Position numbers and translations under genes: made by a program
Notes under the pieces: model-generated
Seen by the model: the letters and a program-made list of their open reading frames with translations, nothing else
Told to the model about the DNA's origin: nothing
Databases searched by the model: none
Part shown: one piece after another, positions 1-64,000 of the stretch
Layout of the letters: every line of letters starts with the position of its first letter
Numbering within the stretch: position 1 is the first letter of the stretch
Assembly (NCBI RefSeq): GCF_026248685.1
Contig: NZ_CP111036.1
Coordinates: 2,356,001-2,420,000 of the forward strand
Source: Haladaptatus caseinilyticus
Lineage (GTDB): Archaea; Halobacteriota; Halobacteria; Halobacteriales; Haladaptataceae
Length of the DNA: 64,000 nt
Direction: 5' to 3'

Positions 1-764
1 TGAACGTCCTTGTGGGTCGCGTCGGTGCGGAGGACATGATAGAGATGGCGGACATCGCGGAGGAGTACGGTTCCGGCGAAGCCCGACTCACGCAACGCCA
101 GAACATCATCCTCACCGACGTTCCCGAGGAGAACCTCGATGCCATGCTGGACGAACCGTTGTTCGACCAGTACAGCCCCGACCCGCATCCGTTCCAGCGC
201 GGGTCGATTGCGTGTACCGGAACCGAGTTCTGTTCGCTCTCCATCGTGGAGACGAAGAACCGGCAAGTTCGCCTCTCGCGCTGGCTTCGTGACAACGTCG
301 AACTGCCGGACGACGTGGCGAACTTCCACATCCACTTGTCCGGTTGCACCGCCTCCTGTGCCCAGCCGCAAATCGCGGACATCAGCCTGCGCGGGATGAA
401 AACCCGCAAGGACGGCGAGGCGGTCGAAGCACTCGATATCGGCCTCGGTGGCGGCCTCGGCGAGAATCCTAGCTTCGCATCGTGGATTCGGGAGCGAATC
501 GCCGCCGACGAGGTACCTGGCGCGATTCGAAACCTCATCGATGCGTTCGATGAACGGCGCGAGGACGGGCAAACGTTCCGGGAGTTCGTACAGTCCCACG
601 ACGAGGAGAAACTGGCCGAGTTCGCGGAACCCGAGGAAACCTCCTACGACGATCCGTACATGCACAACACGAAGAAGACGTGGTACCCCTACGCCGACGA
701 CGACGCGATGGAGGCCAGTCCGGCACCGAACAGCCCGGACGACGCGATTTCAGGGGACGACTGA
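1..764 (+). CDS. nirA: Ferredoxin-dependent nitrite/sulfite reductase, C-terminal part (5' end outside window)
   Basis: The frame is open to the left edge, so the N-terminus is missing; about 253 residues are visible. The four ligands of the siroheme-4Fe4S centre are present: a C-x5-C pair encoded near 213-233 (CTGTEFC) and a C-x3-C pair near 345-359 (CTASC), followed by the AQPQIADI-type stretch usual after them. The family carries out the six-electron reduction of nitrite to ammonia, or of sulfite to sulfide, with ferredoxin as donor. Assimilatory nitrite reductase is the likelier role in a haloarchaeon, but the half that would help decide is absent. The acidic C-terminal tail is typical of a halophile. 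One base separates its stop from the next start. Confidence 0.88.
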   Translation, partial: NVLVGRVGAEDMIEMADIAEEYGSGEARLTQRQNIILTDVPEENLDAMLDEPLFDQYSPDPHPFQRGSIACTGTEFCSLSIVETKNRQVRLSRWLRDNVELPDDVANFHIHLSGCTASCAQPQIADISLRGMKTRKDGEAVEALDIGLGGGLGENPSFASWIRERIAADEVPGAIRNLIDAFDERREDGQTFREFVQSHDEEKLAEFAEPEETSYDDPYMHNTKKTWYPYADDDAMEASPAPNSPDDAISGDD

Positions 765-765
765 G

Positions 766-1053
766 ATGGCTGACCGAGTCCTCTCGGTCACCGCTTTCAC
801 CACGTTTGACCTCGTAGACGCCGTTGCGGAGGGTCATGGGTGGACGGAGGAAGCGGTCGGCGTTCTGAACGTCAAAACCCCGCGCAGTGAGGGTTCACCC
901 GACGAAGTGTTACTGCAGCTCGAACTGGACAACACCGAGTTGGAGCATCTGCCAGCACACGCCGAAACGGTTTCCCTGTCACCGGAGCAGGCACGGGAGT
1001 TGGCGGGGGAGTTGGAGCGGTACGCCGATTCGGTGGCGGAAGAACGGTCGTAG
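766..1053 (+). CDS. Small conserved haloarchaeal protein (DUF6360-like)
   Basis: 95 residues starting MADRVLSVTAF, chosen because the ATG lies one base after the stop of the nitrite reductase gene and the longer upstream reading in this frame is out of phase with that gene. The protein is acidic and soluble, with an N-terminal beta-rich half and a C-terminal helix (LSPEQARELAGELERYAD). It resembles a haloarchaeal family I recall as DUF6360, often next to nirA; that number is from memory. Co-transcription with the reductase is likely from the spacing. Function unknown. Confidence 0.75.
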   Translation: MADRVLSVTAFTTFDLVDAVAEGHGWTEEAVGVLNVKTPRSEGSPDEVLLQLELDNTELEHLPAHAETVSLSPEQARELAGELERYADSVAEERS

Positions 1054-1123
1054 TGGATGGAAACGGAACTCCTCATAACCACCGCGTAAGGAGTCGTTTA
1101 ACTGGTCTATAACTTTAGGAGTC

Positions 1124-1138
1124 GGGGTACTCTACCCC
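1124..1138. promoter_or_regulatory. GGGGTA-N3-TACCCC inverted repeat between TATA-like box and start
   Basis: Perfect 6-bp arms with a 3-base centre. It follows a TATA-like ATAACTTTA at about 1110-1118 and precedes the ATG at 1156. The position between promoter and start suits a repressor operator. No regulator is identified. Confidence 0.35.
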
Positions 1139-1155
1139 ATCGGGGATGATTTACT

Positions 1156-1512
1156 ATGCCCCAATCACAAAACGGCGAACGAGATCGTAACGACAGTAGT
1201 CAACGGTCCACACAGAAAGAAACTACTGGACAGGGCAGTGCGAACCAGCAACCACAAGCGCAGAACACGCGTCGGAAGAACGATGGGTCGTCGAACTGGC
1301 TCGCGAAGACCGGCTTGATGTCGGGCCTCGCAGTCATCGGCTTCGTGTTGCTGTTGTTCGCGCTCGGCCAGGCCGTCGGTTTCGACCTGCTGGGACTGTT
1401 CGCTGAAGCGGTCAGTTCCCAGACGGGACGCTGGCTCGTCGTCGCGCTCTTCGCCCTGCTCCTCATCGGAGTAGCTGAGCGGGGACTTCGTGGCACTCTT
1501 CGCCGCGTCTAA
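1156..1512 (+). CDS. Small membrane protein with Gln/Asn/Arg-rich N-terminal tail
   Basis: 118 residues. Residues 1-50 are polar, rich in Q, N, S and R and probably disordered; two hydrophobic segments follow (about 53-75 and 92-112), separated by a short loop and ending in a basic GLRGTLRRV tail. A signal peptide is not evident. The gene stands alone, with a TATA-like box and an inverted repeat upstream. No family is recognised. The short basic C-terminus suggests that end stays in the cytoplasm. Confidence 0.65.
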   Translation: MPQSQNGERDRNDSSQRSTQKETTGQGSANQQPQAQNTRRKNDGSSNWLAKTGLMSGLAVIGFVLLLFALGQAVGFDLLGLFAEAVSSQTGRWLVVALFALLLIGVAERGLRGTLRRV

Positions 1513-1563
1513 CGCTCCCCGGCTCGATTTTGTTCAGAAGTGAACGTCTGGCACGCTGTATTC

Positions 1564-1779
1564 TCAATCCATTCGAACGGTCGCACAGCCGCAGGTGACG
1601 ACCGGGTCGAATAGTTCATCGACCGGCATCGCCTCGCCACAATCTGTGCAAATGATATGTGGCTCCGACCGTCGGCGTTGTTCCCGATAATATTCGACCG
1701 CCTGTACTCCAATCAATGCTGCAGCACCGGCTCCGACTGCCCCCATCAAAACCGTGTCAAGTGTGTTTTCGCGTGCCAT
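1564..1779 (-). CDS. Small membrane-anchored zinc-ribbon-like protein
   Basis: 71 residues from MARENTLDTV. This start was chosen over an upstream Met because a TATA-like CTTTAAGG on the minus strand (about 1801-1810) lies some 27 bases upstream, as for a leaderless transcript. The N-terminus carries one hydrophobic segment (VLMGAVGAGAAALIGVQAV); the C-terminus has CTDCGE and TCGCA, a plausible C-x2-C ... C-x-C metal site. Function is unknown; membrane attachment with a cytoplasmic metal knuckle is inferred. Confidence 0.6.
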   Translation of the reverse strand: MARENTLDTVLMGAVGAGAAALIGVQAVEYYREQRRRSEPHIICTDCGEAMPVDELFDPVVTCGCATVRMD

Positions 1780-1910
1780 GGTGAGGCAAGGATGGGCCAG
1801 TACCTTAAAGCTACTGCTGAATTCATCCAACATAACTCTTGCTGCCATAGCGGACCCTTCCGAGTCGCAAGCGGTTCATATAAAAATAGGTTCGTCGTAG
1901 AACAGTTCGT

Positions 1911-2267
1911 ATGATATCCCTCACTGGGTCAGTCGTCGGGTTCGTCGTGAGCCTGCTCATCGGCGCACTCGGCATTTACATCGGCGCGAGAGTCGTGACG
2001 AAGACTGACGATTACGGATACGCACTCATCACAGCCATCGTCGGGTCGATCGTCGGCGTCGTCGTCGCATTCTTGCTCGGGTGGCTGTTTGGCTGGGTCG
2101 TCGTCCTTATCGCATGGGTTTGGGTCATCAACTTCCGCTATCCCGGCGGTTGGGGCAACGCGATCGGAATCGCACTCATCGGATGGCTTTCCGTCGTCGC
2201 CATCACGTACGTACTGGCAATCTTGGGAGTTCTGACGTTCGAGGCGCTCGGCATTCCAGGTATCTAA
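1911..2267 (+). CDS. Four-helix integral membrane protein
   Basis: 118 residues, almost entirely hydrophobic, with four predicted membrane segments (about 8-27, 39-60, 63-77, 85-112) and the short polar link VVTKTDDYGYA after the first. A TATA-like TATAAAAATAG at about 1879-1889 lies 25-30 bases before the ATG, fitting a leaderless gene. Its last four bases overlap the 3' end of the convergent NADH dehydrogenase gene. No catalytic motif is visible and no function is proposed. Confidence 0.7.
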   Translation: MISLTGSVVGFVVSLLIGALGIYIGARVVTKTDDYGYALITAIVGSIVGVVVAFLLGWLFGWVVVLIAWVWVINFRYPGGWGNAIGIALIGWLSVVAITYVLAILGVLTFEALGIPGI

Positions 2268-3394
2268 TCATCCAACTCTTCTCCGAGCAACTCTACCGCG
2301 TTCCGAACAGCACCGACTGAGGACAGATAGCCCGCCCCGACCGTCGCTTTTAGCGCCTTCGCTGGCGTACCAGTAACTACCGTTGGACCGATCTGGGCGA
2401 CTGCACCGTCCCCGATCGAGACGAGCCACCCCGGCGAATCGAACGTGAATTGGTCGAGTCGAGGGTCGAACACGTCGTCCTGGCCCGTGACGAGTCGGAC
2501 GATATTTGTCGCGACGACCCTCGCTTCACGCACCGCGGATTGGGCGCTCGCAGGAACGGTTTCTCCATCGCCATCCACGACACGAGCAGCATCGCCGACG
2601 ACGAACGTTCCGTCGCCGAGTCTGAGCGTGCTATCGACGGTCGGGCGGTCACCGCTCAGCGCGTCCGGCCCGCGGATACCACCGGTCCAAATGAACTGGT
2701 CGTAGGGAAGCGCCGTCCCGTCAGCTATCGTGATCTCCTCGTCGTCCGCACGCTCGACAGCGGTTCCGGTTCGAATTTTGATATCCCGCTTTTCGAGTTC
2801 CTTCGTCACCGCCTGCTGGAAATTGCTGGGAAACGACGGTGCGATATGGTCGAACTGCTCCAGCAGGATTATTTCTGCATCCATCTCCTCCTCGCGAGCG
2901 AGCGCCGAGAGTTCACCCGCGACCTGTACTCCCGACAAACCCGCACCACCGACGACGATTCGACCACCCTCGTGGGTGAAAAACCCCTTCCGAATCGTTT
3001 CGGCGTGATGGAGTCGTTTGAGCGGCGTCGCGTGTTCTTCGACGCCCGGCAGTCCGTAGAATGCGGTTTCCGCGCCGAGGCAAACGCCAGCGTAGTCGTA
3101 CTCGAGGTTCGGTTCATCTTTCGACTCACCGTTCTCGAACACCACCCGATTTTCCGTCGGGTCGATGGATTCGACCCGTGCCACCCGAATCTCGCAATCG
3201 AGAACGTCTTCGAGTGGGATCGAAATATCGTCCGCGAACGACGGTCTTCGGATGACTCGGTGAAGTTCGTGCTGAACCAGATGCTCGCCGGTCTGCTCGA
3301 CGAGAACGAGATTCGCATCGTCCGGGAGGGAACGTTCGAGTTTTCGGGCGAGAGTGAGACCGGCGTAGCCAGCGCCGAGAACAACGACCTGCAT
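2264..3394 (-). CDS. ndh: Type II NADH dehydrogenase (NDH-2 family flavoprotein)
   Basis: 376 residues from MQVVVLGAGYAGL; the longer upstream reading lacks homology-like sequence. An N-terminal FAD-binding Rossmann motif (VLGAGYAGLTLARKL) and a second nucleotide motif (IVVGGAGLSGVQVAGEL, around residue 145-160) place it in the pyridine nucleotide-disulfide oxidoreductase superfamily. The FVVGDAA segment is the usual second FAD-contact motif. NDH-2 enzymes pass electrons from NADH to membrane quinone without proton pumping. Some relatives are sulfide:quinone reductases, but the conserved catalytic cysteines of those were not seen. It shares the region with the bc-type complex 3 kb away. Confidence 0.85.
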   Translation of the reverse strand: MQVVVLGAGYAGLTLARKLERSLPDDANLVLVEQTGEHLVQHELHRVIRRPSFADDISIPLEDVLDCEIRVARVESIDPTENRVVFENGESKDEPNLEYDYAGVCLGAETAFYGLPGVEEHATPLKRLHHAETIRKGFFTHEGGRIVVGGAGLSGVQVAGELSALAREEEMDAEIILLEQFDHIAPSFPSNFQQAVTKELEKRDIKIRTGTAVERADDEEITIADGTALPYDQFIWTGGIRGPDALSGDRPTVDSTLRLGDGTFVVGDAARVVDGDGETVPASAQSAVREARVVATNIVRLVTGQDDVFDPRLDQFTFDSPGWLVSIGDGAVAQIGPTVVTGTPAKALKATVGAGYLSSVGAVRNAVELLGEELDD

Positions 3395-3435
3395 GAAGAT
3401 AAATAGGAAAAGCAGGGCTAAAGGCGTATTCCCCG

Positions 3436-4410
3436 CTAGAACAGGGATTCGCTTTCCGGCAGGATTTCGGCAGGGCCGCCGACCTTCCAGCGCATCGTTT
3501 CGACGCCACAGTCGGCGATGACTTCCTCGACGTATCCCTCGTGTTCCGCCGTCGTGTTGACGTAGACGCTCGCACCTGTGTCGGTAGAGAAGTAGACGGG
3601 GATGTCCTCTTTCTCGCGAAGTCGCCGAACCTCGTTGAAGATTTCGAGCGTTTCCGGCTTCCAGTACACCCATCCTGCAGGCCCAGTCATCGTCGTCGCG
3701 GCGAGCGAAAGCGAGTCGTGTTCCGCCGTCTCGAAGACACGGTCGAAGTCGCCTTCGCGCAGGGCGTCACGCATCTCCACGAGTTGGTCGTGAATGTGGG
3801 CGAGTCGCGCTTCGAACATGTGGCTGTCGGCAGCCTCGCGGTGAGCTGCTTCGGTCTCCTTGTACGCGGGAACCAATCCGGCGACGATTCGCACGTCGTC
3901 TTCGAGCGGCGATTCGAGTCGCTCTGAGCGACAGTCGTGGTCGTTCAATCCCGTGTGGAGGTCCGAGAATCCGCCGGTCACGGCGCGCGCCGCCGAGGAC
4001 GACCCGAGGCGTGCGATGGTCGAAATATCTGGGCGTGATAGATCGAGTCCCGCGGCTTCGGTGCAGGCCATCGCGGCGGCGGCGAACCCGGACGAGGAGG
4101 AACCGAGGCCGACGTTCGATGGGAAACTGTTCTCGCTTTCAAGGCGGACGCGGGTGTCGATTTCCGAGAGTTCCCGCACACGCGAGACTACTGTTCTAAC
4201 GCGGTCTGCCGCGTGGCCCGTCAGTTCCTCGCCGTCAACGACGAAGGTGTCGGAATCGAGGGTTTCATCGAACTCGGCGGTCGTCTTCGTGTGACTCGGC
4301 GCGGTACAGACGCTGATGCTGTCGTGGTACGGATATCGCTGTTCCTCGTCTCGCATTCCGTGGTATTTGACGAGACCTTGAATCGGGTGGGCCTTCGCGG
4401 TCGCTTTCAT
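3436..4410 (-). CDS. mvaD: Phosphomevalonate (or diphosphomevalonate) decarboxylase
   Basis: 324 residues from MKATAKAHPIQGLVKYHG. It is a GHMP-kinase-fold decarboxylase: the phosphate-binding loop reads SNVGLGSSSSGFAAAA (near residue 90-105), and the C-terminal FSTDTGASVYV carries the catalytic-Asp region. In haloarchaea the characterised orthologue decarboxylates mevalonate 5-phosphate to isopentenyl phosphate, so this is probably that enzyme and not the classical diphosphate version; sequence alone does not settle it here. Its partners, mevalonate kinase and isopentenyl phosphate kinase, lie 7-8 kb away. A TATA-like GTTTAAAC lies about 25 bases upstream. Confidence 0.9.
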   Translation of the reverse strand: MKATAKAHPIQGLVKYHGMRDEEQRYPYHDSISVCTAPSHTKTTAEFDETLDSDTFVVDGEELTGHAADRVRTVVSRVRELSEIDTRVRLESENSFPSNVGLGSSSSGFAAAAMACTEAAGLDLSRPDISTIARLGSSSAARAVTGGFSDLHTGLNDHDCRSERLESPLEDDVRIVAGLVPAYKETEAAHREAADSHMFEARLAHIHDQLVEMRDALREGDFDRVFETAEHDSLSLAATTMTGPAGWVYWKPETLEIFNEVRRLREKEDIPVYFSTDTGASVYVNTTAEHEGYVEEVIADCGVETMRWKVGGPAEILPESESLF

Positions 4411-4481
4411 ACGTCGATGGGTGTGTGACGGGCGTTTAAACTCTCTGGAATACTGGTGAGATTCATCGAACGTCGTCCACC

Positions 4482-4679
4482 CTAAAACCGTCGAGCGATT
4501 TGGTATGCTATCGTCATGGGAAGGGTCACGGAGAGGAGGACGAGAGATATCTCGTCGGTCGTTGGCCCGGTTCCGGTCGATGCGCTGTAGACGTAAAGCG
4601 CGCCTATAGCGAGTACCCCAACGACGGTAGCGACGTAGTCCGGGTCGGTCCACGAAATACGGATGGGTTCGGCGGCCAT
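4482..4679 (-). CDS. Two-helix small membrane protein
   Basis: 65 residues from MAAEPIRISWTDPD. Two hydrophobic segments (about 16-32 and 43-60) flank a polar loop (SASTGTGPTTDE); the tail YQIARRF is basic. It diverges from endonuclease III, whose start is about 105 bases away. A longer reading to 4796 would overlap that gene and was rejected. Nothing further can be said on function. Confidence 0.55.
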   Translation of the reverse strand: MAAEPIRISWTDPDYVATVVGVLAIGALYVYSASTGTGPTTDEISLVLLSVTLPMTIAYQIARRF

Positions 4680-4784
4680 GGCTACACCTACGAGATTCGG
4701 CAGTGATGTTTCTATCTCCCGATTGACGAGTTCGAATTCTCGAATATCGAACGACTGAAATCCCGTCCCGCTAACCTCATCGAC

Positions 4785-5471
4785 ATGGGCGCCCAACTCG
4801 ATACGCGAGAGGCACAGTTGGATGAAATCCTCGATAGGTTGTACGACGAATATCCCGACGCGACCATCTCGCTCAACTTTTCAAACCGGCTCGAACTGCT
4901 TATCGCGGTGATGCTCTCGGCGCAATGTACCGACGAGCGCGTAAACAAGGAGACCGCGCACCTGTTCGAGAAATACCAGTCCCCGGAGGACTACGCGAGC
5001 GCCGATGTTGACGAACTCGCCGAAGATCTGAACTCCATCACCTACTACAACAACAAGGCGAAGTGGATCAACAGCGCCTGCCGAACTATCATCGAGGAAC
5101 ACGACGGGGAAGTGCCGGACACGATGCGCGAGCTGACCGACCTGACCGGAGTCGGGCGAAAGACGGCGAACGTGGTGCTCCAGCACGGCCACGACGTGGT
5201 CGAGGGAATCGTGGTCGATACGCACGTCCAACGACTGTCGCGACGGTTGGGATTGACCGACGAACAGAGCCCGCAGAACATCGAATCCGACCTGATGACG
5301 TTCGTCCCCGAGGCGGACTGGCAGTGGTTGACTCATCTGTTCATCAGCCACGGACGCGCGACCTGTACCGCCCGCAGTCCGGACTGCAAGGGGTGCGTGC
5401 TCGAAGATATCTGCCCGTCATCGAAGGTGGACAACGACATCGACCTCGCCAGCGGCGAGGCGTGGAACTGA
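4785..5471 (+). CDS. nth: Endonuclease III (DNA glycosylase/AP lyase)
   Basis: 228 residues. It has the HhH-GPD fold: the helix-hairpin-helix LTGVGRKTANVVL contains the catalytic lysine (K126), and VDTHVQRL contains the catalytic aspartate (D145). A C-terminal 4Fe4S loop follows with Cys194, 201, 204 and 210 (C-x6-C-x2-C-x5-C). The enzyme removes oxidised pyrimidines and cleaves the abasic site in base-excision repair. All key residues are present and the length is usual for the family. It is a single gene between two minus-strand membrane proteins. Confidence 0.95.
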   Translation: MGAQLDTREAQLDEILDRLYDEYPDATISLNFSNRLELLIAVMLSAQCTDERVNKETAHLFEKYQSPEDYASADVDELAEDLNSITYYNNKAKWINSACRTIIEEHDGEVPDTMRELTDLTGVGRKTANVVLQHGHDVVEGIVVDTHVQRLSRRLGLTDEQSPQNIESDLMTFVPEADWQWLTHLFISHGRATCTARSPDCKGCVLEDICPSSKVDNDIDLASGEAWN

Positions 5472-5484
5472 AAGAACGCTCGCT

Positions 5485-5970
5485 TCAGAGATAATCGGTG
5501 TGCAGGATGAAAAACCGAGCGACGCCGAGCATCCACGTCAGCAACCAAAACACGATGTAGCCCGCGACGCCGACGCGTAGTCGCCACCGCCACGAATCCA
5601 TGTTTTCGTGTAGTTCACTGATATCCATCTCGGGGTTCGGAGAACCGTACAAATCGTGCGCACGTTTTACTTGAAAGATTCTGACGATGCCCGTGAGCGC
5701 GAGAACCAACAACGCGTACGCTTGGAGTCCGAGAAACGCGTGAACTGCCGCGAGGCCACCGAACTGTCGGAAGAAGCGGGGAATCATCCACGTGACTGCC
5801 GGTATCGTCGTCAACAGAAGGCCGGTAACGATGAACTTCAGATGATGCGTGAGAACACCCCACGTTACTGTTTCCGCTTCGATAATTATCCACGCCCCGT
5901 AGAGGTAGAACGGAAAACTCGCAGTCACGACTAGTGCGACCACCGTCGCAATCGCCGCGTCGCTTACCAT
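5485..5970 (-). CDS. Four-helix haloarchaeal membrane protein near the bc-type complex (DUF7321-like)
   Basis: 161 residues with four predicted membrane helices (about 5-30, 40-62, 73-98 and 130-155) and a polar loop between the third and fourth. Several histidines lie in or near the membrane (THHLKF, AVHAF), which could bind haem or metal, though no haem motif is proven. It diverges from the 6060 gene, and both sit at the head of the bc-type cluster. I associate it from memory with a haloarchaeal family numbered about DUF7321. An accessory or assembly role is inferred from context only. Confidence 0.7.
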   Translation of the reverse strand: MVSDAAIATVVALVVTASFPFYLYGAWIIIEAETVTWGVLTHHLKFIVTGLLLTTIPAVTWMIPRFFRQFGGLAAVHAFLGLQAYALLVLALTGIVRIFQVKRAHDLYGSPNPEMDISELHENMDSWRWRLRVGVAGYIVFWLLTWMLGVARFFILHTDYL

Positions 5971-6059
5971 AGTCGGTGGTTAGCCTGGGGAGCGTTAAAC
6001 CGTCCGAAACGTCGGGCGTGTCAGAAGATGTTTAGCCGTCGAAGCGTAACTTCCGAACA

Positions 6060-6848
6060 ATGGCTGACTCCGACAGTGGGACGAAGGGCGCAGGTGAGGA
6101 CGCGCCGGAGAAATCCCGCGAGGAACTCCGCCGCGAGGTCGATGAGAAGTACGATTTCGAGAACTTCGGCCCCGAAGATATGGCGGAGATGTCCCTCGAA
6201 GAGTGGGAAGCGGCGTTCGACCCTGACACCTGGATAACGGGCGAGGAACTGCTCGACCGGGTGGAAGCTGACTTGAAACACCGAATCGCCGTCAGGGAAG
6301 TGTTCGCCGTCGTCGAACGGACCACGCACGACGGTGAACCGTTGCTGGTCGCCTACTCGGACGAAGGGTACGCCGTCGTCTACGCGGACGGAAGCGTCGA
6401 AGGACGTGGAACTGTCCTCCGCGACGTGAAGCCCACGGTTGCATTGGCCTCGATGGAGGAATACGACGTACCCGAGATGCCGGAAGGTGACCAACTGCCG
6501 CAACCCGACGAAGTACCGGAGGGAAGCGGCGAACTCGGCAACAAACTGATGCAGACGATAGGCGGAATCCACATCGTTGCGGGATTCGGCATGCTGATCG
6601 CGTGGGTTCTCATCTACTTTCGAATCATCGGCGTGCCGCAAAATATTCGGCAGGGGGCGCCCCTGCTGGCACTCGTCGGCGGCGGATTCCTCGTGTTTGG
6701 ATTTTTCGTCCTGCTCATCGTCGCGAACGCCCGTCTTTCCGACAGGTTCCGCTCGGAAGAGTACAGAAACCGACTCCGGTCCACCGGAGTCGAATCCGGC
6801 GACCGACCCGATTTTCTGCCCCTGGACGAAAGCGATCGAGATGACTGA
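6060..6848 (+). CDS. Acidic two-helix membrane protein at head of bc-type cluster (DUF7319-like)
   Basis: 262 residues. About 160 acidic cytosolic residues (an alpha/beta region with GEPLLVAYSDEGYAVVYADGS) are followed by two membrane helices (about 164-185 and 195-218) and a charged tail (SDRFRSEEYRNRLR). It lies some 90 bases before the halocyanin gene on the same strand. The family matches from memory a haloarchaeal DUF7319 found beside this complex. No catalytic motif is visible; a structural or assembly role for the complex is inference. Confidence 0.7.
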   Translation: MADSDSGTKGAGEDAPEKSREELRREVDEKYDFENFGPEDMAEMSLEEWEAAFDPDTWITGEELLDRVEADLKHRIAVREVFAVVERTTHDGEPLLVAYSDEGYAVVYADGSVEGRGTVLRDVKPTVALASMEEYDVPEMPEGDQLPQPDEVPEGSGELGNKLMQTIGGIHIVAGFGMLIAWVLIYFRIIGVPQNIRQGAPLLALVGGGFLVFGFFVLLIVANARLSDRFRSEEYRNRLRSTGVESGDRPDFLPLDESDRDD

Positions 6849-6901
6849 ACCGCCGAGAGGGGTTCCATAACGGTCGCTAGCGGCACTCCCGCGGCATCGG
6901 T

Positions 6902-6910
6902 GGGTTTAAG
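6902..6910 (+). promoter_or_regulatory. TATA-like box for the halocyanin-bc operon
   Basis: GGGTTTAAG lies about 27-35 bases upstream of the halocyanin ATG at 6937, the spacing expected of a haloarchaeal leaderless promoter. Confidence 0.5.
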
Positions 6911-6936
6911 CAAGTCCCATCCTGACCAACACATGT

Positions 6937-7623
6937 ATGAAGAGGCGGGACTTTCTACTGGCGGCCAGCGGCGTTGCTGGCGGAACTGCCGCGGCGGCGG
7001 CACCCGCTGGTGCGCAGCAGACGACCACGTCGGGAGGTGGCAACCAGTCCGGCGGCAACGGAACTGGCGGTAACCAGACGACCGGGTCGGCCGGTGGCAA
7101 CCAGTCGAGTGGAAACCAGTCTAGCGGCAATCAGAGCAAAGGCGGGGGCGGCGGTGGCGGAGCGACGAAAACCGTCAAAGTCGGCCCCGGTGGCGAGCTC
7201 GTCTTCGAGCCAGCCGAACTCCAGATTTCGCCCGGCACCACGGTGAAGTGGGTCTGGGAGTCGAACACCCACAACGTGGTTCCCGAAAGCCAACCCGACG
7301 GGGCTGGCTGGAAAGGATCGGGAAGCGAGAGCGAGACGTTCGATTCAGGGCACACGTACGAGCACACCTTCGATACGGAAGGGTCGTACGAGTACTTCTG
7401 TGCGCCCCACAAAAGCGCCGGCATGACCGGGTCGATTCAAGTCGGCGGCAGCAGTGGCGGCGGCGGTGCTCCGGCTGAAGTCGACCCTGAAGACATGGGC
7501 GTGCCGTTTCAGGCGCACTACGTCGGAATCGCGACGATTCTGATGATGGTCGTCTCACTCATCTACACGTTCTTCTTCCTGAAGTACGGTGAGTCCGCAC
7601 ACTCCAGTGGAGGGAACAGATAG
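6937..7623 (+). CDS. hcy: Halocyanin (membrane-anchored blue copper protein), copy 1
   Basis: 228 residues. A twin-arginine-type start (MKRRDFLLAASG, residues 1-28) is followed by a Gly/Asn/Gln/Ser linker with repeated GNQSS units (29-75). The plastocyanin-like copper domain (about 77-170) has ligands His112, Cys155, His158 and Met163, and a C-terminal membrane helix follows (about 194-216). Halocyanin is the membrane-bound electron carrier on the outer face of haloarchaeal cells and replaces cytochrome c. Its position just before the Rieske and cytochrome b genes suggests it is the electron acceptor of that complex. Its copper domain is nearly identical to that of the copy at 32 kb. Confidence 0.93.
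   Translation: MKRRDFLLAASGVAGGTAAAAAPAGAQQTTTSGGGNQSGGNGTGGNQTTGSAGGNQSSGNQSSGNQSKGGGGGGGATKTVKVGPGGELVFEPAELQISPGTTVKWVWESNTHNVVPESQPDGAGWKGSGSESETFDSGHTYEHTFDTEGSYEYFCAPHKSAGMTGSIQVGGSSGGGGAPAEVDPEDMGVPFQAHYVGIATILMMVVSLIYTFFFLKYGESAHSSGGNR
7174..7446 (+). repeat. Halocyanin copper-domain repeat, copy 1 (copy 2 at 32374-32646, minus strand)
   Basis: 91 codons here match 91 codons of the second halocyanin with about 20 base differences by eye, clustered so that long runs are perfectly identical. Outside this segment the two genes diverge in linker and tail. Confidence 0.85.
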
Positions 7624-8010
7624 ATGTCCTCGTCAGGAAGCACGTACGGCGATATCCACCGATACGAACCGGCCCGCGAAAGCACGACTGCCGCTATCGC
7701 AATCGTCCTATTGACGATTATCGAAGTCGTGTTCGTCGGGTTGTTCACCTACGGCCTCCTCAACGGATGGGGGCTGACGGAAGTCGGCAACATGTACCTC
7801 GGTGGCGTTCTCGCGATCATCTTCATCGACCTCGCGTTCGTTCTCATGCTGTACCGAAAGGAGTTCCTCCCCGACGTGATGATCGTGAAAAAACGACGTC
7901 GCAAATGGGAAGACCTCTACGTGCGTGAGGAGGAACAGTACGGAACCGAATCGTTCGGAGATGCATGGGAGCAGTTCAAACGAGCAGTGTATCCCTACTA
8001 CAAACGATAA
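7624..8010 (+). CDS. Small two-helix membrane protein of the bc-type operon (DUF7318-like)
   Basis: 128 residues, starting directly after the halocyanin stop with no gap, so surely co-transcribed. Two membrane helices (about 24-46 and 57-78) are followed by a charged, tyrosine-rich tail (MIVKKRRRKWEDLYVREEEQ...YPYYKR). From memory it belongs to a haloarchaeal family near DUF7318. Position between halocyanin and Rieske genes argues for a subunit or assembly factor of the complex. No cofactor motif is visible. Confidence 0.8.
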   Translation: MSSSGSTYGDIHRYEPARESTTAAIAIVLLTIIEVVFVGLFTYGLLNGWGLTEVGNMYLGGVLAIIFIDLAFVLMLYRKEFLPDVMIVKKRRRKWEDLYVREEEQYGTESFGDAWEQFKRAVYPYYKR

Positions 8011-8013
8011 ACA

Positions 8014-8862
8014 ATGGCAGGAGATGACAAATATCCAGAGAGCACAGGTCGCCGCCGCTTCGTCAAGGGCGTCGTCGGAAGCGCGACGCTTGCCGGCGTC
8101 GGAACCGCTGGAGCCGCATCGCTGAAATCCGCGACGGCTTCGGCCGGTGAAGGTGGCGGTATCACTCAGTTCATGGGTGTCGAAAACATTGCCGGGCCCG
8201 CACCGCGGGCGATGCCCCAGATACCCGTCGAAATCGACGGAGAAGGGTATCTCAAAGGCTTTTTCCCGAAGCCATCGACGGAGAAAGTACAGGGCCGTGA
8301 AGTGACGGTCGCCGAGGCGAAAATCGGCGGCATTACGTACTCGGCCAACTGGTTCCAGTACTGCGGTGTCCAGACCTACAAGGGCGTCAAACCCGATGCC
8401 GACATGGACAACTACTTCCGATACAAGGAGGGTGCGGGATACGATTGGCAGGCGAGCGAAGTCAAAGCCGGTGACAAAGTCCACATCGACGACTTCACCG
8501 ACTACAAGACATGGGGTAACGGCATCGGAAAGTCTGGGCTCGGAAAGCCCGCAACGGTGACCTGGCGCTCGCAGGACGTTCCGCCGAGCCAGACGATGAC
8601 CGTCCAACTCATCCGAAGCCCGAAGATCGAAGAAATATCGGGCGAGAGCAAGTGGCTCAAAGAGAGCACCGAAAAAGGCTTTATCGCCAACCTGAACAAA
8701 TGTACGCACTTCTGCTGTGTACCTTCGTTCAAAGGCATCGCTGGCGCGGCAAAGTTCGGTGCACAGGACAAAATCTACTGTCCGTGCCACCAGTCGGTGT
8801 ACGACCCTTTCAGCATCGTCAAAAAATCGTTCGTGGCGTTGCCACGACCGGAGGACGACTAA
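8014..8862 (+). CDS. petA: Rieske iron-sulfur protein of the cytochrome bc-type complex
   Basis: 282 residues. A twin-arginine motif (GRRRFVKG, residues 12-19) precedes a hydrophobic signal/anchor. The 2Fe2S motifs are CTHFC (Cys230, His232) and CPCHQ (Cys256, His259), with Cys234/235 and Cys258 available for the usual disulfide. The Rieske domain is C-terminal, as in quinol-oxidising bc complexes. A roughly 180-residue region between anchor and cluster domain is longer than in bacterial proteins. It starts three bases after the preceding stop and its stop touches the cytochrome b start. Gene symbol follows common use; haloarchaeal naming varies. Confidence 0.92.
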   Translation: MAGDDKYPESTGRRRFVKGVVGSATLAGVGTAGAASLKSATASAGEGGGITQFMGVENIAGPAPRAMPQIPVEIDGEGYLKGFFPKPSTEKVQGREVTVAEAKIGGITYSANWFQYCGVQTYKGVKPDADMDNYFRYKEGAGYDWQASEVKAGDKVHIDDFTDYKTWGNGIGKSGLGKPATVTWRSQDVPPSQTMTVQLIRSPKIEEISGESKWLKESTEKGFIANLNKCTHFCCVPSFKGIAGAAKFGAQDKIYCPCHQSVYDPFSIVKKSFVALPRPEDD

Positions 8863-9657
8863 ATGAGTATCGAACGCAAAGACGACCACGACCACGGCGA
8901 GTGGCTCCGCGAGAAGGACCTGACGCCCATCGAGAGCACGTTCCTCACGACGCTCATCTGGATGGACAAGCGGTTCCGCATCGTGGACTATCTCGAACTA
9001 CTGGAGACGTTGTACTACCGCGTCAACCTCCAGATGCCGAAAAGCCACACCGAACAGTACGGGCTGGATAACAAGTTCTGGTACTGGTACCCGCTGTACG
9101 CACTCGGAAGTTTCTCGACCATCGCGTACGTGGTAGCCGCCATCAGTGGCGCGTTACTCGGGTTCTACTACGCACCGTCGACGGCAGGAGAAACGACGGC
9201 CGCGTACACCCAGCTGACATACATCATGACGGACCTCAACTTCGGGTTCATGCTCCGAAGCATCCATCGCTGGTCGGCACAGGTGATGGTGGCCGCGGTG
9301 TTTCTCCACATGCTCCGTGTCTACTTCACGGGCGCGTACAAGGAACCCCGCGAGGTCAACTGGATTCTCGGCATCATCCTCATCAGTTTGACGATGGTGT
9401 TCGGATACACAGGGTACCTGCTCCCGTGGGACCAGCTGGCGTTCTGGGCCGGACAGATCGGTGTCGAAATGAGCCTCTCCGTCCCGCTCATCGGCGAGTG
9501 GGTGGCACAGCTCCTGTTCGGCGGCTTCAGTTTGAGCCAGGCGACACTGCAGCGGATGTACATCCTACACGTGTTCTTGCTGCCGTTCGTCGTGACCACA
9601 CTCATCGCGGTGCACATCGGCATCGTCTGGATGCAGGGCATCGCTGAACCACACTGA
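8863..9657 (+). CDS. petB: Cytochrome b, N-terminal (b6-like) subunit
   Basis: 264 residues with about four to five membrane helices. Two histidine pairs for b-type haems are visible: SIHRWSAQ ... FLHMLRVY in one helix pair and MYILHVFLLPF ... IAVHIG in the next. The Qo-site region includes GYTGYLLPWDQ. The protein ends after the fourth-helix histidines, so, as in cytochrome b6f, the remaining helices are on a separate gene (9662). An unusually long soluble N-terminus (about 80 residues) precedes the first helix. Quinol oxidation with electron transfer to the Rieske centre is the expected role. Confidence 0.93.
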   Translation: MSIERKDDHDHGEWLREKDLTPIESTFLTTLIWMDKRFRIVDYLELLETLYYRVNLQMPKSHTEQYGLDNKFWYWYPLYALGSFSTIAYVVAAISGALLGFYYAPSTAGETTAAYTQLTYIMTDLNFGFMLRSIHRWSAQVMVAAVFLHMLRVYFTGAYKEPREVNWILGIILISLTMVFGYTGYLLPWDQLAFWAGQIGVEMSLSVPLIGEWVAQLLFGGFSLSQATLQRMYILHVFLLPFVVTTLIAVHIGIVWMQGIAEPH

Positions 9658-9661
9658 TACA

Positions 9662-10420
9662 ATGACCGACGAAAACGAACCCCGAACCGACGGAAGTGGT
9701 ACCGGCATCGTCCCGCCGGACGACGAGACCCCCACGTGGCTCGAACGCAAGCAGCGCACGCAGGGACTCTCCCGGCTGACGTACGAATACTTCGAGCGCT
9801 CGCGTAGGGAGGACCAGGACCTCCGTCAGGAGTCCAGCTACGTCGAACGTGACGTGCTGGCGTTCCCGACGTGGCCCCACGAGATGATTCGTAATCTCTC
9901 GATTACGAGCTTCTTCGTCGGGATGATTCTGTTCCTCGCCGCGACGCTTCCGCCGCACCTCGGCCCACCGGCGGACCCGAGTTCGACCCCGGCGATCATC
10001 CTACCCGACTGGTATCTGTACTGGTCGTTCGGCCTGTTGAAGCTCGGACCCCTTAACCCCGAACTCGCCATCCTCGGTGGCGACAAACTGATGGCGGACC
10101 GAACGTACGGTGTCGTAGCGAACGTCGTCGTCGTCAGTATCATCGCCATCGTCCCGTTCCTGAACAAGGGAAGCGCCCGACGACCGGTCGAAGAACCGTT
10201 CTGGGGCGCAGTCGGCATGTTCGGCGTCTGGTTCGCGATCACGATCAGCGCACTGTCGATCAAGAACCTGCTTCCCATCGACGCTCACCTCACGTTCGAC
10301 TTGGCGTTCCTCGTGCCGATCGTGGCCGGAACCATCACTTACGCGGTGTTGAAGTCCATGCGTGAAGGGTACATGTTCAGCCTCAATCGACGGTACTACC
10401 GCCTGCGGCCGCCGAAATAA
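9662..10420 (+). CDS. petD: Cytochrome b, C-terminal (subunit IV-like) subunit
   Basis: 252 residues. After an acidic soluble start of about 70 residues there are about four helices. The segment TPAIILPDWYLYWSFGLLK contains PDWY, the counterpart of the PEWY quinol-site motif. Together with the preceding gene it makes a split cytochrome b. Four bases separate the two genes. A run of T residues follows the stop (10425-10431), but the next gene is so close that this is not necessarily an operon end. Confidence 0.9.
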   Translation: MTDENEPRTDGSGTGIVPPDDETPTWLERKQRTQGLSRLTYEYFERSRREDQDLRQESSYVERDVLAFPTWPHEMIRNLSITSFFVGMILFLAATLPPHLGPPADPSSTPAIILPDWYLYWSFGLLKLGPLNPELAILGGDKLMADRTYGVVANVVVVSIIAIVPFLNKGSARRPVEEPFWGAVGMFGVWFAITISALSIKNLLPIDAHLTFDLAFLVPIVAGTITYAVLKSMREGYMFSLNRRYYRLRPPK

Positions 10421-10436
10421 TTCGGTTTTTTCTCCT

Positions 10437-10820
10437 ATGTCTTCACGCGACGACGACGAATCCGAGACTAGTTACTCCGTTTTCGATGACGGGAGCGATG
10501 GCGACGACGAATCGAAGGCCGAAGGGGACTCCGGTGGTATCGCTTCCCGTGAAGTGGTCGTCCCGCTTCGCATGTACAAAGTCGTGACCGTCTTCTCGAC
10601 GATGTTCGCCGTCTTCACGGTCGTCGGCGGGTTTATCGCGCTCGACTACGCGACCGACCGGGCGACCGCACCGCTGCCGCAGGTCGATTATCCGGTCGCA
10701 ATTTTTGGCTTGCTCCTCATCGCGTCCGGAACCGTAGTGTACGCCTTCTCCACGCGATTCCGGACCGAGGGAATGGGAAAGTCTAAAGACGACTCCGACG
10801 AACCGTCAAACAATGGCTGA
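10437..10820 (+). CDS. Two-helix membrane protein of the bc-type operon (DUF7315-like)
   Basis: 127 residues from MSSRDDDESETS, the first ATG clear of the preceding gene. A strongly acidic 40-residue tail is followed by two membrane helices (about 53-72 and 83-105) and a charged end. It overlaps the next gene by eight bases, which shows translational coupling. From memory it resembles DUF7315, a haloarchaeal family found beside this complex. Probable small subunit; no cofactor residues stand out. Confidence 0.75.
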   Translation: MSSRDDDESETSYSVFDDGSDGDDESKAEGDSGGIASREVVVPLRMYKVVTVFSTMFAVFTVVGGFIALDYATDRATAPLPQVDYPVAIFGLLLIASGTVVYAFSTRFRTEGMGKSKDDSDEPSNNG

Positions 10821-11067
10821 CGAATTCGCAAAGGGACTCGGAATCGCGACGACGGCGGGTCTCGCTTGGATGGTGCTTTCGGGTTGGTATACGACTCCCG
10901 GCTTCGAGGAGACGCAACTCCTCGGTGAGATTCCGGGAGGCCTCGATATGTACGGTAACCTCGCAATCATGCTCCGTGAAGTGTTCTTCTGGTTCGCCAT
11001 CCTCGCCATGCTGTTCTTCTGGGTCCTCATCCCTGGCATGCGCCAACTGCGACAGGCACGCTCGTAA
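10813..11067 (+). CDS. Small membrane protein ending the bc-type operon (DUF7314-like)
   Basis: 84 residues with a weakly hydrophobic N-terminal helix (about 7-25) and a strong C-terminal helix (about 50-76: VFFWFAILAMLFFWVLI), ending RQLRQARS. The start is inside the previous gene. It resembles from memory the haloarchaeal family DUF7314. It closes the plus-strand operon; the isopentenyl phosphate kinase gene converges from the other side 40 bases later. Confidence 0.75.
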   Translation: MADEFAKGLGIATTAGLAWMVLSGWYTTPGFEETQLLGEIPGGLDMYGNLAIMLREVFFWFAILAMLFFWVLIPGMRQLRQARS

Positions 11068-11108
11068 GTCGAAAAGACCCGGATTTTCTCTCGATCCGCG
11101 ATAGCTGG

Positions 11109-11849
11109 CTAGCCGTCGATACGCGTTCCCGGCGTTTCGCCACCGAGAAACGCCGACACGTCGTCCGGGCCGAAAATCGATGCCGGTGCACCCAGTTCGA
11201 GCAGTGACCGAACTTTTCCGGCCATGCCCCCGGTGACGTCCGTCGATTCGCTCTCGCCGAGCACGTCGGCGACTTGTTCGTAGGCGGTGATTTCGGGAAC
11301 GATTTCGGCGTTTTCGTCGAGGACGCCAGGAACCGTCGAACAGAACCCGACGCGGTCGGCATCGAGGTGGCTTGCCACCGAGACGACGAGTTCGTCGCCG
11401 CTAACGACGGTGACACCCTCTTTTTCGTGGGCAATCACATCTCCGTGGAGGACGGGGACAAATCCTTCGGCGACCATCGTTTCGATGTGCCCCGTTGGGA
11501 GCGTGAGGGACGCGTTCGCGTCCCGAACAGCGGTGGAAAACGGATGGACGGGAACCGCTGCAATGCCACGATCGTGGAGACGCGAGAGGACGAACTCGTT
11601 CAACGTTTTCATCGCGCCGTGGATGTCCGTGACAGCATCGATGTCGTGGCTTCCAGTCGTCGTCGAGACGCCGTGCTCGTTTGCGTGGTGGTGGCCAAAA
11701 CTACCGCCGCCGTGTACCAATACCAGGTCGTCCGCGTTCGCTTCGCCGAGTGCGTCCGCGACGTGGCCAAGTGTTTCTCCATCGAGCGTATCCGCGCGAT
11801 CTTTGTCCGTGATGACACTCCCGCCGAGTTTGAGCACCGTGAGACTCAT
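11109..11849 (-). CDS. ipk: Isopentenyl phosphate kinase
   Basis: 246 residues from MSLTVLKLGGSVITDKD. It has the amino-acid-kinase fold: an N-terminal KLGGS nucleotide motif, the LVHGGGSFGHHHANEHG loop with the catalytic histidine, and the C-terminal DVTGGMAGKV stretch. The His-rich loop separates isopentenyl phosphate kinases from acetylglutamate and UMP kinases. It phosphorylates isopentenyl phosphate to isopentenyl diphosphate, the final step of the archaeal mevalonate route. Its ATG overlaps the mevalonate kinase stop (ATGA), so the two are co-translated. Confidence 0.93.
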   Translation of the reverse strand: MSLTVLKLGGSVITDKDRADTLDGETLGHVADALGEANADDLVLVHGGGSFGHHHANEHGVSTTTGSHDIDAVTDIHGAMKTLNEFVLSRLHDRGIAAVPVHPFSTAVRDANASLTLPTGHIETMVAEGFVPVLHGDVIAHEKEGVTVVSGDELVVSVASHLDADRVGFCSTVPGVLDENAEIVPEITAYEQVADVLGESESTDVTGGMAGKVRSLLELGAPASIFGPDDVSAFLGGETPGTRIDG

Positions 11850-12829
11850 TCTTCGCGTACCCCCTCTGTGTCGAGTTCGGCGCGGAACGCGTCTTCGCAC
11901 CCCGGCGTAAATCGAAGTGCCGTCTCCGTCTCGTCCGTCGGGTCGAGTGCGACGATGCACCCGCCACCACCAGCGCCCGTCAGTTTCGCACCGAGCGCAC
12001 CAGCATCTCGGGCCGCCCAGACCATGTTGTCCAACGAGCGAGAAGAAACGCCGAGCGCTTCCAACAAGCCGTGGTTGAAATTCATCAGCTTGCCGAGTTC
12101 CTCGACGCTGCCCTCGGCCAGCGCGCGTTCGCCCTGTCGAACGATCTCTCCGATGCTTTCGACGGTGTCGCCGGCGAATTCGTATCGGTCCCGGAGTGCT
12201 CGAACGCCTGCGACGAGTTTCCCGGTATCGCCAGCACCGCCGTCGAAGCCGACGACGATCGGCAACTCTGGTGCTTCGATAGCTCGGCAATCGTCACCCT
12301 CCACTCGAACCGCCCCGCCGGTTGCAGAGCAGAACGTGTCCGCACGTGAGGCTTCCCCGTCCTGCACCGCGAGTTCCGCACGATATGCTCTGTCCGCGAG
12401 TTCGTCACTCGAAAGCGAAACGTCAAGTTCGCGCGTCGCAGCGTCGATTGCGGCGACCGTTACCGCGGCTGAAGATCCGAGACCGGCACCCAGGGGGATG
12501 TCGCTCTCTATGGTAATGTCGAACCCGGCGCTCGGCCGTCCCGTCGCGTCTCGGACTTGTTCGACCGATGCATCGATATAGCCCGTCGCCGCGCGAATGA
12601 GCGATTCGGAGACGTCCACATCGGGTGTTTCATCGGTGTTGCGACCGTATTCGATAGTGAACCCATCGAGACTCAGATCCTCCGCATCGACACGGAGGCG
12701 ATCATCGCTGCGCGACTCGACCGATACTGTTGCCCGGCGCTCGATGGCACACGGGACGGCGGGTTCGCCGTATACCACAGCGTGCTCCCCGAACAGGTAT
12801 ACTTTCCCCGGAGCGCTCGAAACTGTCAT
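11846..12829 (-). CDS. mvk: Mevalonate kinase
   Basis: 327 residues from MTVSSAPGKVYLFGEHAVVYG, preferred over an upstream Met because homologues begin here. GHMP-kinase motifs are complete: the N-terminal GEHAVVYG, the phosphate loop IPLGAGLGSSAAVTVA (about residue 100-115) and the C-terminal KLTGAGGGGCIVAL. It makes mevalonate 5-phosphate, the substrate of the decarboxylase at 3.4-4.4 kb in haloarchaea. It is upstream partner of isopentenyl phosphate kinase in a two-gene operon, a common haloarchaeal arrangement between ribosomal rpsB and later genes. Confidence 0.94.
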   Translation of the reverse strand: MTVSSAPGKVYLFGEHAVVYGEPAVPCAIERRATVSVESRSDDRLRVDAEDLSLDGFTIEYGRNTDETPDVDVSESLIRAATGYIDASVEQVRDATGRPSAGFDITIESDIPLGAGLGSSAAVTVAAIDAATRELDVSLSSDELADRAYRAELAVQDGEASRADTFCSATGGAVRVEGDDCRAIEAPELPIVVGFDGGAGDTGKLVAGVRALRDRYEFAGDTVESIGEIVRQGERALAEGSVEELGKLMNFNHGLLEALGVSSRSLDNMVWAARDAGALGAKLTGAGGGGCIVALDPTDETETALRFTPGCEDAFRAELDTEGVREE

Positions 12830-12918
12830 ATCGTACTCTCGGTAAGCGGAGGGTATCACTTTTTTCGAATGGAGTCGTGTTGATGATCCGAATCAGCCAT
12901 CACCGCACGACTGGTGAG

Positions 12919-13107
12919 TCAGTCCCGAAGAAAATATCGAATGAAAACCGCATGATGAGTATCGTCTCGTTCGCGATACGCGATCGGATGCCCCGTCTCA
13001 CAAAAATGAGATATCGCTTGCCGGTTTGCCGTCGCACGTTCACCATCCACTGTTTCGACGCCCCATTCACAGATCTGACAATCCAAAATCCGTTCCCCAC
13101 CCATCAT
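12919..13107 (-). CDS. Small zinc-finger-like protein
   Basis: 62 residues from MMGGERILDCQICEWG; a longer reading to 13227 exists. A TATA-like AATAAAAGTA on the minus strand near 13156-13165 favours the shorter form with a 20-25 base leader. C-x2-C (DCQICEW) and a downstream H-x-C ... H (AISHFCETGH) could bind zinc. It lies alone in a 450-base gap between rpsB and mevalonate kinase. Many haloarchaea have such small C2H2/C2HC proteins, mostly without known function. Confidence 0.5.
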   Translation of the reverse strand: MMGGERILDCQICEWGVETVDGERATANRQAISHFCETGHPIAYRERDDTHHAVFIRYFLRD

Positions 13108-13283
13108 CGTGTATGAAACCGTCTCGTTGGTCACTGTACTGGTTGCATCATCAAGTACTTTTATTGGAATCACCTGGCGAGTATTCGGTCGGACGATGGT
13201 TTGACTACAAGAACGGCGATACGACACGCTCTACACCATGATTCGAAGTATTCCGGAAAACAGCTCAAATCCAAATTCGTCGA

Positions 13284-14060
13284 TTAAATCTCGCTCTCGA
13301 AGTCGTCGAGCGAGTACGCAGGTTCGGCACCGCGGCGGTCGAGCGTTTCGTTGGCAAGCAGCCAGTAGACGACCGACAGCGCTTTGCGACCTTTGTTGTT
13401 CGTCGGGACGACGAGATCGACGTTGCTCGTGTTGTTGTTGGAGTCACACATGGCGATGACGGGGATGCCAACCGTAATGGCCTCCTTGACTGCCTGTGCG
13501 TCTCCGATCGGGTCGGTAACGACGACGACATCGGGTTCGATGTAGCCGTCGTATTTCGGGTTCGTCAGTGTCCCCGGAATGAATCGACCCGTGCGAGCGC
13601 GTGCGCCAACCGCTTCGGCGAACTTCTCCGCCGGGAAGCGACCGTACTGACGCGAGGACGTGACCAACATCTGCTCCGGATTGTAATTGGAGAGGAAATC
13701 CGCGGCCGTGCGGATTCGTTGGTCGGTCTTGCTCACGTCGAGGACGTAGAGGCCGTCCGTACGAACGCGGTGGATGAATCGTTCCATGTCCTCGGTTTTC
13801 TGTTGCGTACCGATGTGGACACCTGCACCGAGGTAGTCCTCGACAGGGATGAGGAGGTCTGCTTCCTCGTCGCCGAGCACGTCCTCGTCGAACTGTGGTT
13901 CTTCTTCTTCGGTCTCTTCCGCCTGTGCGCCGACGTCTTCGTCGGGGTCAACCTCGGGTTCCGCACCGGACTCGCCGGTCGGTTCCGCGTCGACTTCCCC
14001 TTCCGCGGCTTCGAGACCGTCCGTTTCTTCTTCTACCTGTTCTGAATCGTTGTCGCTCAT
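13284..14060 (-). CDS. rpsB: Small ribosomal subunit protein uS2
   Basis: 258 residues. The S2 core starts near residue 60 ([27 protein letters not shown]) and includes the [19 protein letters not shown] and [19 protein letters not shown] segments of archaeal S2. The first 55 residues form an extreme acidic extension made of E, D, A and G, common in haloarchaeal S2. Its ATG overlaps the enolase stop as ATGA. It ends the long minus-strand cluster. Confidence 0.95.
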
Positions 14061-15262
14061 AATCGTGATACGTTCTGCTCGATTCGGATGAGTTCGTTGA
14101 GTTTGGCGGTTCGCTCGCCACCAACCGTGCCCGTTTTGATGAACGGAGCGTCGGTCGCGACAGCGAGGTGTGCGATGGTCGTATCCTCGGTTTCACCGCT
14201 TCGGTGTGAGATGACAGGGTCGTAGCCGTTCTCGACGGCGAGTTCGATCGCGTCGAAGGCATCGGAAAGCGTTCCGATCTGGTTTGGCTTGATGAGAATG
14301 CTGTTTCCGGCATCCTGTTCGATACCGTCCGACAGTCGCTCGACGTTCGTGACGAACAGGTCGTCACCACAGATGAGCGTTCGGTCACCGACACGGTCGG
14401 TGAGTTCGGCAAAGCCTTCGTAATCGTCCTCGTCGAGTGGGTCCTCGACGTAGACGAGGTCGTACTCGTCCACGAGGTCCGCAACGTAATCGATCTGCTC
14501 GTCGGTCGAGCGTGTTTGGTCGCGGTAATGATACTCGCCGTCCTCATACAGTTCGGCACCGGCCATATCGAGACCGAACCGAACGTCGAAGCCGAAGTCG
14601 CTAGCGACGGTCGAAACGGCTTCTTCCATCACTTCGAAGGCTTCGTCGTCATCGATGGACGGCGCCCACGCACCTTCGTCACCTTTGGCCGAGGGAACGC
14701 CACGCTCATCGAGGATGTCCGCGGCTTCCTGGTGGACTGCGGCGTTCGCGAACACGGCATCCTGGACGCTCGGTGCGCCGACGGGTGCCGCGAGGAACTC
14801 CTGAATCGCAGTCGCGTCCGCGGCGTGTTCGCCACCCCCGATGACGTTTCCGAGCGGCACCGGAAAGGTGTCGCCACGGAACGCACCACCGAGATGTTGG
14901 TAGAGCGGTATGCCAAGCACATCAGCCGCGGCCTTCGCGGCGGCCATGCTGATTGCGACGGCACTGTTCGCACCGATTTCCGAGAAGTTGTCGGTCCCAT
15001 CAGCCGCTCGAAGGGTGGTGTCAACGTCGCGTTGATCGCCGACGAAGACGTTACCTTCGAGGCGAGGAACCGCGTGTTCGCGAGCGGAGGCGATTGCCTC
15101 ATTCGGGTCGAGTTCGATCGCTTCGTACTCGCCCGTGCTTGCGCCGCTCGGAGCGGCGGCACGGCCGAACCCGCCACTCTCGGTTAACACGTCAGCTTCG
15201 ACTGTCGCGTTCCCGCGCGAATCGAGAATTTGGCGGAGTCTGACGTGTTCGATGCGCGTCAT
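14057..15262 (-). CDS. eno: Enolase (phosphopyruvate hydratase)
   Basis: 401 residues, normal enolase length. The N-terminal [16 protein letters not shown], the metal-binding region with VEDPLDEDD, the [14 protein letters not shown]-like [17 protein letters not shown] with the catalytic lysine, and [10 protein letters not shown] near the C-terminus are all present. It interconverts 2-phosphoglycerate and phosphoenolpyruvate. Start and stop overlap the neighbouring rpoK and rpsB genes by four bases each, a conserved archaeal arrangement. Confidence 0.97.
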
Positions 15263-15441
15263 TGCTCCTCCTCACGACGAACGGTGAACGGAAGCACACC
15301 GGCGTCGTACTCTTCGGCCGCGATGAGAATCGGCTGTGACTCCTCGGTTTCGACGAGAACCGGCGCGCCGTACGACACTTGCAGCGCTCTCGCACCGAGG
15401 ATGCGGGCTTTTTCGTATCGGGAGTAGTGTTGTTGAGCCAT
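15259..15441 (-). CDS. rpoK: DNA-directed RNA polymerase subunit K (Rpb6-like)
   Basis: 60 residues: [22 protein letters not shown] is the Rpb6/omega core that clamps the polymerase assembly, and the [11 protein letters not shown] end is typical. The start overlaps the rpoN stop by one base and the stop overlaps the enolase start by four, so it is embedded in one operon. Confidence 0.95.
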
Positions 15442-15641
15442 TACTGGTACGGGGCAACGATGTCCACGAGGTCTTTATGTGAGACGATCATTCGACGGCA
15501 GCAGTGACGTTCGACGCCGAGGTCGTCGAGAACCTTACCGGGGTCTTCGTTCCCCATGTGGGTCTCGGCGCGCGATTTGTACTCCTGCCAGTGCTCACCG
15601 ACGACTTTACCGCACGTGAAACACCGGACTGGTATCATCAT
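15441..15641 (-). CDS. rpoN: DNA-directed RNA polymerase subunit N (Rpb10-like)
   Basis: 66 residues. Zinc ligands are the N-terminal CFTCGK (C-x2-C) and the central HCCRRM (CC) pair, the atypical zinc bundle of Rpb10 proteins. Two adjacent ATG codons (15641 and 15638) are possible; MIPVRCF is the usual family start. It follows rps9 by 13 bases and precedes rpoK with one base shared. Confidence 0.95.
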
Positions 15642-15654
15642 GGGTTAAACCACC

Positions 15655-16050
15655 TCAACGGTAGGACTTCTGGTAGCGGGCACGGGCACCGGGGCCGCCC
15701 CACTTCTTGGGTTCGGACTGGCGAACGTCGTTGACCAGCAAGGAACGGTCGAACTCCATGAACGCATCACGGAGTTCTGCGTCGTTCATATGCTGGACGA
15801 GTCCACGCGCGATCGCAGTGCGGACTGCGTCTGCCTGTCCGGTGATGCCACCGCCCGAAACGTCAACGTCGACGTCCACGTCTTCGCGCTCGTCGTCCGC
15901 GATGCGGAACGGTTCGAGCATCTTGAGTCGAGCCATTTCCGGCTCGACCAATTCGACTGGTTTCGAGTTGATTCGCACACGACCCTCGCCTTCCGTAACC
16001 GTGGCACGGGCGATTGCCGTTTTCTTCTTTCCGCTCGTGTTCGTTACCAT
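15655..16050 (-). CDS. rps9: Small ribosomal subunit protein uS9
   Basis: 131 residues with the S9 pattern: [22 protein letters not shown] at the start, [19 protein letters not shown] in the middle and the C-terminal [17 protein letters not shown] that reaches the P-site tRNA. An acidic DVDVDVDV insert reflects halophily. It overlaps rpl13 by seven bases. Confidence 0.96.
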
Positions 16051-16481
16051 GTGACGTTAGCACCTAGGTATTCGCTGACTTCGCCCAGTTGGACGAAGCG
16101 GATGTTCGAGAGTCGGTCCAGCGACGTTCCGTCGAGGATTTCGCCATCCTCGTCGTACGGGTTGCCGACATAGACGCGCACGTTCTCGAAGGCCTCGCGG
16201 CCGCGCGGCTTCTTATACGGAAGCATGCCGCGGATGGAGCGCTTTGCGATCATGTCCGGTCGCTTTGGGTAGTACGGACCTTGGTCGGAGCTGAGGTTGA
16301 ACCTCGTCTCGTATTTGTCCAGTACGTCCTGCTTGCTGCCGGTGATGATGGCTTCTTCGGCGTTGACGACGGCGACTCGCTCGCCGTCCATCGCCTTCTG
16401 TGCGACCTTGCTCGCCACACGACCGAGAATGCAGTCGCGGGCGTCAACGATGACATCGGCGTCGTATTCTGCGATACTCAT
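16044..16481 (-). CDS. rpl13: Large ribosomal subunit protein uL13
   Basis: 145 residues: [40 protein letters not shown] and [26 protein letters not shown] are the archaeal L13 signature regions. It overlaps rpl18e by an ATGA and rps9 by seven bases. Function in the 50S subunit is inferred from family. Confidence 0.96.
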
Positions 16482-16831
16482 CGAATCACTCGCACGTTAG
16501 CGCCATTGGGGTTTTGTTCGATTGCCTGTTCGAGTTTGATCGGTTCGCCGTCTGCCTGCTCGATCTTCGTCTCCGCGGTCGAAGAGAAATCGACCGCAGC
16601 AACAGTGACGTTCTTTTGCAGGACACCGCTCCCGAGAACCTTGCCGGGCACGATGACGGTTTCATCTTCCTGTGCGTACCGTTCGATACGGCCCAGGTTG
16701 ACTTCCGCGTGCGTGCTCCGTGGTTTCTCGAGGCGTGTCGCAACGTCATTCCACACGTCGGCTTCCTTCGTGCGGGAAACCGATTTGAGCTCGGCGATGA
16801 GACTACTGAGCCTCGGATTTGTCTTACTCAT
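16478..16831 (-). CDS. rpl18e: Large ribosomal subunit protein eL18 (L18e)
   Basis: 117 residues; [43 protein letters not shown] and [21 protein letters not shown] are diagnostic. This archaeal/eukaryotic-type protein is the first gene of the downstream half of the cluster; tRNA-Leu lies 30 bases upstream on the same strand, so processing from a shared transcript is possible. Confidence 0.96.
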
Positions 16832-16861
16832 GCTACTTCCTCCAAGTACTGAGAACTGAAG

Positions 16862-16946
16862 TGCAGGGAGCAGGATTTGAACCTGCGGACTCCTACGAGA
16901 CAGCGCCCTGAACGCTGCGCCGTTGGCCAGACTTGGCTATCCCTGC
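16862..16946 (-). tRNA. tRNA-Leu (anticodon CAG)
   Basis: 85-base class II tRNA. The acceptor arm GCAGGGA pairs with TCCCTGC, discriminator A. The anticodon stem CAGCG/CGCTG encloses the loop TTCAGGG, giving anticodon CAG for CUG codons. A long variable arm and a standard T arm (GGTTCAAATCC) are present; no intron is needed. It sits between rpoD and rpl18e. Confidence 0.97.
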
Positions 16947-17090
16947 ACGCTGAGAATACGTGCGCACCCTCGTGGGCAACACACTGTTGTCCGTGGCCCT
17001 TAAAACCAGTTTCGGTTGGCCGATTCCGAGAGTCGACACTCTCCATCGAATCGGCGAACACGTCAGGGGAGTTCCAAGGGCCAGTCATTG

Positions 17091-17837
17091 TTATAGTTGA
17101 ATTGCCTGTTCGAGTTCGTCCGCACGGTCCGCCAACGAATCGACGGCCTGCGTGACCAGCTCTTCGACGGTGAACGACCCGTCGCTTTCGACGTCGAAGA
17201 CGAACGCGTTCGGGACGTCCTGGACCTCGACCTTCTTGCCGGGGAACCGGTTCGTCAGGTCGTGGTCGAACGATTCCGTCGGAACGAGTTCGCCATCGTC
17301 TTCGATGACGCCTCGGAGAATTTGGGGTTCTTCCTCTCCGAACTCGTCCCGGTCGCCGACGACTTCGACGCGTTGCAGGTGGCGATAGCCGACCGCGACG
17401 CCACCTTGATGTTTGGCGTGTTCCTTGCCCGACCCGATAACGGCATCAGCCTCCAGTTCGAGACGCTGGTCGTCTTTCAGGTCGATAATCGGAACGTTAT
17501 CCTCGGCGGGTTGCACCATTTCGTCGGAGCTGATGAGGTCGCCGGAGAACGCCGTTCCCGGACCCGACACGTCGAGGCTGAGCGTTACGGTGTCGCCCTC
17601 CTCGAACTCGCCGGGTGGCGTGGTCAGCGGAACCAAACCGAGACGCAGTCCGATCTGCTCGTCGAACATCACCGAGGAGTTCTCGATGACTCGAAGCGTA
17701 TCGATGGACAGCGTCGGCACGTCCGCGATCATGGCCCGGCGAATACCGTTGGCGAACGCCGGGGTAACGTTGCGAACGAGGAACCGTGCCTTGCGTTCGT
17801 CGCCGTCGATGAACTCTACGTCGAAGTCTTCGGTCAT
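17091..17837 (-). CDS. rpoD: DNA-directed RNA polymerase subunit D (Rpb3/alpha-like)
   Basis: 248 residues. The alpha-type assembly motif [24 protein letters not shown] opens the protein and [12 protein letters not shown] follows; the C-terminal half-dimerisation helix is [22 protein letters not shown]. The insert domain (about 80-170) lacks the cysteines that bind 4Fe4S in some archaeal D subunits. Three bases separate it from rps11. Confidence 0.96.
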
Positions 17838-17840
17838 GTG

Positions 17841-18227
17841 TTAGAATCCACTACCTTTCGGTGCGCGGGTACCGTCGTGCGGAATCGGGGTCACGTCTTC
17901 GATTCGACCGATTTCGATTCCGGCACGAGCGAGTGCGCGGATCGTCGCCTGTGCACCCGGACCCGGGTTCTGCTGTAGGTTGCCGCCGGGGCCTCGCACA
18001 CGAACGTGGAGTCCCTCGATGCCAGCAGCCTTGACTTCGTCCGCAACCGTTTCGGCCATCTGCATGGCCGCGTACGGTGAGGACTCGTCACGGTTCTGTT
18101 TCACGACCGTCCCACCGGACGACTTCGCAATCGTCTCCGCACCAGTGAGGTCCGTGATGGTGATGATCGTGTTGTTGAACGATGCGTGTACGTGGGCGAT
18201 TCCCCACTTTTCGTCGTTGTCGCTCAT
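17841..18227 (-). CDS. rps11: Small ribosomal subunit protein uS11
   Basis: 128 residues: [38 protein letters not shown] and the C-terminal [15 protein letters not shown] are invariant S11 regions. It starts inside the rps4 stop (ATGA). Confidence 0.97.
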
Positions 18228-18745
18228 TCGTTACCCTCCGCGCGTTCTGGATGAAGTTCGTCTGCAAGCGGGCTGTTCTCGTCGAAGGCGACACTGCCTT
18301 CCTCGACGATTTCGACCTTGTACGATGGAATCGACACGCGTCGATCGTCCACCGTAACGTGGCCGTGGGTGATGAACTGTCGTGCCTGTTGTGGCGTGTT
18401 CGCCAGTCCTTTTCGGTAGGCAACGGTCTGAAGACGTCGCTCCAGTACGTCCGTGATTTCGAGGAGCAGAACGTCGCCGAGTTCGTCACCGTCGTCGAGG
18501 ACGCCGATTCGTTTCAGACGGGAGAGGAACTCCTCGCCTTCTCCGGATTCGTCGCCCGTGATGTCGCCGAGCAGTCGTCGGGCCTCACGGCGGAAGTTAC
18601 GGAGTTCACTCTGGGCACGCCAGAGTTCTTCCTTGTTCTTCAGGCCGTATCGGTCCATCAGACCGCGTTCTTCACCGATTCGCTCGCCCTGGAACGGGTG
18701 GTTCGGTGTCTCGTAGAATTTGGTGTTCTCACCGGGGAGCGACAT
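18224..18745 (-). CDS. rps4: Small ribosomal subunit protein uS4
   Basis: 173 residues. The S4 RNA-binding domain is C-terminal ([33 protein letters not shown]...), preceded by [30 protein letters not shown] one-base TAATG overlap joins it to rps13. Confidence 0.97.
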
Positions 18746-19248
18746 TATTCTTCGTCACCCTCCGCGGCGGCTTCTTCCTTGATAGCCTCGACGTTCACGC
18801 CGATCGTACCCTCGGTACGACCCGTGGACTTGGTTCGCTGTCCGCGAACTTTCTGTCCACGTTTGTGGCGAAGGCCTTTGTACGAGCTAATCATCTTCAT
18901 CCGGTTGATGTCCTGCCGTCGCGTCATGGACAGGTCGTTACCGGTTTCGTGGGTCGTCTCGCCGGAGAAGTATCCGTCTCGGTGGTTCGTGAGCCACTCG
19001 GGAACTTCGTCGGCGTAGTTTTCCACGGCCTCGACGACGCTCTGAATGTCGTCCTCGTCGAGTCGGCCGAACGTTGCAGTTCGGTCGATACCCGCCTTTT
19101 CGGCGAGCAGTCGTGCCGTGCGACGACCGATTCCGTTCATATCGGAAAGCGACCGCTCTACGGTCTTCGTCCCATCGAGGTCTGTTTGCCCGATGCGGAC
19201 GAAGTACCGAAGGTCGTCGTCTTCGTCCTGTGGTTGTTCCGTACTCAT
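18745..19248 (-). CDS. rps13: Small ribosomal subunit protein uS13
   Basis: 167 residues. The [39 protein letters not shown] start and [25 protein letters not shown] end define archaeal S13. It heads the cluster rps13-rps4-rps11-rpoD; tRNA-Ser is 16 bases upstream on the same strand. Confidence 0.97.
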
Positions 19249-19264
19249 GGTTGATAGTTTGGAG

Positions 19265-19349
19265 CGTCGAGGGAGGGATTCGAACCCTCGAGGCTTGACG
19301 CCACAGAGTTAGCAACCCTGCGCCGTGGGCCAGACTAGGCTACCTCGAC
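19265..19349 (-). tRNA. tRNA-Ser (anticodon GCT)
   Basis: 85-base class II tRNA: acceptor GTCGAGG/CCTCGAC, discriminator G; anticodon stem CAGGG/CTCTG around the loop TTGCTAA, anticodon GCT for AGC/AGU codons; long variable arm; T arm GGTTCGAATCC. It precedes rps13 in the same orientation. Confidence 0.97.
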
Positions 19350-19428
19350 ACGCGTTCATTATGTTCGCCCTTCCGGACTCGGGACGCATGCCCCTACAGG
19401 TGTCTGCAACTCATCCTACCGGTGGTTA

Positions 19429-19710
19429 CTATTTAAACGCAACGAATGCCTCTCGAAATGCATGTGACAGGACTGCAAGCCCTACCGAGATGACGTACAT
19501 TCCAACGAAAAACGGAGCCCAGAACACCCACAGTTCGAACGTTGGAAAGAGGTGACTTCCGTAGGCGCTCCCGAGCGTAAGCACGAGATACCCCGGCAGT
19601 GCAAGCGGCGTCATGAGACGAGTATCGAATGAACCAATGACCAGTGGGACGACCAACAGCAGATACCACCCCCATACGGCGCGGCCCGAAAGCACGTTTC
19701 GGACGTTCAT
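19429..19710 (-). CDS. Small three-helix membrane protein coupled to the upstream deacylase
   Basis: 93 residues from MNVRNVLSGRAVWG; its ATG overlaps the stop of the upstream gene as ATGA, which decided the start against a Met further upstream inside that gene. Three hydrophobic segments (about 12-30, 35-55 and 62-85) and short charged ends are visible. Coupled translation with the exported deacylase suggests a membrane partner, but no family is recognised. Confidence 0.65.
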   Translation of the reverse strand: MNVRNVLSGRAVWGWYLLLVVPLVIGSFDTRLMTPLALPGYLVLTLGSAYGSHLFPTFELWVFWAPFFVGMYVISVGLAVLSHAFREAFVAFK

Positions 19711-20489
19711 GAGTTCCCCCGCCGTTCGATCCCGTGATGGGAAAGTAACTCTTCGGCAGCGCGCTTCGTCCACCGAACTCTCGTTCCGAGGTCGAGGAGG
19801 AACGCCGTTGTCTCGAAGATGTATCCCGGGCGGTCCAAATCGCCCGCTACTTTGTGAACGAGCATCGGACGCGATCCCGTTATTTCACCACCACGGCGAA
19901 ACTCGTGAAACGGCATCGACCACGGAACCACGGTGTCGTTCAGCTGTTCTGCTGTCAGCCGTGCATATTCGTTCGCTCGTCCCACGTTCGTGGGCCAAAT
20001 CACCTGGCCGACCGACGATTCGTGATAGCCATAAATCCCGATAGATCGGTGTAAATCGAGCACTACATCCGGATCGTGGCGAGAAACGACGCCCCAGATT
20101 TCCCGTGCCAATTCTGATTCCGGTTTTTCCCCGGTCGGGAATTTTCGATTCAAGTCGCCGTCTGTCCCCTCTCGCCGGTTCGACCGAATCGCCACCTGGT
20201 TTGCTCGCGGCAAGACAACGAGCGTCCCGCCCGAAACTCGCCACTTCGTAATAGCCGTCGCTGCGCGATAGCCACTCTTTTCGTCGCCATGCATCCCACC
20301 GACGAGCAGCGCTGTCGGACCGTCCCCGTCGTTTTTGACGAACACTTCCGTTTCCTGCTTCGTTCCGGAACGAATCGTGTACGCCGGATCGGATCCACTC
20401 TGCACTCCCTTCCCACTATCGGCAACCGAAACGCTCGCTCGACCGACGGAGAGTGCACCAGTTGTCATGAGAAATGCCCGTCGTCGCAT
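19707..20489 (-). CDS. Exported zinc deacylase/carboxypeptidase-like protein (AspA/AstE-M14 fold)
   Basis: 260 residues from MRRRAFLMTTGALSVG, a twin-arginine-like signal; a Met ten codons upstream is the alternative. Zinc motifs of the succinylglutamate desuccinylase/aspartoacylase-M14 clan are present: GGMHGDEKSG (H-x2-E) and LDLHRS (third ligand His), with GDLNRKFP between. C-terminal IFETTAFL may hold the catalytic glutamate. It shares order and sequence (YTIRSGT, GGxHGDExSGY, DGDLNRxFP, LDLHxS) with the larger protein at 57210-58991, so they are paralogues. Substrate is unknown; action outside the cell is inferred from the signal. Confidence 0.8.
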   Translation of the reverse strand: MRRRAFLMTTGALSVGRASVSVADSGKGVQSGSDPAYTIRSGTKQETEVFVKNDGDGPTALLVGGMHGDEKSGYRAATAITKWRVSGGTLVVLPRANQVAIRSNRREGTDGDLNRKFPTGEKPESELAREIWGVVSRHDPDVVLDLHRSIGIYGYHESSVGQVIWPTNVGRANEYARLTAEQLNDTVVPWSMPFHEFRRGGEITGSRPMLVHKVAGDLDRPGYIFETTAFLLDLGTRVRWTKRAAEELLSHHGIERRGNS

Positions 20490-20562
20490 AGAGGAGGTCG
20501 CGTAGCGGGCCCCCATCAAGCTTTTTGTCGAATCGCGTTTCAGCGATCACTGTTTCGGAGGT

Positions 20563-21522
20563 TCAAGCGTCGATATAGCGGTCGTTTATTTCCCACTCGC
20601 CTTCTCCATCTCGGACCATGTATTCCCCGTAGTAGGGGACCCTGTTTGCGACCGTTTCGCGGAATGCTTCGCGAATCTCGTGTTTCGTCATTTCGCCCAT
20701 CGGCCGTAGGTCGTCGTTGCGGTTCAGACACCCCTTGAGGTATCCTTCGTGCGTCACACGTACGCGATGACAATTAGTACAGAAGCTCGGGTTTTCGACA
20801 GGGTCGACGATTTCGACCATCCCACCGTTGACCCAATACCGTTTTCGTCCATGCATTTCGCGGATTTCGATCTCGTCAGCTTGCTCTTCGAGCCACCCGT
20901 GAACGCGCTCGATATCGATCGCCCACTCCGGTTTTCCGGTCAATTCGGGCATGTATTCGATGAGTTGTAGCTGGAGCCCGCTGTTTTCGGCGACGTGATC
21001 GACCATTTTTGGGACGTATCCCGCTGTCGCCTCGAAGACGACCATGTTGAGCTTTACCGGGTCGAGTCCGGCAGCTAGAGCTGATTCGACACCTTCCATT
21101 ACCTTGTCGTACGCTCCGCTCTTGGTTACTTCCGCGAACGCTTTCGGGTCGAGAGCGTCCTGGGAAACGTTTACCCGCGACAAACCAGCCTCTCGGAGTC
21201 CCGCTGCTCGGCCGGGAAGAAAGGTCCCGTTCGTAGTCAACGATACTTCCATTTCGTTGGGGGTTCGACGAATGATCTCCTCCAAATCCTGTCGGAGCAT
21301 CGGCTCTCCCCCCGTGAACTTTACTTTCTCTACGTCGAATTCGCGAGCCACTTCTAGAAACCGAACGACGTCGTCTGCACTCATTTCGTCGTCCTGTGGG
21401 TCCATCGGACCTCGCGTGTCCCCGAGACCTTCGTTGTGACAATAAACGCAGTCGAAATTACACCGGTCGGTAAGAGAGACACGTACCCCCGTGACCTCGC
21501 GCCCGAACGAATCCTCGAGCAT
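20563..21522 (-). CDS. moaA: GTP 3',8-cyclase, molybdenum cofactor biosynthesis protein A
   Basis: 319 residues from [21 protein letters not shown]. The radical-SAM cluster motif is CNFDCVYC, followed by FTGGEPMLR; a second C-terminal cluster site is CTNCHR plus CLN (C-x2-C-x13-C). It catalyses the first step from GTP to cyclic pyranopterin. The C-terminal GG pair usual in MoaA is absent (ends DRYIDA), as in many archaeal forms. A TATA-like TTTAATAATA on the minus strand (about 21543-21553) lies 25 bases upstream, so it is probably monocistronic and leaderless. Confidence 0.93.
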
Positions 21523-21713
21523 CGACCGTACCTTTCGGACGAATATTATTAAACTCGTGGGAGTCTGCAACCCGGATGTAACCACATTCAATTACATCGT
21601 ACCTGTTCGAGAAACGTTTCGTCGTATTCATCCGACAACCGAAACCGGAGTGGAACGCGACCGAGTCACGTAGTTCATAAGCCTTATCGACGGGTCACGC
21701 CCTAGCCGACATT

Positions 21714-22754
21714 ATGGACGAAGCTGACGTTCGAGACCTTCTTCGAGAGATCGAAGACCCAGACCTCGGCGAGGACATCGTTTCGCTCGGAATCGTGAAC
21801 GAAATCACGGTCGAGGACGGACTAGCACGAGTCTCCCTTGCACTCGGCGCGCCGTACGCACCCCACGAAACCGAAATCGCAAATCGCGTCCGCGAAGTGC
21901 TCGGTAGCGAAGGAATTGACGTCGAACTCTCCGCCCGTGTCGATAGCCAGCATTCACCCGAAGAACAGGTACTTCCGGGTGTAAAAAACATCATCGCTGT
22001 CGCCTCCGGAAAGGGCGGCGTCGGAAAAAGTACCGTCGCCGTCAATCTCGCTGCCGGTCTCTCCAAGCTGGGTGCCCGCGTCGGTCTATTCGATGCCGAC
22101 GTGTACGGGCCGAACGTGCCACGAATGGTCGCCGCCGACCAGCGCCCTCAAGCGACCGAGGACGGGAACCTCGTTCCACCCGAGAAATTCGGCGTGAAGC
22201 TGATGAGCATGGCGTTCCTCGTCGGCGAGGACGACCCCGTTATTTGGCGCGGTCCGATGGTTCACAAAGTTCTCACCCAACTCTGGGAAGACGTGGAGTG
22301 GGGGCAACTCGATTACATGGTCGTCGACCTTCCACCCGGAACTGGTGATACACAACTCACACTCCTCCAAAGCGTTCCGGTTACCGGCGCGGTTATCGTC
22401 ACGACCCCACAGCAGGTCGCCCTCGACGACGCACAGAAAGGACTTCGAATGTTCGGCAAACACGATACCCCCGTCCTTGGCATCGCCGAAAACATGAGCT
22501 CGTTCAGATGTCCGGATTGTGGCAACGAGCACGACATCTTCGGACACGGCGGTGGTGCGGCATTCGCCGAAGAACAGGACATGCCGTTCCTCGGTGGGGT
22601 CCCCCTCGACCCTGCTGTTCGAACCGGCGGTGACGAAGGAACACCCATCGTTCTCGATGAGGAAAGCGAAACCGGTGACGCGTTCCGTGTGCTGACCGAA
22701 AACGTCGCCAACAACGTCGGGATTATCAACCGCCGCAGACAAAGCCAGGAGTAA
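21714..22754 (+). CDS. mrp: Mrp/NBP35-type iron-sulfur cluster carrier ATPase
   Basis: 346 residues. Residues 1-80 form a MIP18-like (DUF59) domain (LREIEDPDLGEDIVSLGIVNEI). The deviant Walker A VASGKGGVGKSTVAVNLA follows (about 98-115), then FDADVYGPN and DYMVVDLPPGTGD. The FRCPDCGNEHDIF segment carries the C-x2-C used for dimer-bridging cluster binding. It transfers Fe-S clusters to apo-proteins in the cytosol. Three bases separate it from the small gene downstream. Confidence 0.93.
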   Translation: MDEADVRDLLREIEDPDLGEDIVSLGIVNEITVEDGLARVSLALGAPYAPHETEIANRVREVLGSEGIDVELSARVDSQHSPEEQVLPGVKNIIAVASGKGGVGKSTVAVNLAAGLSKLGARVGLFDADVYGPNVPRMVAADQRPQATEDGNLVPPEKFGVKLMSMAFLVGEDDPVIWRGPMVHKVLTQLWEDVEWGQLDYMVVDLPPGTGDTQLTLLQSVPVTGAVIVTTPQQVALDDAQKGLRMFGKHDTPVLGIAENMSSFRCPDCGNEHDIFGHGGGAAFAEEQDMPFLGGVPLDPAVRTGGDEGTPIVLDEESETGDAFRVLTENVANNVGIINRRRQSQE

Positions 22755-22757
22755 GCG

Positions 22758-22985
22758 ATGGCGAGCGACACCGAATCGTTCGAACCGAACTCCGAGCGAG
22801 TTGAAATCCTCCGCGAAATCGCGGACGACATCCGCGGGGTGAGTAGCGAGAGCAAACTCGTCGCCGCGATACTCTACCGAATCAGCGACCTCTACGATCC
22901 CGACGAGGACACCTCTCCCAAGGATATCTATATCAATATGCGGGAGATTATTCGGACGAAAGAGGTCGGGGGGAAAGGAAAATAA
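22758..22985 (+). CDS. Small acidic helical protein downstream of mrp
   Basis: 75 residues, helical, with LREIADDIRGVSSESKLVAAILYRISDLYDPDED. It starts three bases after the Mrp stop and so is part of that operon. I recognise similar small haloarchaeal proteins next to mrp but no function. It ends where the AT-richer block begins. Confidence 0.7.
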   Translation: MASDTESFEPNSERVEILREIADDIRGVSSESKLVAAILYRISDLYDPDEDTSPKDIYINMREIIRTKEVGGKGK

Positions 22986-23008
22986 AGACGAGAAACAAGA
23001 GCACCGAT

Positions 23009-23955
23009 TCAGTGTAGTCGGCGAACGATGGCGAGTACACTGAGCAGGGAAAACAGGGGGTACGCGATTGGAATCCCCATGAGTTCGTTCCCTCCACTGA
23101 TTTTCTCGCCAAAACTTCGAGCGTACGTGTCGTTTTTGTACTGATAATGGTTCTCCATCCAGGTTGGCCGAGCGGGCTCGAATGTTTCGTTCCATGTCTT
23201 CGTTCGCTCGCCCGCTTTCCCAACGAATCCCACTTGATCGACGCCGGTTTCCCGTTTCGTGAGGTTTCCCGTATAGAGCCGTGCTTCACCCGCTATTTTC
23301 GTCCCGTTCTGGTCCAGAAGTTCCACTTCTATCGTCCGCGTCTCACCCGGTGGGGCGGAAGCTGGATAGAAGCTACCGTCCGTACCCATCGTGTGAACGA
23401 ACAATTTCGTCGGATACGTCTGAATCGATGGGTTGGCCACTGTTACGTAGGCAACCGCGGATTGCTCTCCATCTATCGTTCCATTGTCCACGCTGACATT
23501 TTTGATATATAGCGTCAGAACTTCCGGTGACTTCGATGCATCGATCTCCTTGGTGAAATTGTAGGTCGTATTGTCCCCGAACGTCGAGACGTAAACGGAG
23601 TGGTTGTCTTGGAAGGCGTAGAGGTCTTTAGTGATGTTTATTTTTCGTGTGAAGGATTCTCCAGGGTGTAAGTTGAATAGTTTTTCATGAACCTCATAAT
23701 CATCCGTTGAAATTAGTACCGCCGAGTTTTTCACATATTTTGGAGTAGGATTACTCACGACTAAATTCATTTTTCCATTTCCGAAATATGACTCCACACA
23801 CACACACCCTGAAATGACTGAATCACTCTAACTTTGCCATTTTTAGAGATAGGACAGTCAGAATTGTTAGTATTAATAGCGTTAGCGCTTCCAGGAACGA
23901 CCGATAGAGATAAGATAATGAGGACAATACATGTCGAATATATTTTTCTTCTCAT
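23009..23955 (-). pseudogene. Exported surface-type protein split by a frameshift at a TG repeat
   Basis: The 5' part (23955 to about 23809) encodes a clear signal peptide (MRRKIYSTCIVLIILSLSVVPGSANA), about 50 residues, then runs through (TG)6 to a stop at 23767. The 3' part, in another frame, is open from just upstream of the repeat to 23009: about 260 residues of beta-rich, Asn/Thr-rich sequence ending in a membrane helix (PIAYPLFSLLSVLAIVRRLH). Losing one TG unit, or gaining one base, joins them into a protein of about 310 residues. This may be a real inactivation, phase variation, programmed frameshifting or a sequencing error. It starts 39 bases after the stop of the 1,119-residue surface protein. 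Confidence 0.7.
23795..23806 (-). repeat. (TG)6 microsatellite inside a coding region
   Basis: On the minus strand GGG(TG)6GAG. The reading frame of the signal-peptide part and that of the body of the protein meet exactly here. Confidence 0.9.
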
Positions 23956-23994
23956 ACCATCATATATCTACTTATGATATATAAAATTAATGTG

Positions 23995-26900
23995 TTAATT
24001 ATAACAGTGCAACTTTCCCGTACAATTGTTTTCTGTACCGTTGTTGCGGTCTCTGAGTCTATTTTTGATTTCTGACTCACTCAGAAGGTTCTGATACGAC
24101 ACGTCTACTGTCTTAGAGCCGATGGTTTCGTTTTTGATGGTATCATCACTGACGTATTGTTTGGTAATGTCTATACCGGCAGTTGCGTACGTGGTGACGA
24201 CCGTATCGCCTTCGAGATAGGTGTCAACGGTGGTCGTCTCCGTACCGGTTGATTTCCGCATGCTCCACTTGATGTTCGCACCATAACGACCGATTCGCCA
24301 ATCGTCGGCAGCGGTGAGGGATTCCACCACCTGCCGGTCAGTCGTTGTCATCTGTTTTTGCCATTCGTATTCGGCATCGCGCACTTTCTCCCGTGTTTTC
24401 ACTTCGTATTCACGAACGATGGCAGTGTGTTCTTGCTGATACTTGTACAGATACTGTGTCTGGTACTTTGCACCGCGGACTTTCACTTTCCGTCTGTTTC
24501 CAGTAAACCTGTGATCCCATCCGAGTTTCTGATATGCCCAGTACGTCTCAGTGCGAGTAACTGTATAAGTGTACGTTTCCGTCGTCGTGTACGTTTTTGT
24601 GACCGTCGTCGTGTATGTATAGGTTTTCGGAACCTCCCAACAGATGCCATACAAGCCACACTTTGTGACGTACATCGTATCCGTTTTCGTTACCTCGACA
24701 TCCCTTGACTTGGTGACGGATCTTGTCCCGGTTTTTTGAACATCGTACTCGTATGCATACTGCTTTTCCGTCCGGTACAGTGGTGGTTCGGTCTGGACAC
24801 GGCGAGTTTGTCCAGTGAACGTTCCACTACCTCGTTTCGAATCACGCCACTCCTTTTCGATGGTCGTCCACGTCCGCTTTTTACTTTCGTGCCCTGCTGA
24901 CCACCAATCGGGATGTGTTTGAAGAAAAGCGGAATGTTCGAGCTTCGTGGCGAACGTCTTTGACCTCGTTTCGTACTCCGCATCACGAACCTTGATTCGC
25001 TCTTCGAGCGTGTACTCGAAGCCGTCACGTGTCTTGTCTGCGATGGAATAGCCGTTGCGAAGAAACCGATCCCGTTTTTTTGATGAAGTCGCGAGCTTCC
25101 AACCATAGGTCGGTCGCCTAATCAAATATTCCGTGTTTTCAATGGAAATATTTGTCCAGATAGTCCCATACCGCCGATACACTTCGAGATTCGGGATTGC
25201 CGCCTCTTTCCACGTTGTTGGATCCTGCTCGTTAAATACTCGAATCCTCGAATTTTCCGTAGCCTTCGCTAACTCCGACGCCCTAATCTCAATGATACCG
25301 GAGTATCTTCTCGGGCTACCTGGCTGACTCTTGTCATCATTCTCTTTACTGACTTGTTTTTTCCACTTGACAACGTCACTGGACACTCCACTGGTGGTGA
25401 TACCTAAGCCAAATTGATTATGATAAGAATTCTTCGTAAACTCATACCACTCGGTCGTTACTCGGAGGCGAACCGTATCATTTGGCTTGTATGGACCGCT
25501 CGAGAGCTCCTTGATATCGCGTATCGGCGGTGAGTACTTTTCAAGATAGTTGAATTGTTTCGAGGTCGTGAGATCGTGGCCATCCTCGAGTCGGAGTCTC
25601 GCAAAGTGAACGGAGCTAAATTTCCCCGTCTTGTTGTCCGGTGTAATGGGCTCCGCACCCAGTTCCCAATAGTACTTGAGCTTTGTTCCATCGGGGTCAA
25701 AGGAATCGCTTGCGTCTACGACGATTCCCCAGTTCCTCGGTGAGTGGTACCCTGTTCCATCATTGGTTACGTCAACTCGGAGTTCTGGTGGGCTTGGTTT
25801 CACTCGTAAAATAGATTTTCGTGTTTCCTGTATATTTTTTGCAAATTTAGATATCATTATCTGGTGTGATATGCTGTATTCTTTAGGCTTTTTTGCAGTC
25901 CAGTATGAATCCAAAACCAGAGTATCATTTTGAATGGATCTGTCGTATGATCCAATCATGTGGACATCATGTTCCTTATTAATATTTCTACTAATAATAT
26001 CAATATTTTCTGCATCAACACCATTCAAATCAATTTTCAGAACATGATGTGCTGTATACCGCTCCGGATCGATTCGTTCGTGGTAAGAGTCCACGGGACC
26101 GTTGACAAACCCTGATTCGATGATTTCCGGCTCTTTGGCGGGAGTAATATTTCTCTCGAAGACCGTCTTTTGTCCACGAGCATCGACGCCGATCACCGAT
26201 ATAGTATACGACTTTCCAGATTCGAAATCGGAGTAATCGAAGGTCGAAACTTGGCGGCGCTGCATTTCTCCAGGAACACCATCCATCCGTGTGCGGCCGA
26301 TAACCGAACCACCAAGCCTGACAGTTATCGACTGTAGATTTTCATATCCATCAGTCGCGGTAGCACGCCCGGAAACGGAGCCATAGTTATCGAGTGATGA
26401 CAGTTCGACTGAGGGTTTTGGATCCGCAGTGACCGTCGTCGATCCGCCAGAAAAACGAGCAATATCACGAGAGTTGTCGGAATACGTGACGACAGCATAG
26501 AGTGAGTGGTCACCTGGCTGCCAGTTCATCGATAATTCACGTCCGTTTCCGAGTTGTTTGGCGTCACCGAACCAGCTAATAGAGCGTAGTTGTCCCGAAC
26601 TAGCGGCGGACTGCAAGTTGTAGGTTCCTCGGAGTGGAGTAGATCCAGTAATAAGCTCGTCACCAACAATGTTTGGAGCGTATTGGTCAGCGAGCATGTT
26701 TCGAGGAGGGATATTTTGCAACGGTTGCACCGAAATATCGAACGTATCGGTTTCCGATTGTCCATCCGAATCGTACACGGTGGCAGAAATAGTTCGTGAA
26801 CCCGCGTTCGCGAACGTTCTAGTAATCGTATCCGAAGCGTGCCCCCCCGACACCGGATGCGTGGCAATCCTCGAACCATCGATATTCCAAACGATTCGGT

Positions 26901-27354
26901 CCAAGGGTGCCGCACCGGCTTCGATAGTTGCTGAGTAGACTCGTTGTTCACTGACTCGAGGTTGTTTAGAACCGGAGACGCTAACCGAGGGTTCCACACC
27001 TGGTGAAACGGACACGAACAGCGAGTCATGGCTGCTCGCACCATCTTCGTCGGTTACGGTCACAGAAACCGTGTATGTCCCAACTGAAGTCGGACGAAAC
27101 TGTGTCCGTGGACACGTTGGACAGTCGGGAGCGATCGTCTGCCCGTCCGGTGTCGTAATCGACCATTCGAAATGCTCGATCTCCCCATTGGGATCGTACG
27201 ATTCGTTTGCATTGAGGAGTACAGTCGCCCCTCGCGCAACCTCTTGGTCGAGTCCAGCATCAACAAGCGGTGGTTCGTTCGCCGCCGTTAACGACGGAAC
27301 AAACGAAGGCGTGAGTAACAGAAGTATGAGTATACCAGTAGCGGCTCGAGTCAT
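23995..27354 (-). CDS. Large exported PKD-domain surface protein with Tyr/Thr/Lys-rich C-terminus
   Basis: 1,119 residues. A signal peptide (1-25, ending TAA) is followed by a PKD domain (about 27-117: PLVDAGLDQEVARGATVLLNA, SYDPNGEIEHFEW), further Ig/PKD-like units (about 120-410) and another near 550-640 (VDASDSFDPDGTKLKYYWELG). The last 350 residues are rich in Tyr, Thr, Lys and Arg, with runs such as KTYTTTETYTYTVTRTETYW and repeated RDAEYE/RGAKYQ units. There is no obvious C-terminal anchor or sorting signal. Base composition is AT-richer, and the protein is less acidic than neighbours, suggesting transfer. A TATA-like TTTAAAGTATAAGG (27375-27388, minus) lies 25 bases upstream, so it is leaderless. 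Role in cell surface or adhesion is inferred. Confidence 0.8.
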   Translation of the reverse strand: MTRAATGILILLLLTPSFVPSLTAANEPPLVDAGLDQEVARGATVLLNANESYDPNGEIEHFEWSITTPDGQTIAPDCPTCPRTQFRPTSVGTYTVSVTVTDEDGASSHDSLFVSVSPGVEPSVSVSGSKQPRVSEQRVYSATIEAGAAPLDRIVWNIDGSRIATHPVSGGHASDTITRTFANAGSRTISATVYDSDGQSETDTFDISVQPLQNIPPRNMLADQYAPNIVGDELITGSTPLRGTYNLQSAASSGQLRSISWFGDAKQLGNGRELSMNWQPGDHSLYAVVTYSDNSRDIARFSGGSTTVTADPKPSVELSSLDNYGSVSGRATATDGYENLQSITVRLGGSVIGRTRMDGVPGEMQRRQVSTFDYSDFESGKSYTISVIGVDARGQKTVFERNITPAKEPEIIESGFVNGPVDSYHERIDPERYTAHHVLKIDLNGVDAENIDIISRNINKEHDVHMIGSYDRSIQNDTLVLDSYWTAKKPKEYSISHQIMISKFAKNIQETRKSILRVKPSPPELRVDVTNDGTGYHSPRNWGIVVDASDSFDPDGTKLKYYWELGAEPITPDNKTGKFSSVHFARLRLEDGHDLTTSKQFNYLEKYSPPIRDIKELSSGPYKPNDTVRLRVTTEWYEFTKNSYHNQFGLGITTSGVSSDVVKWKKQVSKENDDKSQPGSPRRYSGIIEIRASELAKATENSRIRVFNEQDPTTWKEAAIPNLEVYRRYGTIWTNISIENTEYLIRRPTYGWKLATSSKKRDRFLRNGYSIADKTRDGFEYTLEERIKVRDAEYETRSKTFATKLEHSAFLQTHPDWWSAGHESKKRTWTTIEKEWRDSKRGSGTFTGQTRRVQTEPPLYRTEKQYAYEYDVQKTGTRSVTKSRDVEVTKTDTMYVTKCGLYGICWEVPKTYTYTTTVTKTYTTTETYTYTVTRTETYWAYQKLGWDHRFTGNRRKVKVRGAKYQTQYLYKYQQEHTAIVREYEVKTREKVRDAEYEWQKQMTTTDRQVVESLTAADDWRIGRYGANIKWSMRKSTGTETTTVDTYLEGDTVVTTYATAGIDITKQYVSDDTIKNETIGSKTVDVSYQNLLSESEIKNRLRDRNNGTENNCTGKLHCYN

Positions 27355-27589
27355 GGGTTCGGCGAGTTTTGTATCCTTATACTTTAAAAAATTACCTGAT
27401 TTGTTTATTTATGGATTGTAAAGAGGAGGAAACAAGAGGCCACCTACGAACAACCCCTGTAAAACACCTCTGAAGATTTCTTTACTGTTAAATTATTATT
27501 GAAAATATTATCATTCCCATCACCGAAACTCCTGAAATCCAGCGTTAGAAGCGATCTATCACAATAGTTCCTTGCTAATCTATGGCAAA

Positions 27590-27638
27590 GGCTTTACCAC
27601 CTTGCCGCGCAACTGTTATCCACTAGGCCAGGGAGGCC
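27590..27638 (-). pseudogene. Truncated tRNA-like fragment (5' half)
   Basis: The minus strand from 27638 reads GGCCTCCCTGGCCTAGTGGA and then TAAC, a good match to the acceptor and D-arm of archaeal tRNAs of the Arg type (TGGCCTAGTGGATAA). After it comes GTTGCGCGGCAAGG, but no proper anticodon stem, T arm or acceptor 3' strand follows. It abuts the oxidoreductase start and the edge of the AT-richer block. It may be a remnant of a tRNA used as an integration site; this is inference. Confidence 0.45.
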
Positions 27639-27651
27639 AGGAGCTACACTT

Positions 27652-29541
27652 ATGACGGATGACGAACTCATCTGGCGAATCGCAGGGGGTTCCGGGGACG
27701 GAATCGACTCGACGAGCCAGAACTTCGCAAAAGCCCTGATGCGCTCGGGGCTGAACGTATTCACGCATCGACACTATCCGTCGCGCATTCGCGGTGGCCA
27801 CACGTATGTGGAAATTCGCGCGGCAGATGAGGAAGTAAAATCGCGAGGGGACAACTACAACTTCCTCCTCGCACTCGGTGACAGCTTCGCTCGAAACCCA
27901 CAGGAAGAAGCCTACTACGGGAACGAAGAAATCAAGCCCCTGACGGAGAACTTGGACGAACTTCGCGAAGGCGGCGTCATCATCTACGACTCCGGATTGC
28001 TCGACACCGATGAAATTCCGGACTTCGACGAGCGAGTCGAAGCGAACAACTGGCACGTATTCGACCTGGACCTTCGCGGTCTCGCTAAAGAGTACGGCCG
28101 TGAAATCATGCGGAACACCGCCGGCATCGGCGCGACCTGTGCAATCATCGGTCTCGACCTCGACGTGGTTGAAGAGCTCATGACCAACGCGATGCCGGAG
28201 AAAATCCTCGAACCCAACCTCGAAATTCTCCGCGAATCCTACGAGGACGTCAAGGAGAACTACGACACCGACGTCGGTGTGACGGTTCCGGACAGCGAAC
28301 ACGAGGAAGAGCCAGTGCTCATCTCGGGCAGCCACGGTATCGCGTACGGTGCCATGGACGAAGGATGCCGGTTCATCGCCGGGTACCCAATGACCCCGTG
28401 GACCGACGTGTTCACCATCATGACACAGCACCTCCCCGACCTCGGTGGAATCTCCGAGCAAGTCGAGGACGAAATCGCCGCCGCCGCGCTCGCAATCGGC
28501 GCGAGTCACGCCGGTGCAAAGGCGATGAGTGGTTCGTCCGGCGGTGGATTTGCGCTGATGTCGGAACCGCTCGGACTGGCGGAGATCACCGAGACGCCGC
28601 TCGTACTCGTCGAATCGATGCGAGCGGGTCCTTCGACGGGGATGCCGACGAAACCGGAACAGGGTGACCTGGAGCACGTTCTGTATACGAGCCAAGGCGA
28701 CTCGAACCGCGTCGTCTTCGCGCCGGGTGATGCACGCGAGTCGTACGTTCAGACGCGAAAGGCGTTCGAGCTTGCGTACAACTATCAGATCCCGTCCATC
28801 ATCCTCTACGACCAGAAGCTTTCCGGCGGCCACGAAACGGTGCCTGAATCGGTCTTCGACAAGGAGCCGAACCCGGACATCGGAAGCGTCGTGACCGAAG
28901 AAGATATCGAAGAAGGGGAACGTCTCGCCGGTCGTTTCAAGCGCTATCGCTACGACGGCGAAGACGGTGTCAGCCCGCGCTCCCTTCCGGGGCAGAAGGG
29001 CGGCAACTACCTCGCGTCCGGTAACGAACACAACGAAGCCGGACACATCAGCGAGGACCCGGACAACCGTGTTACACAGATGGACCGCCGGATGTCGAAA
29101 CTCGATGCCATCCGCGACGAGCTCGACGAGATGGACAAGTCCCATCAGACGGTGTACGGCGACGAGGATGCCGACTATGCCATCCTCAACTTCGGGAGCA
29201 CGAAAGGTGCTGTCGAGGAAGCCGTCGATATGCTGAACGACGATGGTCACTCGGTCAAGGCGATGAACGTCAGCGACATGCTCCCGTTCCCGAAGGGCGA
29301 AGTCAACTCGTTCCTCGAAGACGTGGACGAGGCGCTAGTCGTCGAGATGAACGCTACGGCACAGTTCCGTCGGCACATTCAAGGCGAGACCGGTCGCCAT
29401 GGCGACAAACTGTACAGCCTGCTGAAATACGACGGTAACCCGTTCGAGCCGACTGACATCGTGGATGGCTTCGAAGCACGACTCGACGGCAGTGCCGAGC
29501 CAGCGCACAACACGCGCATCGAATCCGCAACGGGTGATTAA
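27652..29541 (+). CDS. porA: 2-oxoacid:ferredoxin oxidoreductase alpha (gamma-alpha fused) subunit, probably pyruvate
   Basis: 629 residues. An N-terminal gamma domain (about 1-190: IAGGSGDGIDSTSQNFAKALMRSG, RIRGGHTYVEIR) is fused to the alpha domain beginning near residue 220 (SGSHGIAYGAMDEGCRFIAGYPMTPWTDV, the YPITP-type motif). With the beta subunit it oxidatively decarboxylates a 2-oxoacid to its CoA ester and reduces ferredoxin. Pyruvate is favoured over 2-oxoglutarate because haloarchaeal por genes neighbour an Lrp regulator, as here; the sequence alone does not prove it. The start follows the tRNA-like fragment closely. Confidence 0.85.
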   Translation: MTDDELIWRIAGGSGDGIDSTSQNFAKALMRSGLNVFTHRHYPSRIRGGHTYVEIRAADEEVKSRGDNYNFLLALGDSFARNPQEEAYYGNEEIKPLTENLDELREGGVIIYDSGLLDTDEIPDFDERVEANNWHVFDLDLRGLAKEYGREIMRNTAGIGATCAIIGLDLDVVEELMTNAMPEKILEPNLEILRESYEDVKENYDTDVGVTVPDSEHEEEPVLISGSHGIAYGAMDEGCRFIAGYPMTPWTDVFTIMTQHLPDLGGISEQVEDEIAAAALAIGASHAGAKAMSGSSGGGFALMSEPLGLAEITETPLVLVESMRAGPSTGMPTKPEQGDLEHVLYTSQGDSNRVVFAPGDARESYVQTRKAFELAYNYQIPSIILYDQKLSGGHETVPESVFDKEPNPDIGSVVTEEDIEEGERLAGRFKRYRYDGEDGVSPRSLPGQKGGNYLASGNEHNEAGHISEDPDNRVTQMDRRMSKLDAIRDELDEMDKSHQTVYGDEDADYAILNFGSTKGAVEEAVDMLNDDGHSVKAMNVSDMLPFPKGEVNSFLEDVDEALVVEMNATAQFRRHIQGETGRHGDKLYSLLKYDGNPFEPTDIVDGFEARLDGSAEPAHNTRIESATGD

Positions 29542-29542
29542 A

Positions 29543-30478
29543 ATGAGTGTATTCAACGCAATCGACGAAGAACGAGACATCGACGTGAACGAGTTCACGC
29601 CCAGCCTTGAACCACAGGCAACGTGGTGTCCAGGCTGTGGTGACTTCGGCGTCCTGAAGGCGCTGAAACAGGCCATGCCTGAAGTCGGTCGAACCCCGGA
29701 CGAGACGCTTCTCGTCACCGGTATCGGCTGTTCCGGGAAGCTATCCAGCTACTTCCAGAGCTACGGCTTCCACTCGATTCACGGGCGTTCCCTGCCGGTC
29801 GCACGTGCGGCTAAACTTGCCAACCCGGATCTCGAAGTCATCGCCGCAGGCGGTGACGGTGACGGGTACGGTATCGGTGGGAACCACTTCATGCACACCG
29901 CCCGTGAGAACCACGACATGACGTACATCGTTTTCGACAACGAAATCTTCGGTCTGACGAAAGGCCAAACCTCGCCGACGTCGCCGAAGGGTCACAAGTC
30001 GAAGACGCAACCGCACGGCAGTGCGAAAAGTCCGATTCGACCGCTGTCGCTCGCACTCACATCGGGTGCGAGCTACGTCGCCCGAACCGCGGCAGTCAAT
30101 CCGAACCAGGCGAAGGAAATCCTCGCCGAGGCGATGGCACACGACGGGTTCGCACACGTGGACTTCCTCACGCAGTGCCCGACGTGGAACAAGGACGCAA
30201 AACAGTACGTTCCATACATCGACGTTCAGGATAGCGACGATTACGACTTCGACGTTCGCGACCGACGTGAAGCCGCCGAAGCGATGCACGAGGCCGAGGA
30301 CGCGCTCTACGAGGGCAAAGTGCTCACCGGTCGGTTCTACATCGACGACGAGCGCCCGTCCTACCAACAGGAGAAACAGGCAACCGGAGATATGCCGGAA
30401 ACGCCGCTCGCGGAGCGATACTTCGACGACGATTACGAGTGGGAACGAAGCTACGACCTGCTCGACCGCCACAAATAA
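29543..30478 (+). CDS. porB: 2-oxoacid:ferredoxin oxidoreductase beta subunit, probably pyruvate
   Basis: 311 residues from MSVFNAIDEERD, one base after the alpha stop. CPGCGDFG and GIGCSGK hold cysteines for the single 4Fe4S cluster; GGDGDGYGIGGNHF is the thiamine diphosphate motif. The C-terminal tail (about 235-311) is acidic. It lacks a separate ferredoxin-like delta subunit nearby, as usual for the two-subunit haloarchaeal enzymes. Confidence 0.88.
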   Translation: MSVFNAIDEERDIDVNEFTPSLEPQATWCPGCGDFGVLKALKQAMPEVGRTPDETLLVTGIGCSGKLSSYFQSYGFHSIHGRSLPVARAAKLANPDLEVIAAGGDGDGYGIGGNHFMHTARENHDMTYIVFDNEIFGLTKGQTSPTSPKGHKSKTQPHGSAKSPIRPLSLALTSGASYVARTAAVNPNQAKEILAEAMAHDGFAHVDFLTQCPTWNKDAKQYVPYIDVQDSDDYDFDVRDRREAAEAMHEAEDALYEGKVLTGRFYIDDERPSYQQEKQATGDMPETPLAERYFDDDYEWERSYDLLDRHK

Positions 30479-30582
30479 TCTCGTTTCGGTTCTTCCAACG
30501 GTTCGTCCAAGCTTTTCTCGCTCGGTAATGTGTTTTCCACTTCGCAAGGTATTTTTTCCTGTGAGTGAAACATCCTGGTAAC

Positions 30583-31011
30583 ATGAGCATGGAATCGACA
30601 GAAGATCGTATTCTCAGCGTGTTAGAGGACGATGCACAGGCGTCTTACTCCGATATTGCGGACCGTGCGGGTGTCTCGAAACCGACCGTTCGGAAGTACA
30701 TCGAGAAACTCGAAGAAGAGGGAGTCATCGTCGGCTATTCGGCGGAAATCGACCCGAAAAAACTCTCCAGCCAAAGCATCGCGCTCGTCGGAATCGACGT
30801 CGAAAGCGAACGCTACGTGGAAGCGACTCGGGCGTTGAAGGAATTGAACGACATCGAAACCCTGTACACATGCAGTGGGGATCATATGCTGATGGCAGAA
30901 GTTCGAGCACCGAACGGTGGTGCGGTTGGCGACGTAATCAGCGATAAGATCCTTTCGATCGATGGCGTCTCTGCGGCCCATCCGTCGTTCCTACAGGAAC
31001 GCCTCAAGTAA
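30583..31011 (+). CDS. lrpA1: Lrp/AsnC-family transcriptional regulator
   Basis: 142 residues from MSMESTEDRILSVLED (an ATG six bases later is also possible). An N-terminal winged helix-turn-helix (YSDIADRAGVSKPTVRKYIEKLEEEGVI, about 20-50) precedes a RAM-type effector-binding domain. A TATA-like GTATTTTTT lies about 30 bases upstream. Location after porAB matches the place of LrpA1 in Halobacterium, so the symbol is offered by context. It probably senses an amino acid. Its last eight bases overlap the 3' end of the convergent acetyltransferase. Confidence 0.85.
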   Translation: MSMESTEDRILSVLEDDAQASYSDIADRAGVSKPTVRKYIEKLEEEGVIVGYSAEIDPKKLSSQSIALVGIDVESERYVEATRALKELNDIETLYTCSGDHMLMAEVRAPNGGAVGDVISDKILSIDGVSAAHPSFLQERLK

Positions 31012-31588
31012 TCCGAATCGAATTTTGGCCGCGCTGTATCTCCGGATCTACTTTCAAGTCGCTGAATACCGACGGTGGCTCGGGGTCGTCATCGAGGGGG
31101 TGAAGTCGTCGATGCCACCACCCGACGTCGTGCCACGCCCCGTTTTTGTATCCCACGGCTTCGTACACACCCACCTGCTCGAAGCCGAGTGATTCGTGAA
31201 GTCCGACGCTCGCAGCGTTTGGAAGCGCGATGCCTGCGTAGGCGTTGTAAAACCCCTGTTTTCGAAGGAGCGCGAGCAACGATTCGTACAATCCTCGTCC
31301 GATTCCGGAGCGGCGATAATCGGCGTGAACGTACACCGAAACGTCCACCGACCACCGATAGGCATCCCGGCTCCGATGAGCACCGGCATACGCATAGCCG
31401 AGAATCGAGTCGTCGTGCTCACAGACCAGCCATGGATAGGTCGGGAGTGTCTTCCGAATTCGGTCCGCCATCTCCGCATCGTCGGGTGGGTCGGTTTCGA
31501 AGGAGATGACGGTGTCCCGAACGATAGGGTCGTAGATAGCCGCGATCTGCGGAGCGTCTTCCACCGTCACGGAACGAACAGTAACCAT
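31004..31588 (-). CDS. GNAT N-acetyltransferase, phosphinothricin-acetyltransferase-like
   Basis: 194 residues. IRSVTVEDAPQIAAIYDPIVRDTVISFE at the start and VYVHADYRRSGIGRGLYESLLALLRKQGF, containing the acetyl-CoA loop R-R-S-G-I-G, identify the Pat/YncA branch; GFEQVGVYEAVGYKNGAWHDVGWWHR is typical of it. Family members acetylate small amines or methionine sulfone/sulfoximine; the natural substrate here is unknown. A TATA-like GATTTATTCC on the minus strand lies about 27 bases upstream. Confidence 0.85.
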   Translation of the reverse strand: MVTVRSVTVEDAPQIAAIYDPIVRDTVISFETDPPDDAEMADRIRKTLPTYPWLVCEHDDSILGYAYAGAHRSRDAYRWSVDVSVYVHADYRRSGIGRGLYESLLALLRKQGFYNAYAGIALPNAASVGLHESLGFEQVGVYEAVGYKNGAWHDVGWWHRRLHPLDDDPEPPSVFSDLKVDPEIQRGQNSIRIT

Positions 31589-31673
31589 TCACACGATATC
31601 GGTTCCGAACCGGAATAAATCGTCCCACTGGTTGCGCACAAGAACCTTTACGCCAGCGCGAGAAACTCGGATG

Positions 31674-32147
31674 ATGGCAACCTATCAGCGTGAGGTCTGG
31701 GTCGATGCGCCGTTCGACGAGGTGTGGCGATTTCATTCGACCACCGACGGATTGGAAGCCCTTACTCCGAAGTGGATGAACCTCCGTGTCGAGGAGGTTC
31801 GAGGCCCGGGCGGGGAGTCGAATCCGGACGTGTTGGAAGCGGGGACCCAGATTCGACTGTCGCTTCGACCGCTCGGCGTGGGTCCGCGCCAGCGATGGGT
31901 TTCGACGATTACACGGCGCGAAGAGGACGATGGGTCGGCGATATTCCAAGACGAGATGAACGATGGTCCGTTTCCGGAATGGACGCACACTCATCAGTTC
32001 CATGCAGGGAACGGAAAGACGTTAGTACGTGATAGGGTCGAATATCGGTTCCCTGCGCTCGGCGAAACTGGGAGTCCGCTCGCCAAAGTGGGATTCGAGC
32101 CGATGTTCCGGTATCGTCACGAAAAGACGAAAGAACTGCTGGAGTGA
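31674..32147 (+). CDS. SRPBCC (START-like) domain protein
   Basis: 157 residues from MATYQREVWVDAPFDEVW; the preceding codon is also ATG. The helix-grip fold pattern is VDAPFDEVWRFHSTTDGLEALTPKWM at the N-terminus and HEKTKELLE at the C-terminal helix. Such proteins bind hydrophobic ligands or act in cell division-linked lipid handling; no ligand can be named. It is a single gene. Confidence 0.8.
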   Translation: MATYQREVWVDAPFDEVWRFHSTTDGLEALTPKWMNLRVEEVRGPGGESNPDVLEAGTQIRLSLRPLGVGPRQRWVSTITRREEDDGSAIFQDEMNDGPFPEWTHTHQFHAGNGKTLVRDRVEYRFPALGETGSPLAKVGFEPMFRYRHEKTKELLE

Positions 32148-32220
32148 CGAACCTTCTCCCGGGTGGATGCGCGTTGTTCGGTATGCGTGTTACGTCCTCG
32201 ACGCGTCGGAGGATGCGTCG

Positions 32221-32826
32221 TTACTCGTTGAACTCGCCGTAGTCGCCGCCGAACTTCATGAAGAAGTACGCCAGTCCGAGGGTGAACGCCAGCGCACCCG
32301 AGGTAGCAACACCGAGCGTCTTCGCGCCGGCGGGAATTGCCGGTGCGGTCGAGCCACCGCCACCACCGGACGAGCCGACCGTAATCGACCCGGTCATGCC
32401 GGCGCTTTTATGGGGCGCACAGAAGTACTCGTACGACCCTTCCGTATCGAAGGTGTGCTCGTACGTGTGCCCTGAATCGAACGTTTCACTTTCACTGCCG
32501 GAACCTTCCCAGCCAGCCCCGTCGGGTTGGCTTTCGGGAACCACGTTGTGGGTGTTCGACTCCCAGACGAATTTCACCGTGGTGCCGGGCGAAATCTGGA
32601 GTTCGGCCGGCTCGAAGACGAGTTCGCCACCGGGGCCAACCTTCACCGTCTCCGTTCCACCGCCGCCTCCGCCGCCGGAACTCTCGTTTCCACCGCCGCT
32701 GGTCGTCGTCCCTTGAGAGCCCTCAGCTGCCGCTGCCGTTCCAGTCGCACCAACAGCCGCGACACCCGCAGAACCGAGGAGAAATCCGCGTCGAGTGACT
32801 GATTCGTCCGCTTCCCCATCTGTCAT
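32221..32826 (-). CDS. Halocyanin, copy 2
   Basis: 201 residues. A twin-arginine signal (TRRGFLLGSAG, residues 11-21), a short Gly-rich linker, the copper domain with His93, Cys136, His139 and Met144, a second Gly-rich stretch and a C-terminal helix (about 170-192) with an acidic tail. Residues 61-151 differ from the first halocyanin by only three residues, while signal, linkers and anchor differ. It stands alone, not in a respiratory operon, and may serve another donor such as the dehydrogenase at 38-41 kb; this is inference. Confidence 0.92.
   Translation of the reverse strand: MTDGEADESVTRRGFLLGSAGVAAVGATGTAAAAEGSQGTTTSGGGNESSGGGGGGGTETVKVGPGGELVFEPAELQISPGTTVKFVWESNTHNVVPESQPDGAGWEGSGSESETFDSGHTYEHTFDTEGSYEYFCAPHKSAGMTGSITVGSSGGGGGSTAPAIPAGAKTLGVATSGALAFTLGLAYFFMKFGGDYGEFNE
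32374..32646 (-). repeat. Halocyanin copper-domain repeat, copy 2
   Basis: Partner of 7174-7446. Two runs, about 50 and 75 bases long, are identical between the copies; differences elsewhere are mostly third-position, plus three amino-acid changes. Confidence 0.85.
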
Positions 32827-32901
32827 GTGCGGGGCTTAGTTCCGGTGGGTACTGAATACTTTGGTTTGGCACCGCCACCTTGCAACCACTTCCTTTTACG
32901 A

Positions 32902-32959
32902 CGGTCGCAGGCAGACCAAAACCCGCGCTACGTGGCGCGGATTTTGGTCTGCCGACCGC
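32902..32959. repeat. Long inverted repeat (hairpin) between halocyanin 2 and the M42 peptidase
   Basis: Left arm 32902-32928 and right arm 32935-32959 pair over about 18 continuous positions (GGCAGACCAAAA then C/T CCGCGC) plus an outer 6-bp CGGTCG/CGACCG after a two-base bulge; the loop is TACGTG. It lies 11 bases past the peptidase stop. No U-rich tract follows on the minus strand, so it is not a classic terminator. Confidence 0.75.
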
Positions 32960-32970
32960 AGAAAAATGGG

Positions 32971-34017
32971 TTAGAGTGAATAGTCGTGCTTGCCAGTCTC
33001 GGTTTCGAGGAAGGCAGTAAGCAGGTCGATAGTCGCCGATACGTCGTCGCCGTGGGCGCTCTCGGTTACGGTGTGGAGATACCGCGTCGGAACCGAAATC
33101 GCACCGACCGGTTTTGCGCCGTACGAGTTCTGGAATCCGGCGGTATCGGTTCCGCCCGACGGGAGGATTTCGAGTTGGTGTTCGATATCACGGTCCTCGG
33201 CGAGCGAGCGCAGTCGACGATGAACGTTCGGCGTCGTCACGACGCTTCCGTCCTTGAGTTTTATCGCAGTTCCATCGCCGAGAGAGGTCACGTAATCCTT
33301 TTTCTTTTCGACGCCGGGGATGTCGTTTGCAACCGTCACGTCGAGCGCGATGGCGAGGTCGGGGTCGATGTCCACACCGAGGGCTTCCGCCCCACGAAGA
33401 CCGACCTCCTCCTGTACCGTCGCACAGAAATGAATCGTCACGTCCGGGTCTTCGATCCGTTTTGCCGCTTCGAGCATGGTGAACAAGCAGATGCGGTCGT
33501 CCAGCGATTTCCCCGTGACGTGTTCCCCGACACGTGTCGTCGTCTGTTCCATCGTTACGATGTCGCCGGCGGAGACACGTTCGCTCGCTTCCTCAGCAGG
33601 GAGGCCGAGGTCGATGTACACGTCCTCGACCTTCCGTTCGTCGTCGTCGTCCAATATGTGCGGGGGCATCGACCCGATGATGCCCGTCAAATCCTCGTTT
33701 TCGGTGTGAACTGTAACTCGTTGTGCACGGAGTACACGCGGGTCCCAACCACCGAGCGAATCGAGGGAGAGGAATCCATCTTCGTTCACGTGCGTAACCA
33801 TGAAACCGATCTCGTCCATGTGGGCCGCAATCGCCACTTCGTAGTCGCTCGACCCCTCTATGGTTCCGACGACGTTGCCCATCGCGTCGGTGTGAATGTC
33901 GTTCACTTCGCCGTCCAACTCGCGCCGAACGATGTCCCTGATTCGGTCCTCGTAGCCCGGTGCCCCGCTCGTTTCGGTCAGTTCCTGCAATAGTTCGAAA
34001 TCAAAGTCGAACGCCAT
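32971..34017 (-). CDS. M42-family aminopeptidase/endoglucanase-type metallopeptidase
   Basis: 348 residues from MAFDFDFELLQELTETSGAPG. Dinuclear metal ligands are visible: AAHMDEIGF (His), GKSLDDR (Asp bridging), QEEVGLRG (catalytic Glu pair), IALDVTVA (Asp) and RYLHTV (His). M42 enzymes are tetrahedral cytosolic aminopeptidases that finish peptide breakdown; some relatives were once called endoglucanases. Length and all ligands are normal. It is followed by a strong hairpin. Confidence 0.92.
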   Translation of the reverse strand: MAFDFDFELLQELTETSGAPGYEDRIRDIVRRELDGEVNDIHTDAMGNVVGTIEGSSDYEVAIAAHMDEIGFMVTHVNEDGFLSLDSLGGWDPRVLRAQRVTVHTENEDLTGIIGSMPPHILDDDDERKVEDVYIDLGLPAEEASERVSAGDIVTMEQTTTRVGEHVTGKSLDDRICLFTMLEAAKRIEDPDVTIHFCATVQEEVGLRGAEALGVDIDPDLAIALDVTVANDIPGVEKKKDYVTSLGDGTAIKLKDGSVVTTPNVHRRLRSLAEDRDIEHQLEILPSGGTDTAGFQNSYGAKPVGAISVPTRYLHTVTESAHGDDVSATIDLLTAFLETETGKHDYSL

Positions 34018-34130
34018 GCCTGACTCTCCGACGTATCGTGGTATAAACTCCCGTGAACCGAAGAAGGAACTCACAACTTGTTTATCGTGGTTCCGGAACG
34101 TTTTTCCCAATTAGACACACAGAAGTGGAT

Positions 34131-34385
34131 ATGGCTGACGAAGCAGAATTTCGAGAGCAGTTCCACGATGCATTCGAAGGCGCGGATTACCCAGTGAGCA
34201 GTCCGATGGACCTCGTTCCAGCACTCCCAAACGGACCGGGAACGCGATTCGAATCGGGCGATACGAGTTTCACCGCGATGGAACTGGCGACGAAAATGAA
34301 CGACGCTCAGGAGTTCCCGTACGACGATGTTGACGCCCTCGTCGATGACCTCATCGAAGGGCTGAAACAGAAGGATATGCTGTAG
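34131..34385 (+). CDS. MTH865-like small protein
   Basis: 84 residues from MADEAEFREQFHDAFEGADYP. The whole protein matches the MTH865 family, a small helical archaeal protein with an EF-hand-like turn whose role is unknown (SPMDLVPALPNGPGTRFESGD). The start was set at the ATG that begins the family pattern. It ends immediately before the stop of the convergent gene. Confidence 0.8.
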   Translation: MADEAEFREQFHDAFEGADYPVSSPMDLVPALPNGPGTRFESGDTSFTAMELATKMNDAQEFPYDDVDALVDDLIEGLKQKDML

Positions 34386-34622
34386 TTACTCTTCGTCCTC
34401 TTTTTCTTCGGGAAGCGCGATGAGTAGTACCTCCCAAACGTCGTGTTGTTCGTTGAATTTGCTGTCCAACACCCTGTCGTTTTCGCCGATCGGAATCGGC
34501 TGCTGGGGACGCGAGACTTCCAGCCACGTCAGTGTCGGGTCAGTAATATCCATCTCCGCGATGTCCGCGATTTCCTCTGTCTCGGCTCCGTACTCCCCCG
34601 GTTGTGTATCTTGACGTTCCAT
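34386..34622 (-). CDS. Small acidic protein of unknown function
   Basis: 78 residues from MERQDTQPGEYGAETEE. Beta-rich and acidic (LTWLEVSRPQQPIPIGENDRVLDSKFNEQHDVWEVLLIALPEE). Directly upstream lies a near-perfect 21-base palindrome at 34624-34644. A start 12 codons earlier is possible but would place that palindrome inside the gene. No family is recognised. Confidence 0.55.
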   Translation of the reverse strand: MERQDTQPGEYGAETEEIADIAEMDITDPTLTWLEVSRPQQPIPIGENDRVLDSKFNEQHDVWEVLLIALPEEKEDEE

Positions 34623-34623
34623 C

Positions 34624-34644
34624 GGTAACCCCGTACGGGGTACC
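34624..34644. promoter_or_regulatory. Palindrome centred on CCCCGTACGGGG
   Basis: GGTAACCCCGTACGGGGTACC: a perfect 12-base core with arms that match but for one base. It touches the start region of the 34386-34622 gene and resembles a dimeric regulator site. Confidence 0.4.
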
Positions 34645-34706
34645 ACAGCACCCCACATAACTGTGCTGGCGACGATACGATGTGGTGCCGTGGAATTTAC
34701 GACCGC

Positions 34707-35768
34707 CTACCGCTCTACCTGTGGATTTTCGGGTACGGAGGCTCGCTGACGGGCGTATCGTGGATGGCCGTCAGCGAACACGTGATCGAAGATGGCGTCG
34801 GTATCGTAGCCATCGTGTGACTCGGCGGCCGCAACGGCGTCTGCGACGTGTTCTTTCGCTTCCTCTCGAAGTTGCTTTTCGTCCTCGTCTGTCCACCCGT
34901 GTTCGGATTCGAGATACTCGCGGGTTCGTTCGAGCGGGTCTTTTTTCGCCCATTCCTCGACTTCCGTCTCGTCGCGGTATTTCGTCGGGTCGTCCGTCGT
35001 GGTGTGAGCACCCTGCCGATACGTGACCGCTTCGATGAGTATCGGTTCACCGTCGTCCGCTCGTTCGAGTGCATCCGTTACTGTCCGGTACACAGCGAGC
35101 ACGTCGTTGCCGTCCACACGGACGCCATCGAACCCGTAGGCCTGTGCCTTCTGGGCAATGGTAGTGCTCGCCGTTTGACGCTCTCGAGGGACCGAAATCG
35201 CCCATTGGTTGTTCTGGCAGAAAAAGACCGTCGGCGTCTCGAACACGCCCGCGAAGTTCATCGCCTCGTGGAAATCCCCCTCGCTGGTGGCTCCATCTCC
35301 GAAGCTCGCCAGAACGGCGCAATCGTCGTCTTTGTAGTTCGATGCCATACCGACACCGACTGCGTGGGGCAGTTGTGTGGCGATGGGAATCGTCGGCGGG
35401 AACGTGCGAAGTCCCTCCGCGTCCTCGCGGTCGACGTAGTTCCCTGCACCGGAGAGGTTGAGCAGAATGTCCCGCATCGCGTGGCCACGGGTGAGATACA
35501 TCGCGTGGTCACGATAGGTCGGGAAACAGTAGTCGTCCGGCGAGAGTGCATACGCTGCACCGACCTGTGCCGCCTCCTGTCCATGCAACGGCGCATACGT
35601 CCCGATGCGCCCCTGTCGGTGGAGCGAGACGGCTTTCCGGTCGAACGTGCGTGCGAGTACCTGTAGCCGGTACATGTTCTCTACGTCCGTTGTCGAGAGA
35701 TTCACGTTCCCTTCGACAGTTCCATCGAGTCCCACCACGCGCGTCAGATCAGGTGCTTGTGAAGCCAT
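34707..35768 (-). CDS. 2-oxoacid dehydrogenase E1 component, alpha subunit
   Basis: 353 residues from MASQAPDLTRVVG. The thiamine diphosphate motif runs from GDGATSEGDFHEAMNFAG to FFCQNNQWAIS; the phosphorylation-loop-like RQGAHTTTDDPTKYR region is also typical. E1 of pyruvate or branched-chain dehydrogenases needs a beta subunit, E2 and E3, none of which is in the flanking genes. A TATA-like TTTTATAATG (35811-35820, minus) gives a 20-base leader for this start. It could pair with an E1-beta elsewhere or have a separate thiamine-dependent role. Confidence 0.85.
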   Translation of the reverse strand: MASQAPDLTRVVGLDGTVEGNVNLSTTDVENMYRLQVLARTFDRKAVSLHRQGRIGTYAPLHGQEAAQVGAAYALSPDDYCFPTYRDHAMYLTRGHAMRDILLNLSGAGNYVDREDAEGLRTFPPTIPIATQLPHAVGVGMASNYKDDDCAVLASFGDGATSEGDFHEAMNFAGVFETPTVFFCQNNQWAISVPRERQTASTTIAQKAQAYGFDGVRVDGNDVLAVYRTVTDALERADDGEPILIEAVTYRQGAHTTTDDPTKYRDETEVEEWAKKDPLERTREYLESEHGWTDEDEKQLREEAKEHVADAVAAAESHDGYDTDAIFDHVFADGHPRYARQRASVPENPQVER

Positions 35769-35979
35769 ATGTATGTAACTCCGAACGTCTATCGGTGAGA
35801 CAACGTCTTTCATTATAAAACATCGCCACAAGACGAATATCTGGAACAATCCATAGGTAGTTTAAGTACCCAAATTATAAATCACCGATATTGTCGGCGG
35901 ATGAAGCAAAATTACCGACGAATCATCAGGATATTACGGTTCGAAACACTTAGGCTGCACCCACGAGACGTGTCTTCGT

Positions 35980-37290
35980 ATGACACAGTGGATCGGACGG
36001 ACGTTCACGAGCGATACGGGATGGAACTTTCTCGAAACGATAGTCGATATCGGAAACCGCATGGCCGGGAGCGACGGCGAACGCCGCGGTGCGAAAGCGA
36101 CCCGAGATGCGCTCGAATCGGTCGGGGCGCGAAACGTGCGGCTGGACGAGTTCGAAATTCAAGGATGGGACCGAGGAACGAGTTCGATTCACGCAGGAGG
36201 GACGACGCAAGAATCCATTGCTCTTCCCCGCAGTCCATCCGGGAGCGCCGACGGCGAGTTAGTCGACCTCGGATACGGATTGCCGTCGGATTTCGTGGAG
36301 ACGGACATCGAGGGGAAGGTCGTGATGGTCGCTTCGAACGTTCCGGGCTACTACGACCGCTTCATCCACCGACGGGAGAAGTACTACTACGCCGTCGAAG
36401 GCGGGGCGGCGGCGTTCGTCTTCCGCAATCACGTCGAAGGCTGTCTTCCTCCGACGGGGAGCGTCGGTACCGAAGCGGACCCTATCGGTGATATTCCGTC
36501 CGTCGGCGTGAGCAAAGAAGTCGGGTCACGGCTTGCTCGTCGGTGGGAGGGCGACGACGTAACCGTCGAAGTCGAGGCGGATATCCACGACGCAACGAGC
36601 CAGAACGTCCACGCCGAACTCGGACCGGAGACGAACGAGCAGATACTCGTCACCAGTCATATCGACGCCCACGACGTCGCGGAGGGAGCGATGGACAACG
36701 GTGCCGGGAGTGCCATGGTCGTCGAGATGGCCCGTGCGCTGGCCGATCACGAGGACGAACTCGATACACGCATACATTTCGTCGCGTACGGAGCTGAAGA
36801 GGTCGGTCTCGTCGGGTCAAGCTACATGGCAGGAGAGATCGATCACGACAGTATCAAAGCAATCGTGAACAACGACGGCGTCGTCCGCGGTCGGACACTC
36901 TCGTTCTTCACCCACGGCTTTGACGAACTAAAGGAAGCGGCGAACGAAGTCGCGGACGAGTTCGGGCACCCGATCAAAACGATTCCGAAACAGGGGCCAC
37001 ACAGCGACCACTGGCCGTTCGTCCAGTGGGGCGTTCCGGGCTATCATGTGATGAGCGAAACCGGAAGCGAAGGACGAGGGTGGGGCCACACCTTCGCCGA
37101 CACGTTGGACAAAGTCGAAGTCCGTGACCTCCGCGAGCAGGCGATTTTGCTCACCGAACTCACCGTCCGCCTCGCAAGCGACGAGTTCGAGGTCCCCCAC
37201 AAGGAGCCCGGAGAAATTGCCGACGCGCTCGAAGCCGAGGATCAAGCGGCAGGGATGAAAATCATCGGCGACTGGCCGTACGACGAGTAA
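35980..37290 (+). CDS. M28-family metallopeptidase with PA domain
   Basis: 436 residues. A PA-like insert lies at about 95-195 (GYGLPSDFVETDIEGKVVMVASNVPGYYDR...). The zinc-binding peptidase core gives TSHIDAHDVAEGAMDNGAGS (His, Asp), AYGAEEVGLVGS (Glu pair), NNDGVV (Asp) and GPHSDHWPF (His). No signal peptide is visible, so it is probably cytosolic, unlike many bacterial M28 enzymes. A leaderless start is likely (TATA-like ACACTTAG about 30 bases upstream). Confidence 0.9.
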   Translation: MTQWIGRTFTSDTGWNFLETIVDIGNRMAGSDGERRGAKATRDALESVGARNVRLDEFEIQGWDRGTSSIHAGGTTQESIALPRSPSGSADGELVDLGYGLPSDFVETDIEGKVVMVASNVPGYYDRFIHRREKYYYAVEGGAAAFVFRNHVEGCLPPTGSVGTEADPIGDIPSVGVSKEVGSRLARRWEGDDVTVEVEADIHDATSQNVHAELGPETNEQILVTSHIDAHDVAEGAMDNGAGSAMVVEMARALADHEDELDTRIHFVAYGAEEVGLVGSSYMAGEIDHDSIKAIVNNDGVVRGRTLSFFTHGFDELKEAANEVADEFGHPIKTIPKQGPHSDHWPFVQWGVPGYHVMSETGSEGRGWGHTFADTLDKVEVRDLREQAILLTELTVRLASDEFEVPHKEPGEIADALEAEDQAAGMKIIGDWPYDE

Positions 37291-37367
37291 CGACATACAT
37301 CGACTAGAAACGGCCCCCAACGACCAGCGCGGTATCCTTTTCAAGACAGACCGAGAGTGTTCAGGTA

Positions 37368-37415
37368 ATGACCGAAACAGGCGACAGCCACGGAGGGCGG
37401 CCACGATGCGGATAG
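37368..37415 (+). CDS. Possible 15-residue leader ORF overlapping the next start
   Basis: ATG at 37368 begins MTETGDSHGGRPRCG and ends with TAG at 37415, ten bases inside the NAD-kinase-like gene. A TATA-like GGTATCCTTTT (37331-37341) would put transcription start close to this ATG. Overlap suggests coupling, but so short a frame may be chance. Confidence 0.25.
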   Translation: MTETGDSHGGRPRCG

Positions 37416-38143
37416 GTGTCGTACCAGGTGAAGATTCCTCGACCGTTCGTCGAATCGAAGATGCACTCTCCGATGCAACCCGTTCGGTGGACCAGGACGT
37501 ACAAGCCGTCCTCGATGCGGACCCGACTGCCGTCGTTGCAGTCGGCGAATCGGCCGTCATCGACCTCGTCGGTGCTGGCGTGTCGGTTCCCGTTCTGCCG
37601 GTCGATGCCGGGGCGGGTCTGGAGAGCGTTCCAGGGGAAAACGTCGAGTCGGCCATCGAAGACATGCTCTCCGGCGACTGGACGACAGCGGCACGACCGT
37701 TGCTTTCGGCATCGGTGGAGGGCGAACACGTCGCAGATGCACTGTTCGATGCGACACTCGTAACGCGCGAACCCGCGCGAATTTCCGAGTACGCCGTTCG
37801 CGCGAACGGTGACTCGGTCGCCCAATTCCGTGCCGATGCGGTCGTCACTGCGACGCCTGCCGGTAGCAGGGGCTATGCACGAGACGCGGGGGGTCCGGTC
37901 GTACAACCCGGTTCGGGCGTGCTTTCGGTCGTTCCAGTCGCGCCGTTTGCCATCCATGTAGACGACTGGGTACTCAGTGGCCCCGTAACGCTTTCCGTCG
38001 AGCGTGACGAGGATGCAGTGGAACTTCTCGCCGACGACAGGGATATCTGCCCCATCGAACCTCACGAAGCCGTCGAACTGGCGGTCGATGGCAGTTTCGA
38101 AGTCGTTTCCCTCGATTCGAGCAGGAGTTTCTTCGACGAGTGA
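37406..38143 (+). CDS. NAD kinase-like protein lacking the GGDG motif
   Basis: 245 residues. The C-terminal half carries the NAD-kinase beta-sandwich pattern: TPAGSRGYARDAGGPVVQPG (counterpart of TPTGSTAY...AGGP) and VVPVAPFAIH (counterpart of TPI.PH). The N-terminal half should contain GGDGT, but reads VVAVGESAVIDL at that place, so the phosphate-binding motif is missing. It is probably a divergent paralogue that lost or changed activity, perhaps a regulator or a kinase with another chemistry. A second canonical enzyme elsewhere in the genome would be expected. Confidence 0.75.
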   Translation: MRIGVVPGEDSSTVRRIEDALSDATRSVDQDVQAVLDADPTAVVAVGESAVIDLVGAGVSVPVLPVDAGAGLESVPGENVESAIEDMLSGDWTTAARPLLSASVEGEHVADALFDATLVTREPARISEYAVRANGDSVAQFRADAVVTATPAGSRGYARDAGGPVVQPGSGVLSVVPVAPFAIHVDDWVLSGPVTLSVERDEDAVELLADDRDICPIEPHEAVELAVDGSFEVVSLDSSRSFFDE

Positions 38144-38196
38144 CTGTTCGACCGAATTGGAAAGAATATAATACGCTGTCCTACTGAGTTTCGGGC

Positions 38197-38631
38197 ATGC
38201 AAGCGCTATCGTTGCTCGGGCCGCTCGACGTGCTCGAACCTATCGCGAGATACGTCGTGCTCGGACTCGTGTTGGTCAACATGGGGACACGGATGCTCGC
38301 GTTTCGGAACTACAAGAAGCAAGCGCGGGACGATGACCGTGAGACGCTCAGTCGCTGGGTTCCACACGAAATCTCGAACGTATTACTGGTGCTCGCGTCG
38401 TTCTATCTCCTGACGCTCCACCACCACGCCGGTATCGTCCTCTCGACGCTCGTCCTCGGTCTGTTCCTCACGGACTTCTTCGAGGTCGAAGCGCGCTCCG
38501 TCGAGATGCGTCGGGGTGTTCCATTGGACAAGCCGAAAGCGGCACTTACCGCATCGTTCGTCGTGTTCCTCTACGCGGCATACCTCAGTGTCTTCTTCCT
38601 CATCAAACCGTTCTGGAGCGCGATCATCTGA
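38197..38631 (+). CDS. Four-helix membrane protein of unknown function
   Basis: 144 residues with about four hydrophobic segments (8-32, 52-68, 72-88 and 112-138) and a charged loop (RNYKKQARDDDRETLSRW). Histidines LHHHAG lie at a helix boundary. A TATA-like GAATATAATA (38164-38173) sits 24-33 bases upstream of the ATG, so it is leaderless and alone. I do not recognise a functional family. Confidence 0.7.
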   Translation: MQALSLLGPLDVLEPIARYVVLGLVLVNMGTRMLAFRNYKKQARDDDRETLSRWVPHEISNVLLVLASFYLLTLHHHAGIVLSTLVLGLFLTDFFEVEARSVEMRRGVPLDKPKAALTASFVVFLYAAYLSVFFLIKPFWSAII

Positions 38632-38761
38632 GGCGTATCGGCCGATCATTTTCCAATCTGTACTCTCGTTTCGACTCCTCCCGAGTGCCGATAGCGATTC
38701 GACTGATGGGGGCGCGAAAGGGCAAACCTCAAGTTTTAGGTATTCCTAATTCGGTTCGACA

Positions 38762-39295
38762 ATGGAACTGACGCGCCGAGACGCGCTCGCCGCGCTCGGA
38801 GCGACGGGCATCGCAGTCACCGGTGGTGCGGCCCTGTTGGACTCCCTCGAATCGGGTGATTCGGCCGATTCGCTATCCGACGACGATATCGACACCCTCG
38901 TCGCGGTTGCGGAGGTCGTCTATCCCTCCGAACTGTCCGGCGTCCGTGAGTTCGTAGCGACGTACTCGGTCGGGCGTACCGAGGGGCGCCAGGAGTATCG
39001 GCAGGGGCTGATAGACTCAGTCGCTACGCTAACCGACTACGCCACTGAGTGGCACGACGGTCGGTATTCGACCCTCAACGCGGCGACGAGGGACACACTC
39101 CTTCGACAGATGGGGGTTGCAGAGGCAACGCCGACGGCCGATGGCACTGACGCAGAGCGGGTTCGGTACTACCTCGTCAACGACCTACTGTTTGCGCTCT
39201 TTTCCTCGCCGACGGGTGGAAAACTCGCGGGCATCGAGAATCCACAGGGTCACCCCGGGGGACTGGAAAGCTATCGACGAGGGCCCAAGGAATGA
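38762..39295 (+). CDS. Twin-arginine small (gamma) subunit of a membrane GMC dehydrogenase
   Basis: 177 residues. LTRRDALAALGATG (residues 3-16) is a twin-arginine signal. The rest matches the gluconate 2-dehydrogenase subunit 3 family: a helical protein with LVAVAEVVYPSE. In bacteria this subunit carries the catalytic FAD subunit, which lacks its own signal, through the Tat pore. Its stop overlaps the GMC gene start as ATGA, consistent with that role. A TATA-like GTTTTAGG lies about 25 bases upstream. Confidence 0.82.
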   Translation: MELTRRDALAALGATGIAVTGGAALLDSLESGDSADSLSDDDIDTLVAVAEVVYPSELSGVREFVATYSVGRTEGRQEYRQGLIDSVATLTDYATEWHDGRYSTLNAATRDTLLRQMGVAEATPTADGTDAERVRYYLVNDLLFALFSSPTGGKLAGIENPQGHPGGLESYRRGPKE

Positions 39296-40899
39296 ACGCA
39301 AGCGACGACCCCGACCGAACGCCGTCGGAACGAACGGACGTGTGTGTCGTCGGCGCTGGCCCGGCGGGGGCGCTGGTCGCACACTCGCTCGCTCGACGGG
39401 GACACGACGTGGTCGTCCTCGAAGGCGGCGACCGATTCGATTTCGACGACAGAAAGCAGCGAATGGAACGTTCGATTCGCCCCGGTCACGATGCCCTTTC
39501 CGTCTGGGACATGGGCGGTCAACGGGACGCCTATACGTCCACGGGGGAGCAGTTCTATCCGCTGAATCACGCGCGGGTCAAGGGAGTCGGCGGCACGACG
39601 CTCCACTGGCAAGGAATGGTGATGCGCCTGCACGAAAGCGACTTCGAATCGTGGCCCATCTCCTACGACGACCTGCGCCCGTACTACGCCCGTGCCGAAA
39701 CCGCCCTCGGTGTTGCCGGTGCTGACGACAATCCCTTCGCCCCACCGCGCGAAACGCCGTTTCCGCTGCCCGCCTTTCGACCGTCCTACAGCGACTCCCT
39801 CTTCGCCGAGGCGTGCGAAAAACTCGGCGTTACGATGCACTCGGTGCCAAGCGCCCGCAACTCGGAACCGTACGACGACCGCGGGCAGTGTGTTAGCTAT
39901 GGTACCTGCAAACCCGTCTGCCCCTCCGGCGCGAAGTACAGTGCCGACGTGCACGTCCGAAAAGCCGAGGCTGAAGGTGCGCGGATTATCGACCGCGCCC
40001 GCGTTCACCGATTGGAACACGACGACGGGGGGGAGCGAATCGAGGCCGCGGTGTACGCAACGCCGAACGGTGAACATCGACAGGAAGCACGCGAGTTCGT
40101 ACTGGCCGGTGGTGGCGTCGAGACGCCGCGACTGCTTTTGCTCTCGAAAAGCGCACAGTATCCCCAGGGATTCGCCAACTCCAGCGGTGCAGTCGGACGT
40201 TACTTCATGGAACACCTGTTCGCCGGAATGGGCGGACGAATCGAGAGACGAACCCGGCAGAATCACGTCGGATTCATGACCAGCGAGTGCCACCAGTTTT
40301 ACGACGAGCCGGGACGAGGAACGGACGGCATTCCCGACTCCGGCGACGAACTCACGCCGCTCAAACTCGAATTTCTGAACTACGCCGGGCCATCGCCGGT
40401 CGAAATCGCGCTCGGTGCGAACGAATGGGGCGACGACCTGCTCTCGTCGATTCGTCAGCAGTACGGCAACGACATCGGAATGGGTGCGTTGGCTGGCCAA
40501 CGGCCTCGAGCGGAAAACCGAATCACGCTGGATCACGGGACGAAAGACGACCACGGGAACCCCGTTCCGAAAATCCATTGGCAAGTAGACGGACGAACAA
40601 AAGCGACCCTCCGCCGAGCAAACGAGATTCAGCGCGCGATTCTGGGGGAACTCGATGCAGACATCACGTGGCAGGTCGGTCCCGACAACACCGGTCCCGC
40701 GTTTCATCACATGGGCACGACGCGGATGGGGACCGATCCGAACGAGAGCGTAGTAAATCTACGGCTCAGAACTCACGACTTCGAAAACTGTACCATCGCG
40801 TCGAGTAGTGTGTTCGTCACGAGCGGCGCGATGAACCCGACCCTCACGATTGCGGCCCTCGCGCTGAAGGCGAGCGACCACATTCACGAGCGACTCTAA
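39292..40899 (+). CDS. GMC-family FAD dehydrogenase (sugar/alcohol), catalytic subunit
   Basis: 535 residues. The FAD Rossmann motif CVVGAGPAGALVAHSLARRG is N-terminal (about 18-37); VKGVGGTTLHWQG follows; the C-terminus has FHHMGTTRMG with the active His and GAMNPTLTIAALALKASDHI with the active Asn. Cys200, Cys206 and Cys210 (CVSYGTCKPVC) match the cysteine cluster that holds a 3Fe4S centre in FAD-glucose dehydrogenase relatives. There is no signal, so export would depend on the upstream subunit. The multihaem cytochrome c subunit of bacterial complexes is absent nearby; halocyanin is a possible acceptor. Confidence 0.9.
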   Translation: MNASDDPDRTPSERTDVCVVGAGPAGALVAHSLARRGHDVVVLEGGDRFDFDDRKQRMERSIRPGHDALSVWDMGGQRDAYTSTGEQFYPLNHARVKGVGGTTLHWQGMVMRLHESDFESWPISYDDLRPYYARAETALGVAGADDNPFAPPRETPFPLPAFRPSYSDSLFAEACEKLGVTMHSVPSARNSEPYDDRGQCVSYGTCKPVCPSGAKYSADVHVRKAEAEGARIIDRARVHRLEHDDGGERIEAAVYATPNGEHRQEAREFVLAGGGVETPRLLLLSKSAQYPQGFANSSGAVGRYFMEHLFAGMGGRIERRTRQNHVGFMTSECHQFYDEPGRGTDGIPDSGDELTPLKLEFLNYAGPSPVEIALGANEWGDDLLSSIRQQYGNDIGMGALAGQRPRAENRITLDHGTKDDHGNPVPKIHWQVDGRTKATLRRANEIQRAILGELDADITWQVGPDNTGPAFHHMGTTRMGTDPNESVVNLRLRTHDFENCTIASSSVFVTSGAMNPTLTIAALALKASDHIHERL

Positions 40900-41834
40900 T
40901 CGTCGCTTTCGTCGGTCGTGGTTTCGTCATCGACGACCTCATCGCCCGTGAATTGCCGGTTTTTCGAGTTCCGTCGCCGCCAGACGAACATCCCACCGAC
41001 CGGGAGGGACAGAACGGCGACATACGGGAGGAGATACGCGACCCCGACTATTACAGCCCGAAGCACGACGAGCGAGCCATCCACCGATTCGAGGAAGGCG
41101 GCCAGTACGCTCGTGTCGTACCACGATTTCTGCCCCGCCGTCCTCGTCTCCGAAGGGGGTCGCGGCTCGTTTATCCTCACCGTTATCGTCGAATAGGCAA
41201 CTCGCCCCTCGAGTGACTGCTTTTTCGCCTCCAATCGCTCGATTTCGGATTGGACGTTTGAGAGTCGTTTTTCGACTGCGAGTACGCCTTCGGTGTCGCT
41301 GGCGTTTTGATACAGGTCGCGAAGTTTTCCGCGCTGTGACCGCAAGTTTGTCAATCGAGCTTCGATATCGACGAGTCGGTCGCTCACGTCCTTCGTCCCG
41401 GTGCTGGCCTTTTCCACTCGTCCTACCCGCCTCGCTTCCTGGAAGAACGTCGAGAACTTTTCCGCTGGGATTCGGAAGACGATTTTACCCGTCGTCCACG
41501 TCTCGTTTCCGTTTCGGTGGACACGCTGGGTCGAATCGCTGACGAACCCGCCGTGTTCCCGGGCCACCCGAGAGAGGTTCGTGTTGGTCCGGTCGAAACT
41601 CTCGACCTGGAGCGTGACGTTCCCGGTTCGAACGAGTGCCCGCCGTTGAACGGTGAGCGCGCTTCGTTGATTGCCCGTCGCCGCCGTGCTGTCAGCTTGC
41701 GATTTCCCCCCAGCGTCACCCTTTCGGCTCCCCGACCCGTCTTTTCCTGCGTCGTTTCCACCCATACCGGAGCAACCGGCGAGCGTAACGAGGACGACAA
41801 GCGAGAGTGCTAGGAATTTCCGCCTTGATGTCAT
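40896..41834 (-). CDS. DUF4349 domain lipoprotein
   Basis: 312 residues. A lipobox signal (VTLAGCSG, lipid Cys at residue 20) is followed by a Ser/Gly/Lys linker, the DUF4349 core (RTGNVTLQVESFD ... GGFVSDSTQRV ... TGKIVFRIPAEKFSTFF), a coiled-coil stretch (about 155-215, DIEARLTNLRSQRGKLRDLYQ) and a membrane helix near 255-280. The tail is cytosolic and acidic. Function is unknown; the family is widespread in bacteria and archaea. It converges with the GMC gene, overlapping four bases. Confidence 0.85.
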   Translation of the reverse strand: MTSRRKFLALSLVVLVTLAGCSGMGGNDAGKDGSGSRKGDAGGKSQADSTAATGNQRSALTVQRRALVRTGNVTLQVESFDRTNTNLSRVAREHGGFVSDSTQRVHRNGNETWTTGKIVFRIPAEKFSTFFQEARRVGRVEKASTGTKDVSDRLVDIEARLTNLRSQRGKLRDLYQNASDTEGVLAVEKRLSNVQSEIERLEAKKQSLEGRVAYSTITVRINEPRPPSETRTAGQKSWYDTSVLAAFLESVDGSLVVLRAVIVGVAYLLPYVAVLSLPVGGMFVWRRRNSKNRQFTGDEVVDDETTTDESDD

Positions 41835-42070
41835 GAATTTTATTGTTCATTGCATCAACAAAGGTGTTCGGTAGAGTGAAAGAACCGTTTGACTCTCGAA
41901 AAGTGCCACGGGAAAAGAGAAATGACGGGAGAGGTGTGTGGAAATATCGTTGGCGGATCACACAAGCCATACACCTCGGCACTCGTATCGCACGTTCACG
42001 GGTTCCCGCCCGGGCCAAATTCGACCGGCTCGTACCCCGGTCTCGATGCGAACACGAGTCGGGTATCGTC

Positions 42071-42601
42071 TCAGTCCTTCCGCTTGACCACGTCGCCGAG
42101 GGTCGTGCCGCCGGTCGAACTGCCGCCGCTCCACTCCTCATCGTCCGCTCCGGAACTCCCGGCGTTGAGACTGATATCGAGCTTTTTCTCGAGCTTCTTC
42201 TGCACGCTGTCGCTTGGAAGCATGTCACCGCGTTCGAGCTTTCGGATGAGGCTCGCCTTCTCGTTGAGTTCTTTGGCAAGGTCTTCCTGACTCAGCCCAT
42301 CGGATTCGCGCGCGTTGCGTATTCGGTCGTCGTAATCCTGTGCGATTTCGTCCATGTCGTCGAACATGTCCGAGGGGCGCGAGCGCGAGCCGCCCGACGA
42401 CGAGCGCGAGGTACTGGTACTCCCGCTGGACTTGCCCGAGGATGAGGAGGTAGAGTATTTCGTGGACGTAGAAGAGGTCTGCTGAGTCTTCACTTCCGTC
42501 CCGAAGTCAGCGCAGTTGTCACAGACATCCAACTCCGCACCTTCGACCTTGATCTTCTTCGGCGAGGCCGTTTCGGCACCGCACATCTCACACTGAACCA
42601 T
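42071..42601 (-). CDS. MBF1-type transcription factor with zinc ribbon and HTH
   Basis: 176 residues from MVQCEMCGAETASPKK, the usual start. An N-terminal zinc ribbon (CEMC ... CDNC) and a C-terminal Cro/C1-type helix-turn-helix (SDGLSQEDLAKELNEKASLIRKLERGDMLPSD, about 110-145) are linked by a Ser/Thr/Gly low-complexity stretch (about 45-85). This is the archaeal homologue of multiprotein bridging factor 1. Transcribed alone, just upstream of the phosphatidyltransferase 3' end. Confidence 0.9.
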   Translation of the reverse strand: MVQCEMCGAETASPKKIKVEGAELDVCDNCADFGTEVKTQQTSSTSTKYSTSSSSGKSSGSTSTSRSSSGGSRSRPSDMFDDMDEIAQDYDDRIRNARESDGLSQEDLAKELNEKASLIRKLERGDMLPSDSVQKKLEKKLDISLNAGSSGADDEEWSGGSSTGGTTLGDVVKRKD

Positions 42602-42652
42602 GTGTTGACGTTTACCGTCTCGACTCATAAATGGCACGCCACATGACCCCTT

Positions 42653-43258
42653 TCAGGCCAGCGCGTGCCACGAGTAATAGAACCGCTGAAGCGCGGTGAA
42701 ATGCCCGATTACGGCGAGAAATCCGAGCAGAAGCGCCACGAGCGAGTAGCCACCGACGGACCCAACGAAGGCGGCGATACCACCGACGAGTCCGATGAGG
42801 GCGAGCCTGTCCGCCCGTCCGACCAAACCACCGTACACGCGGTCGAGACCGACTGCTTGGGCTTGCGTACCGAGGTACGACGTCATCAGGACGCCGGTTA
42901 CTGCCGCAAGTCCGAGGGCATATTGGCCGAGTCCCGCGGAGAGTCCGGCGATGAGGACGATGTCCGCGTAACGGTCGAGCACGTGGTCGAGCAAATCTCC
43001 AGCTTTGGAGTCCGTGCCGAGTTCGCGCGCCAGTGCTCCGTCGAGCAGGTCGAGCCAGCCGTTCAGGAAGACGAGTATCGCGCCGACGAGATACCACATC
43101 GGCATCGTTTCACCGAGGTAGAACGCCCATCCCGCACCGCCAGCGAGCAGGAACGCGATAACGCTGATGGCGTCTGGGGTCAACCCGGCTTGCTTCGACG
43201 CCGAAACGAACGGGCGGAGCGCACGATTTGCGACGGGGCGGAGTTGGTCGAGCGTCAT
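42653..43258 (-). CDS. CDP-alcohol phosphatidyltransferase family enzyme
   Basis: 201 residues with about five to six membrane helices. The family motif D-G-x2-A-R-x8-G-x3-D-x3-D reads DGALARELGTDSKAGDLLDHVLDRYAD (about 72-98). The enzyme condenses a CDP-archaeol type donor with an alcohol such as inositol phosphate, glycerol phosphate or serine; the acceptor cannot be read from sequence. Start overlaps the stop of the adenylate-kinase-like gene (ATGA). Confidence 0.85.
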   Translation of the reverse strand: MTLDQLRPVANRALRPFVSASKQAGLTPDAISVIAFLLAGGAGWAFYLGETMPMWYLVGAILVFLNGWLDLLDGALARELGTDSKAGDLLDHVLDRYADIVLIAGLSAGLGQYALGLAAVTGVLMTSYLGTQAQAVGLDRVYGGLVGRADRLALIGLVGGIAAFVGSVGGYSLVALLLGFLAVIGHFTALQRFYYSWHALA

Positions 43259-43779
43259 AGATAATCGATGTAATCGACAGTTCCAGCGGAAGGCGCGCGC
43301 TCTCCTCGGATAACCGCTTCGATGTCGGCTGACACGTCCGCCGGCGTTCGGTCGGTCGTCTCGATTTCGTACACCGTTTCGGTGCCGTGTGCTGCAACGG
43401 CTTCCGAGAGGATTACGTCGAGAGCTTCACTATCCGCGTTCTCCTCGGCTTTCGCTTGCGTTTCGCCGCGGTCCGTTAGTCGTTCTTCCAGTTGCGCTGG
43501 GTGGCATCGAAGGACGACGACCCTGTCCGCATCGAAGTGGTGTGCCAAATGTGAATCTACGAGGAGACCAGCGTCGTCGTTCTCCCGGTCACGCTCTGTC
43601 AACCACTCTCGAACCGCGTCGAAATCCGCGAGGAGACTGTCCCGCTCTTCGTCCGTGCCCTCGTCCAGCCCCTCCTCCCGTATCACATCGTTCAGATGGA
43701 CCACCTCGAGGTCGGATTCGATCATTTCGGTCACGGTCGTTTTTCCAGTCCCCGGGGTTCCGGTCACGGCAACCCTCAC
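43255..43779 (-). CDS. Archaeal adenylate-kinase-like NMP kinase (Fap7/hCINAP type)
   Basis: 174 residues from a GTG start (VRVAVTGTPGTGKTTV) that overlaps the hisC stop as GTGA; no ATG fits. The P-loop GTPGTGKTT is at residues 6-14; LVDSHLAHHF and RCHPAQLEERL follow the Fap7 pattern. Such enzymes have AMP kinase or ATPase activity and help small-subunit ribosome maturation in other organisms. It is the middle gene of the hisC-kinase-phosphatidyltransferase operon. Confidence 0.85.
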   Translation of the reverse strand: MRVAVTGTPGTGKTTVTEMIESDLEVVHLNDVIREEGLDEGTDEERDSLLADFDAVREWLTERDRENDDAGLLVDSHLAHHFDADRVVVLRCHPAQLEERLTDRGETQAKAEENADSEALDVILSEAVAAHGTETVYEIETTDRTPADVSADIEAVIRGERAPSAGTVDYIDYL

Positions 43780-44849
43780 GCCGAGAGCACCTCGTTGAGT
43801 TCGCGGACTGCCCGCTTGGTTTCGTCTTTCGTCCCACAGGTTATTCGAACGCATTCGGGGAGGCCGAAACTCGTACAGTCACGGAGGATGACGCCACGCT
43901 CCTGAACCGCGTCGGCGACCTCGGTGGCGGATCCGACCTCCGCGAGAACGAAGTTGCCGTGGCTTTCCCACGTCGATGCGTCGAGCGTTTCGTAGATGTA
44001 TTCGCGCGCCCAGCGCGCTGTCTCGACCGATTTCTCGACATGCTCGTCGTCCGAGAGCGCGGCGAGTCCGGCCCGACAGGCGAGTTCGCTCGCGGCGAAC
44101 GGCGTGTTGACTCGGGCGTAGGCGTCGGCCCAATCGTCGGGAACGACGGCGTAGCCGAGTCGGACGCCAGCCAGCCCGAACGCCTTGGAGAATGTTCTGA
44201 GAACGGCCACGTCGTCGCGCTCGTCGAGCAGGGAAATCGCGGTCTCCGTTTCGGCGTATTCGCCATACGCCTCGTCCACGACGACGAGAGTTCGTTCGTC
44301 CGTTTCGTCCGCGATCGATTCGATCGTGTCCAGCGAGAAAACCCCGCCGGACGGGTTGTGCGGACTGGTGAGATAGACGATTCGTTCCCCGTCGTAGGCC
44401 GAAAGGACGGTGTCCGCGGTGAGTCCGAACCCGTCCGACTTCGAGAGGGAGTAGTCGTTCACCTCGCCGTGGTGGTAGCGTGCACTCATGCCGTAGTAGG
44501 CGAAACCCGGTGACGGTACCAGGACTTCGTCACCGGGGTCGAGCATCGCTCGGGAGAGGTAATCGAGCGCACCATCGCCGCCGTTGGCCAGCCACACCTG
44601 CACCGGTTCGACGGCCCATCGCTTGGCGAGTCGTGCGGTGAGATCCGTATGCGACGCTTTCGGGTAGGAACTGGCGTTCCCTGCCCCGGTTCGAATGGCA
44701 TCGACTGCCGCCGGACTCGGGCCGAACGGGTTCTCGTTCGACGCGAGTTTCACGAGGTCGTCGGGGTCGAATCCGAGTTCCCGAGCGACCTCTTCGATGC
44801 CCCGCCCGGCCTGATACGCTACGTGCGCGGAGAGGTCTCGTGGTTCCAT
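43776..44849 (-). CDS. hisC: Histidinol-phosphate aminotransferase
   Basis: 357 residues from MEPRDLSAHVAYQAGRG. Class I/II aminotransferase features: KLASNENPFGPSP, TSPHNPSGG, VVVDEAYGEY and the PLP lysine in RTFSKAFGLAGVRLGYA. It converts imidazole acetol phosphate to histidinol phosphate. It leads a three-gene operon with overlaps at each junction; no other his gene is nearby. A TATA-like CTTAAGG on the minus strand lies about 25 bases upstream. Confidence 0.92.
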   Translation of the reverse strand: MEPRDLSAHVAYQAGRGIEEVARELGFDPDDLVKLASNENPFGPSPAAVDAIRTGAGNASSYPKASHTDLTARLAKRWAVEPVQVWLANGGDGALDYLSRAMLDPGDEVLVPSPGFAYYGMSARYHHGEVNDYSLSKSDGFGLTADTVLSAYDGERIVYLTSPHNPSGGVFSLDTIESIADETDERTLVVVDEAYGEYAETETAISLLDERDDVAVLRTFSKAFGLAGVRLGYAVVPDDWADAYARVNTPFAASELACRAGLAALSDDEHVEKSVETARWAREYIYETLDASTWESHGNFVLAEVGSATEVADAVQERGVILRDCTSFGLPECVRITCGTKDETKRAVRELNEVLSA

Positions 44850-44944
44850 ATCGTGAGGAAGTGACCGACTAGCCTTAAGTATGGCCACCTGAGGCCAATA
44901 CGCCTAAGCAATCCTGTAGCGACCCCCTGTTGGAGGTCCTAAGG

Positions 44945-45304
44945 ATGACACACCATCGACACGACCAGCCGAGTCACGATCACCAACAGGAGTCCGGAAT
45001 GCAGCGGTACGGCGGGCCGCGCCGCAGTGACCGAGAGGGATTTCAAGGACGACGAGGCCACCATCGACAGCGAGGAAGCCGACGGCGGTACGGTCGTGGA
45101 CGAGACCAGGGAGTCACCAGCGGAGAGCATTACGAACAGGAATTCCAGCGACGTCAGCAGGAACAACGACACCAACAGGAATCACGGCCCCGACGATGGA
45201 ACCAGCAGCGTCGGTACGGTCAACAGCGGAAAGAACAACATCAGCAGGGCCGACGACGACGGCAGCAGGAACGGCGGTGGTATCGACACCAGCAGGGTTC
45301 GTAG
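44945..45304 (+). CDS. Arg/Gln/His-rich very basic small protein
   Basis: 119 residues, MTHHRHDQPSHDHQQES to RHQQGS. GGAGGT lies seven bases before the ATG, a good Shine-Dalgarno. The protein repeats short units: HQQE/HQQG four times, RRQQE twice, RYG three times; low complexity suggests disorder and nucleic-acid binding. Third-position GC is only about 55% by hand count, lower than neighbours, and another plus frame shows higher third-position GC, so coding is not certain. No family is recognised. So basic a protein is rare in a haloarchaeon. Confidence 0.5.
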   Translation: MTHHRHDQPSHDHQQESGMQRYGGPRRSDREGFQGRRGHHRQRGSRRRYGRGRDQGVTSGEHYEQEFQRRQQEQRHQQESRPRRWNQQRRYGQQRKEQHQQGRRRRQQERRWYRHQQGS

Positions 45305-45429
45305 GAAGGACGACAACCCCGACAGTAGCCGATTCGGTTGCGACCTTGCTTTTTCAGCCAGTGTGTTCATGTCAGCAACCGCTGTAGCGTGGATGACATG
45401 CACTTCGAAATTCCAGATGGAGGGCGACG

Positions 45430-46383
45430 ATGACGCAGATCGGCTATACCCTGTCGAGCGAAGAACACGGCCCGAACGAACTCATCGAACACGCTGTCCG
45501 CGCCGAGGAAGTGGGCTTCGGGTTCGCGTCCATCTCGGACCACTATCATCCATGGGTAAGCAAACAGGGACACAGTCCCTTCGTCTGGTCAACGTTGGGC
45601 GGTGTCGCACACGCCACGGAGAGCCTTCCGGTCGGTGTCGGTGTAACCTGTCCCATCATGCGAATCCATCCGGCAATCGTCGCACAGGCCGCAGCCACTG
45701 CCGCGACGATGTTCGACGGCGAGTTCTTCCTCGGCGTCGGCACGGGGGAGCGACTGAACGAACACGTGACCGGCGAACACTGGCCCGAGCACGCGATCCG
45801 ACTCGAAATGCTCGAAGAGGCCATCGAAATCATGCGAACATTGTGGCAGGGTGGGCAGCAGAGCTACTACGGCGACCACTTCACGGTCGAAAACGCACGC
45901 CTGTACACCCTGCCGGAAGAACCGCCGGACATCATCGTTTCGGCGTACGGCGAACGAACGGCGAAGGCCGCTGCAGAACTCGGCGACGGGTTTTGGAGCG
46001 TCGGCCCACAAGACGAGGTGGAAATATTCGACGAAGCGGGCGGAGACGGCCCGCGATACAGCCAGATGACGGTCTGTTACGCCGAGGACGAAGAGGAGGC
46101 CATCGATACGGCCTACGAGTGGTGGCCGAACAGCGCAATCGCGGGTGAACTCAACTCGCAGCTGCCGACGCCGACGCATTTCGAGCAGGCCTGCGAAATG
46201 GTCTCACGCGAGGACATCGCCGAGGGGAGCATCGTCACCGACCCCGACCCCGAGACACATATCGACAATATCCAACAGTTCGTGGAAGCGGGATACGACC
46301 ACGTTTACGTTCATCAAGTCGGCCCCGACCAGGAGTCGTTTTTCGACTTTTACGAGCGTGAAGTGTTGCCGGAATTCCAGTGA
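45430..46383 (+). CDS. F420-dependent LLM-class oxidoreductase
   Basis: 317 residues. The luciferase-like TIM-barrel pattern is clear: IGYTLSSEEHGPNELIEHAVRAEEVGFGFASISDHYHPW, GVGVTCPIMRIHPAIVAQAAATA and LGVGTGERLNEHV. It belongs to the branch of F420-dependent glucose-6-phosphate dehydrogenase-like and related enzymes; the substrate is not evident. GGAGGG precedes the ATG by five bases. It is probably monocistronic; a hairpin lies about 90 bases after its stop. Confidence 0.87.
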   Translation: MTQIGYTLSSEEHGPNELIEHAVRAEEVGFGFASISDHYHPWVSKQGHSPFVWSTLGGVAHATESLPVGVGVTCPIMRIHPAIVAQAAATAATMFDGEFFLGVGTGERLNEHVTGEHWPEHAIRLEMLEEAIEIMRTLWQGGQQSYYGDHFTVENARLYTLPEEPPDIIVSAYGERTAKAAAELGDGFWSVGPQDEVEIFDEAGGDGPRYSQMTVCYAEDEEEAIDTAYEWWPNSAIAGELNSQLPTPTHFEQACEMVSREDIAEGSIVTDPDPETHIDNIQQFVEAGYDHVYVHQVGPDQESFFDFYEREVLPEFQ

Positions 46384-46471
46384 CGTGAGATAATGATGGG
46401 GACAGTGACTATCGAAGAACGCCGCGCTTGCGCTACGAGTTCCGAAAAAACGGCCGGTCATCCTTGGACTA

Positions 46472-46499
46472 GGTGGGCGGACCAGGTGGGCCGCCCACC
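46472..46499. repeat. 9-bp inverted repeat in the 46384-46757 gap
   Basis: GGTGGGCGG and CCGCCCACC pair perfectly around a ten-base loop. The rest of the 374-base gap between the oxidoreductase and tpiA shows no supported gene; a TATA-like CCTATTTGG at 46728-46736 suits tpiA. Confidence 0.5.
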
Positions 46500-46757
46500 C
46501 TGCTGAGTTGGCTGGGGAACGGGCGAACGAATGAGTTGATCGGATGCGGCGCGGAGCGCCATCGAGGAACGAGTAAGTCGGCCGGGGAAATCGGAGGTAT
46601 CCTCGACCGTGAAGTGGGTTCGCCCTCTCGGAGGTGTGGCTTGCGTGTAGAACGTGCGGCACCTCCGGAAATCAAAGAACACGATCGGCAGATTCGTCTT
46701 CCAACCTCTTCTCGCGCTCTCGTAACCTATTTGGGCGCGCCGACAGTCGCTCCGGGT

Positions 46758-47402
46758 ATGTTCGTACTCGTCAACCTGAAAGCGTATCCCTGTGACCCGA
46801 TCGAAATCGCGGAAGCGGTTCGCGACGTGAGCGACGATAGCGGGGTGGACATCGCCGTCGCACCGCAGACGGCCCACCTGTCGCGAGTCGCGGAGACCGG
46901 CGTCGAGACATGGGGACAACACGTCAGTCCGGTCGAGCACGGAAGCCACACCGGGAGCACCCTCGCGGAGGCAGTCGCCGACGCAGGCGCGACCGGGACC
47001 ATGCTCAACCACTCCGAAAATCGCCTCAAGCTCGCGGCTATCGACGCCGGACTGGACGCCGCGGAGCGCGTCGGACTCGGGACGACCGTCTGCGCGAACA
47101 ACCCCGAACAGGTCGGTGCGGTCGCGGCTCTCGGTCCGGATGCCGTCGCGGTCGAACCGCCCGAGCTCATCGGAACCGGTACGCCGGTCAGCAAAGCCGA
47201 CCCGGATATCGTCACCGACGCGGTAGCGGCCGCCGAGGCGGTGGACGAGGACGTGAGCGTCTTCTGCGGCGCGGGAATCAGCACCGGCGAAGACCTCGTC
47301 GCGGCGAGGGAGTTGGGTGCGGAAGGCGTGTTGCTGGCCAGCGGCGTGGCGAAAGCCGACGACCCGACTGCGGCGCTCGAAGACCTCGTCGAACCGCTCT
47401 AA
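46758..47402 (+). CDS. tpiA: Triose-phosphate isomerase
   Basis: 214 residues from [13 protein letters not shown], the short archaeal form. Active-site residues are Asn6 and Lys8 (VNLKAY), His85 (LNHSENR) and Glu133 ([11 protein letters not shown]); the phosphate loop is in SVFCGAGIS and LLASGVAKA. It interconverts dihydroxyacetone phosphate and glyceraldehyde 3-phosphate. Longer upstream reading in this frame is not coding. It converges with the next gene, overlapping four bases. Confidence 0.95.
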
Positions 47403-47674
47403 GCGGGAGCGATAACGAAATGGTCGTGGTCCTGCTCGACCAGTACCGACCGTTCACGCATTTTGACGATGTAACCGGTCACCGTCCGATCGAGTTCGTG
47501 CTCCGCTCGAACGCGGACGAGATGGCCGATAACCTGTGCAGATGGGGGTTTTTGGGCCGCTCCACAGTCGTAAATGGTGAGAAGTTCATCACCCTTGTCG
47601 GCCTCGTAGACGATGATATGGGCGTGTTGTGGAAGATGCCAGCGCCCCTCGCCGACCTGCGCCAGCTTGTTCAT
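47399..47674 (-). CDS. Small soluble protein of unknown function
   Basis: 91 residues: [38 protein letters not shown]..., with a beta-rich pattern and a basic middle. Single cysteine, three histidines near the N-terminus. It resembles small haloarchaeal conserved proteins near tpiA, but no family name is recalled. Support is its coherent composition and the exact fit to the tpiA end. Confidence 0.5.
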
Positions 47675-47760
47675 ATCTTAAACTACGTCGTCGATGGTAA
47701 TCAGCGGTCCGAAACTACCGGGGATGCCCCGGGGATGAACCAAATCGTGATTCGAACCGC

Positions 47761-49113
47761 TCAGAAGTCGGAAAGCGACACTTGACCGGATCGGGACGTT
47801 CGTGTTTCCTCCGTTTCACTTCTCCGATCCGCTTCTCGGTTATCCTCGTCCTGCTTTTCGCCATTCAGCTTCGTCCCCTCCTCGGGGTCAGTGTCTTCCG
47901 GTTCCGATACCGTACTCTTCGGGGCATCGAACCCGTCCAGACTCGTCTGGTCGATTTCGGTGAACTGGAGGTTCGAGACACGAACCCCGACTTTTCGAAC
48001 GCGTTCGTCTGCGAACTCCGACAGTAAGTCGAGTGCGATTTCCGAAACTAGTTCGCGGTCGTCAACTGGCCCGGGGAGTGACCGCTCGCGAGTATGAACG
48101 TCGAACGGGGGTGTCACGACTTTCACACCGATAGTGCGGTACATGGCGTTTCGGTCGCGCGCCCGTTCCGCAACCGCGGTTGCCAACGTTTTCACGCGCG
48201 ACCGCTTTTCGGTCGAAGCGCTCGTCGCGCCGGTAAACGCGGATTCACGGGAGAGGCTCTTGGGGCGACCCGTCGGCGTGACTTCCCGGTCGTCGTCACC
48301 CCGTGCTCTGTGGTAGAGTTCGCGCCCGCGTTCGCCGAATCGGTCCGCGAGCGCGCGCGGATCTGCCTCTGCCAAGTCACCCGCCGTCTCGATATCCATC
48401 TCGTGGAGGTCTCGCGCGGTGACCGGGCCGACCCCATGAATTTCGGAAACGTCTAACGGCGCGAGGAAGTCCCGGACGGTCCCCGGTTCGACCACGACCA
48501 GTCCGTTCGGTTTATCGTAATCGCTGGCGATCTTTGCTGTGCTCATATTCGGGGCGACACCGACACTCGCGGGGACACCCACCTCACGTTCGATTCGATT
48601 TTTGACGTGCCTGGCGAACCCTTCGGCGACTTTCCACGCCGTTCGGTCGGTTACGTCGAGGTAGGCTTCGTCGATGCTCACCTCGCGTACGGTGTCCGCA
48701 CAGTCGTGGAGGATTGCCCGCACGTCCTCGCTGACGGATTTATAGAACTCGATATCCACGGGGCGGTAGTAACCTACGGCCGCAGGCCTGTCTTCCGCAT
48801 CGGGGTCGGACGTTCCCGTATCGCTCTCGGAATGGTTCTCGGCCGCCTTCCGCGGCAGTCGCTCGAGCGCCTTCCCGATGGCTTGTGCACTCTCGACGCC
48901 GTGTTCACGGGCTTCGTAGCTTGCGGTGGCGACGGCGCCGTGCGATTCACCGTCCTCGTATCCCATTCCGACGACGACCGGTACTCCTTCGAGTTGCGGT
49001 TCGCGGAGACGTTCACAGGCCGCATAAAAACAATCCATATCTACGTGGAAAACGATACGCTCCTCGGACTCGCCCTCGACACCGGGTAAGCGTGAACCGC
49101 CGCGGTTCGGCAT
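47761..49113 (-). CDS. dbh: DNA polymerase IV (Y-family translesion polymerase)
   Basis: 450 residues. Catalytic carboxylates lie in IVFHVDMDCFYAACE and EVSIDEAYLDVTD; ASVGVAPNMSTAKIASDYDKPNGL is the finger/palm region; the little-finger domain covers about 280-390. An acidic insert of about 30 residues (PRKAAENHSESDTGTSDPDAEDRP) and an acidic tail are halophilic additions. The last residues QVSLSDF form a PCNA-interacting (PIP) box. It bypasses DNA lesions. Confidence 0.95.
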   Translation of the reverse strand: MPNRGGSRLPGVEGESEERIVFHVDMDCFYAACERLREPQLEGVPVVVGMGYEDGESHGAVATASYEAREHGVESAQAIGKALERLPRKAAENHSESDTGTSDPDAEDRPAAVGYYRPVDIEFYKSVSEDVRAILHDCADTVREVSIDEAYLDVTDRTAWKVAEGFARHVKNRIEREVGVPASVGVAPNMSTAKIASDYDKPNGLVVVEPGTVRDFLAPLDVSEIHGVGPVTARDLHEMDIETAGDLAEADPRALADRFGERGRELYHRARGDDDREVTPTGRPKSLSRESAFTGATSASTEKRSRVKTLATAVAERARDRNAMYRTIGVKVVTPPFDVHTRERSLPGPVDDRELVSEIALDLLSEFADERVRKVGVRVSNLQFTEIDQTSLDGFDAPKSTVSEPEDTDPEEGTKLNGEKQDEDNREADRRSETEETRTSRSGQVSLSDF

Positions 49114-49294
49114 CGCTGAGCAGTTGGTGCGCCAGTGGAATTAAACTGTGCAAACCGAGGCGAAAGTGAAATAATACGGCAACAGTCACCACGGTTGAAT
49201 GGAAAAAAGCCAAAAGCACTAAATACCGGCATATGGGCCTCTACTGTGGGTTTTCGGCACGTTTATTGGCAGACGTGTGGTAGGAGTGGGCGAG

Positions 49295-49627
49295 ATGGAT
49301 GATTCCGCCGAGCACGAGTCGAGCATCGATGACCGACCAAGTATTCGGGTAATTAACGCCATCGCAGAGCACGAAGGGACGACCCCTACGGAAATCAGGC
49401 CGGTTCTATACGACATCATCGAACCTGACGCGCTCGACTCACTGTTTGCGGAGACACAACACGGCGAGTCCCGGGCGGACGGCCACGTTACGTTCCAGTA
49501 TGGTTCAAGCGAGGTGACGGTCTACAGTGATGGTCGAGTCGAGATTGTCCAAAGTTATCCCGGGCAATCCGACGAATCGTCTAATTCAGCGATCACGACG
49601 TTTAACTCCTCGTCGGGCGATAACTGA
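49295..49627 (+). CDS. HalOD1-type output domain protein, copy 1
   Basis: 110 residues from MDDSAEHESSIDD (an in-frame GTG lies six codons upstream). The HalOD1 pattern is IRVINAIAEHEGTTPTEIRPVLYDIIEPDALDSLF then HVTFQYGSSEVTVYSDGRVEI. These small haloarchaeal domains occur alone or at the end of signalling proteins; the ligand is unknown. A related gene follows 235 bases later, with a (GT)9 tract between. Confidence 0.75.
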   Translation: MDDSAEHESSIDDRPSIRVINAIAEHEGTTPTEIRPVLYDIIEPDALDSLFAETQHGESRADGHVTFQYGSSEVTVYSDGRVEIVQSYPGQSDESSNSAITTFNSSSGDN

Positions 49628-49645
49628 ACGACATCGTATTTCGAA

Positions 49646-49663
49646 GTGTGTGTGTGTGTGTGT
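49646..49663. repeat. (GT)9 dinucleotide repeat between the two HalOD1 genes
   Basis: Eighteen bases of pure GT, 18 bases after the stop of the first HalOD1 gene. Not inside a supported gene. It is the longest simple repeat seen in the window. Confidence 0.95.
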
Positions 49664-49862
49664 CTGCCGGAGGTGGTAGAGTGCCTCGCGAGAAGGCGTA
49701 TCCATAGCAACATGCTGCGTACCGTATACTCTAGATGTACAACGCTCTGAAATTGGAAATAGGAACCAACATTGGCGAATTGTAGTGTAAATTTCCAGTA
49801 ATACCAGGAAATCGCCGATAGATATATACTCATCCCGCCTCTGGAGACGTAGTAGCGAAACC

Positions 49863-50201
49863 GTGGCAGAACCGCCCAGTGATAATCGTATGGGAATAGA
49901 AATAGAGAACGTCAGTGACGACAATCCTGCCGAGACGACTTCGACGTATGTCTTCGATATCGAATCGGAAATGGCAAACGGACACACGTGTGCGGGAATC
50001 GTACGCATCCTCGCAAAAATAATGGACGAGAACCCGAACGAGATGCGACCGCTCCACGCGGTAGTGAATTGCGACGCCATCGACGCACTCTTTCGCACCC
50101 GACGGTACGGCGAGGCGCGTGACAACGTCTCGATCACCTTCCATTACGACGTGTACGAAGTAACGGTCGACGCAAGCGGCAAAGTGGCCGTAACCGAGTA
50201 A
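49863..50201 (+). CDS. HalOD1-type output domain protein, copy 2
   Basis: 112 residues if started at GTG 49863, which lies about 33-40 bases after a TATA-like GATATATAC (49821-49829); ATG 49890 is the alternative. The pattern GIVRILAKIMDENPNEMRPLHAVVNCDAIDALF then VSITFHYDVYEVTVDASGKVAV matches HalOD1. It is divergent from copy 1, so an old duplication or separate recruitment. Confidence 0.7.
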   Translation: MAEPPSDNRMGIEIENVSDDNPAETTSTYVFDIESEMANGHTCAGIVRILAKIMDENPNEMRPLHAVVNCDAIDALFRTRRYGEARDNVSITFHYDVYEVTVDASGKVAVTE

Positions 50202-50619
50202 CACCCCGTTTTTCCGTTGAACCATCAGCGACGCGTTTCTATAGGACACTGCACACGGTACCGAAACGTTGTTTTATCCATATGTTACGTTATTGAATGG
50301 GAATTTCCACCGTTTCTGGGAAAAAGGATTCACCGACCACGACGGACAGCAGCGATTTGTTCAGACGTTCCGCCCACCGGATCACTAGAGTTTCCTCGGT
50401 GCAACGACGCTTTCGAGGTGTCTCGGTGGGAACGATGGGGGATTCAGGGATGGGAAACCTAGCAACACGAATCGCGGTGCAGATGGAAAGACGAGGACCG
50501 TTCGCCTCGGAGCAAAGCAAAACGGTTGGGTCGGTCGCAAGCCGAATCCGATTGCAGGCACCACGAACCCGAAACGGTCCCTGAACTTCGGTGTAAAATA
50601 CGAACCCGTGCGGAGGAAT
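50202..50619. other. Gap without a well-supported gene
   Basis: A 95-codon frame (50297-50584, plus) has a TATA-like GTTTTATCC about 24 bases upstream, but its product is basic and of mixed composition and was not accepted. A TATA-like GTAAAATAC and GGAGG near 50592-50616 serve the next small gene. Confidence 0.5.
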
Positions 50620-50835
50620 ATGGACGGAAAAGAACACGAACTCCCCATCGTCGATCCGGACGGTGAAAAGGCCGTCAAAAACGACGATGCGGAAGAAAAA
50701 GCGAAGAAAGTGACGCTGACGTTTACCATCTCCAAAGCGATGACCGAATACTACTATGAGTACCATTTCCAGTCGATACGTGGGTCGGTAACGACTGGCG
50801 AGAGCCAGGAAAAAGATTGTAGAGTGGACATATGA
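50620..50835 (+). CDS. Small acidic protein of unknown function
   Basis: 71 residues from MDGKEHELPIVDPDGEK. GGAGG sits four bases upstream and a TATA-like GTGTAAAATA about 25 bases upstream. Charged N-terminal half (AVKNDDAEEKAKK), then VTLTFTISKAMTEYYYEYHFQSI, beta-like. No family is recognised; codon use agrees with neighbours. Confidence 0.5.
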   Translation: MDGKEHELPIVDPDGEKAVKNDDAEEKAKKVTLTFTISKAMTEYYYEYHFQSIRGSVTTGESQEKDCRVDI

Positions 50836-51005
50836 CCTCCCAAACCAAACACGTCATGCGGAAATAAACGGCGAGTTCTTCGGATTTTTAACCTTCGAAC
50901 TGATAGACAACGGTTGATGAGCTATCCGTATCGGAGGACGACGCGAACGGCCGACTCCCTCCCTCCCCGTTCCACTGTCCGTGCGATTCCGGCGGTGAAC
51001 CATCC

Positions 51006-51578
51006 ATGATGCCGTGGGGCCACGCCGCGTTCGGATACGTCGTGTACTCGCTCGGTCATCGTCTTTGGACGCGTGCACCTCCCTCCGGACTGGCGGTTCT
51101 TGCCCTCCTCTTTGGAACCCAGTTGCCGGATTTGGTGGACAAACCCCTTTCGTGGGGCCTCCATCTGTTTCCGCAGGGTTACTCGATTGGTCATTCGGTG
51201 TTCGTCGCGGTGCCCGTCGGGATGATTGTACTCACCATCGCGATGCTGAAAGACCGGTCCACGGTCGGCGTTGCTTTCGCCGTCGGCTACTGGTCGCACC
51301 TGGCTGGTGACGTCCTCATCAGAATTCTCGGGCGAGACGAATCTCCGTTCGCCCCCATTTTATGGCCAGTCGTGACGCTTCCGCCGTATGGTCACGAGGT
51401 ATCCCTCTTCGAACGCGCGTTCAGCATCATCGGCGCGTTCCTGTACTCGCTCTCGACGGAAAAGCAGTTGATGGTACTCGGAATCTACCTCGCGCCGTAC
51501 CTCCTCGTGTTCGTTCTCTGGCTGTTGGACGGCGCACCGATCGTTTCGGAACTCCGGCAGGCAGTTGCAGGGCGATAA
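51006..51578 (+). CDS. YdjM/DUF457-type membrane-bound putative metal-dependent hydrolase
   Basis: 190 residues (second ATG at 51009). About five hydrophobic segments. Conserved residues of the family are seen: MPWGHAAFGYVV, FGTQLPDLVDKP, GHSVFVAVP and YWSHLAGDVL, i.e. His and Asp at helix ends that may bind metal. The real activity of this family is unsettled. Isolated gene. Confidence 0.8.
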   Translation: MMPWGHAAFGYVVYSLGHRLWTRAPPSGLAVLALLFGTQLPDLVDKPLSWGLHLFPQGYSIGHSVFVAVPVGMIVLTIAMLKDRSTVGVAFAVGYWSHLAGDVLIRILGRDESPFAPILWPVVTLPPYGHEVSLFERAFSIIGAFLYSLSTEKQLMVLGIYLAPYLLVFVLWLLDGAPIVSELRQAVAGR

Positions 51579-51612
51579 CGAGGGGGTGAAACGGTTCTTT
51601 GAGGCCCCCGAA

Positions 51613-52938
51613 CTACTGCGACTGCGTCAACTCGAACGTGTAGAGTCCGGTGAACGTATCGGTCACGACGACGACGTCGTGTGCGGGGTTGTACGCCGCT
51701 CTCCACGCCATCGGTGGCTCGCCGAGTCGCGAAACTTCGTCGTTCAGCGTGAGGGATTTCATCCGGTCATCGGTCGAATACTGGTCGATCGGATGCGGAT
51801 TCGTGGGATCGGTGATATTGTACACGACGACGCCATCGTGCCAATCGGCGGCGACGATGAACGTCTGTTTCCCCTGTGGAACGATGGCGAAGTGGTGTCC
51901 CGTCCAGTCGAACCGGTCGGCATAATCCTCGCTCATCCGTTTTGCGTTGGGAGAAACGGTAAAACCAACCGGAATCGGATCCGATGGCGACCCATCCTTC
52001 CAACCGATGTCGAAGACGTGCTTTCCACCAGGAACCCCCGTTGGTCGCTCATCTCCGAGGACGAGCAAATCGCGGCGGGGGTCGAAGTGGCCGTGATGTG
52101 CCCTTCCGAACGCTTCCTCGCCGACTTGCGCGTTGTCGTACGGTTTCTGCTGTTCGTAGTCGAAGCGGCCGATCTCCTTCGGCGACCGTGGTTCACTCAC
52201 ATCATACATGATACATCCGATGAACTTCCCCGACTGAAACGCACTACAGAGCAACTCACGTTCCGGGTCTACCGTGATGTCGTGACACGCACCTTGTGGA
52301 CCGTGTTGACCGAGTTTACGTGGGGACGACGGGTTAGAAACATCGTAGACATCGAACCCATTCGTCTTCAGGCCGTAGTTCACCGTATAGAGGACCGGTT
52401 TCGTCGGGTGTGGCGTTACGTTGTGTGACTTCCCCTCCGAGACGGAACCGACGACTTGGGGAGATTTTGCCGTTCCGTTGGAATAGCCATAATCGACGAT
52501 TTCGAAGTTTCCCTCCCAAGTACGTTCTATCGCCCGATAGTATAGCCCGTTACGGTGGTCGAACTTGACGTCCAGATTCGGCGCGTCGTTCGAATTACCC
52601 ATATAATGAGCTTGCTTCGGGGACGCAGGGTCGGAGAGGTCAACGAGATACGTACCGTGTATCCCCCACTTCGTTCCAACGACGGCATAGGTGCCATCCG
52701 TTCGAACGTCCACTTCGGAGTATCCACCGCTAGGGCTGGACTGCCCGGAGGGGAGCATGTGACCCGTCTTCTTCAGTGACAGTTTACTGGGGTCGACTGC
52801 TTTGTTTTGGGTCGTCGTTCCCCCCTCCTCCCCCGTATTCTTCGAACTGGAACAGCCGGCGAGAATCGTTCCGACAAGGACGCTGCTGGAACTCGCGAGG
52901 AGTTGGCGACGCGTCCGTGAACCGTACTTCTGAGTCAT
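51613..52938 (-). CDS. Beta-propeller (LVIVD-like repeat) twin-arginine lipoprotein
   Basis: 441 residues from MTQKYGSRTRRQLLASSSSVL; twin-arginine RRQLLAS and lipobox ILAGCSS (lipid Cys near residue 29) mark an exported lipoprotein. The body has repeated units such as YLVDLSDPASPKQ, DVYDVSNPSSPRK, IMYDVSEPRSPKE and VVYNITDPTNPHP, typical of LVIVD/methanethiol-oxidase-like propellers, with several histidines (GRAHHGHFDP, TGHHF). A 51-base tandem duplication has copied the start codon region, so an alternative in-frame start at 52989 would add a second MTQKYGSRTRRQLERPP. Substrate or ligand unknown. Confidence 0.82.
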   Translation of the reverse strand: MTQKYGSRTRRQLLASSSSVLVGTILAGCSSSKNTGEEGGTTTQNKAVDPSKLSLKKTGHMLPSGQSSPSGGYSEVDVRTDGTYAVVGTKWGIHGTYLVDLSDPASPKQAHYMGNSNDAPNLDVKFDHRNGLYYRAIERTWEGNFEIVDYGYSNGTAKSPQVVGSVSEGKSHNVTPHPTKPVLYTVNYGLKTNGFDVYDVSNPSSPRKLGQHGPQGACHDITVDPERELLCSAFQSGKFIGCIMYDVSEPRSPKEIGRFDYEQQKPYDNAQVGEEAFGRAHHGHFDPRRDLLVLGDERPTGVPGGKHVFDIGWKDGSPSDPIPVGFTVSPNAKRMSEDYADRFDWTGHHFAIVPQGKQTFIVAADWHDGVVVYNITDPTNPHPIDQYSTDDRMKSLTLNDEVSRLGEPPMAWRAAYNPAHDVVVVTDTFTGLYTFELTQSQ

Positions 52939-53009
52939 TGGTGGTCGCTCGAGTTGGCGACGCGTCCGTGAACCGTACTTCTGAGTCATTGGTGGTCGCT
53001 CGAGTTGGC
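52900..53009. repeat. 51-bp tandem duplication covering the start codon
   Basis: Copy 1 is 52900-52950, copy 2 is 52951-53001, and eight bases of a third unit follow. The period is exactly 17 codons, so it stays in frame and gives two ATG codons with the same flanks. Confidence 0.95.
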
Positions 53010-53189
53010 TAAATGAACGATGAATCGACCCTTTGTTATGACCCGGCTGAACGGAACAATGCAAGTACAGATGCTTCCTACGTCGAACTCTCGAACTGAA
53101 ACTGTGTGCAACCGATGGGATGGAGCTGACCAAAGATCGGAGTCTGTAAGATGTAAAATACCACACTGACTACGACAGTCCGTCGGTTT

Positions 53190-53423
53190 TCAGGCGGTGC
53201 GGACCTCGACCGCGTAGTACAACCCTCCGACCAGTACGATTCCAAAGATGTTGCCAACGACGCCGCCGAGAATCATGCCTACCGTCCACGGATAGACGTA
53301 ATCGCTCCCGCGATTTTTTGCGTCCCGATAAACGTGATAAGCGGATGCGACGACGAGGACGAGTAAAAAAGCGATGACGGCTAATTCCATTCCTCCGGGA
53401 ACGGGTCCAAACAAGGGGATCAT
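53190..53423 (-). CDS. Small two-helix membrane protein
   Basis: 77 residues (Met 12 at 53390 is an alternative start). Two hydrophobic segments (about 13-30 and 46-70) flank HVYRDAKNRGSDYVYPWTV, a pattern common in small haloarchaeal phospholipase-D-like nuclease N-terminal or DUF-type membrane proteins. No function can be stated. Confidence 0.6.
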   Translation of the reverse strand: MIPLFGPVPGGMELAVIAFLLVLVVASAYHVYRDAKNRGSDYVYPWTVGMILGGVVGNIFGIVLVGGLYYAVEVRTA

Positions 53424-53531
53424 ATCATCATTTCGTCACATTTCGGTTTATTCGTTACTATTTAGAAGATAATGAAGATAATATGCGTGCGATGAGCACA
53501 CGCCACGATGTTCGAATGATTGCAGTAAAAA

Positions 53532-53706
53532 TGGGGTCGGAGGGATTTGAACCCCCGATCGACTGATATCTCCGGTGCGCCTCGGAACTCCAGAGGGTCG
53601 TCAACGCGAGCGATGATCAGTCACTCGCTCGGTATATCAGCTGGAGTTTCGTCCCGGGCGCGTAGCCTCTGGAGTCAGTCGCCATCCCTGGCTTGGCCAC
53701 GACCCC
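53532..53706 (-). tRNA. tRNA-Trp (anticodon CCA) with about 101-base intron
   Basis: Acceptor GGGGTCG/CGACCCC, discriminator A; T arm GGGGTTCAAATCCC. The 5' exon (about 53706-53669) ends in the anticodon loop CTCCAG; the 3' exon (about 53567-53532) begins ATCAGTCGATC, restoring the stem ACTGA/TCAGT. Exons total 74 bases. The intron after the anticodon is a haloarchaeal hallmark; exact splice sites were not resolved. Confidence 0.93.
53568..53668 (-). ncRNA. Box C/D guide RNA within the tRNA-Trp intron
   Basis: In related haloarchaea the tRNA-Trp intron acts as a C/D RNA guiding 2'-O-methylation of the tRNA itself. Here the intron carries CTCTGGAGT (53587-53595, minus), complementary to ACTCCAGAG around the anticodon, next to TGACGA- and CTGA-like boxes. 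Exact boxes were assigned by eye. Confidence 0.6.
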
Positions 53707-53749
53707 GCGGGCTTTGATAGGTCGAAATCACCTAAAGGGGTTTCGATTT

Positions 53750-53974
53750 CTACTCCTCGCGCGCGCTCCAATCACAATCCTGGCATTTATATCCCGTGAC
53801 GAACGCCGTCACGCTCGGCATGTAGCCCACTTGTAGAACGTCGCCACCACAATCGGGACATCCGCGGTCGGACTCCTCGATACTGTCGGCTTCCATTACC
53901 GACTCCCCCTCAATGATCTCGGCGAGCTTTTTCGGTGTGACCATTCGTCCCTGCACGACGCGGTTTTGACTCAT
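53750..53974 (-). CDS. Small zinc-ribbon protein (DUF5795-like)
   Basis: 74 residues from MSQNRVVQGRMVTPKKLAEI. Two C-x2-C pairs (CPDCGGD and CQDCDWS) form a zinc ribbon; the RMVTPKKLAEIIEG segment resembles the start of nucleic-acid-linked proteins. From memory this is DUF5795, usually next to the DUF5794 membrane gene, as here. tRNA-Trp follows 43 bases downstream. Confidence 0.78.
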   Translation of the reverse strand: MSQNRVVQGRMVTPKKLAEIIEGESVMEADSIEESDRGCPDCGGDVLQVGYMPSVTAFVTGYKCQDCDWSAREE

Positions 53975-54042
53975 GAGAGAAACAGGAACGGGGAGAGTGA
54001 AAAACGTTACAGGACGACGGGGGACTTGGTGATACGAACCCC

Positions 54043-54972
54043 TTACAGCCACGGACGGCGTTCGTCGCCGTCTTCCTCACCGGGGTAACCGTAGGCGGCT
54101 TCATCGACCGCGTTTTCATCCGAATCGGTACCGTCGCCGACCTCGGCATTCTTGCCGCCGTCGGTCACTGCAGGATTGTTTTCCGACGCCTTCGCTTCGT
54201 CCGTCGTTCCGTGCGGTTCGTCGTCGACATCGACGGTGGCGTCCATACCGTCGCCGGGGTCGAGTGCCAGTAGGCTCGTCACCGCGAGGACGGCTAGTGG
54301 CGCGCGTCCAGGGGCGAGGCCGAGAATCGACAGTGGCAGGACGCCCAGTGCGACCGCGCTCCCGAACCGGAAGCGGTCGATGTCCACGACGTCACGAAGC
54401 CATGGACCGAGTAGGGCAATCGAGAGGGCAAACCCGACACCGCTCCCAGCGGCCGCGGCGGCGTGAAGGACGCGCGTCGTGTTGATGGTCGTTATCAGCT
54501 CGAATCCGGCGGGTTGGAGGCTCGCGAGCATGCCGAAGCCGATGATGACACCGGGACTCGGGAGATATTCCCCGACTCGCGCACTGGCAGTCTTTGCAGC
54601 GATGGCCGCCATGACCAGCGCAGCGAAGCGCTCGAACACGTGCATGTTCAGCGCGCTCTCGATGGTTGGCGCGAACGCGGCCTCGACCGACGCGAGGGAG
54701 ATGATTCCGACGCCGACAGCGAGGACGGTCATCGCCTGTTCACGAGGCGTACCATCCATCTCCGCGAGGATTACGGCGACGGTTGCACTGCCGCCGAAGA
54801 CGAGAAGACCGACTTGGAGGATTCCCACCGGGTCTTCCATCGCGCCAGCGAGAACCATCGCTGGGAAGATACCGTCCACGAGGGGGAGACCCATGACGGT
54901 TGCCAGTAGCTTCGTCGCACCGCCCACCTGTCGCTCTAGACGATAGGCGATTGGATGTTGTGAACTACTCAT
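54043..54972 (-). CDS. Integral membrane protein (DUF5794-like)
   Basis: 309 residues with about seven membrane helices (residues 20-240) and a strongly acidic cytosolic tail of about 70 residues. No catalytic motif was recognised. It precedes the DUF5795-like gene on the same strand with about 68 bases between. From memory the family is DUF5794, restricted to haloarchaea. Confidence 0.78.
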   Translation of the reverse strand: MSSSQHPIAYRLERQVGGATKLLATVMGLPLVDGIFPAMVLAGAMEDPVGILQVGLLVFGGSATVAVILAEMDGTPREQAMTVLAVGVGIISLASVEAAFAPTIESALNMHVFERFAALVMAAIAAKTASARVGEYLPSPGVIIGFGMLASLQPAGFELITTINTTRVLHAAAAAGSGVGFALSIALLGPWLRDVVDIDRFRFGSAVALGVLPLSILGLAPGRAPLAVLAVTSLLALDPGDGMDATVDVDDEPHGTTDEAKASENNPAVTDGGKNAEVGDGTDSDENAVDEAAYGYPGEEDGDERRPWL

Positions 54973-55449
54973 TGACTAGCTACGATACCCCTGACCCGTG
55001 GGTGACGTGGGTGATGGGTGGTGATACCTGCGATACGACCGACGATGTGGGTTCGGTCGAAAATTTCGTGCAGGCCGTTTCCCTACCAGTGTAAGTGTGG
55101 AGCACAGTTTCGCAAAAATTGCAATCGGAGCAAAAGAGTCGTCGCTCGTCCGACCAGCAATGCGCTCTACGATGAGACTGGTAGAGTCCATACATGGACT
55201 TATTGTTGTTTTCTGCTTAAGTGTTGCGTGAGAGATGCCCCCATGGGTCGCGAAATAGACGCGAAAATAGCCACCGAGGCTTTACATTTTCGTCAGATTC
55301 GGGGATTAGGCGACCGTTTTTCAGTGAGATATGAGTTTGGGGCGGTTGAGACGGGAAATAACCACAAGTATGTACAGAAATCGAAATCATTCAGCGCGAG
55401 AGTAGCACAATCTCGCAACGTTTTTCAGGGGCCGCTACGTTCGCATTAC
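54973..55449. other. Intergenic region before IMP dehydrogenase
   Basis: A 144-codon open stretch runs in frame into guaB, but its composition is unlike the neighbours and it contains no plausible start, so it is left out. Several TATA-like A/T runs lie between 55360 and 55430. Nothing else was recognised. Confidence 0.5.
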
Positions 55450-56943
55450 ATGGCGAACGATTCTCATAACGACGGTTCGTTTTCCGAGAAACTCCGCGTT
55501 CCGGAGGCGCTTACCTTCGACGATGTCTTATTGCGTCCGAAAGAGAGCCGTGTCGAACCCGACGATGCCGACGTACAGTCACGAGTCTCGAAAAACGTCG
55601 AACTCAACGTACCCGTCCTCTCGGCGGCGATGGATACCGTCACCGAGAGCAGGATGGCGATCGAGATGGCTCGACAGGGTGGGCTCGGTGTGCTTCACCG
55701 GAACATGGATATCGACGAAATGGTGGACGAAGTCGAGCGCGTGAAACGCGCCGATGAACTCATCATCCGCGACGTCGTGACCGCGAACCCCGAGCAGACG
55801 GTCCGCGAGGTAGACGCAATGATGGAACAGCAGGGCGTTAGTGGTGCACCCGTCGTGGACGACGATGGTGAAGTTCTGGGCATCATCTCAGGGACCGACA
55901 TCCGTCCGTATCTCGAAGTCGGAGACAAGGACGAGGTCAGGGAGGCGATGACCGACGAAGTCATCACTGGCGACGAATCGGTGACCGCCCGCGAAGCGCT
56001 CGAACTCATGTACGAGCACAAAATCGAGCGGGTTCCCATCGTGGACGACGAGAATCACCTCACCGGCCTCATCACGATGCAGGGCGTTCTTCAGCGACGG
56101 GAGTACGGCGAAGCGGTCCGCGACGAGGATGACCACCTCCGTGTCGGTGTCGCTGTCGGTCCGTTCGAAACCGACCGAGCGGTTGCCGCCGACGAAGCGG
56201 GCGCGGACGTACTGTTCATCGACTGTGCGCACGCGCACAACCTGAACGTCATCGACGGGGCACGGGAAATCAAGGAATCAGTCGAGGCGGACGTGGTCGT
56301 CGGAAATATCGGCACGCGAGAGGCGGCAGAGGAGATGGTAGACTTCGCGGACGGCCTGAAGGTCGGTATCGGCCCGGGGAGTATCTGTACGACTCGTGTC
56401 GTCAGCGGGTCGGGAATGCCCCAGATTACGGCCATCTCACAGGTAGCCGACGTTGCAGCGAAACACGACGTGCCGGTCATCGCAGACGGTGGGATTCGTT
56501 ACTCCGGCGACGCGATCAAGTCGATCGCGGCGGGTGCGGACGCCGTCATGCTCGGTTCGTACTTCGCGGGTACCGACGAGGCGCCTGGACGTGTCATCAC
56601 CATCGAGGGGAAAAAGTACAAGCAGTACCGTGGAATGGGAAGCGTCGGGGCGATGAAGAGCGGCGACGGTGACCGCTATCTGAAGGACGAACCACAAGAC
56701 GAGGAGGAGTACGTTCCGGAAGGTGTCGAGGCTGCAAAACCGTATAAAGGAACGCTCGAAAGCGAACTCCATCAGCTCGTCGGTGGAATGCAGTCCGGCA
56801 TGGGCTACGTCGGTGCGGAGACGATTCCAGCGTTTAAAGAGCGCTCGGAGTTCGTTCGCGTTTCCTCCGCGGGCCAGACAGAAGGCCACGCACACGACGT
56901 GATGATTACGGACGAAGCGCCAAATTACAGCCCGGGCGAGTAG
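55450..56943 (+). CDS. guaB: Inosine-5'-monophosphate dehydrogenase
   Basis: 497 residues from MANDSHNDGSFSEKLRVPEALTFDDVLL. Two CBS domains occupy about 108-215; the catalytic loop GIGPGSICTTRVVSG holds Cys313; PVIADGGIRYSGDAIKSIAAGADAVMLGS and KYKQYRGMGSVGAMKSG complete the active site. It oxidises IMP to XMP with NAD, the committed step to GMP. Length is normal for the family. Confidence 0.97.
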   Translation: MANDSHNDGSFSEKLRVPEALTFDDVLLRPKESRVEPDDADVQSRVSKNVELNVPVLSAAMDTVTESRMAIEMARQGGLGVLHRNMDIDEMVDEVERVKRADELIIRDVVTANPEQTVREVDAMMEQQGVSGAPVVDDDGEVLGIISGTDIRPYLEVGDKDEVREAMTDEVITGDESVTAREALELMYEHKIERVPIVDDENHLTGLITMQGVLQRREYGEAVRDEDDHLRVGVAVGPFETDRAVAADEAGADVLFIDCAHAHNLNVIDGAREIKESVEADVVVGNIGTREAAEEMVDFADGLKVGIGPGSICTTRVVSGSGMPQITAISQVADVAAKHDVPVIADGGIRYSGDAIKSIAAGADAVMLGSYFAGTDEAPGRVITIEGKKYKQYRGMGSVGAMKSGDGDRYLKDEPQDEEEYVPEGVEAAKPYKGTLESELHQLVGGMQSGMGYVGAETIPAFKERSEFVRVSSAGQTEGHAHDVMITDEAPNYSPGE

Positions 56944-57209
56944 AATACCACGATTTTTTCGCGTTGATCTGTGATCTATAAAGCCGCATTGAGAGCGCTA
57001 TTTATCAAATCACACTACCAACTAGCATATAGATAATAATATTGTCATCTAGATCACGATGATGTGACGAAATCATTGGAGGGGAGCCGATAGATAGCGT
57101 TCGATATCATTTATCCTTTGCAGACTTATAATGTATTCGTATATGAAGCAAAATGGATACCTATCGGTAACAGATATGTCCTTTTGAATAACTCTCATGA
57201 GAGGCAAAA

Positions 57210-58991
57210 ATGACATCAAATAAGGGTTCCAATTCGAGCTCTGAAGTTGCTACAACTAGACGTGAATATCTCAAACTTGGTGTGTCTGCGGTTACCGCGA
57301 CGGCTCTCGGCGCTTCGGTATCGGGCCACGCCACTGCAACACCGTCGAGGTCGAGTTATACGATCAGGAGTGGAACAGACGAGGAAACCACGGTGTACGT
57401 CACCGAGGGATCCACCGATGGGCCGACGCTACTGGTAACCGGAGGCGTTCACGGCGACGAACAAAGTGGATACCTCTCAGCCGGACGGATAAAGGACTGG
57501 GACATCGATGCTGGGAAACTCGTCGTCATTCCGAAAGCGTGCAAGCCAGCCATCGACGCAGGAAGCCGACAGTTTTCGGACGGGGATCTAAACCGACATT
57601 TCCCGCACGGAAGTAACGAAGAATCCGCCCTTGCAAGTGCTATCTGGGACGTTGCGGTACAGGAAAACATCGACTTTCTCTGGGACCTGCACAGTTCGTA
57701 CGGGATTTACGAATCCGGCGACGGTGGTGTCGGGCAGGCTTTGTTCGCCACCGATGCGGGTGATGCGGGCGTCCACTCGAAAGCCATTCGCGACTATCTG
57801 AACCAAGAAGTTCTCGACGACTCGCTCGATAGCAAGTACGATTTCAGGGAGCATACCCACGACAACGATGGCGCACGCGACATGCTGAAACACAAGGTCG
57901 GTGCATCACTCGACACGCCTGCCATCATCTTCGAAGCGACGGAGAAACTGTCCCTCGACCGGCAGGTGAAATACACGACTGCCGCTGTCGAACGTTTCAT
58001 GTACCGATTTGGACTCCTCGAAACGCGACTCGCGACCGAAAAAACGGGTGGCATACGCTACGACGGGGATGCGACGGCTATCGATGCCTCAGTGGACAGC
58101 AACGGGAAACGGTCGGGTCTGACCTTCGGTTTCACCAACGATGCTGGCCACGAGTTGACGATAACCGGTCTCACCATCGACCCGTCGAACGCCGCCATCG
58201 ACGAACTGTCCGATCACTCCTATGACGAGGGTCGGTGGACCAGCGAACTCCACATCGCCGCCGACGTGCAAGACGGTCTCACCGATGTCAACGGCGGTCT
58301 CACACTCCCGGGAAGCATCGACCTCGACGCCGACGGCCACAGCGACAGCGCCGATTGTAACGCCATCATGTCCCCCGGTTCGTCGGCCACCGTCTCGCTG
58401 TACCAGTTCGAGTCCGGCGGCACACCCGTCGATATGGTCGGCGAAAGCGTCGATGTGACCGTCGATTACCGATTACCGAGCGGACGAGCTGGCTCGACAT
58501 CGTTCACCCTCTCGCCACCGGGACTCGGATACGAAGGCGATGCAGTGGCCATCGATGCCTCGGTCGATACCAATGGAAAACGGTCGGGCGTCCAGTTCGG
58601 TGTGACGAACGATACCGCCCACGAGTTGACGATAACCGACCTCACCATCGACCCGTCGAACGACGCCATCGACGAACTATCCGACCATTCGTACGACGAG
58701 GGACTGTGGACCAGCGAACTCCACATCGCTGCCGACGTGCAAGACGGTCTCACCGACGTAAATCACGGCCTTACCCTTCCGGGGAGCATCGACCTCGACG
58801 CCGACGGCCACAGCGATAGTGCTGATTGCAACGCCATCATGTCTCCCGGTTCGTCGGCCACCGTCTCACTGTATCAATTCGAGTCCGGCGGCACGGCCGT
58901 CGATATGAGTGGCGAAACGGTAACGATCACCATCGACTATACGCTCGGTGATGGCAGTCGCGGCACTCGAACGCTTCCGCTTACCCTCTAA
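57210..58991 (+). CDS. Exported zinc deacylase-like protein with two tandem C-terminal beta domains
   Basis: 593 residues. A twin-arginine-like signal (TTRREYLKLGVSAVTATALG) is followed by the catalytic domain (about 45-275) with GGVHGDEQSGY, DGDLNRHFP, LWDLHSSYG and IIFEATEKL, as in the AspA/AstE-M14 clan. Two near-identical domains of 157 residues follow (from about 284 and 441), each with DxDADGHSDSADCNAIMSPGSS, a possible calcium loop and single cysteine. It is a larger paralogue of 19707-20489, which lacks these domains. Substrate is unknown; the tail probably binds a surface or polymer. Confidence 0.82.
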   Translation: MTSNKGSNSSSEVATTRREYLKLGVSAVTATALGASVSGHATATPSRSSYTIRSGTDEETTVYVTEGSTDGPTLLVTGGVHGDEQSGYLSAGRIKDWDIDAGKLVVIPKACKPAIDAGSRQFSDGDLNRHFPHGSNEESALASAIWDVAVQENIDFLWDLHSSYGIYESGDGGVGQALFATDAGDAGVHSKAIRDYLNQEVLDDSLDSKYDFREHTHDNDGARDMLKHKVGASLDTPAIIFEATEKLSLDRQVKYTTAAVERFMYRFGLLETRLATEKTGGIRYDGDATAIDASVDSNGKRSGLTFGFTNDAGHELTITGLTIDPSNAAIDELSDHSYDEGRWTSELHIAADVQDGLTDVNGGLTLPGSIDLDADGHSDSADCNAIMSPGSSATVSLYQFESGGTPVDMVGESVDVTVDYRLPSGRAGSTSFTLSPPGLGYEGDAVAIDASVDTNGKRSGVQFGVTNDTAHELTITDLTIDPSNDAIDELSDHSYDEGLWTSELHIAADVQDGLTDVNHGLTLPGSIDLDADGHSDSADCNAIMSPGSSATVSLYQFESGGTAVDMSGETVTITIDYTLGDGSRGTRTLPLTL

Positions 58992-59000
58992 GGAGTTCGC
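58059..59000 (+). repeat. Two tandem 471-bp direct repeats inside the deacylase gene
   Basis: Unit 1 begins at 58059 and unit 2 at 58530. Long stretches are identical or differ by a few bases (for example the TGGACCAGCGAACTCCACAT segment), so the duplication looks fairly recent. The second unit ends at the gene's stop. Confidence 0.85.
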
Positions 59001-59169
59001 CTCGACCCAGTGTTTTGCCCCTTGCAACCTGCTCAATCCGGTTTCTCTTTTCCCGCGGTCCCGCTCACGAGTTGCCCGTCATCTACGATGATGCGCTCGA
59101 AATGCTGGTCGGAAGGTCGTCGAAAATCACGATAGCCGTTTCACTCCTACAATCAGTTCGTCACAAAAG

Positions 59170-59243
59170 CGGGCCGGGCGCGATTTGAACACGCGACCGT
59201 CTGATTAAGAGTCAGACGCTCTGCCTAACTGAGCTACCGGCCC
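59170..59243 (-). tRNA. tRNA-Lys (anticodon CTT)
   Basis: 74 bases: acceptor GGGCCGG/CCGGCCC, discriminator G; D arm GCTCAGTTAGGCAGAGC; anticodon stem TCTGA/TCAGA around CTCTTAA; T arm GTGTTCAAATCGC. Anticodon CTT reads AAG. No intron. Confidence 0.97.
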
Positions 59244-59244
59244 A

Positions 59245-59263
59245 ACGCATTTTGAAAATGCGT
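59245..59263. repeat. 9-bp inverted repeat directly 5' of tRNA-Lys
   Basis: ACGCATTTT-G-AAAATGCGT, perfect, one base before the tRNA 5' end; a TATA-like GTATTTACG lies just beyond. It may shape the precursor or mark a regulatory site. Confidence 0.5.
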
Positions 59264-59636
59264 GGTGTGACGTAAATACGTTTCCTTTCAGAACGCAGTC
59301 TGCCGGTTTGCGCCCCGGAAAGATACCCGAACTGCGTCCCGGTAGCCGTCACGCAAACCGATTCTCCGGTGTGACGTCGGCAGGTGCAAAGCAGAGATTA
59401 TCCGCTTCCAAAGATATCGTCCCGGTGCCGACGAACCCCCGTATTCGTCGAGTTCGATAGGATTGGGTACCGTTTTCGCTGACCGTCGATGTCCGATTGC
59501 GTAACGGGCAAGTATTATTCGAAAGCTATTTGTGATGAATCCATAAAACTACATCGTAAGGAAAACACGGCGATGGGCTGGTTTCGCGGTGGCTTCGGGA
59601 GGATTAAGTACCGGCCCAGATAACGGACCAATAGTA
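59264..59636. other. Intergenic region between tRNA-Lys and the RCK-DHH gene
   Basis: No supported gene in this stretch. A TATA-like GATTAAGTAC near 59600-59609 precedes the next ATG by about 30 bases. Confidence 0.6.
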
Positions 59637-61082
59637 ATGAGCGCCGGGATACCTATTTCTTCGATGTCTTCGTACGCCATTCTCGGCTGTGGAAGCGTCG
59701 GCTACGCCGTCGCCGAGGAACTCGTAGAACAGGGTAAGGAAGTCCTTATCGTAGACCGGGATACCGATCGGGTCGAGGCGCTTCGCGACCAAGACCTGAA
59801 CGCGCAGGCAGGGGATATCAGGGACGAATCGGTTGCGGAAGTCGTTGGCGGGCGAGACGTCGTCCTCATCCTCTCTTCGGACGTTGCCGCGAACAAGGAA
59901 GCAGTATCGAACCTCCAAGCCCGTGGTGGCGAGCGATTCATCGTCGTTCGGGCGAGCGACCCCGTTTCGGCGGACGAGCTCACCGAGATGGGCGCGGACA
60001 TCGTTATCAATCCATCCACGGTCATCGCGAATTCCGCGCTCCGGTCGCTCGAATCGGGCGAGTTAGAATACAATGCGAGACAGCTTTCGACGGTTATCGA
60101 GGGCACTCCCGATAAACTCGCAATCCTCACACACGACAACCCCGACCCGGACTCCATCGCCAGCGCCGCCGCCTTGCAGTCGATTGCCGAAAGCCTCGGT
60201 GTCGAGGCCGATATCCTCTATCACGGTGAAATCGGTCATCAGGAGAACCGAGCGTTCGTCAATCTCCTCGGTATCGAACTGCTGCAGCGAGACGAGGTCG
60301 ATATCGACGAGTACGATACCTTCGCGCTCGTCGACCACATGCGTGCGAGCGAACCCGAACTCGATCATCCGGTCGATATCCTCATCGACCACTACGAACC
60401 CGAGGGTGAGTACGAGGCCGAGTTCTCGGACGTTCGTCCGAATGTCAGCTCCACATCGACCATCATGACGAAGTACGTTCAGGAGTTCGACATCAACCTG
60501 AGCGAGGAAGTTGCCACGGCACTCCTGTACGGAATCCGTGCGGAGACGCTGGATTTCAAACGCGATACCACGCCTGCCGACCTCACTGCGGCGGCCTATC
60601 TTTACCCGTTCGCCAATCATGATACGCTCGAACAGGTCGAATCGCCGTCGATGTCGCCCGAAACGCTCGACGTATTGGCCGAAGCCATCACCAGTCGGGA
60701 CGTTCAGGGGAGCCATCTCGTCACCAACGCGGGATTCATTCGTGACCGGGACGCGCTGACACAGGCCGCCCAGCATCTACTCAACCTGGAAGGCATCACG
60801 ACGACTGCTGTCTTCGGAATCGCGGACGATACGATCTACCTCGCCGCTCGTTCGAAAGACATTCGCATGAACATCGGCAACGTTCTGCAGGATGCCTTCG
60901 AGGATATCGGCGAAGCGGCAGGCCATTCCACCCAAGCGAGTGCGGAAATTCCACTCGGCATCTTCACGGGTATCGAATCGAACGAAAACAACCGGGATAC
61001 CCTGCTGTCGCTCACCGAGGAAGCTGTGAAAAAGAAGCTGTTCGACGCGATGGGCGTCGATGGCGAGACGAACGGGAATTAA
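59637..61082 (+). CDS. RCK (TrkA-N) plus DHH-DHHA1 phosphoesterase fusion
   Basis: 481 residues from MSAGIPISSMSSYAILGCGSVG (ATG 59664 is an alternative). The Rossmann RCK domain (about 10-125) has AILGCGSVGYAVAEEL. The DHH phosphoesterase domain (about 145-300) has THDNPDPDSIASAAAL, VDHMRAS and IDHYEP, the metal ligands; DHHA1 follows (about 370-465). The DHH part resembles oligoribonuclease/pAp phosphatase NrnA. The nucleotide-sensing RCK domain may regulate it. It converges with the PRC gene, overlapping four bases. Confidence 0.88.
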   Translation: MSAGIPISSMSSYAILGCGSVGYAVAEELVEQGKEVLIVDRDTDRVEALRDQDLNAQAGDIRDESVAEVVGGRDVVLILSSDVAANKEAVSNLQARGGERFIVVRASDPVSADELTEMGADIVINPSTVIANSALRSLESGELEYNARQLSTVIEGTPDKLAILTHDNPDPDSIASAAALQSIAESLGVEADILYHGEIGHQENRAFVNLLGIELLQRDEVDIDEYDTFALVDHMRASEPELDHPVDILIDHYEPEGEYEAEFSDVRPNVSSTSTIMTKYVQEFDINLSEEVATALLYGIRAETLDFKRDTTPADLTAAAYLYPFANHDTLEQVESPSMSPETLDVLAEAITSRDVQGSHLVTNAGFIRDRDALTQAAQHLLNLEGITTTAVFGIADDTIYLAARSKDIRMNIGNVLQDAFEDIGEAAGHSTQASAEIPLGIFTGIESNENNRDTLLSLTEEAVKKKLFDAMGVDGETNGN

Positions 61083-61375
61083 ACGGCCGCTTCTTCTTCC
61101 TCTTCAGTACCTTTCATCCGCTCGACAACGTCGTTGACGAGGATGACGTCGCCGACCGCGCGTACCCAGCGATAAGGGACGACGACCCCCCGTCCCGGTT
61201 CGATTTGGTTGCCGAACAGTTCGTCGTTGATGCCGCCAAGTGCGAGACCCGTCACGGCCGTTTCGTCCAGATTGAGGCGTACATCGTCTACCTCTCCGAC
61301 AAATACACCGTTGTTGGAGTACACCTCCCGTCCGACAAGCGTCGTGATTTCTTCAGGGTTACCGTCCATATGCAC
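61079..61375 (-). CDS. PRC-barrel domain protein
   Basis: 98 residues. LVGREVYSNNGVFVGEVDDVRLNLDETAVTGLALGG and VVVPYRWVRAVGDVILVN fit the PRC-barrel fold found in RimM and photosynthetic reaction-centre H subunit; archaeal stand-alone members bind partner proteins, some at division sites. Met 3 is an equally good start. Acidic C-terminus. Confidence 0.82.
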   Translation of the reverse strand: MHMDGNPEEITTLVGREVYSNNGVFVGEVDDVRLNLDETAVTGLALGGINDELFGNQIEPGRGVVVPYRWVRAVGDVILVNDVVERMKGTEEEEEAAV

Positions 61376-61430
61376 GACGATTGTATGCGCGGGTCTTAAC
61401 TCTTGGTAGACGTTTTATGACCAATCGAAA

Positions 61431-62549
61431 CTACAACTCATCCAGAACGGACCCGAACACGTCCAACCCCTCCCGAACCGTCTCGGAGTCGAGACCTAGA
61501 CTCAAGCGGAACCGGCTCCTGTCATCGAAAAACCGCCCCGGAACGACGAGCACGCCCTCCTCCCATGCGGCCTCGGATACTTCGTTACCGTCCGCCGACT
61601 CGTGCTGGAAGAAGCCGTAGGTACACCCCGGTGAGGCGGTACCCGTGAGATCGTCCCGCCCCGAGACGAACTCCGCGAGCAGTTCGCGATTTTCGATGAT
61701 TCGTTCGCGTGACTGCTTTGCGAGGTGGTCATCGTTGTAGAGTGCTCGGCGGGCCAATGCCATCGCAGGCCCCGAAATAGCTGGCACGTGGTACATGACG
61801 GATTTGGCACGGGATACGAACTCGGCATCCGCGACGAGCCACCCGACTCGAACCGACCCGAACCCGTGGAACTTCGTCAGCGAGTTCGTAATGATCGTGT
61901 TCGGAAGATCTACCGCCGTCGGCCCGCCGAAAACTGAGGGCTCGTTGCTATCACAGAACGGAGCGTACACCTCGTCGACGAGAAGGTGTGCATCGTGGTC
62001 AGCGGCGACTCGGCTGGCGTCGGCGATTGTGTTTCTCGTTGCACGACTTCCGCTGGGGTTGTGACGGTTCGTGATGACGATACATTCCGTATCATCGGTC
62101 GTCGCGGATTCGATTCGGTCGGGATCGAGCGCGTAGTCGTTTTCGGCCGGTCGTCGAAATCGGTCGACGACGGCCCCCAGCCCCTTCGGTGTTTGGACGA
62201 GGGGCTCGTAGCCCGGCTTTTCGACGAGGACGCGTGGCTCGTTCTCATCGTTCTCGTCGTCCGTTTTCGTCCCACCGGCTACACCATTTATCGTAGCGGC
62301 GACTGCGATGAAATTCGCGTGTGTTGCCCCCGCAGTGACGAGGACGTTCTCCGTTTCGACATCGTATTCCTCGGCGATGATCGTTTCGAGGTCGAGATCT
62401 TCCGGCGGTGCCGGAAGGTCGGCGAGTTCCGGCGGGACAACACCGTCCGGTTTAGGCATCGTTCGGCGAAGGTCGCTCGACCCGAGATCGTGCACCGTCG
62501 TCTCGGGGCGATCAGAAAGCCAGTCGAGATATTCGATATCAGGGAACAC
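61431..62549 (-). CDS. PLP-dependent aminotransferase, class I/II
   Basis: 372 residues from a GTG (VFPDIEYLDWLSDRPE), chosen because a TATA-like AAATATT lies near 62603-62612 and the upstream ATG at 62606 would overlap it. Motifs: VLVTAGATHANF, ITNRHNPSGS, LLVDEVYAPF and the PLP lysine in NSLTKFHGFGSVRVGW. Specificity is not evident; relatives are annotated as aspartate/alanine-type aminotransferases. An acidic insert (GGTKTDDENDENEPR) is halophilic. Confidence 0.87.
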   Translation of the reverse strand: MFPDIEYLDWLSDRPETTVHDLGSSDLRRTMPKPDGVVPPELADLPAPPEDLDLETIIAEEYDVETENVLVTAGATHANFIAVAATINGVAGGTKTDDENDENEPRVLVEKPGYEPLVQTPKGLGAVVDRFRRPAENDYALDPDRIESATTDDTECIVITNRHNPSGSRATRNTIADASRVAADHDAHLLVDEVYAPFCDSNEPSVFGGPTAVDLPNTIITNSLTKFHGFGSVRVGWLVADAEFVSRAKSVMYHVPAISGPAMALARRALYNDDHLAKQSRERIIENRELLAEFVSGRDDLTGTASPGCTYGFFQHESADGNEVSEAAWEEGVLVVPGRFFDDRSRFRLSLGLDSETVREGLDVFGSVLDEL

Positions 62550-62606
62550 GCTGGATGCTACGACAACGAGTGTATTAACGTTCGGGAAGGTTGCAAAACG
62601 GAGCAA

Positions 62607-63015
62607 TATTTGTATTTTTCACATGAACGGTGTTTGCTCGGTTTGCATGTGTGGTATTCACACATATATTGAAACGGATACTCTCAGTTTCAGTTATCGG
62701 CGAAGTCTCGAAAAGTAGAAAAGGGGACGCCGGTAAGGACACCGTAACAGAGGTCTTCGCTGATTCAAGCGAGCGAGTCTCAACGGCAAATGGGCGAGTA
62801 ACCGGTGGTTACTCAATACGAACCGGGGATAATGTGTTACTCGCAAAGTCAGTCCCCCGAAGGGGTGTTCGCTATGGCCGATTATTTCGTCCGTTACAAC
62901 CCCCTTTTCCGCCAAGGGCTGGTTTCTCTTGGGACATGAACAAATATTCCAATTAATTTCCTATCGACATCATTTAGAAAAAGCTATTCTCAATGCCTCC
63001 CACGTCTCGAATGCG
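62607..63015. other. Intergenic region with two inverted repeats
   Basis: No supported gene. GAGTAACC-GGT-GGTTACTC (62796-62814) is a perfect 8-bp inverted repeat, and CCCCGAAGGGG (62855-62865) is a small hairpin. Both lie 150-220 bases upstream of the 44-residue peptide gene. Confidence 0.55.
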
Positions 63016-63150
63016 ATGACGGAAAGTAATGACACGTTAACGGCGTACCTCGCGGAGAATCCACGAATGGCTGGCGTCCTGTTCACCATCTGTCTGCTAC
63101 TCACACAAACCGGAAACGCGACGGCAGCGTGCTGCGGAACGATCGGATAA
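63016..63150 (+). CDS. 44-residue membrane micropeptide (DUF7503-like)
   Basis: MTESNDTLTAYLAENPRMAG, then a hydrophobic segment (about 20-32, VLFTICLLLTQT) and the tail GNATAACCGTIG. The polar start plus hydrophobic stretch looks like a signal or membrane anchor, and the CC pair is notable. I recall a haloarchaeal family of such peptides as DUF7503 (number from memory). It converges with the CHAT protease gene, leaving three bases between their stops. Function unknown. Confidence 0.7.
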   Translation: MTESNDTLTAYLAENPRMAGVLFTICLLLTQTGNATAACCGTIG

Positions 63151-63153
63151 TCG

Positions 63154-64000
63154 CTACAACTTTTCGAGGCCGATATCGGTCGACCAACCGAACTCACCAT
63201 CGACGATTACAGGAATCTGTTCCAGTCGGAAGAACTGGACTAGCGTATCCCGATCGACGGATAGCTTTGGCGTCGAACCACCGTTCAAAAAGTACGTTTC
63301 GATGTTTTCGATAAACGGGGTGATGATGGATCCCATCCCTCGCTCGACCGTCGGATAGGTTATGAGTTGAACGTCGTACTCGTCGTCGGTATCCGTTTCA
63401 GTGGTGACATCACACAGAATCGGCGTACCGCTTTCACTCTGCGCGATTTCGATGCTCCCATCCCCGACGACGATGTACTGATTACCGACTATCTGTCGGT
63501 TCCGGGCGATGGTAAGGGCGGATCGGAGGGAGAATCCTCGATTGAGAAGCCGAGCGATGGTACGCCCGATTTGAATCGCGCTTTTGTTAGCGATTTCACT
63601 GTACGTGACTATTCCTCCGATGCTGCCGGATTCGATCAGTTCCAATCCCTGTTCGTAGGACCGACAACCGTTCAAAAGGAACGTCTCGACCCCAACGTCA
63701 TCGATCGTACCAACATCGAGTTCGCCATCATGGCAGATGAATTTTCCATCCTTGACGTGGCCGATGTAGTGCAGAAAATCGGTGGAAGCGGTGAGAACCG
63801 ATTCCAATTCACGGACGGAAAGGTTGCGATGTACGTCGATATCGAATCGAAGCTCCTGACGTTTTCCATAGAGATTGTTTCCACCATCGTACTCCGGGCT
63901 CATTTCTTGCTCGTTACAGACGACGGTGATATCGATTTCGCCCGTCGATGATGACCGTCCGAGTTTGTTCTCGAACGACTGTTTGATTAGTTTGTTCGCA
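63154..64000 (-). CDS. CHAT-domain (caspase-like) protease, C-terminal part; 5' end outside window
   Basis: The frame stays open to the right edge, so the N-terminus is missing; about 282 residues are visible. The catalytic dyad of CHAT proteases is readable: the histidine in FLHYIGHV (codon near 63757-63759) and the cysteine in FLLNGCRSYEQG (near 63664-63666), followed by SGSIGGIVTYSEIANKSAIQIG. After the protease domain there are about 100 residues (from LCDVTTETD) of unknown fold. CHAT proteases act in regulated cleavage, including anti-phage and gasdermin-linked pathways in bacteria. Any N-terminal sensor is out of view. Confidence 0.78.
   Translation of the reverse strand, partial: ANKLIKQSFENKLGRSSSTGEIDITVVCNEQEMSPEYDGGNNLYGKRQELRFDIDVHRNLSVRELESVLTASTDFLHYIGHVKDGKFICHDGELDVGTIDDVGVETFLLNGCRSYEQGLELIESGSIGGIVTYSEIANKSAIQIGRTIARLLNRGFSLRSALTIARNRQIVGNQYIVVGDGSIEIAQSESGTPILCDVTTETDTDDEYDVQLITYPTVERGMGSIITPFIENIETYFLNGGSTPKLSVDRDTLVQFFRLEQIPVIVDGEFGWSTDIGLEKL

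Follow-up and report, generated by a model that had tools for sequence, protein, structure and literature searches.

In the window, that is the whole stretch of 64,000 nucleotides of Haladaptatus caseinilyticus that was analysed, the reverse strand between positions 23955 and 23009 (947 nt) carries one gene that is read in two frames, as judged from its open reading frames and from comparison with orthologues (Table 1). The 5' part, or head, opens with a signal-peptide-like leader, runs through a dinucleotide repeat and continues out of frame up to its stop. The second part, or body, lies in a frame that is open for 272 codons, the protein ending in GIPIAYPLFSLLSVLAIVRRLH. The original prediction described a leader frame and an anchored body frame that meet at GGG(TG)6 and are joined when one TG unit is removed. 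Both ORFs agree with this, the frames being offset by 2 nt, which is one TG unit, and the orthologues being read in a single frame.

The tract codes for V-C-V, and the Cys in the middle is conserved across the genus. No (TG)6 arose by chance in 100 dinucleotide-preserving shuffles of the window. Since the tract makes up about 1.4% of the gene, an indel placed exactly within it indicates slippage, either in the cell or in sequencing. Where the head stops, its stop codon shares bases with an ATG that is in frame with the body (ATGA).

The product is a putative surface protein by inspection of its leader-like start and C-terminal hydrophobic anchor; the signal peptide and the membrane helix were called by eye and from their conservation in orthologues. 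Sequence searches against Pfam, NCBIfam and PDB assigned this protein to no family, and its AlphaFold2 model, made from a two-row alignment, was unusable (mean pLDDT 38.8). The gene starts 39 nt downstream of a partner gene with a PKD domain. The same two-gene arrangement is found in relatives, where the two genes are present together or absent together. Of the two synteny markers that follow, the 75-aa gene had no match in Pfam or NCBIfam, and the other was named from motifs and general knowledge as what we take to be an ApbC/Mrp P-loop ATPase.

Table 1. Features of the interrupted gene and its neighbours (window positions)
Feature	Position	Strand	Description and basis
Presumed ApbC/Mrp-like P-loop ATPase gene, synteny marker	21714..22754	+	sequence motifs
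Convergent neighbour, synteny marker	22758..22985	+	conserved 75-aa gene
C-terminal hydrophobic anchor, basic end	23009..23077	-	sequence (GIPIAYPLFSLLSVLAIVRRLH); kept in orthologues
Body ORF	23803..23009	-	264 codons from GTG inside repeat; no other lesion, normal constraint
(TG)6 tract, site of frame break	23795-23806	-	context CAGGG(TG)6GAG
Head ORF, 5' part	23955..23767	-	signal-peptide-like leader and first mature residues; 62 codons, begins MRRKIYSTCIVLIILSLSVVPGSANA
Upstream partner gene, PKD domain	23995..27354	-	1119 aa; Pfam PKD models

Orthologues and age of the frame break

Orthologues were searched for in 59 genomes, the family comprising 28 genomes including the window's own. 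Unbroken, single-frame orthologues are present in 22 of the other 27 family genomes, seven of them within Haladaptatus. These are about 310-355 codons long with no stops, and share a hydrophobic N-terminus and, within the genus, a CP..SFxGVC region. They read through both parts unbroken and so confirm a single gene in the window. The joint in congeners reads ..SFQGVCIES.., with ..FQGVC[IV]ES.. as the ancestral form, and is encoded by codons such as GGA GTG TGT ATT GAA or GGT GTC TGT GTC AAA. The window frames match the congeners on either side of the tract, which indicates a 2-nt gain (a +2 frameshift) in the window copy.

None of the seven congeners has the repeat at the joint, and no dinucleotide run of at least five units was found in the intact orthologues. 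The repeat is therefore new in this lineage and confined to this species. Moreover, no orthologue was found to share the frame break.

Body dN/dS between the window copy and close congeners is 0.11-0.14, and most intact pairs give 0.09-0.17. The terminal branch leading to the window copy measures 0.27, which lies close to the summed paths of the sisters from the same fork, about 0.21-0.26 (0.14 in one sister). The body has no second lesion, neither a stop nor a further indel. Thus the relaxed selection or extra lesions by which frameshift pseudogenes are recognised were not found, dN/dS and branch length being normal. A body that is normally constrained and free of lesions means that the break is recent, that the gene switches, or that the break is not real. 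The synonymous sites are near saturation, so that the age of the break is bounded only loosely.

Losses of the operon and small indels elsewhere

The two-gene operon has met different fates in the relatives. In G002 and G027 the operon is almost completely deleted: all that survives is a C-terminal remnant of roughly 43 codons, and the full partner gene is absent, the other side of the site being occupied by what we read as a 2-oxoacid:ferredoxin-oxidoreductase-like gene. Neither operon gene was found in G017, and G025, among the 28 family genomes, is an incomplete assembly. In G009 the orthologue is cut by an ISHma6-like (IS5) insertion (L024 1-130 and the end of L164): the 34 adjoining residues share 97% identity with an IS5-like transposase of the ISHma6 family, a terminal repeat is common to both contig ends, and the 11-bp target GTGAACCAAGA is duplicated. 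In H. litoreus CGMCC 1.7737 (G006) the partner gene is about 8 nt shorter close to its 3' end than in G003 (L045, about 5150-5213) and finishes in a different frame; this indel is not at a repeat. As the operon was repeatedly lost or broken by different, mostly irreversible events, we conclude that it is dispensable.

A second gene broken at a dinucleotide tract was observed outside the window. This small gene with a TDGHTRAF motif (G000:C1:2572644-2572899, G000 being the window's own genome; L132, L163) loses its frame exactly at a (CA)10 tract (G000:C1:2572739-2572758) and carries a further 1-nt deletion downstream of it. The orthologues in G005 (L145) and G006 (L144) have a +2 shift at the corresponding run of alternating CA/CG and showed no further lesion; five congeners and many other haloarchaea have an intact gene. 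A site shifted in three species points to dinucleotide gain as a recurrent mutational route in the genus. This supports slippage as the cause at (TG)6, and does not thereby show a switch.

The background of frame breaks was surveyed in 400 kb around the window, where 197 genes (174 kb) conserved between G003 and G006 have orthologues in this genome. Genuine indel breaks were found in two of the 197, the surface protein gene and a gene that we take to be DHH/TrkA-like (G000:C1, about 2265105; L053). The latter has one extra base, lying outside repeats and after an N-terminal hydrophobic segment (TTTCGGTACGTTGCG), and is otherwise intact. Two of the four candidates of the survey proved false, one being an overlap with an upstream gene and the other an indel that lies before the start of an rpl7ae-like gene. 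Break candidates were similarly few in G003 and G006. Small indel breaks are normal background, and their low number, comparable with that in related assemblies, indicates a good assembly, though an error is possible at a single site.

The whole genome has four TG/CA tracts of at least six units, the (CA)10 above being the fourth. A (GT)9 at window positions 49646-49663, shortly past the stop of a 116-aa gene, looks intergenic, as does a tract on contig C5. Most of the other TG tracts of the genome and genus that were checked as candidate switches look intergenic as well. A close relative carries an unusually long (TG)20, apparently also intergenic (G003:C1:124913-124952; L156).

The window's genome has complete open frames for MutL, for two MutS proteins and for NucS, and a mutator status was rejected because these families are intact, leaving no obvious mutator. 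In one congener mutL appears to be split over two frames (G001:C21:521830-523766).

Explanations of the frame break

The interrupted gene is probably a recent loss-of-function allele, produced by slippage, in a surface-protein operon of two genes that is dispensable. In this species the conserved V-C-V codons would first have been turned into a (TG)5 run by point changes, and strand slippage would then have added one TG unit, as a shift of exactly +2 at this site suggests. As the sequence stands, translation ends some 36 residues beyond the leader, and no anchored protein is made. Reversal through loss of one unit is chemically possible, as at any short repeat, with no sign that selection favours it or that it happens often. 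What counts against this reading is that it comes from a single assembly, that a switching gene would be just as likely to keep its body under unchanged constraint, and that a TG tract within a surface protein gene could be special when the tracts elsewhere are mostly intergenic. The likelihoods that we attach to this and to the three other readings are judgements.

It is unlikely, though worth considering, that the break is a sequencing or assembly error and that the real genome is one TG unit shorter, with the gene intact. A fully conserved, lesion-free body would be expected in that case, short repeats are error-prone, and a further conserved gene in the vicinity carries an insertion of one base for which no explanation was found. 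Against an error, (TG)6 is short for most sequencing platforms, and that insertion is the only other indel break in the survey, a number comparable with those in related assemblies.

The original prediction proposed a contingency locus. We consider an evolved switch of this kind, with slippage at the TG tract toggling the surface protein at a high rate, improbable, even in a genus where recurrent dinucleotide slippage alters frames. In its favour, the repeat lies early in the coding region of a putative surface protein gene and a change of one unit alters the frame, as in phase-variable loci mediated by simple sequence repeats. The body is still under constraint, and dinucleotide gain recurs at another gene of the genus. 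The six units of the sequenced tract just reach the lower cut-off of PhasomeIt for dinucleotides (at least six), close to the minimum length at which tracts are taken to vary, and the in-frame form, with five, would fall below it; tracts above these cut-offs may still mutate too slowly to switch (PMC6321876). Related genomes were not found to retain the repeat at differing lengths, none of the orthologues having the tract. The mismatch repair genes are intact, and measurements in the haloarchaea Halobacterium and Haloferax gave low indel rates (3.6-4.8e-11 per site per generation; PMC9997560). In addition, the same operon was destroyed in relatives by unrelated means, namely an inserted IS, a deletion and an indel outside any repeat. 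Thus the part of the original interpretation that stands is that of one gene broken by slippage at a repeat in an archaeon, most simply by gain of one TG, and the part that does not is phase variation; the plain pseudogene and the sequencing error, which it had named as alternatives, are together much more likely.

Expression despite the break, by reinitiation at the overlapping ATGA at the head's stop or by ribosomal frameshifting at the repeat, is very improbable, as no orthologue has the break, programmed sites being expected to be conserved in homologues (criteria in PMC3711429), and a reinitiation product would be without the leader.

On the preferred reading, a loss-of-function allele, the gene is an example of how short repeats yield such alleles in dispensable surface genes. 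If the tract really switches, the gene would stand as an early example of archaeal phase variation at the level of translation, driven by slippage at a repeat. Phase variation in archaea was described in a 2025 review as an area still to explore (PMC11868660). Such a switch would bear on how haloarchaea vary their surface proteins, possibly against viruses. The tract length is known from one assembly, from which phase variation cannot be established.

Comparison with known systems

Bacterial contingency loci based on simple sequence repeats, such as Haemophilus hif with (TA)9-11 and the repeat genes of Campylobacter and Neisseria, resemble the window gene in that gain or loss of repeat units alters the frame or expression of a surface gene. 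The window tract differs in being shorter, restricted to one species and known in one state only. In haloarchaea phase variation is known from the virus phiCh1, whose protein variants arise by DNA inversion, in contrast to repeat slippage at the window gene. The likeness to phiCh1, as far as the citation of that work in PMC7230728 conveys it, is that a protein of surface interaction varies. A further parallel is with the GeneTack scheme, where isolated, non-conserved breaks with intact homologues are assigned to pseudogenes, hypothetical pseudogenes or errors (PMC3711429). The window gene likewise has a break in a single genome, intact homologues and a non-conserved site, and it differs from slippage-derived frameshift pseudogenes in having as yet no decay beyond one indel.
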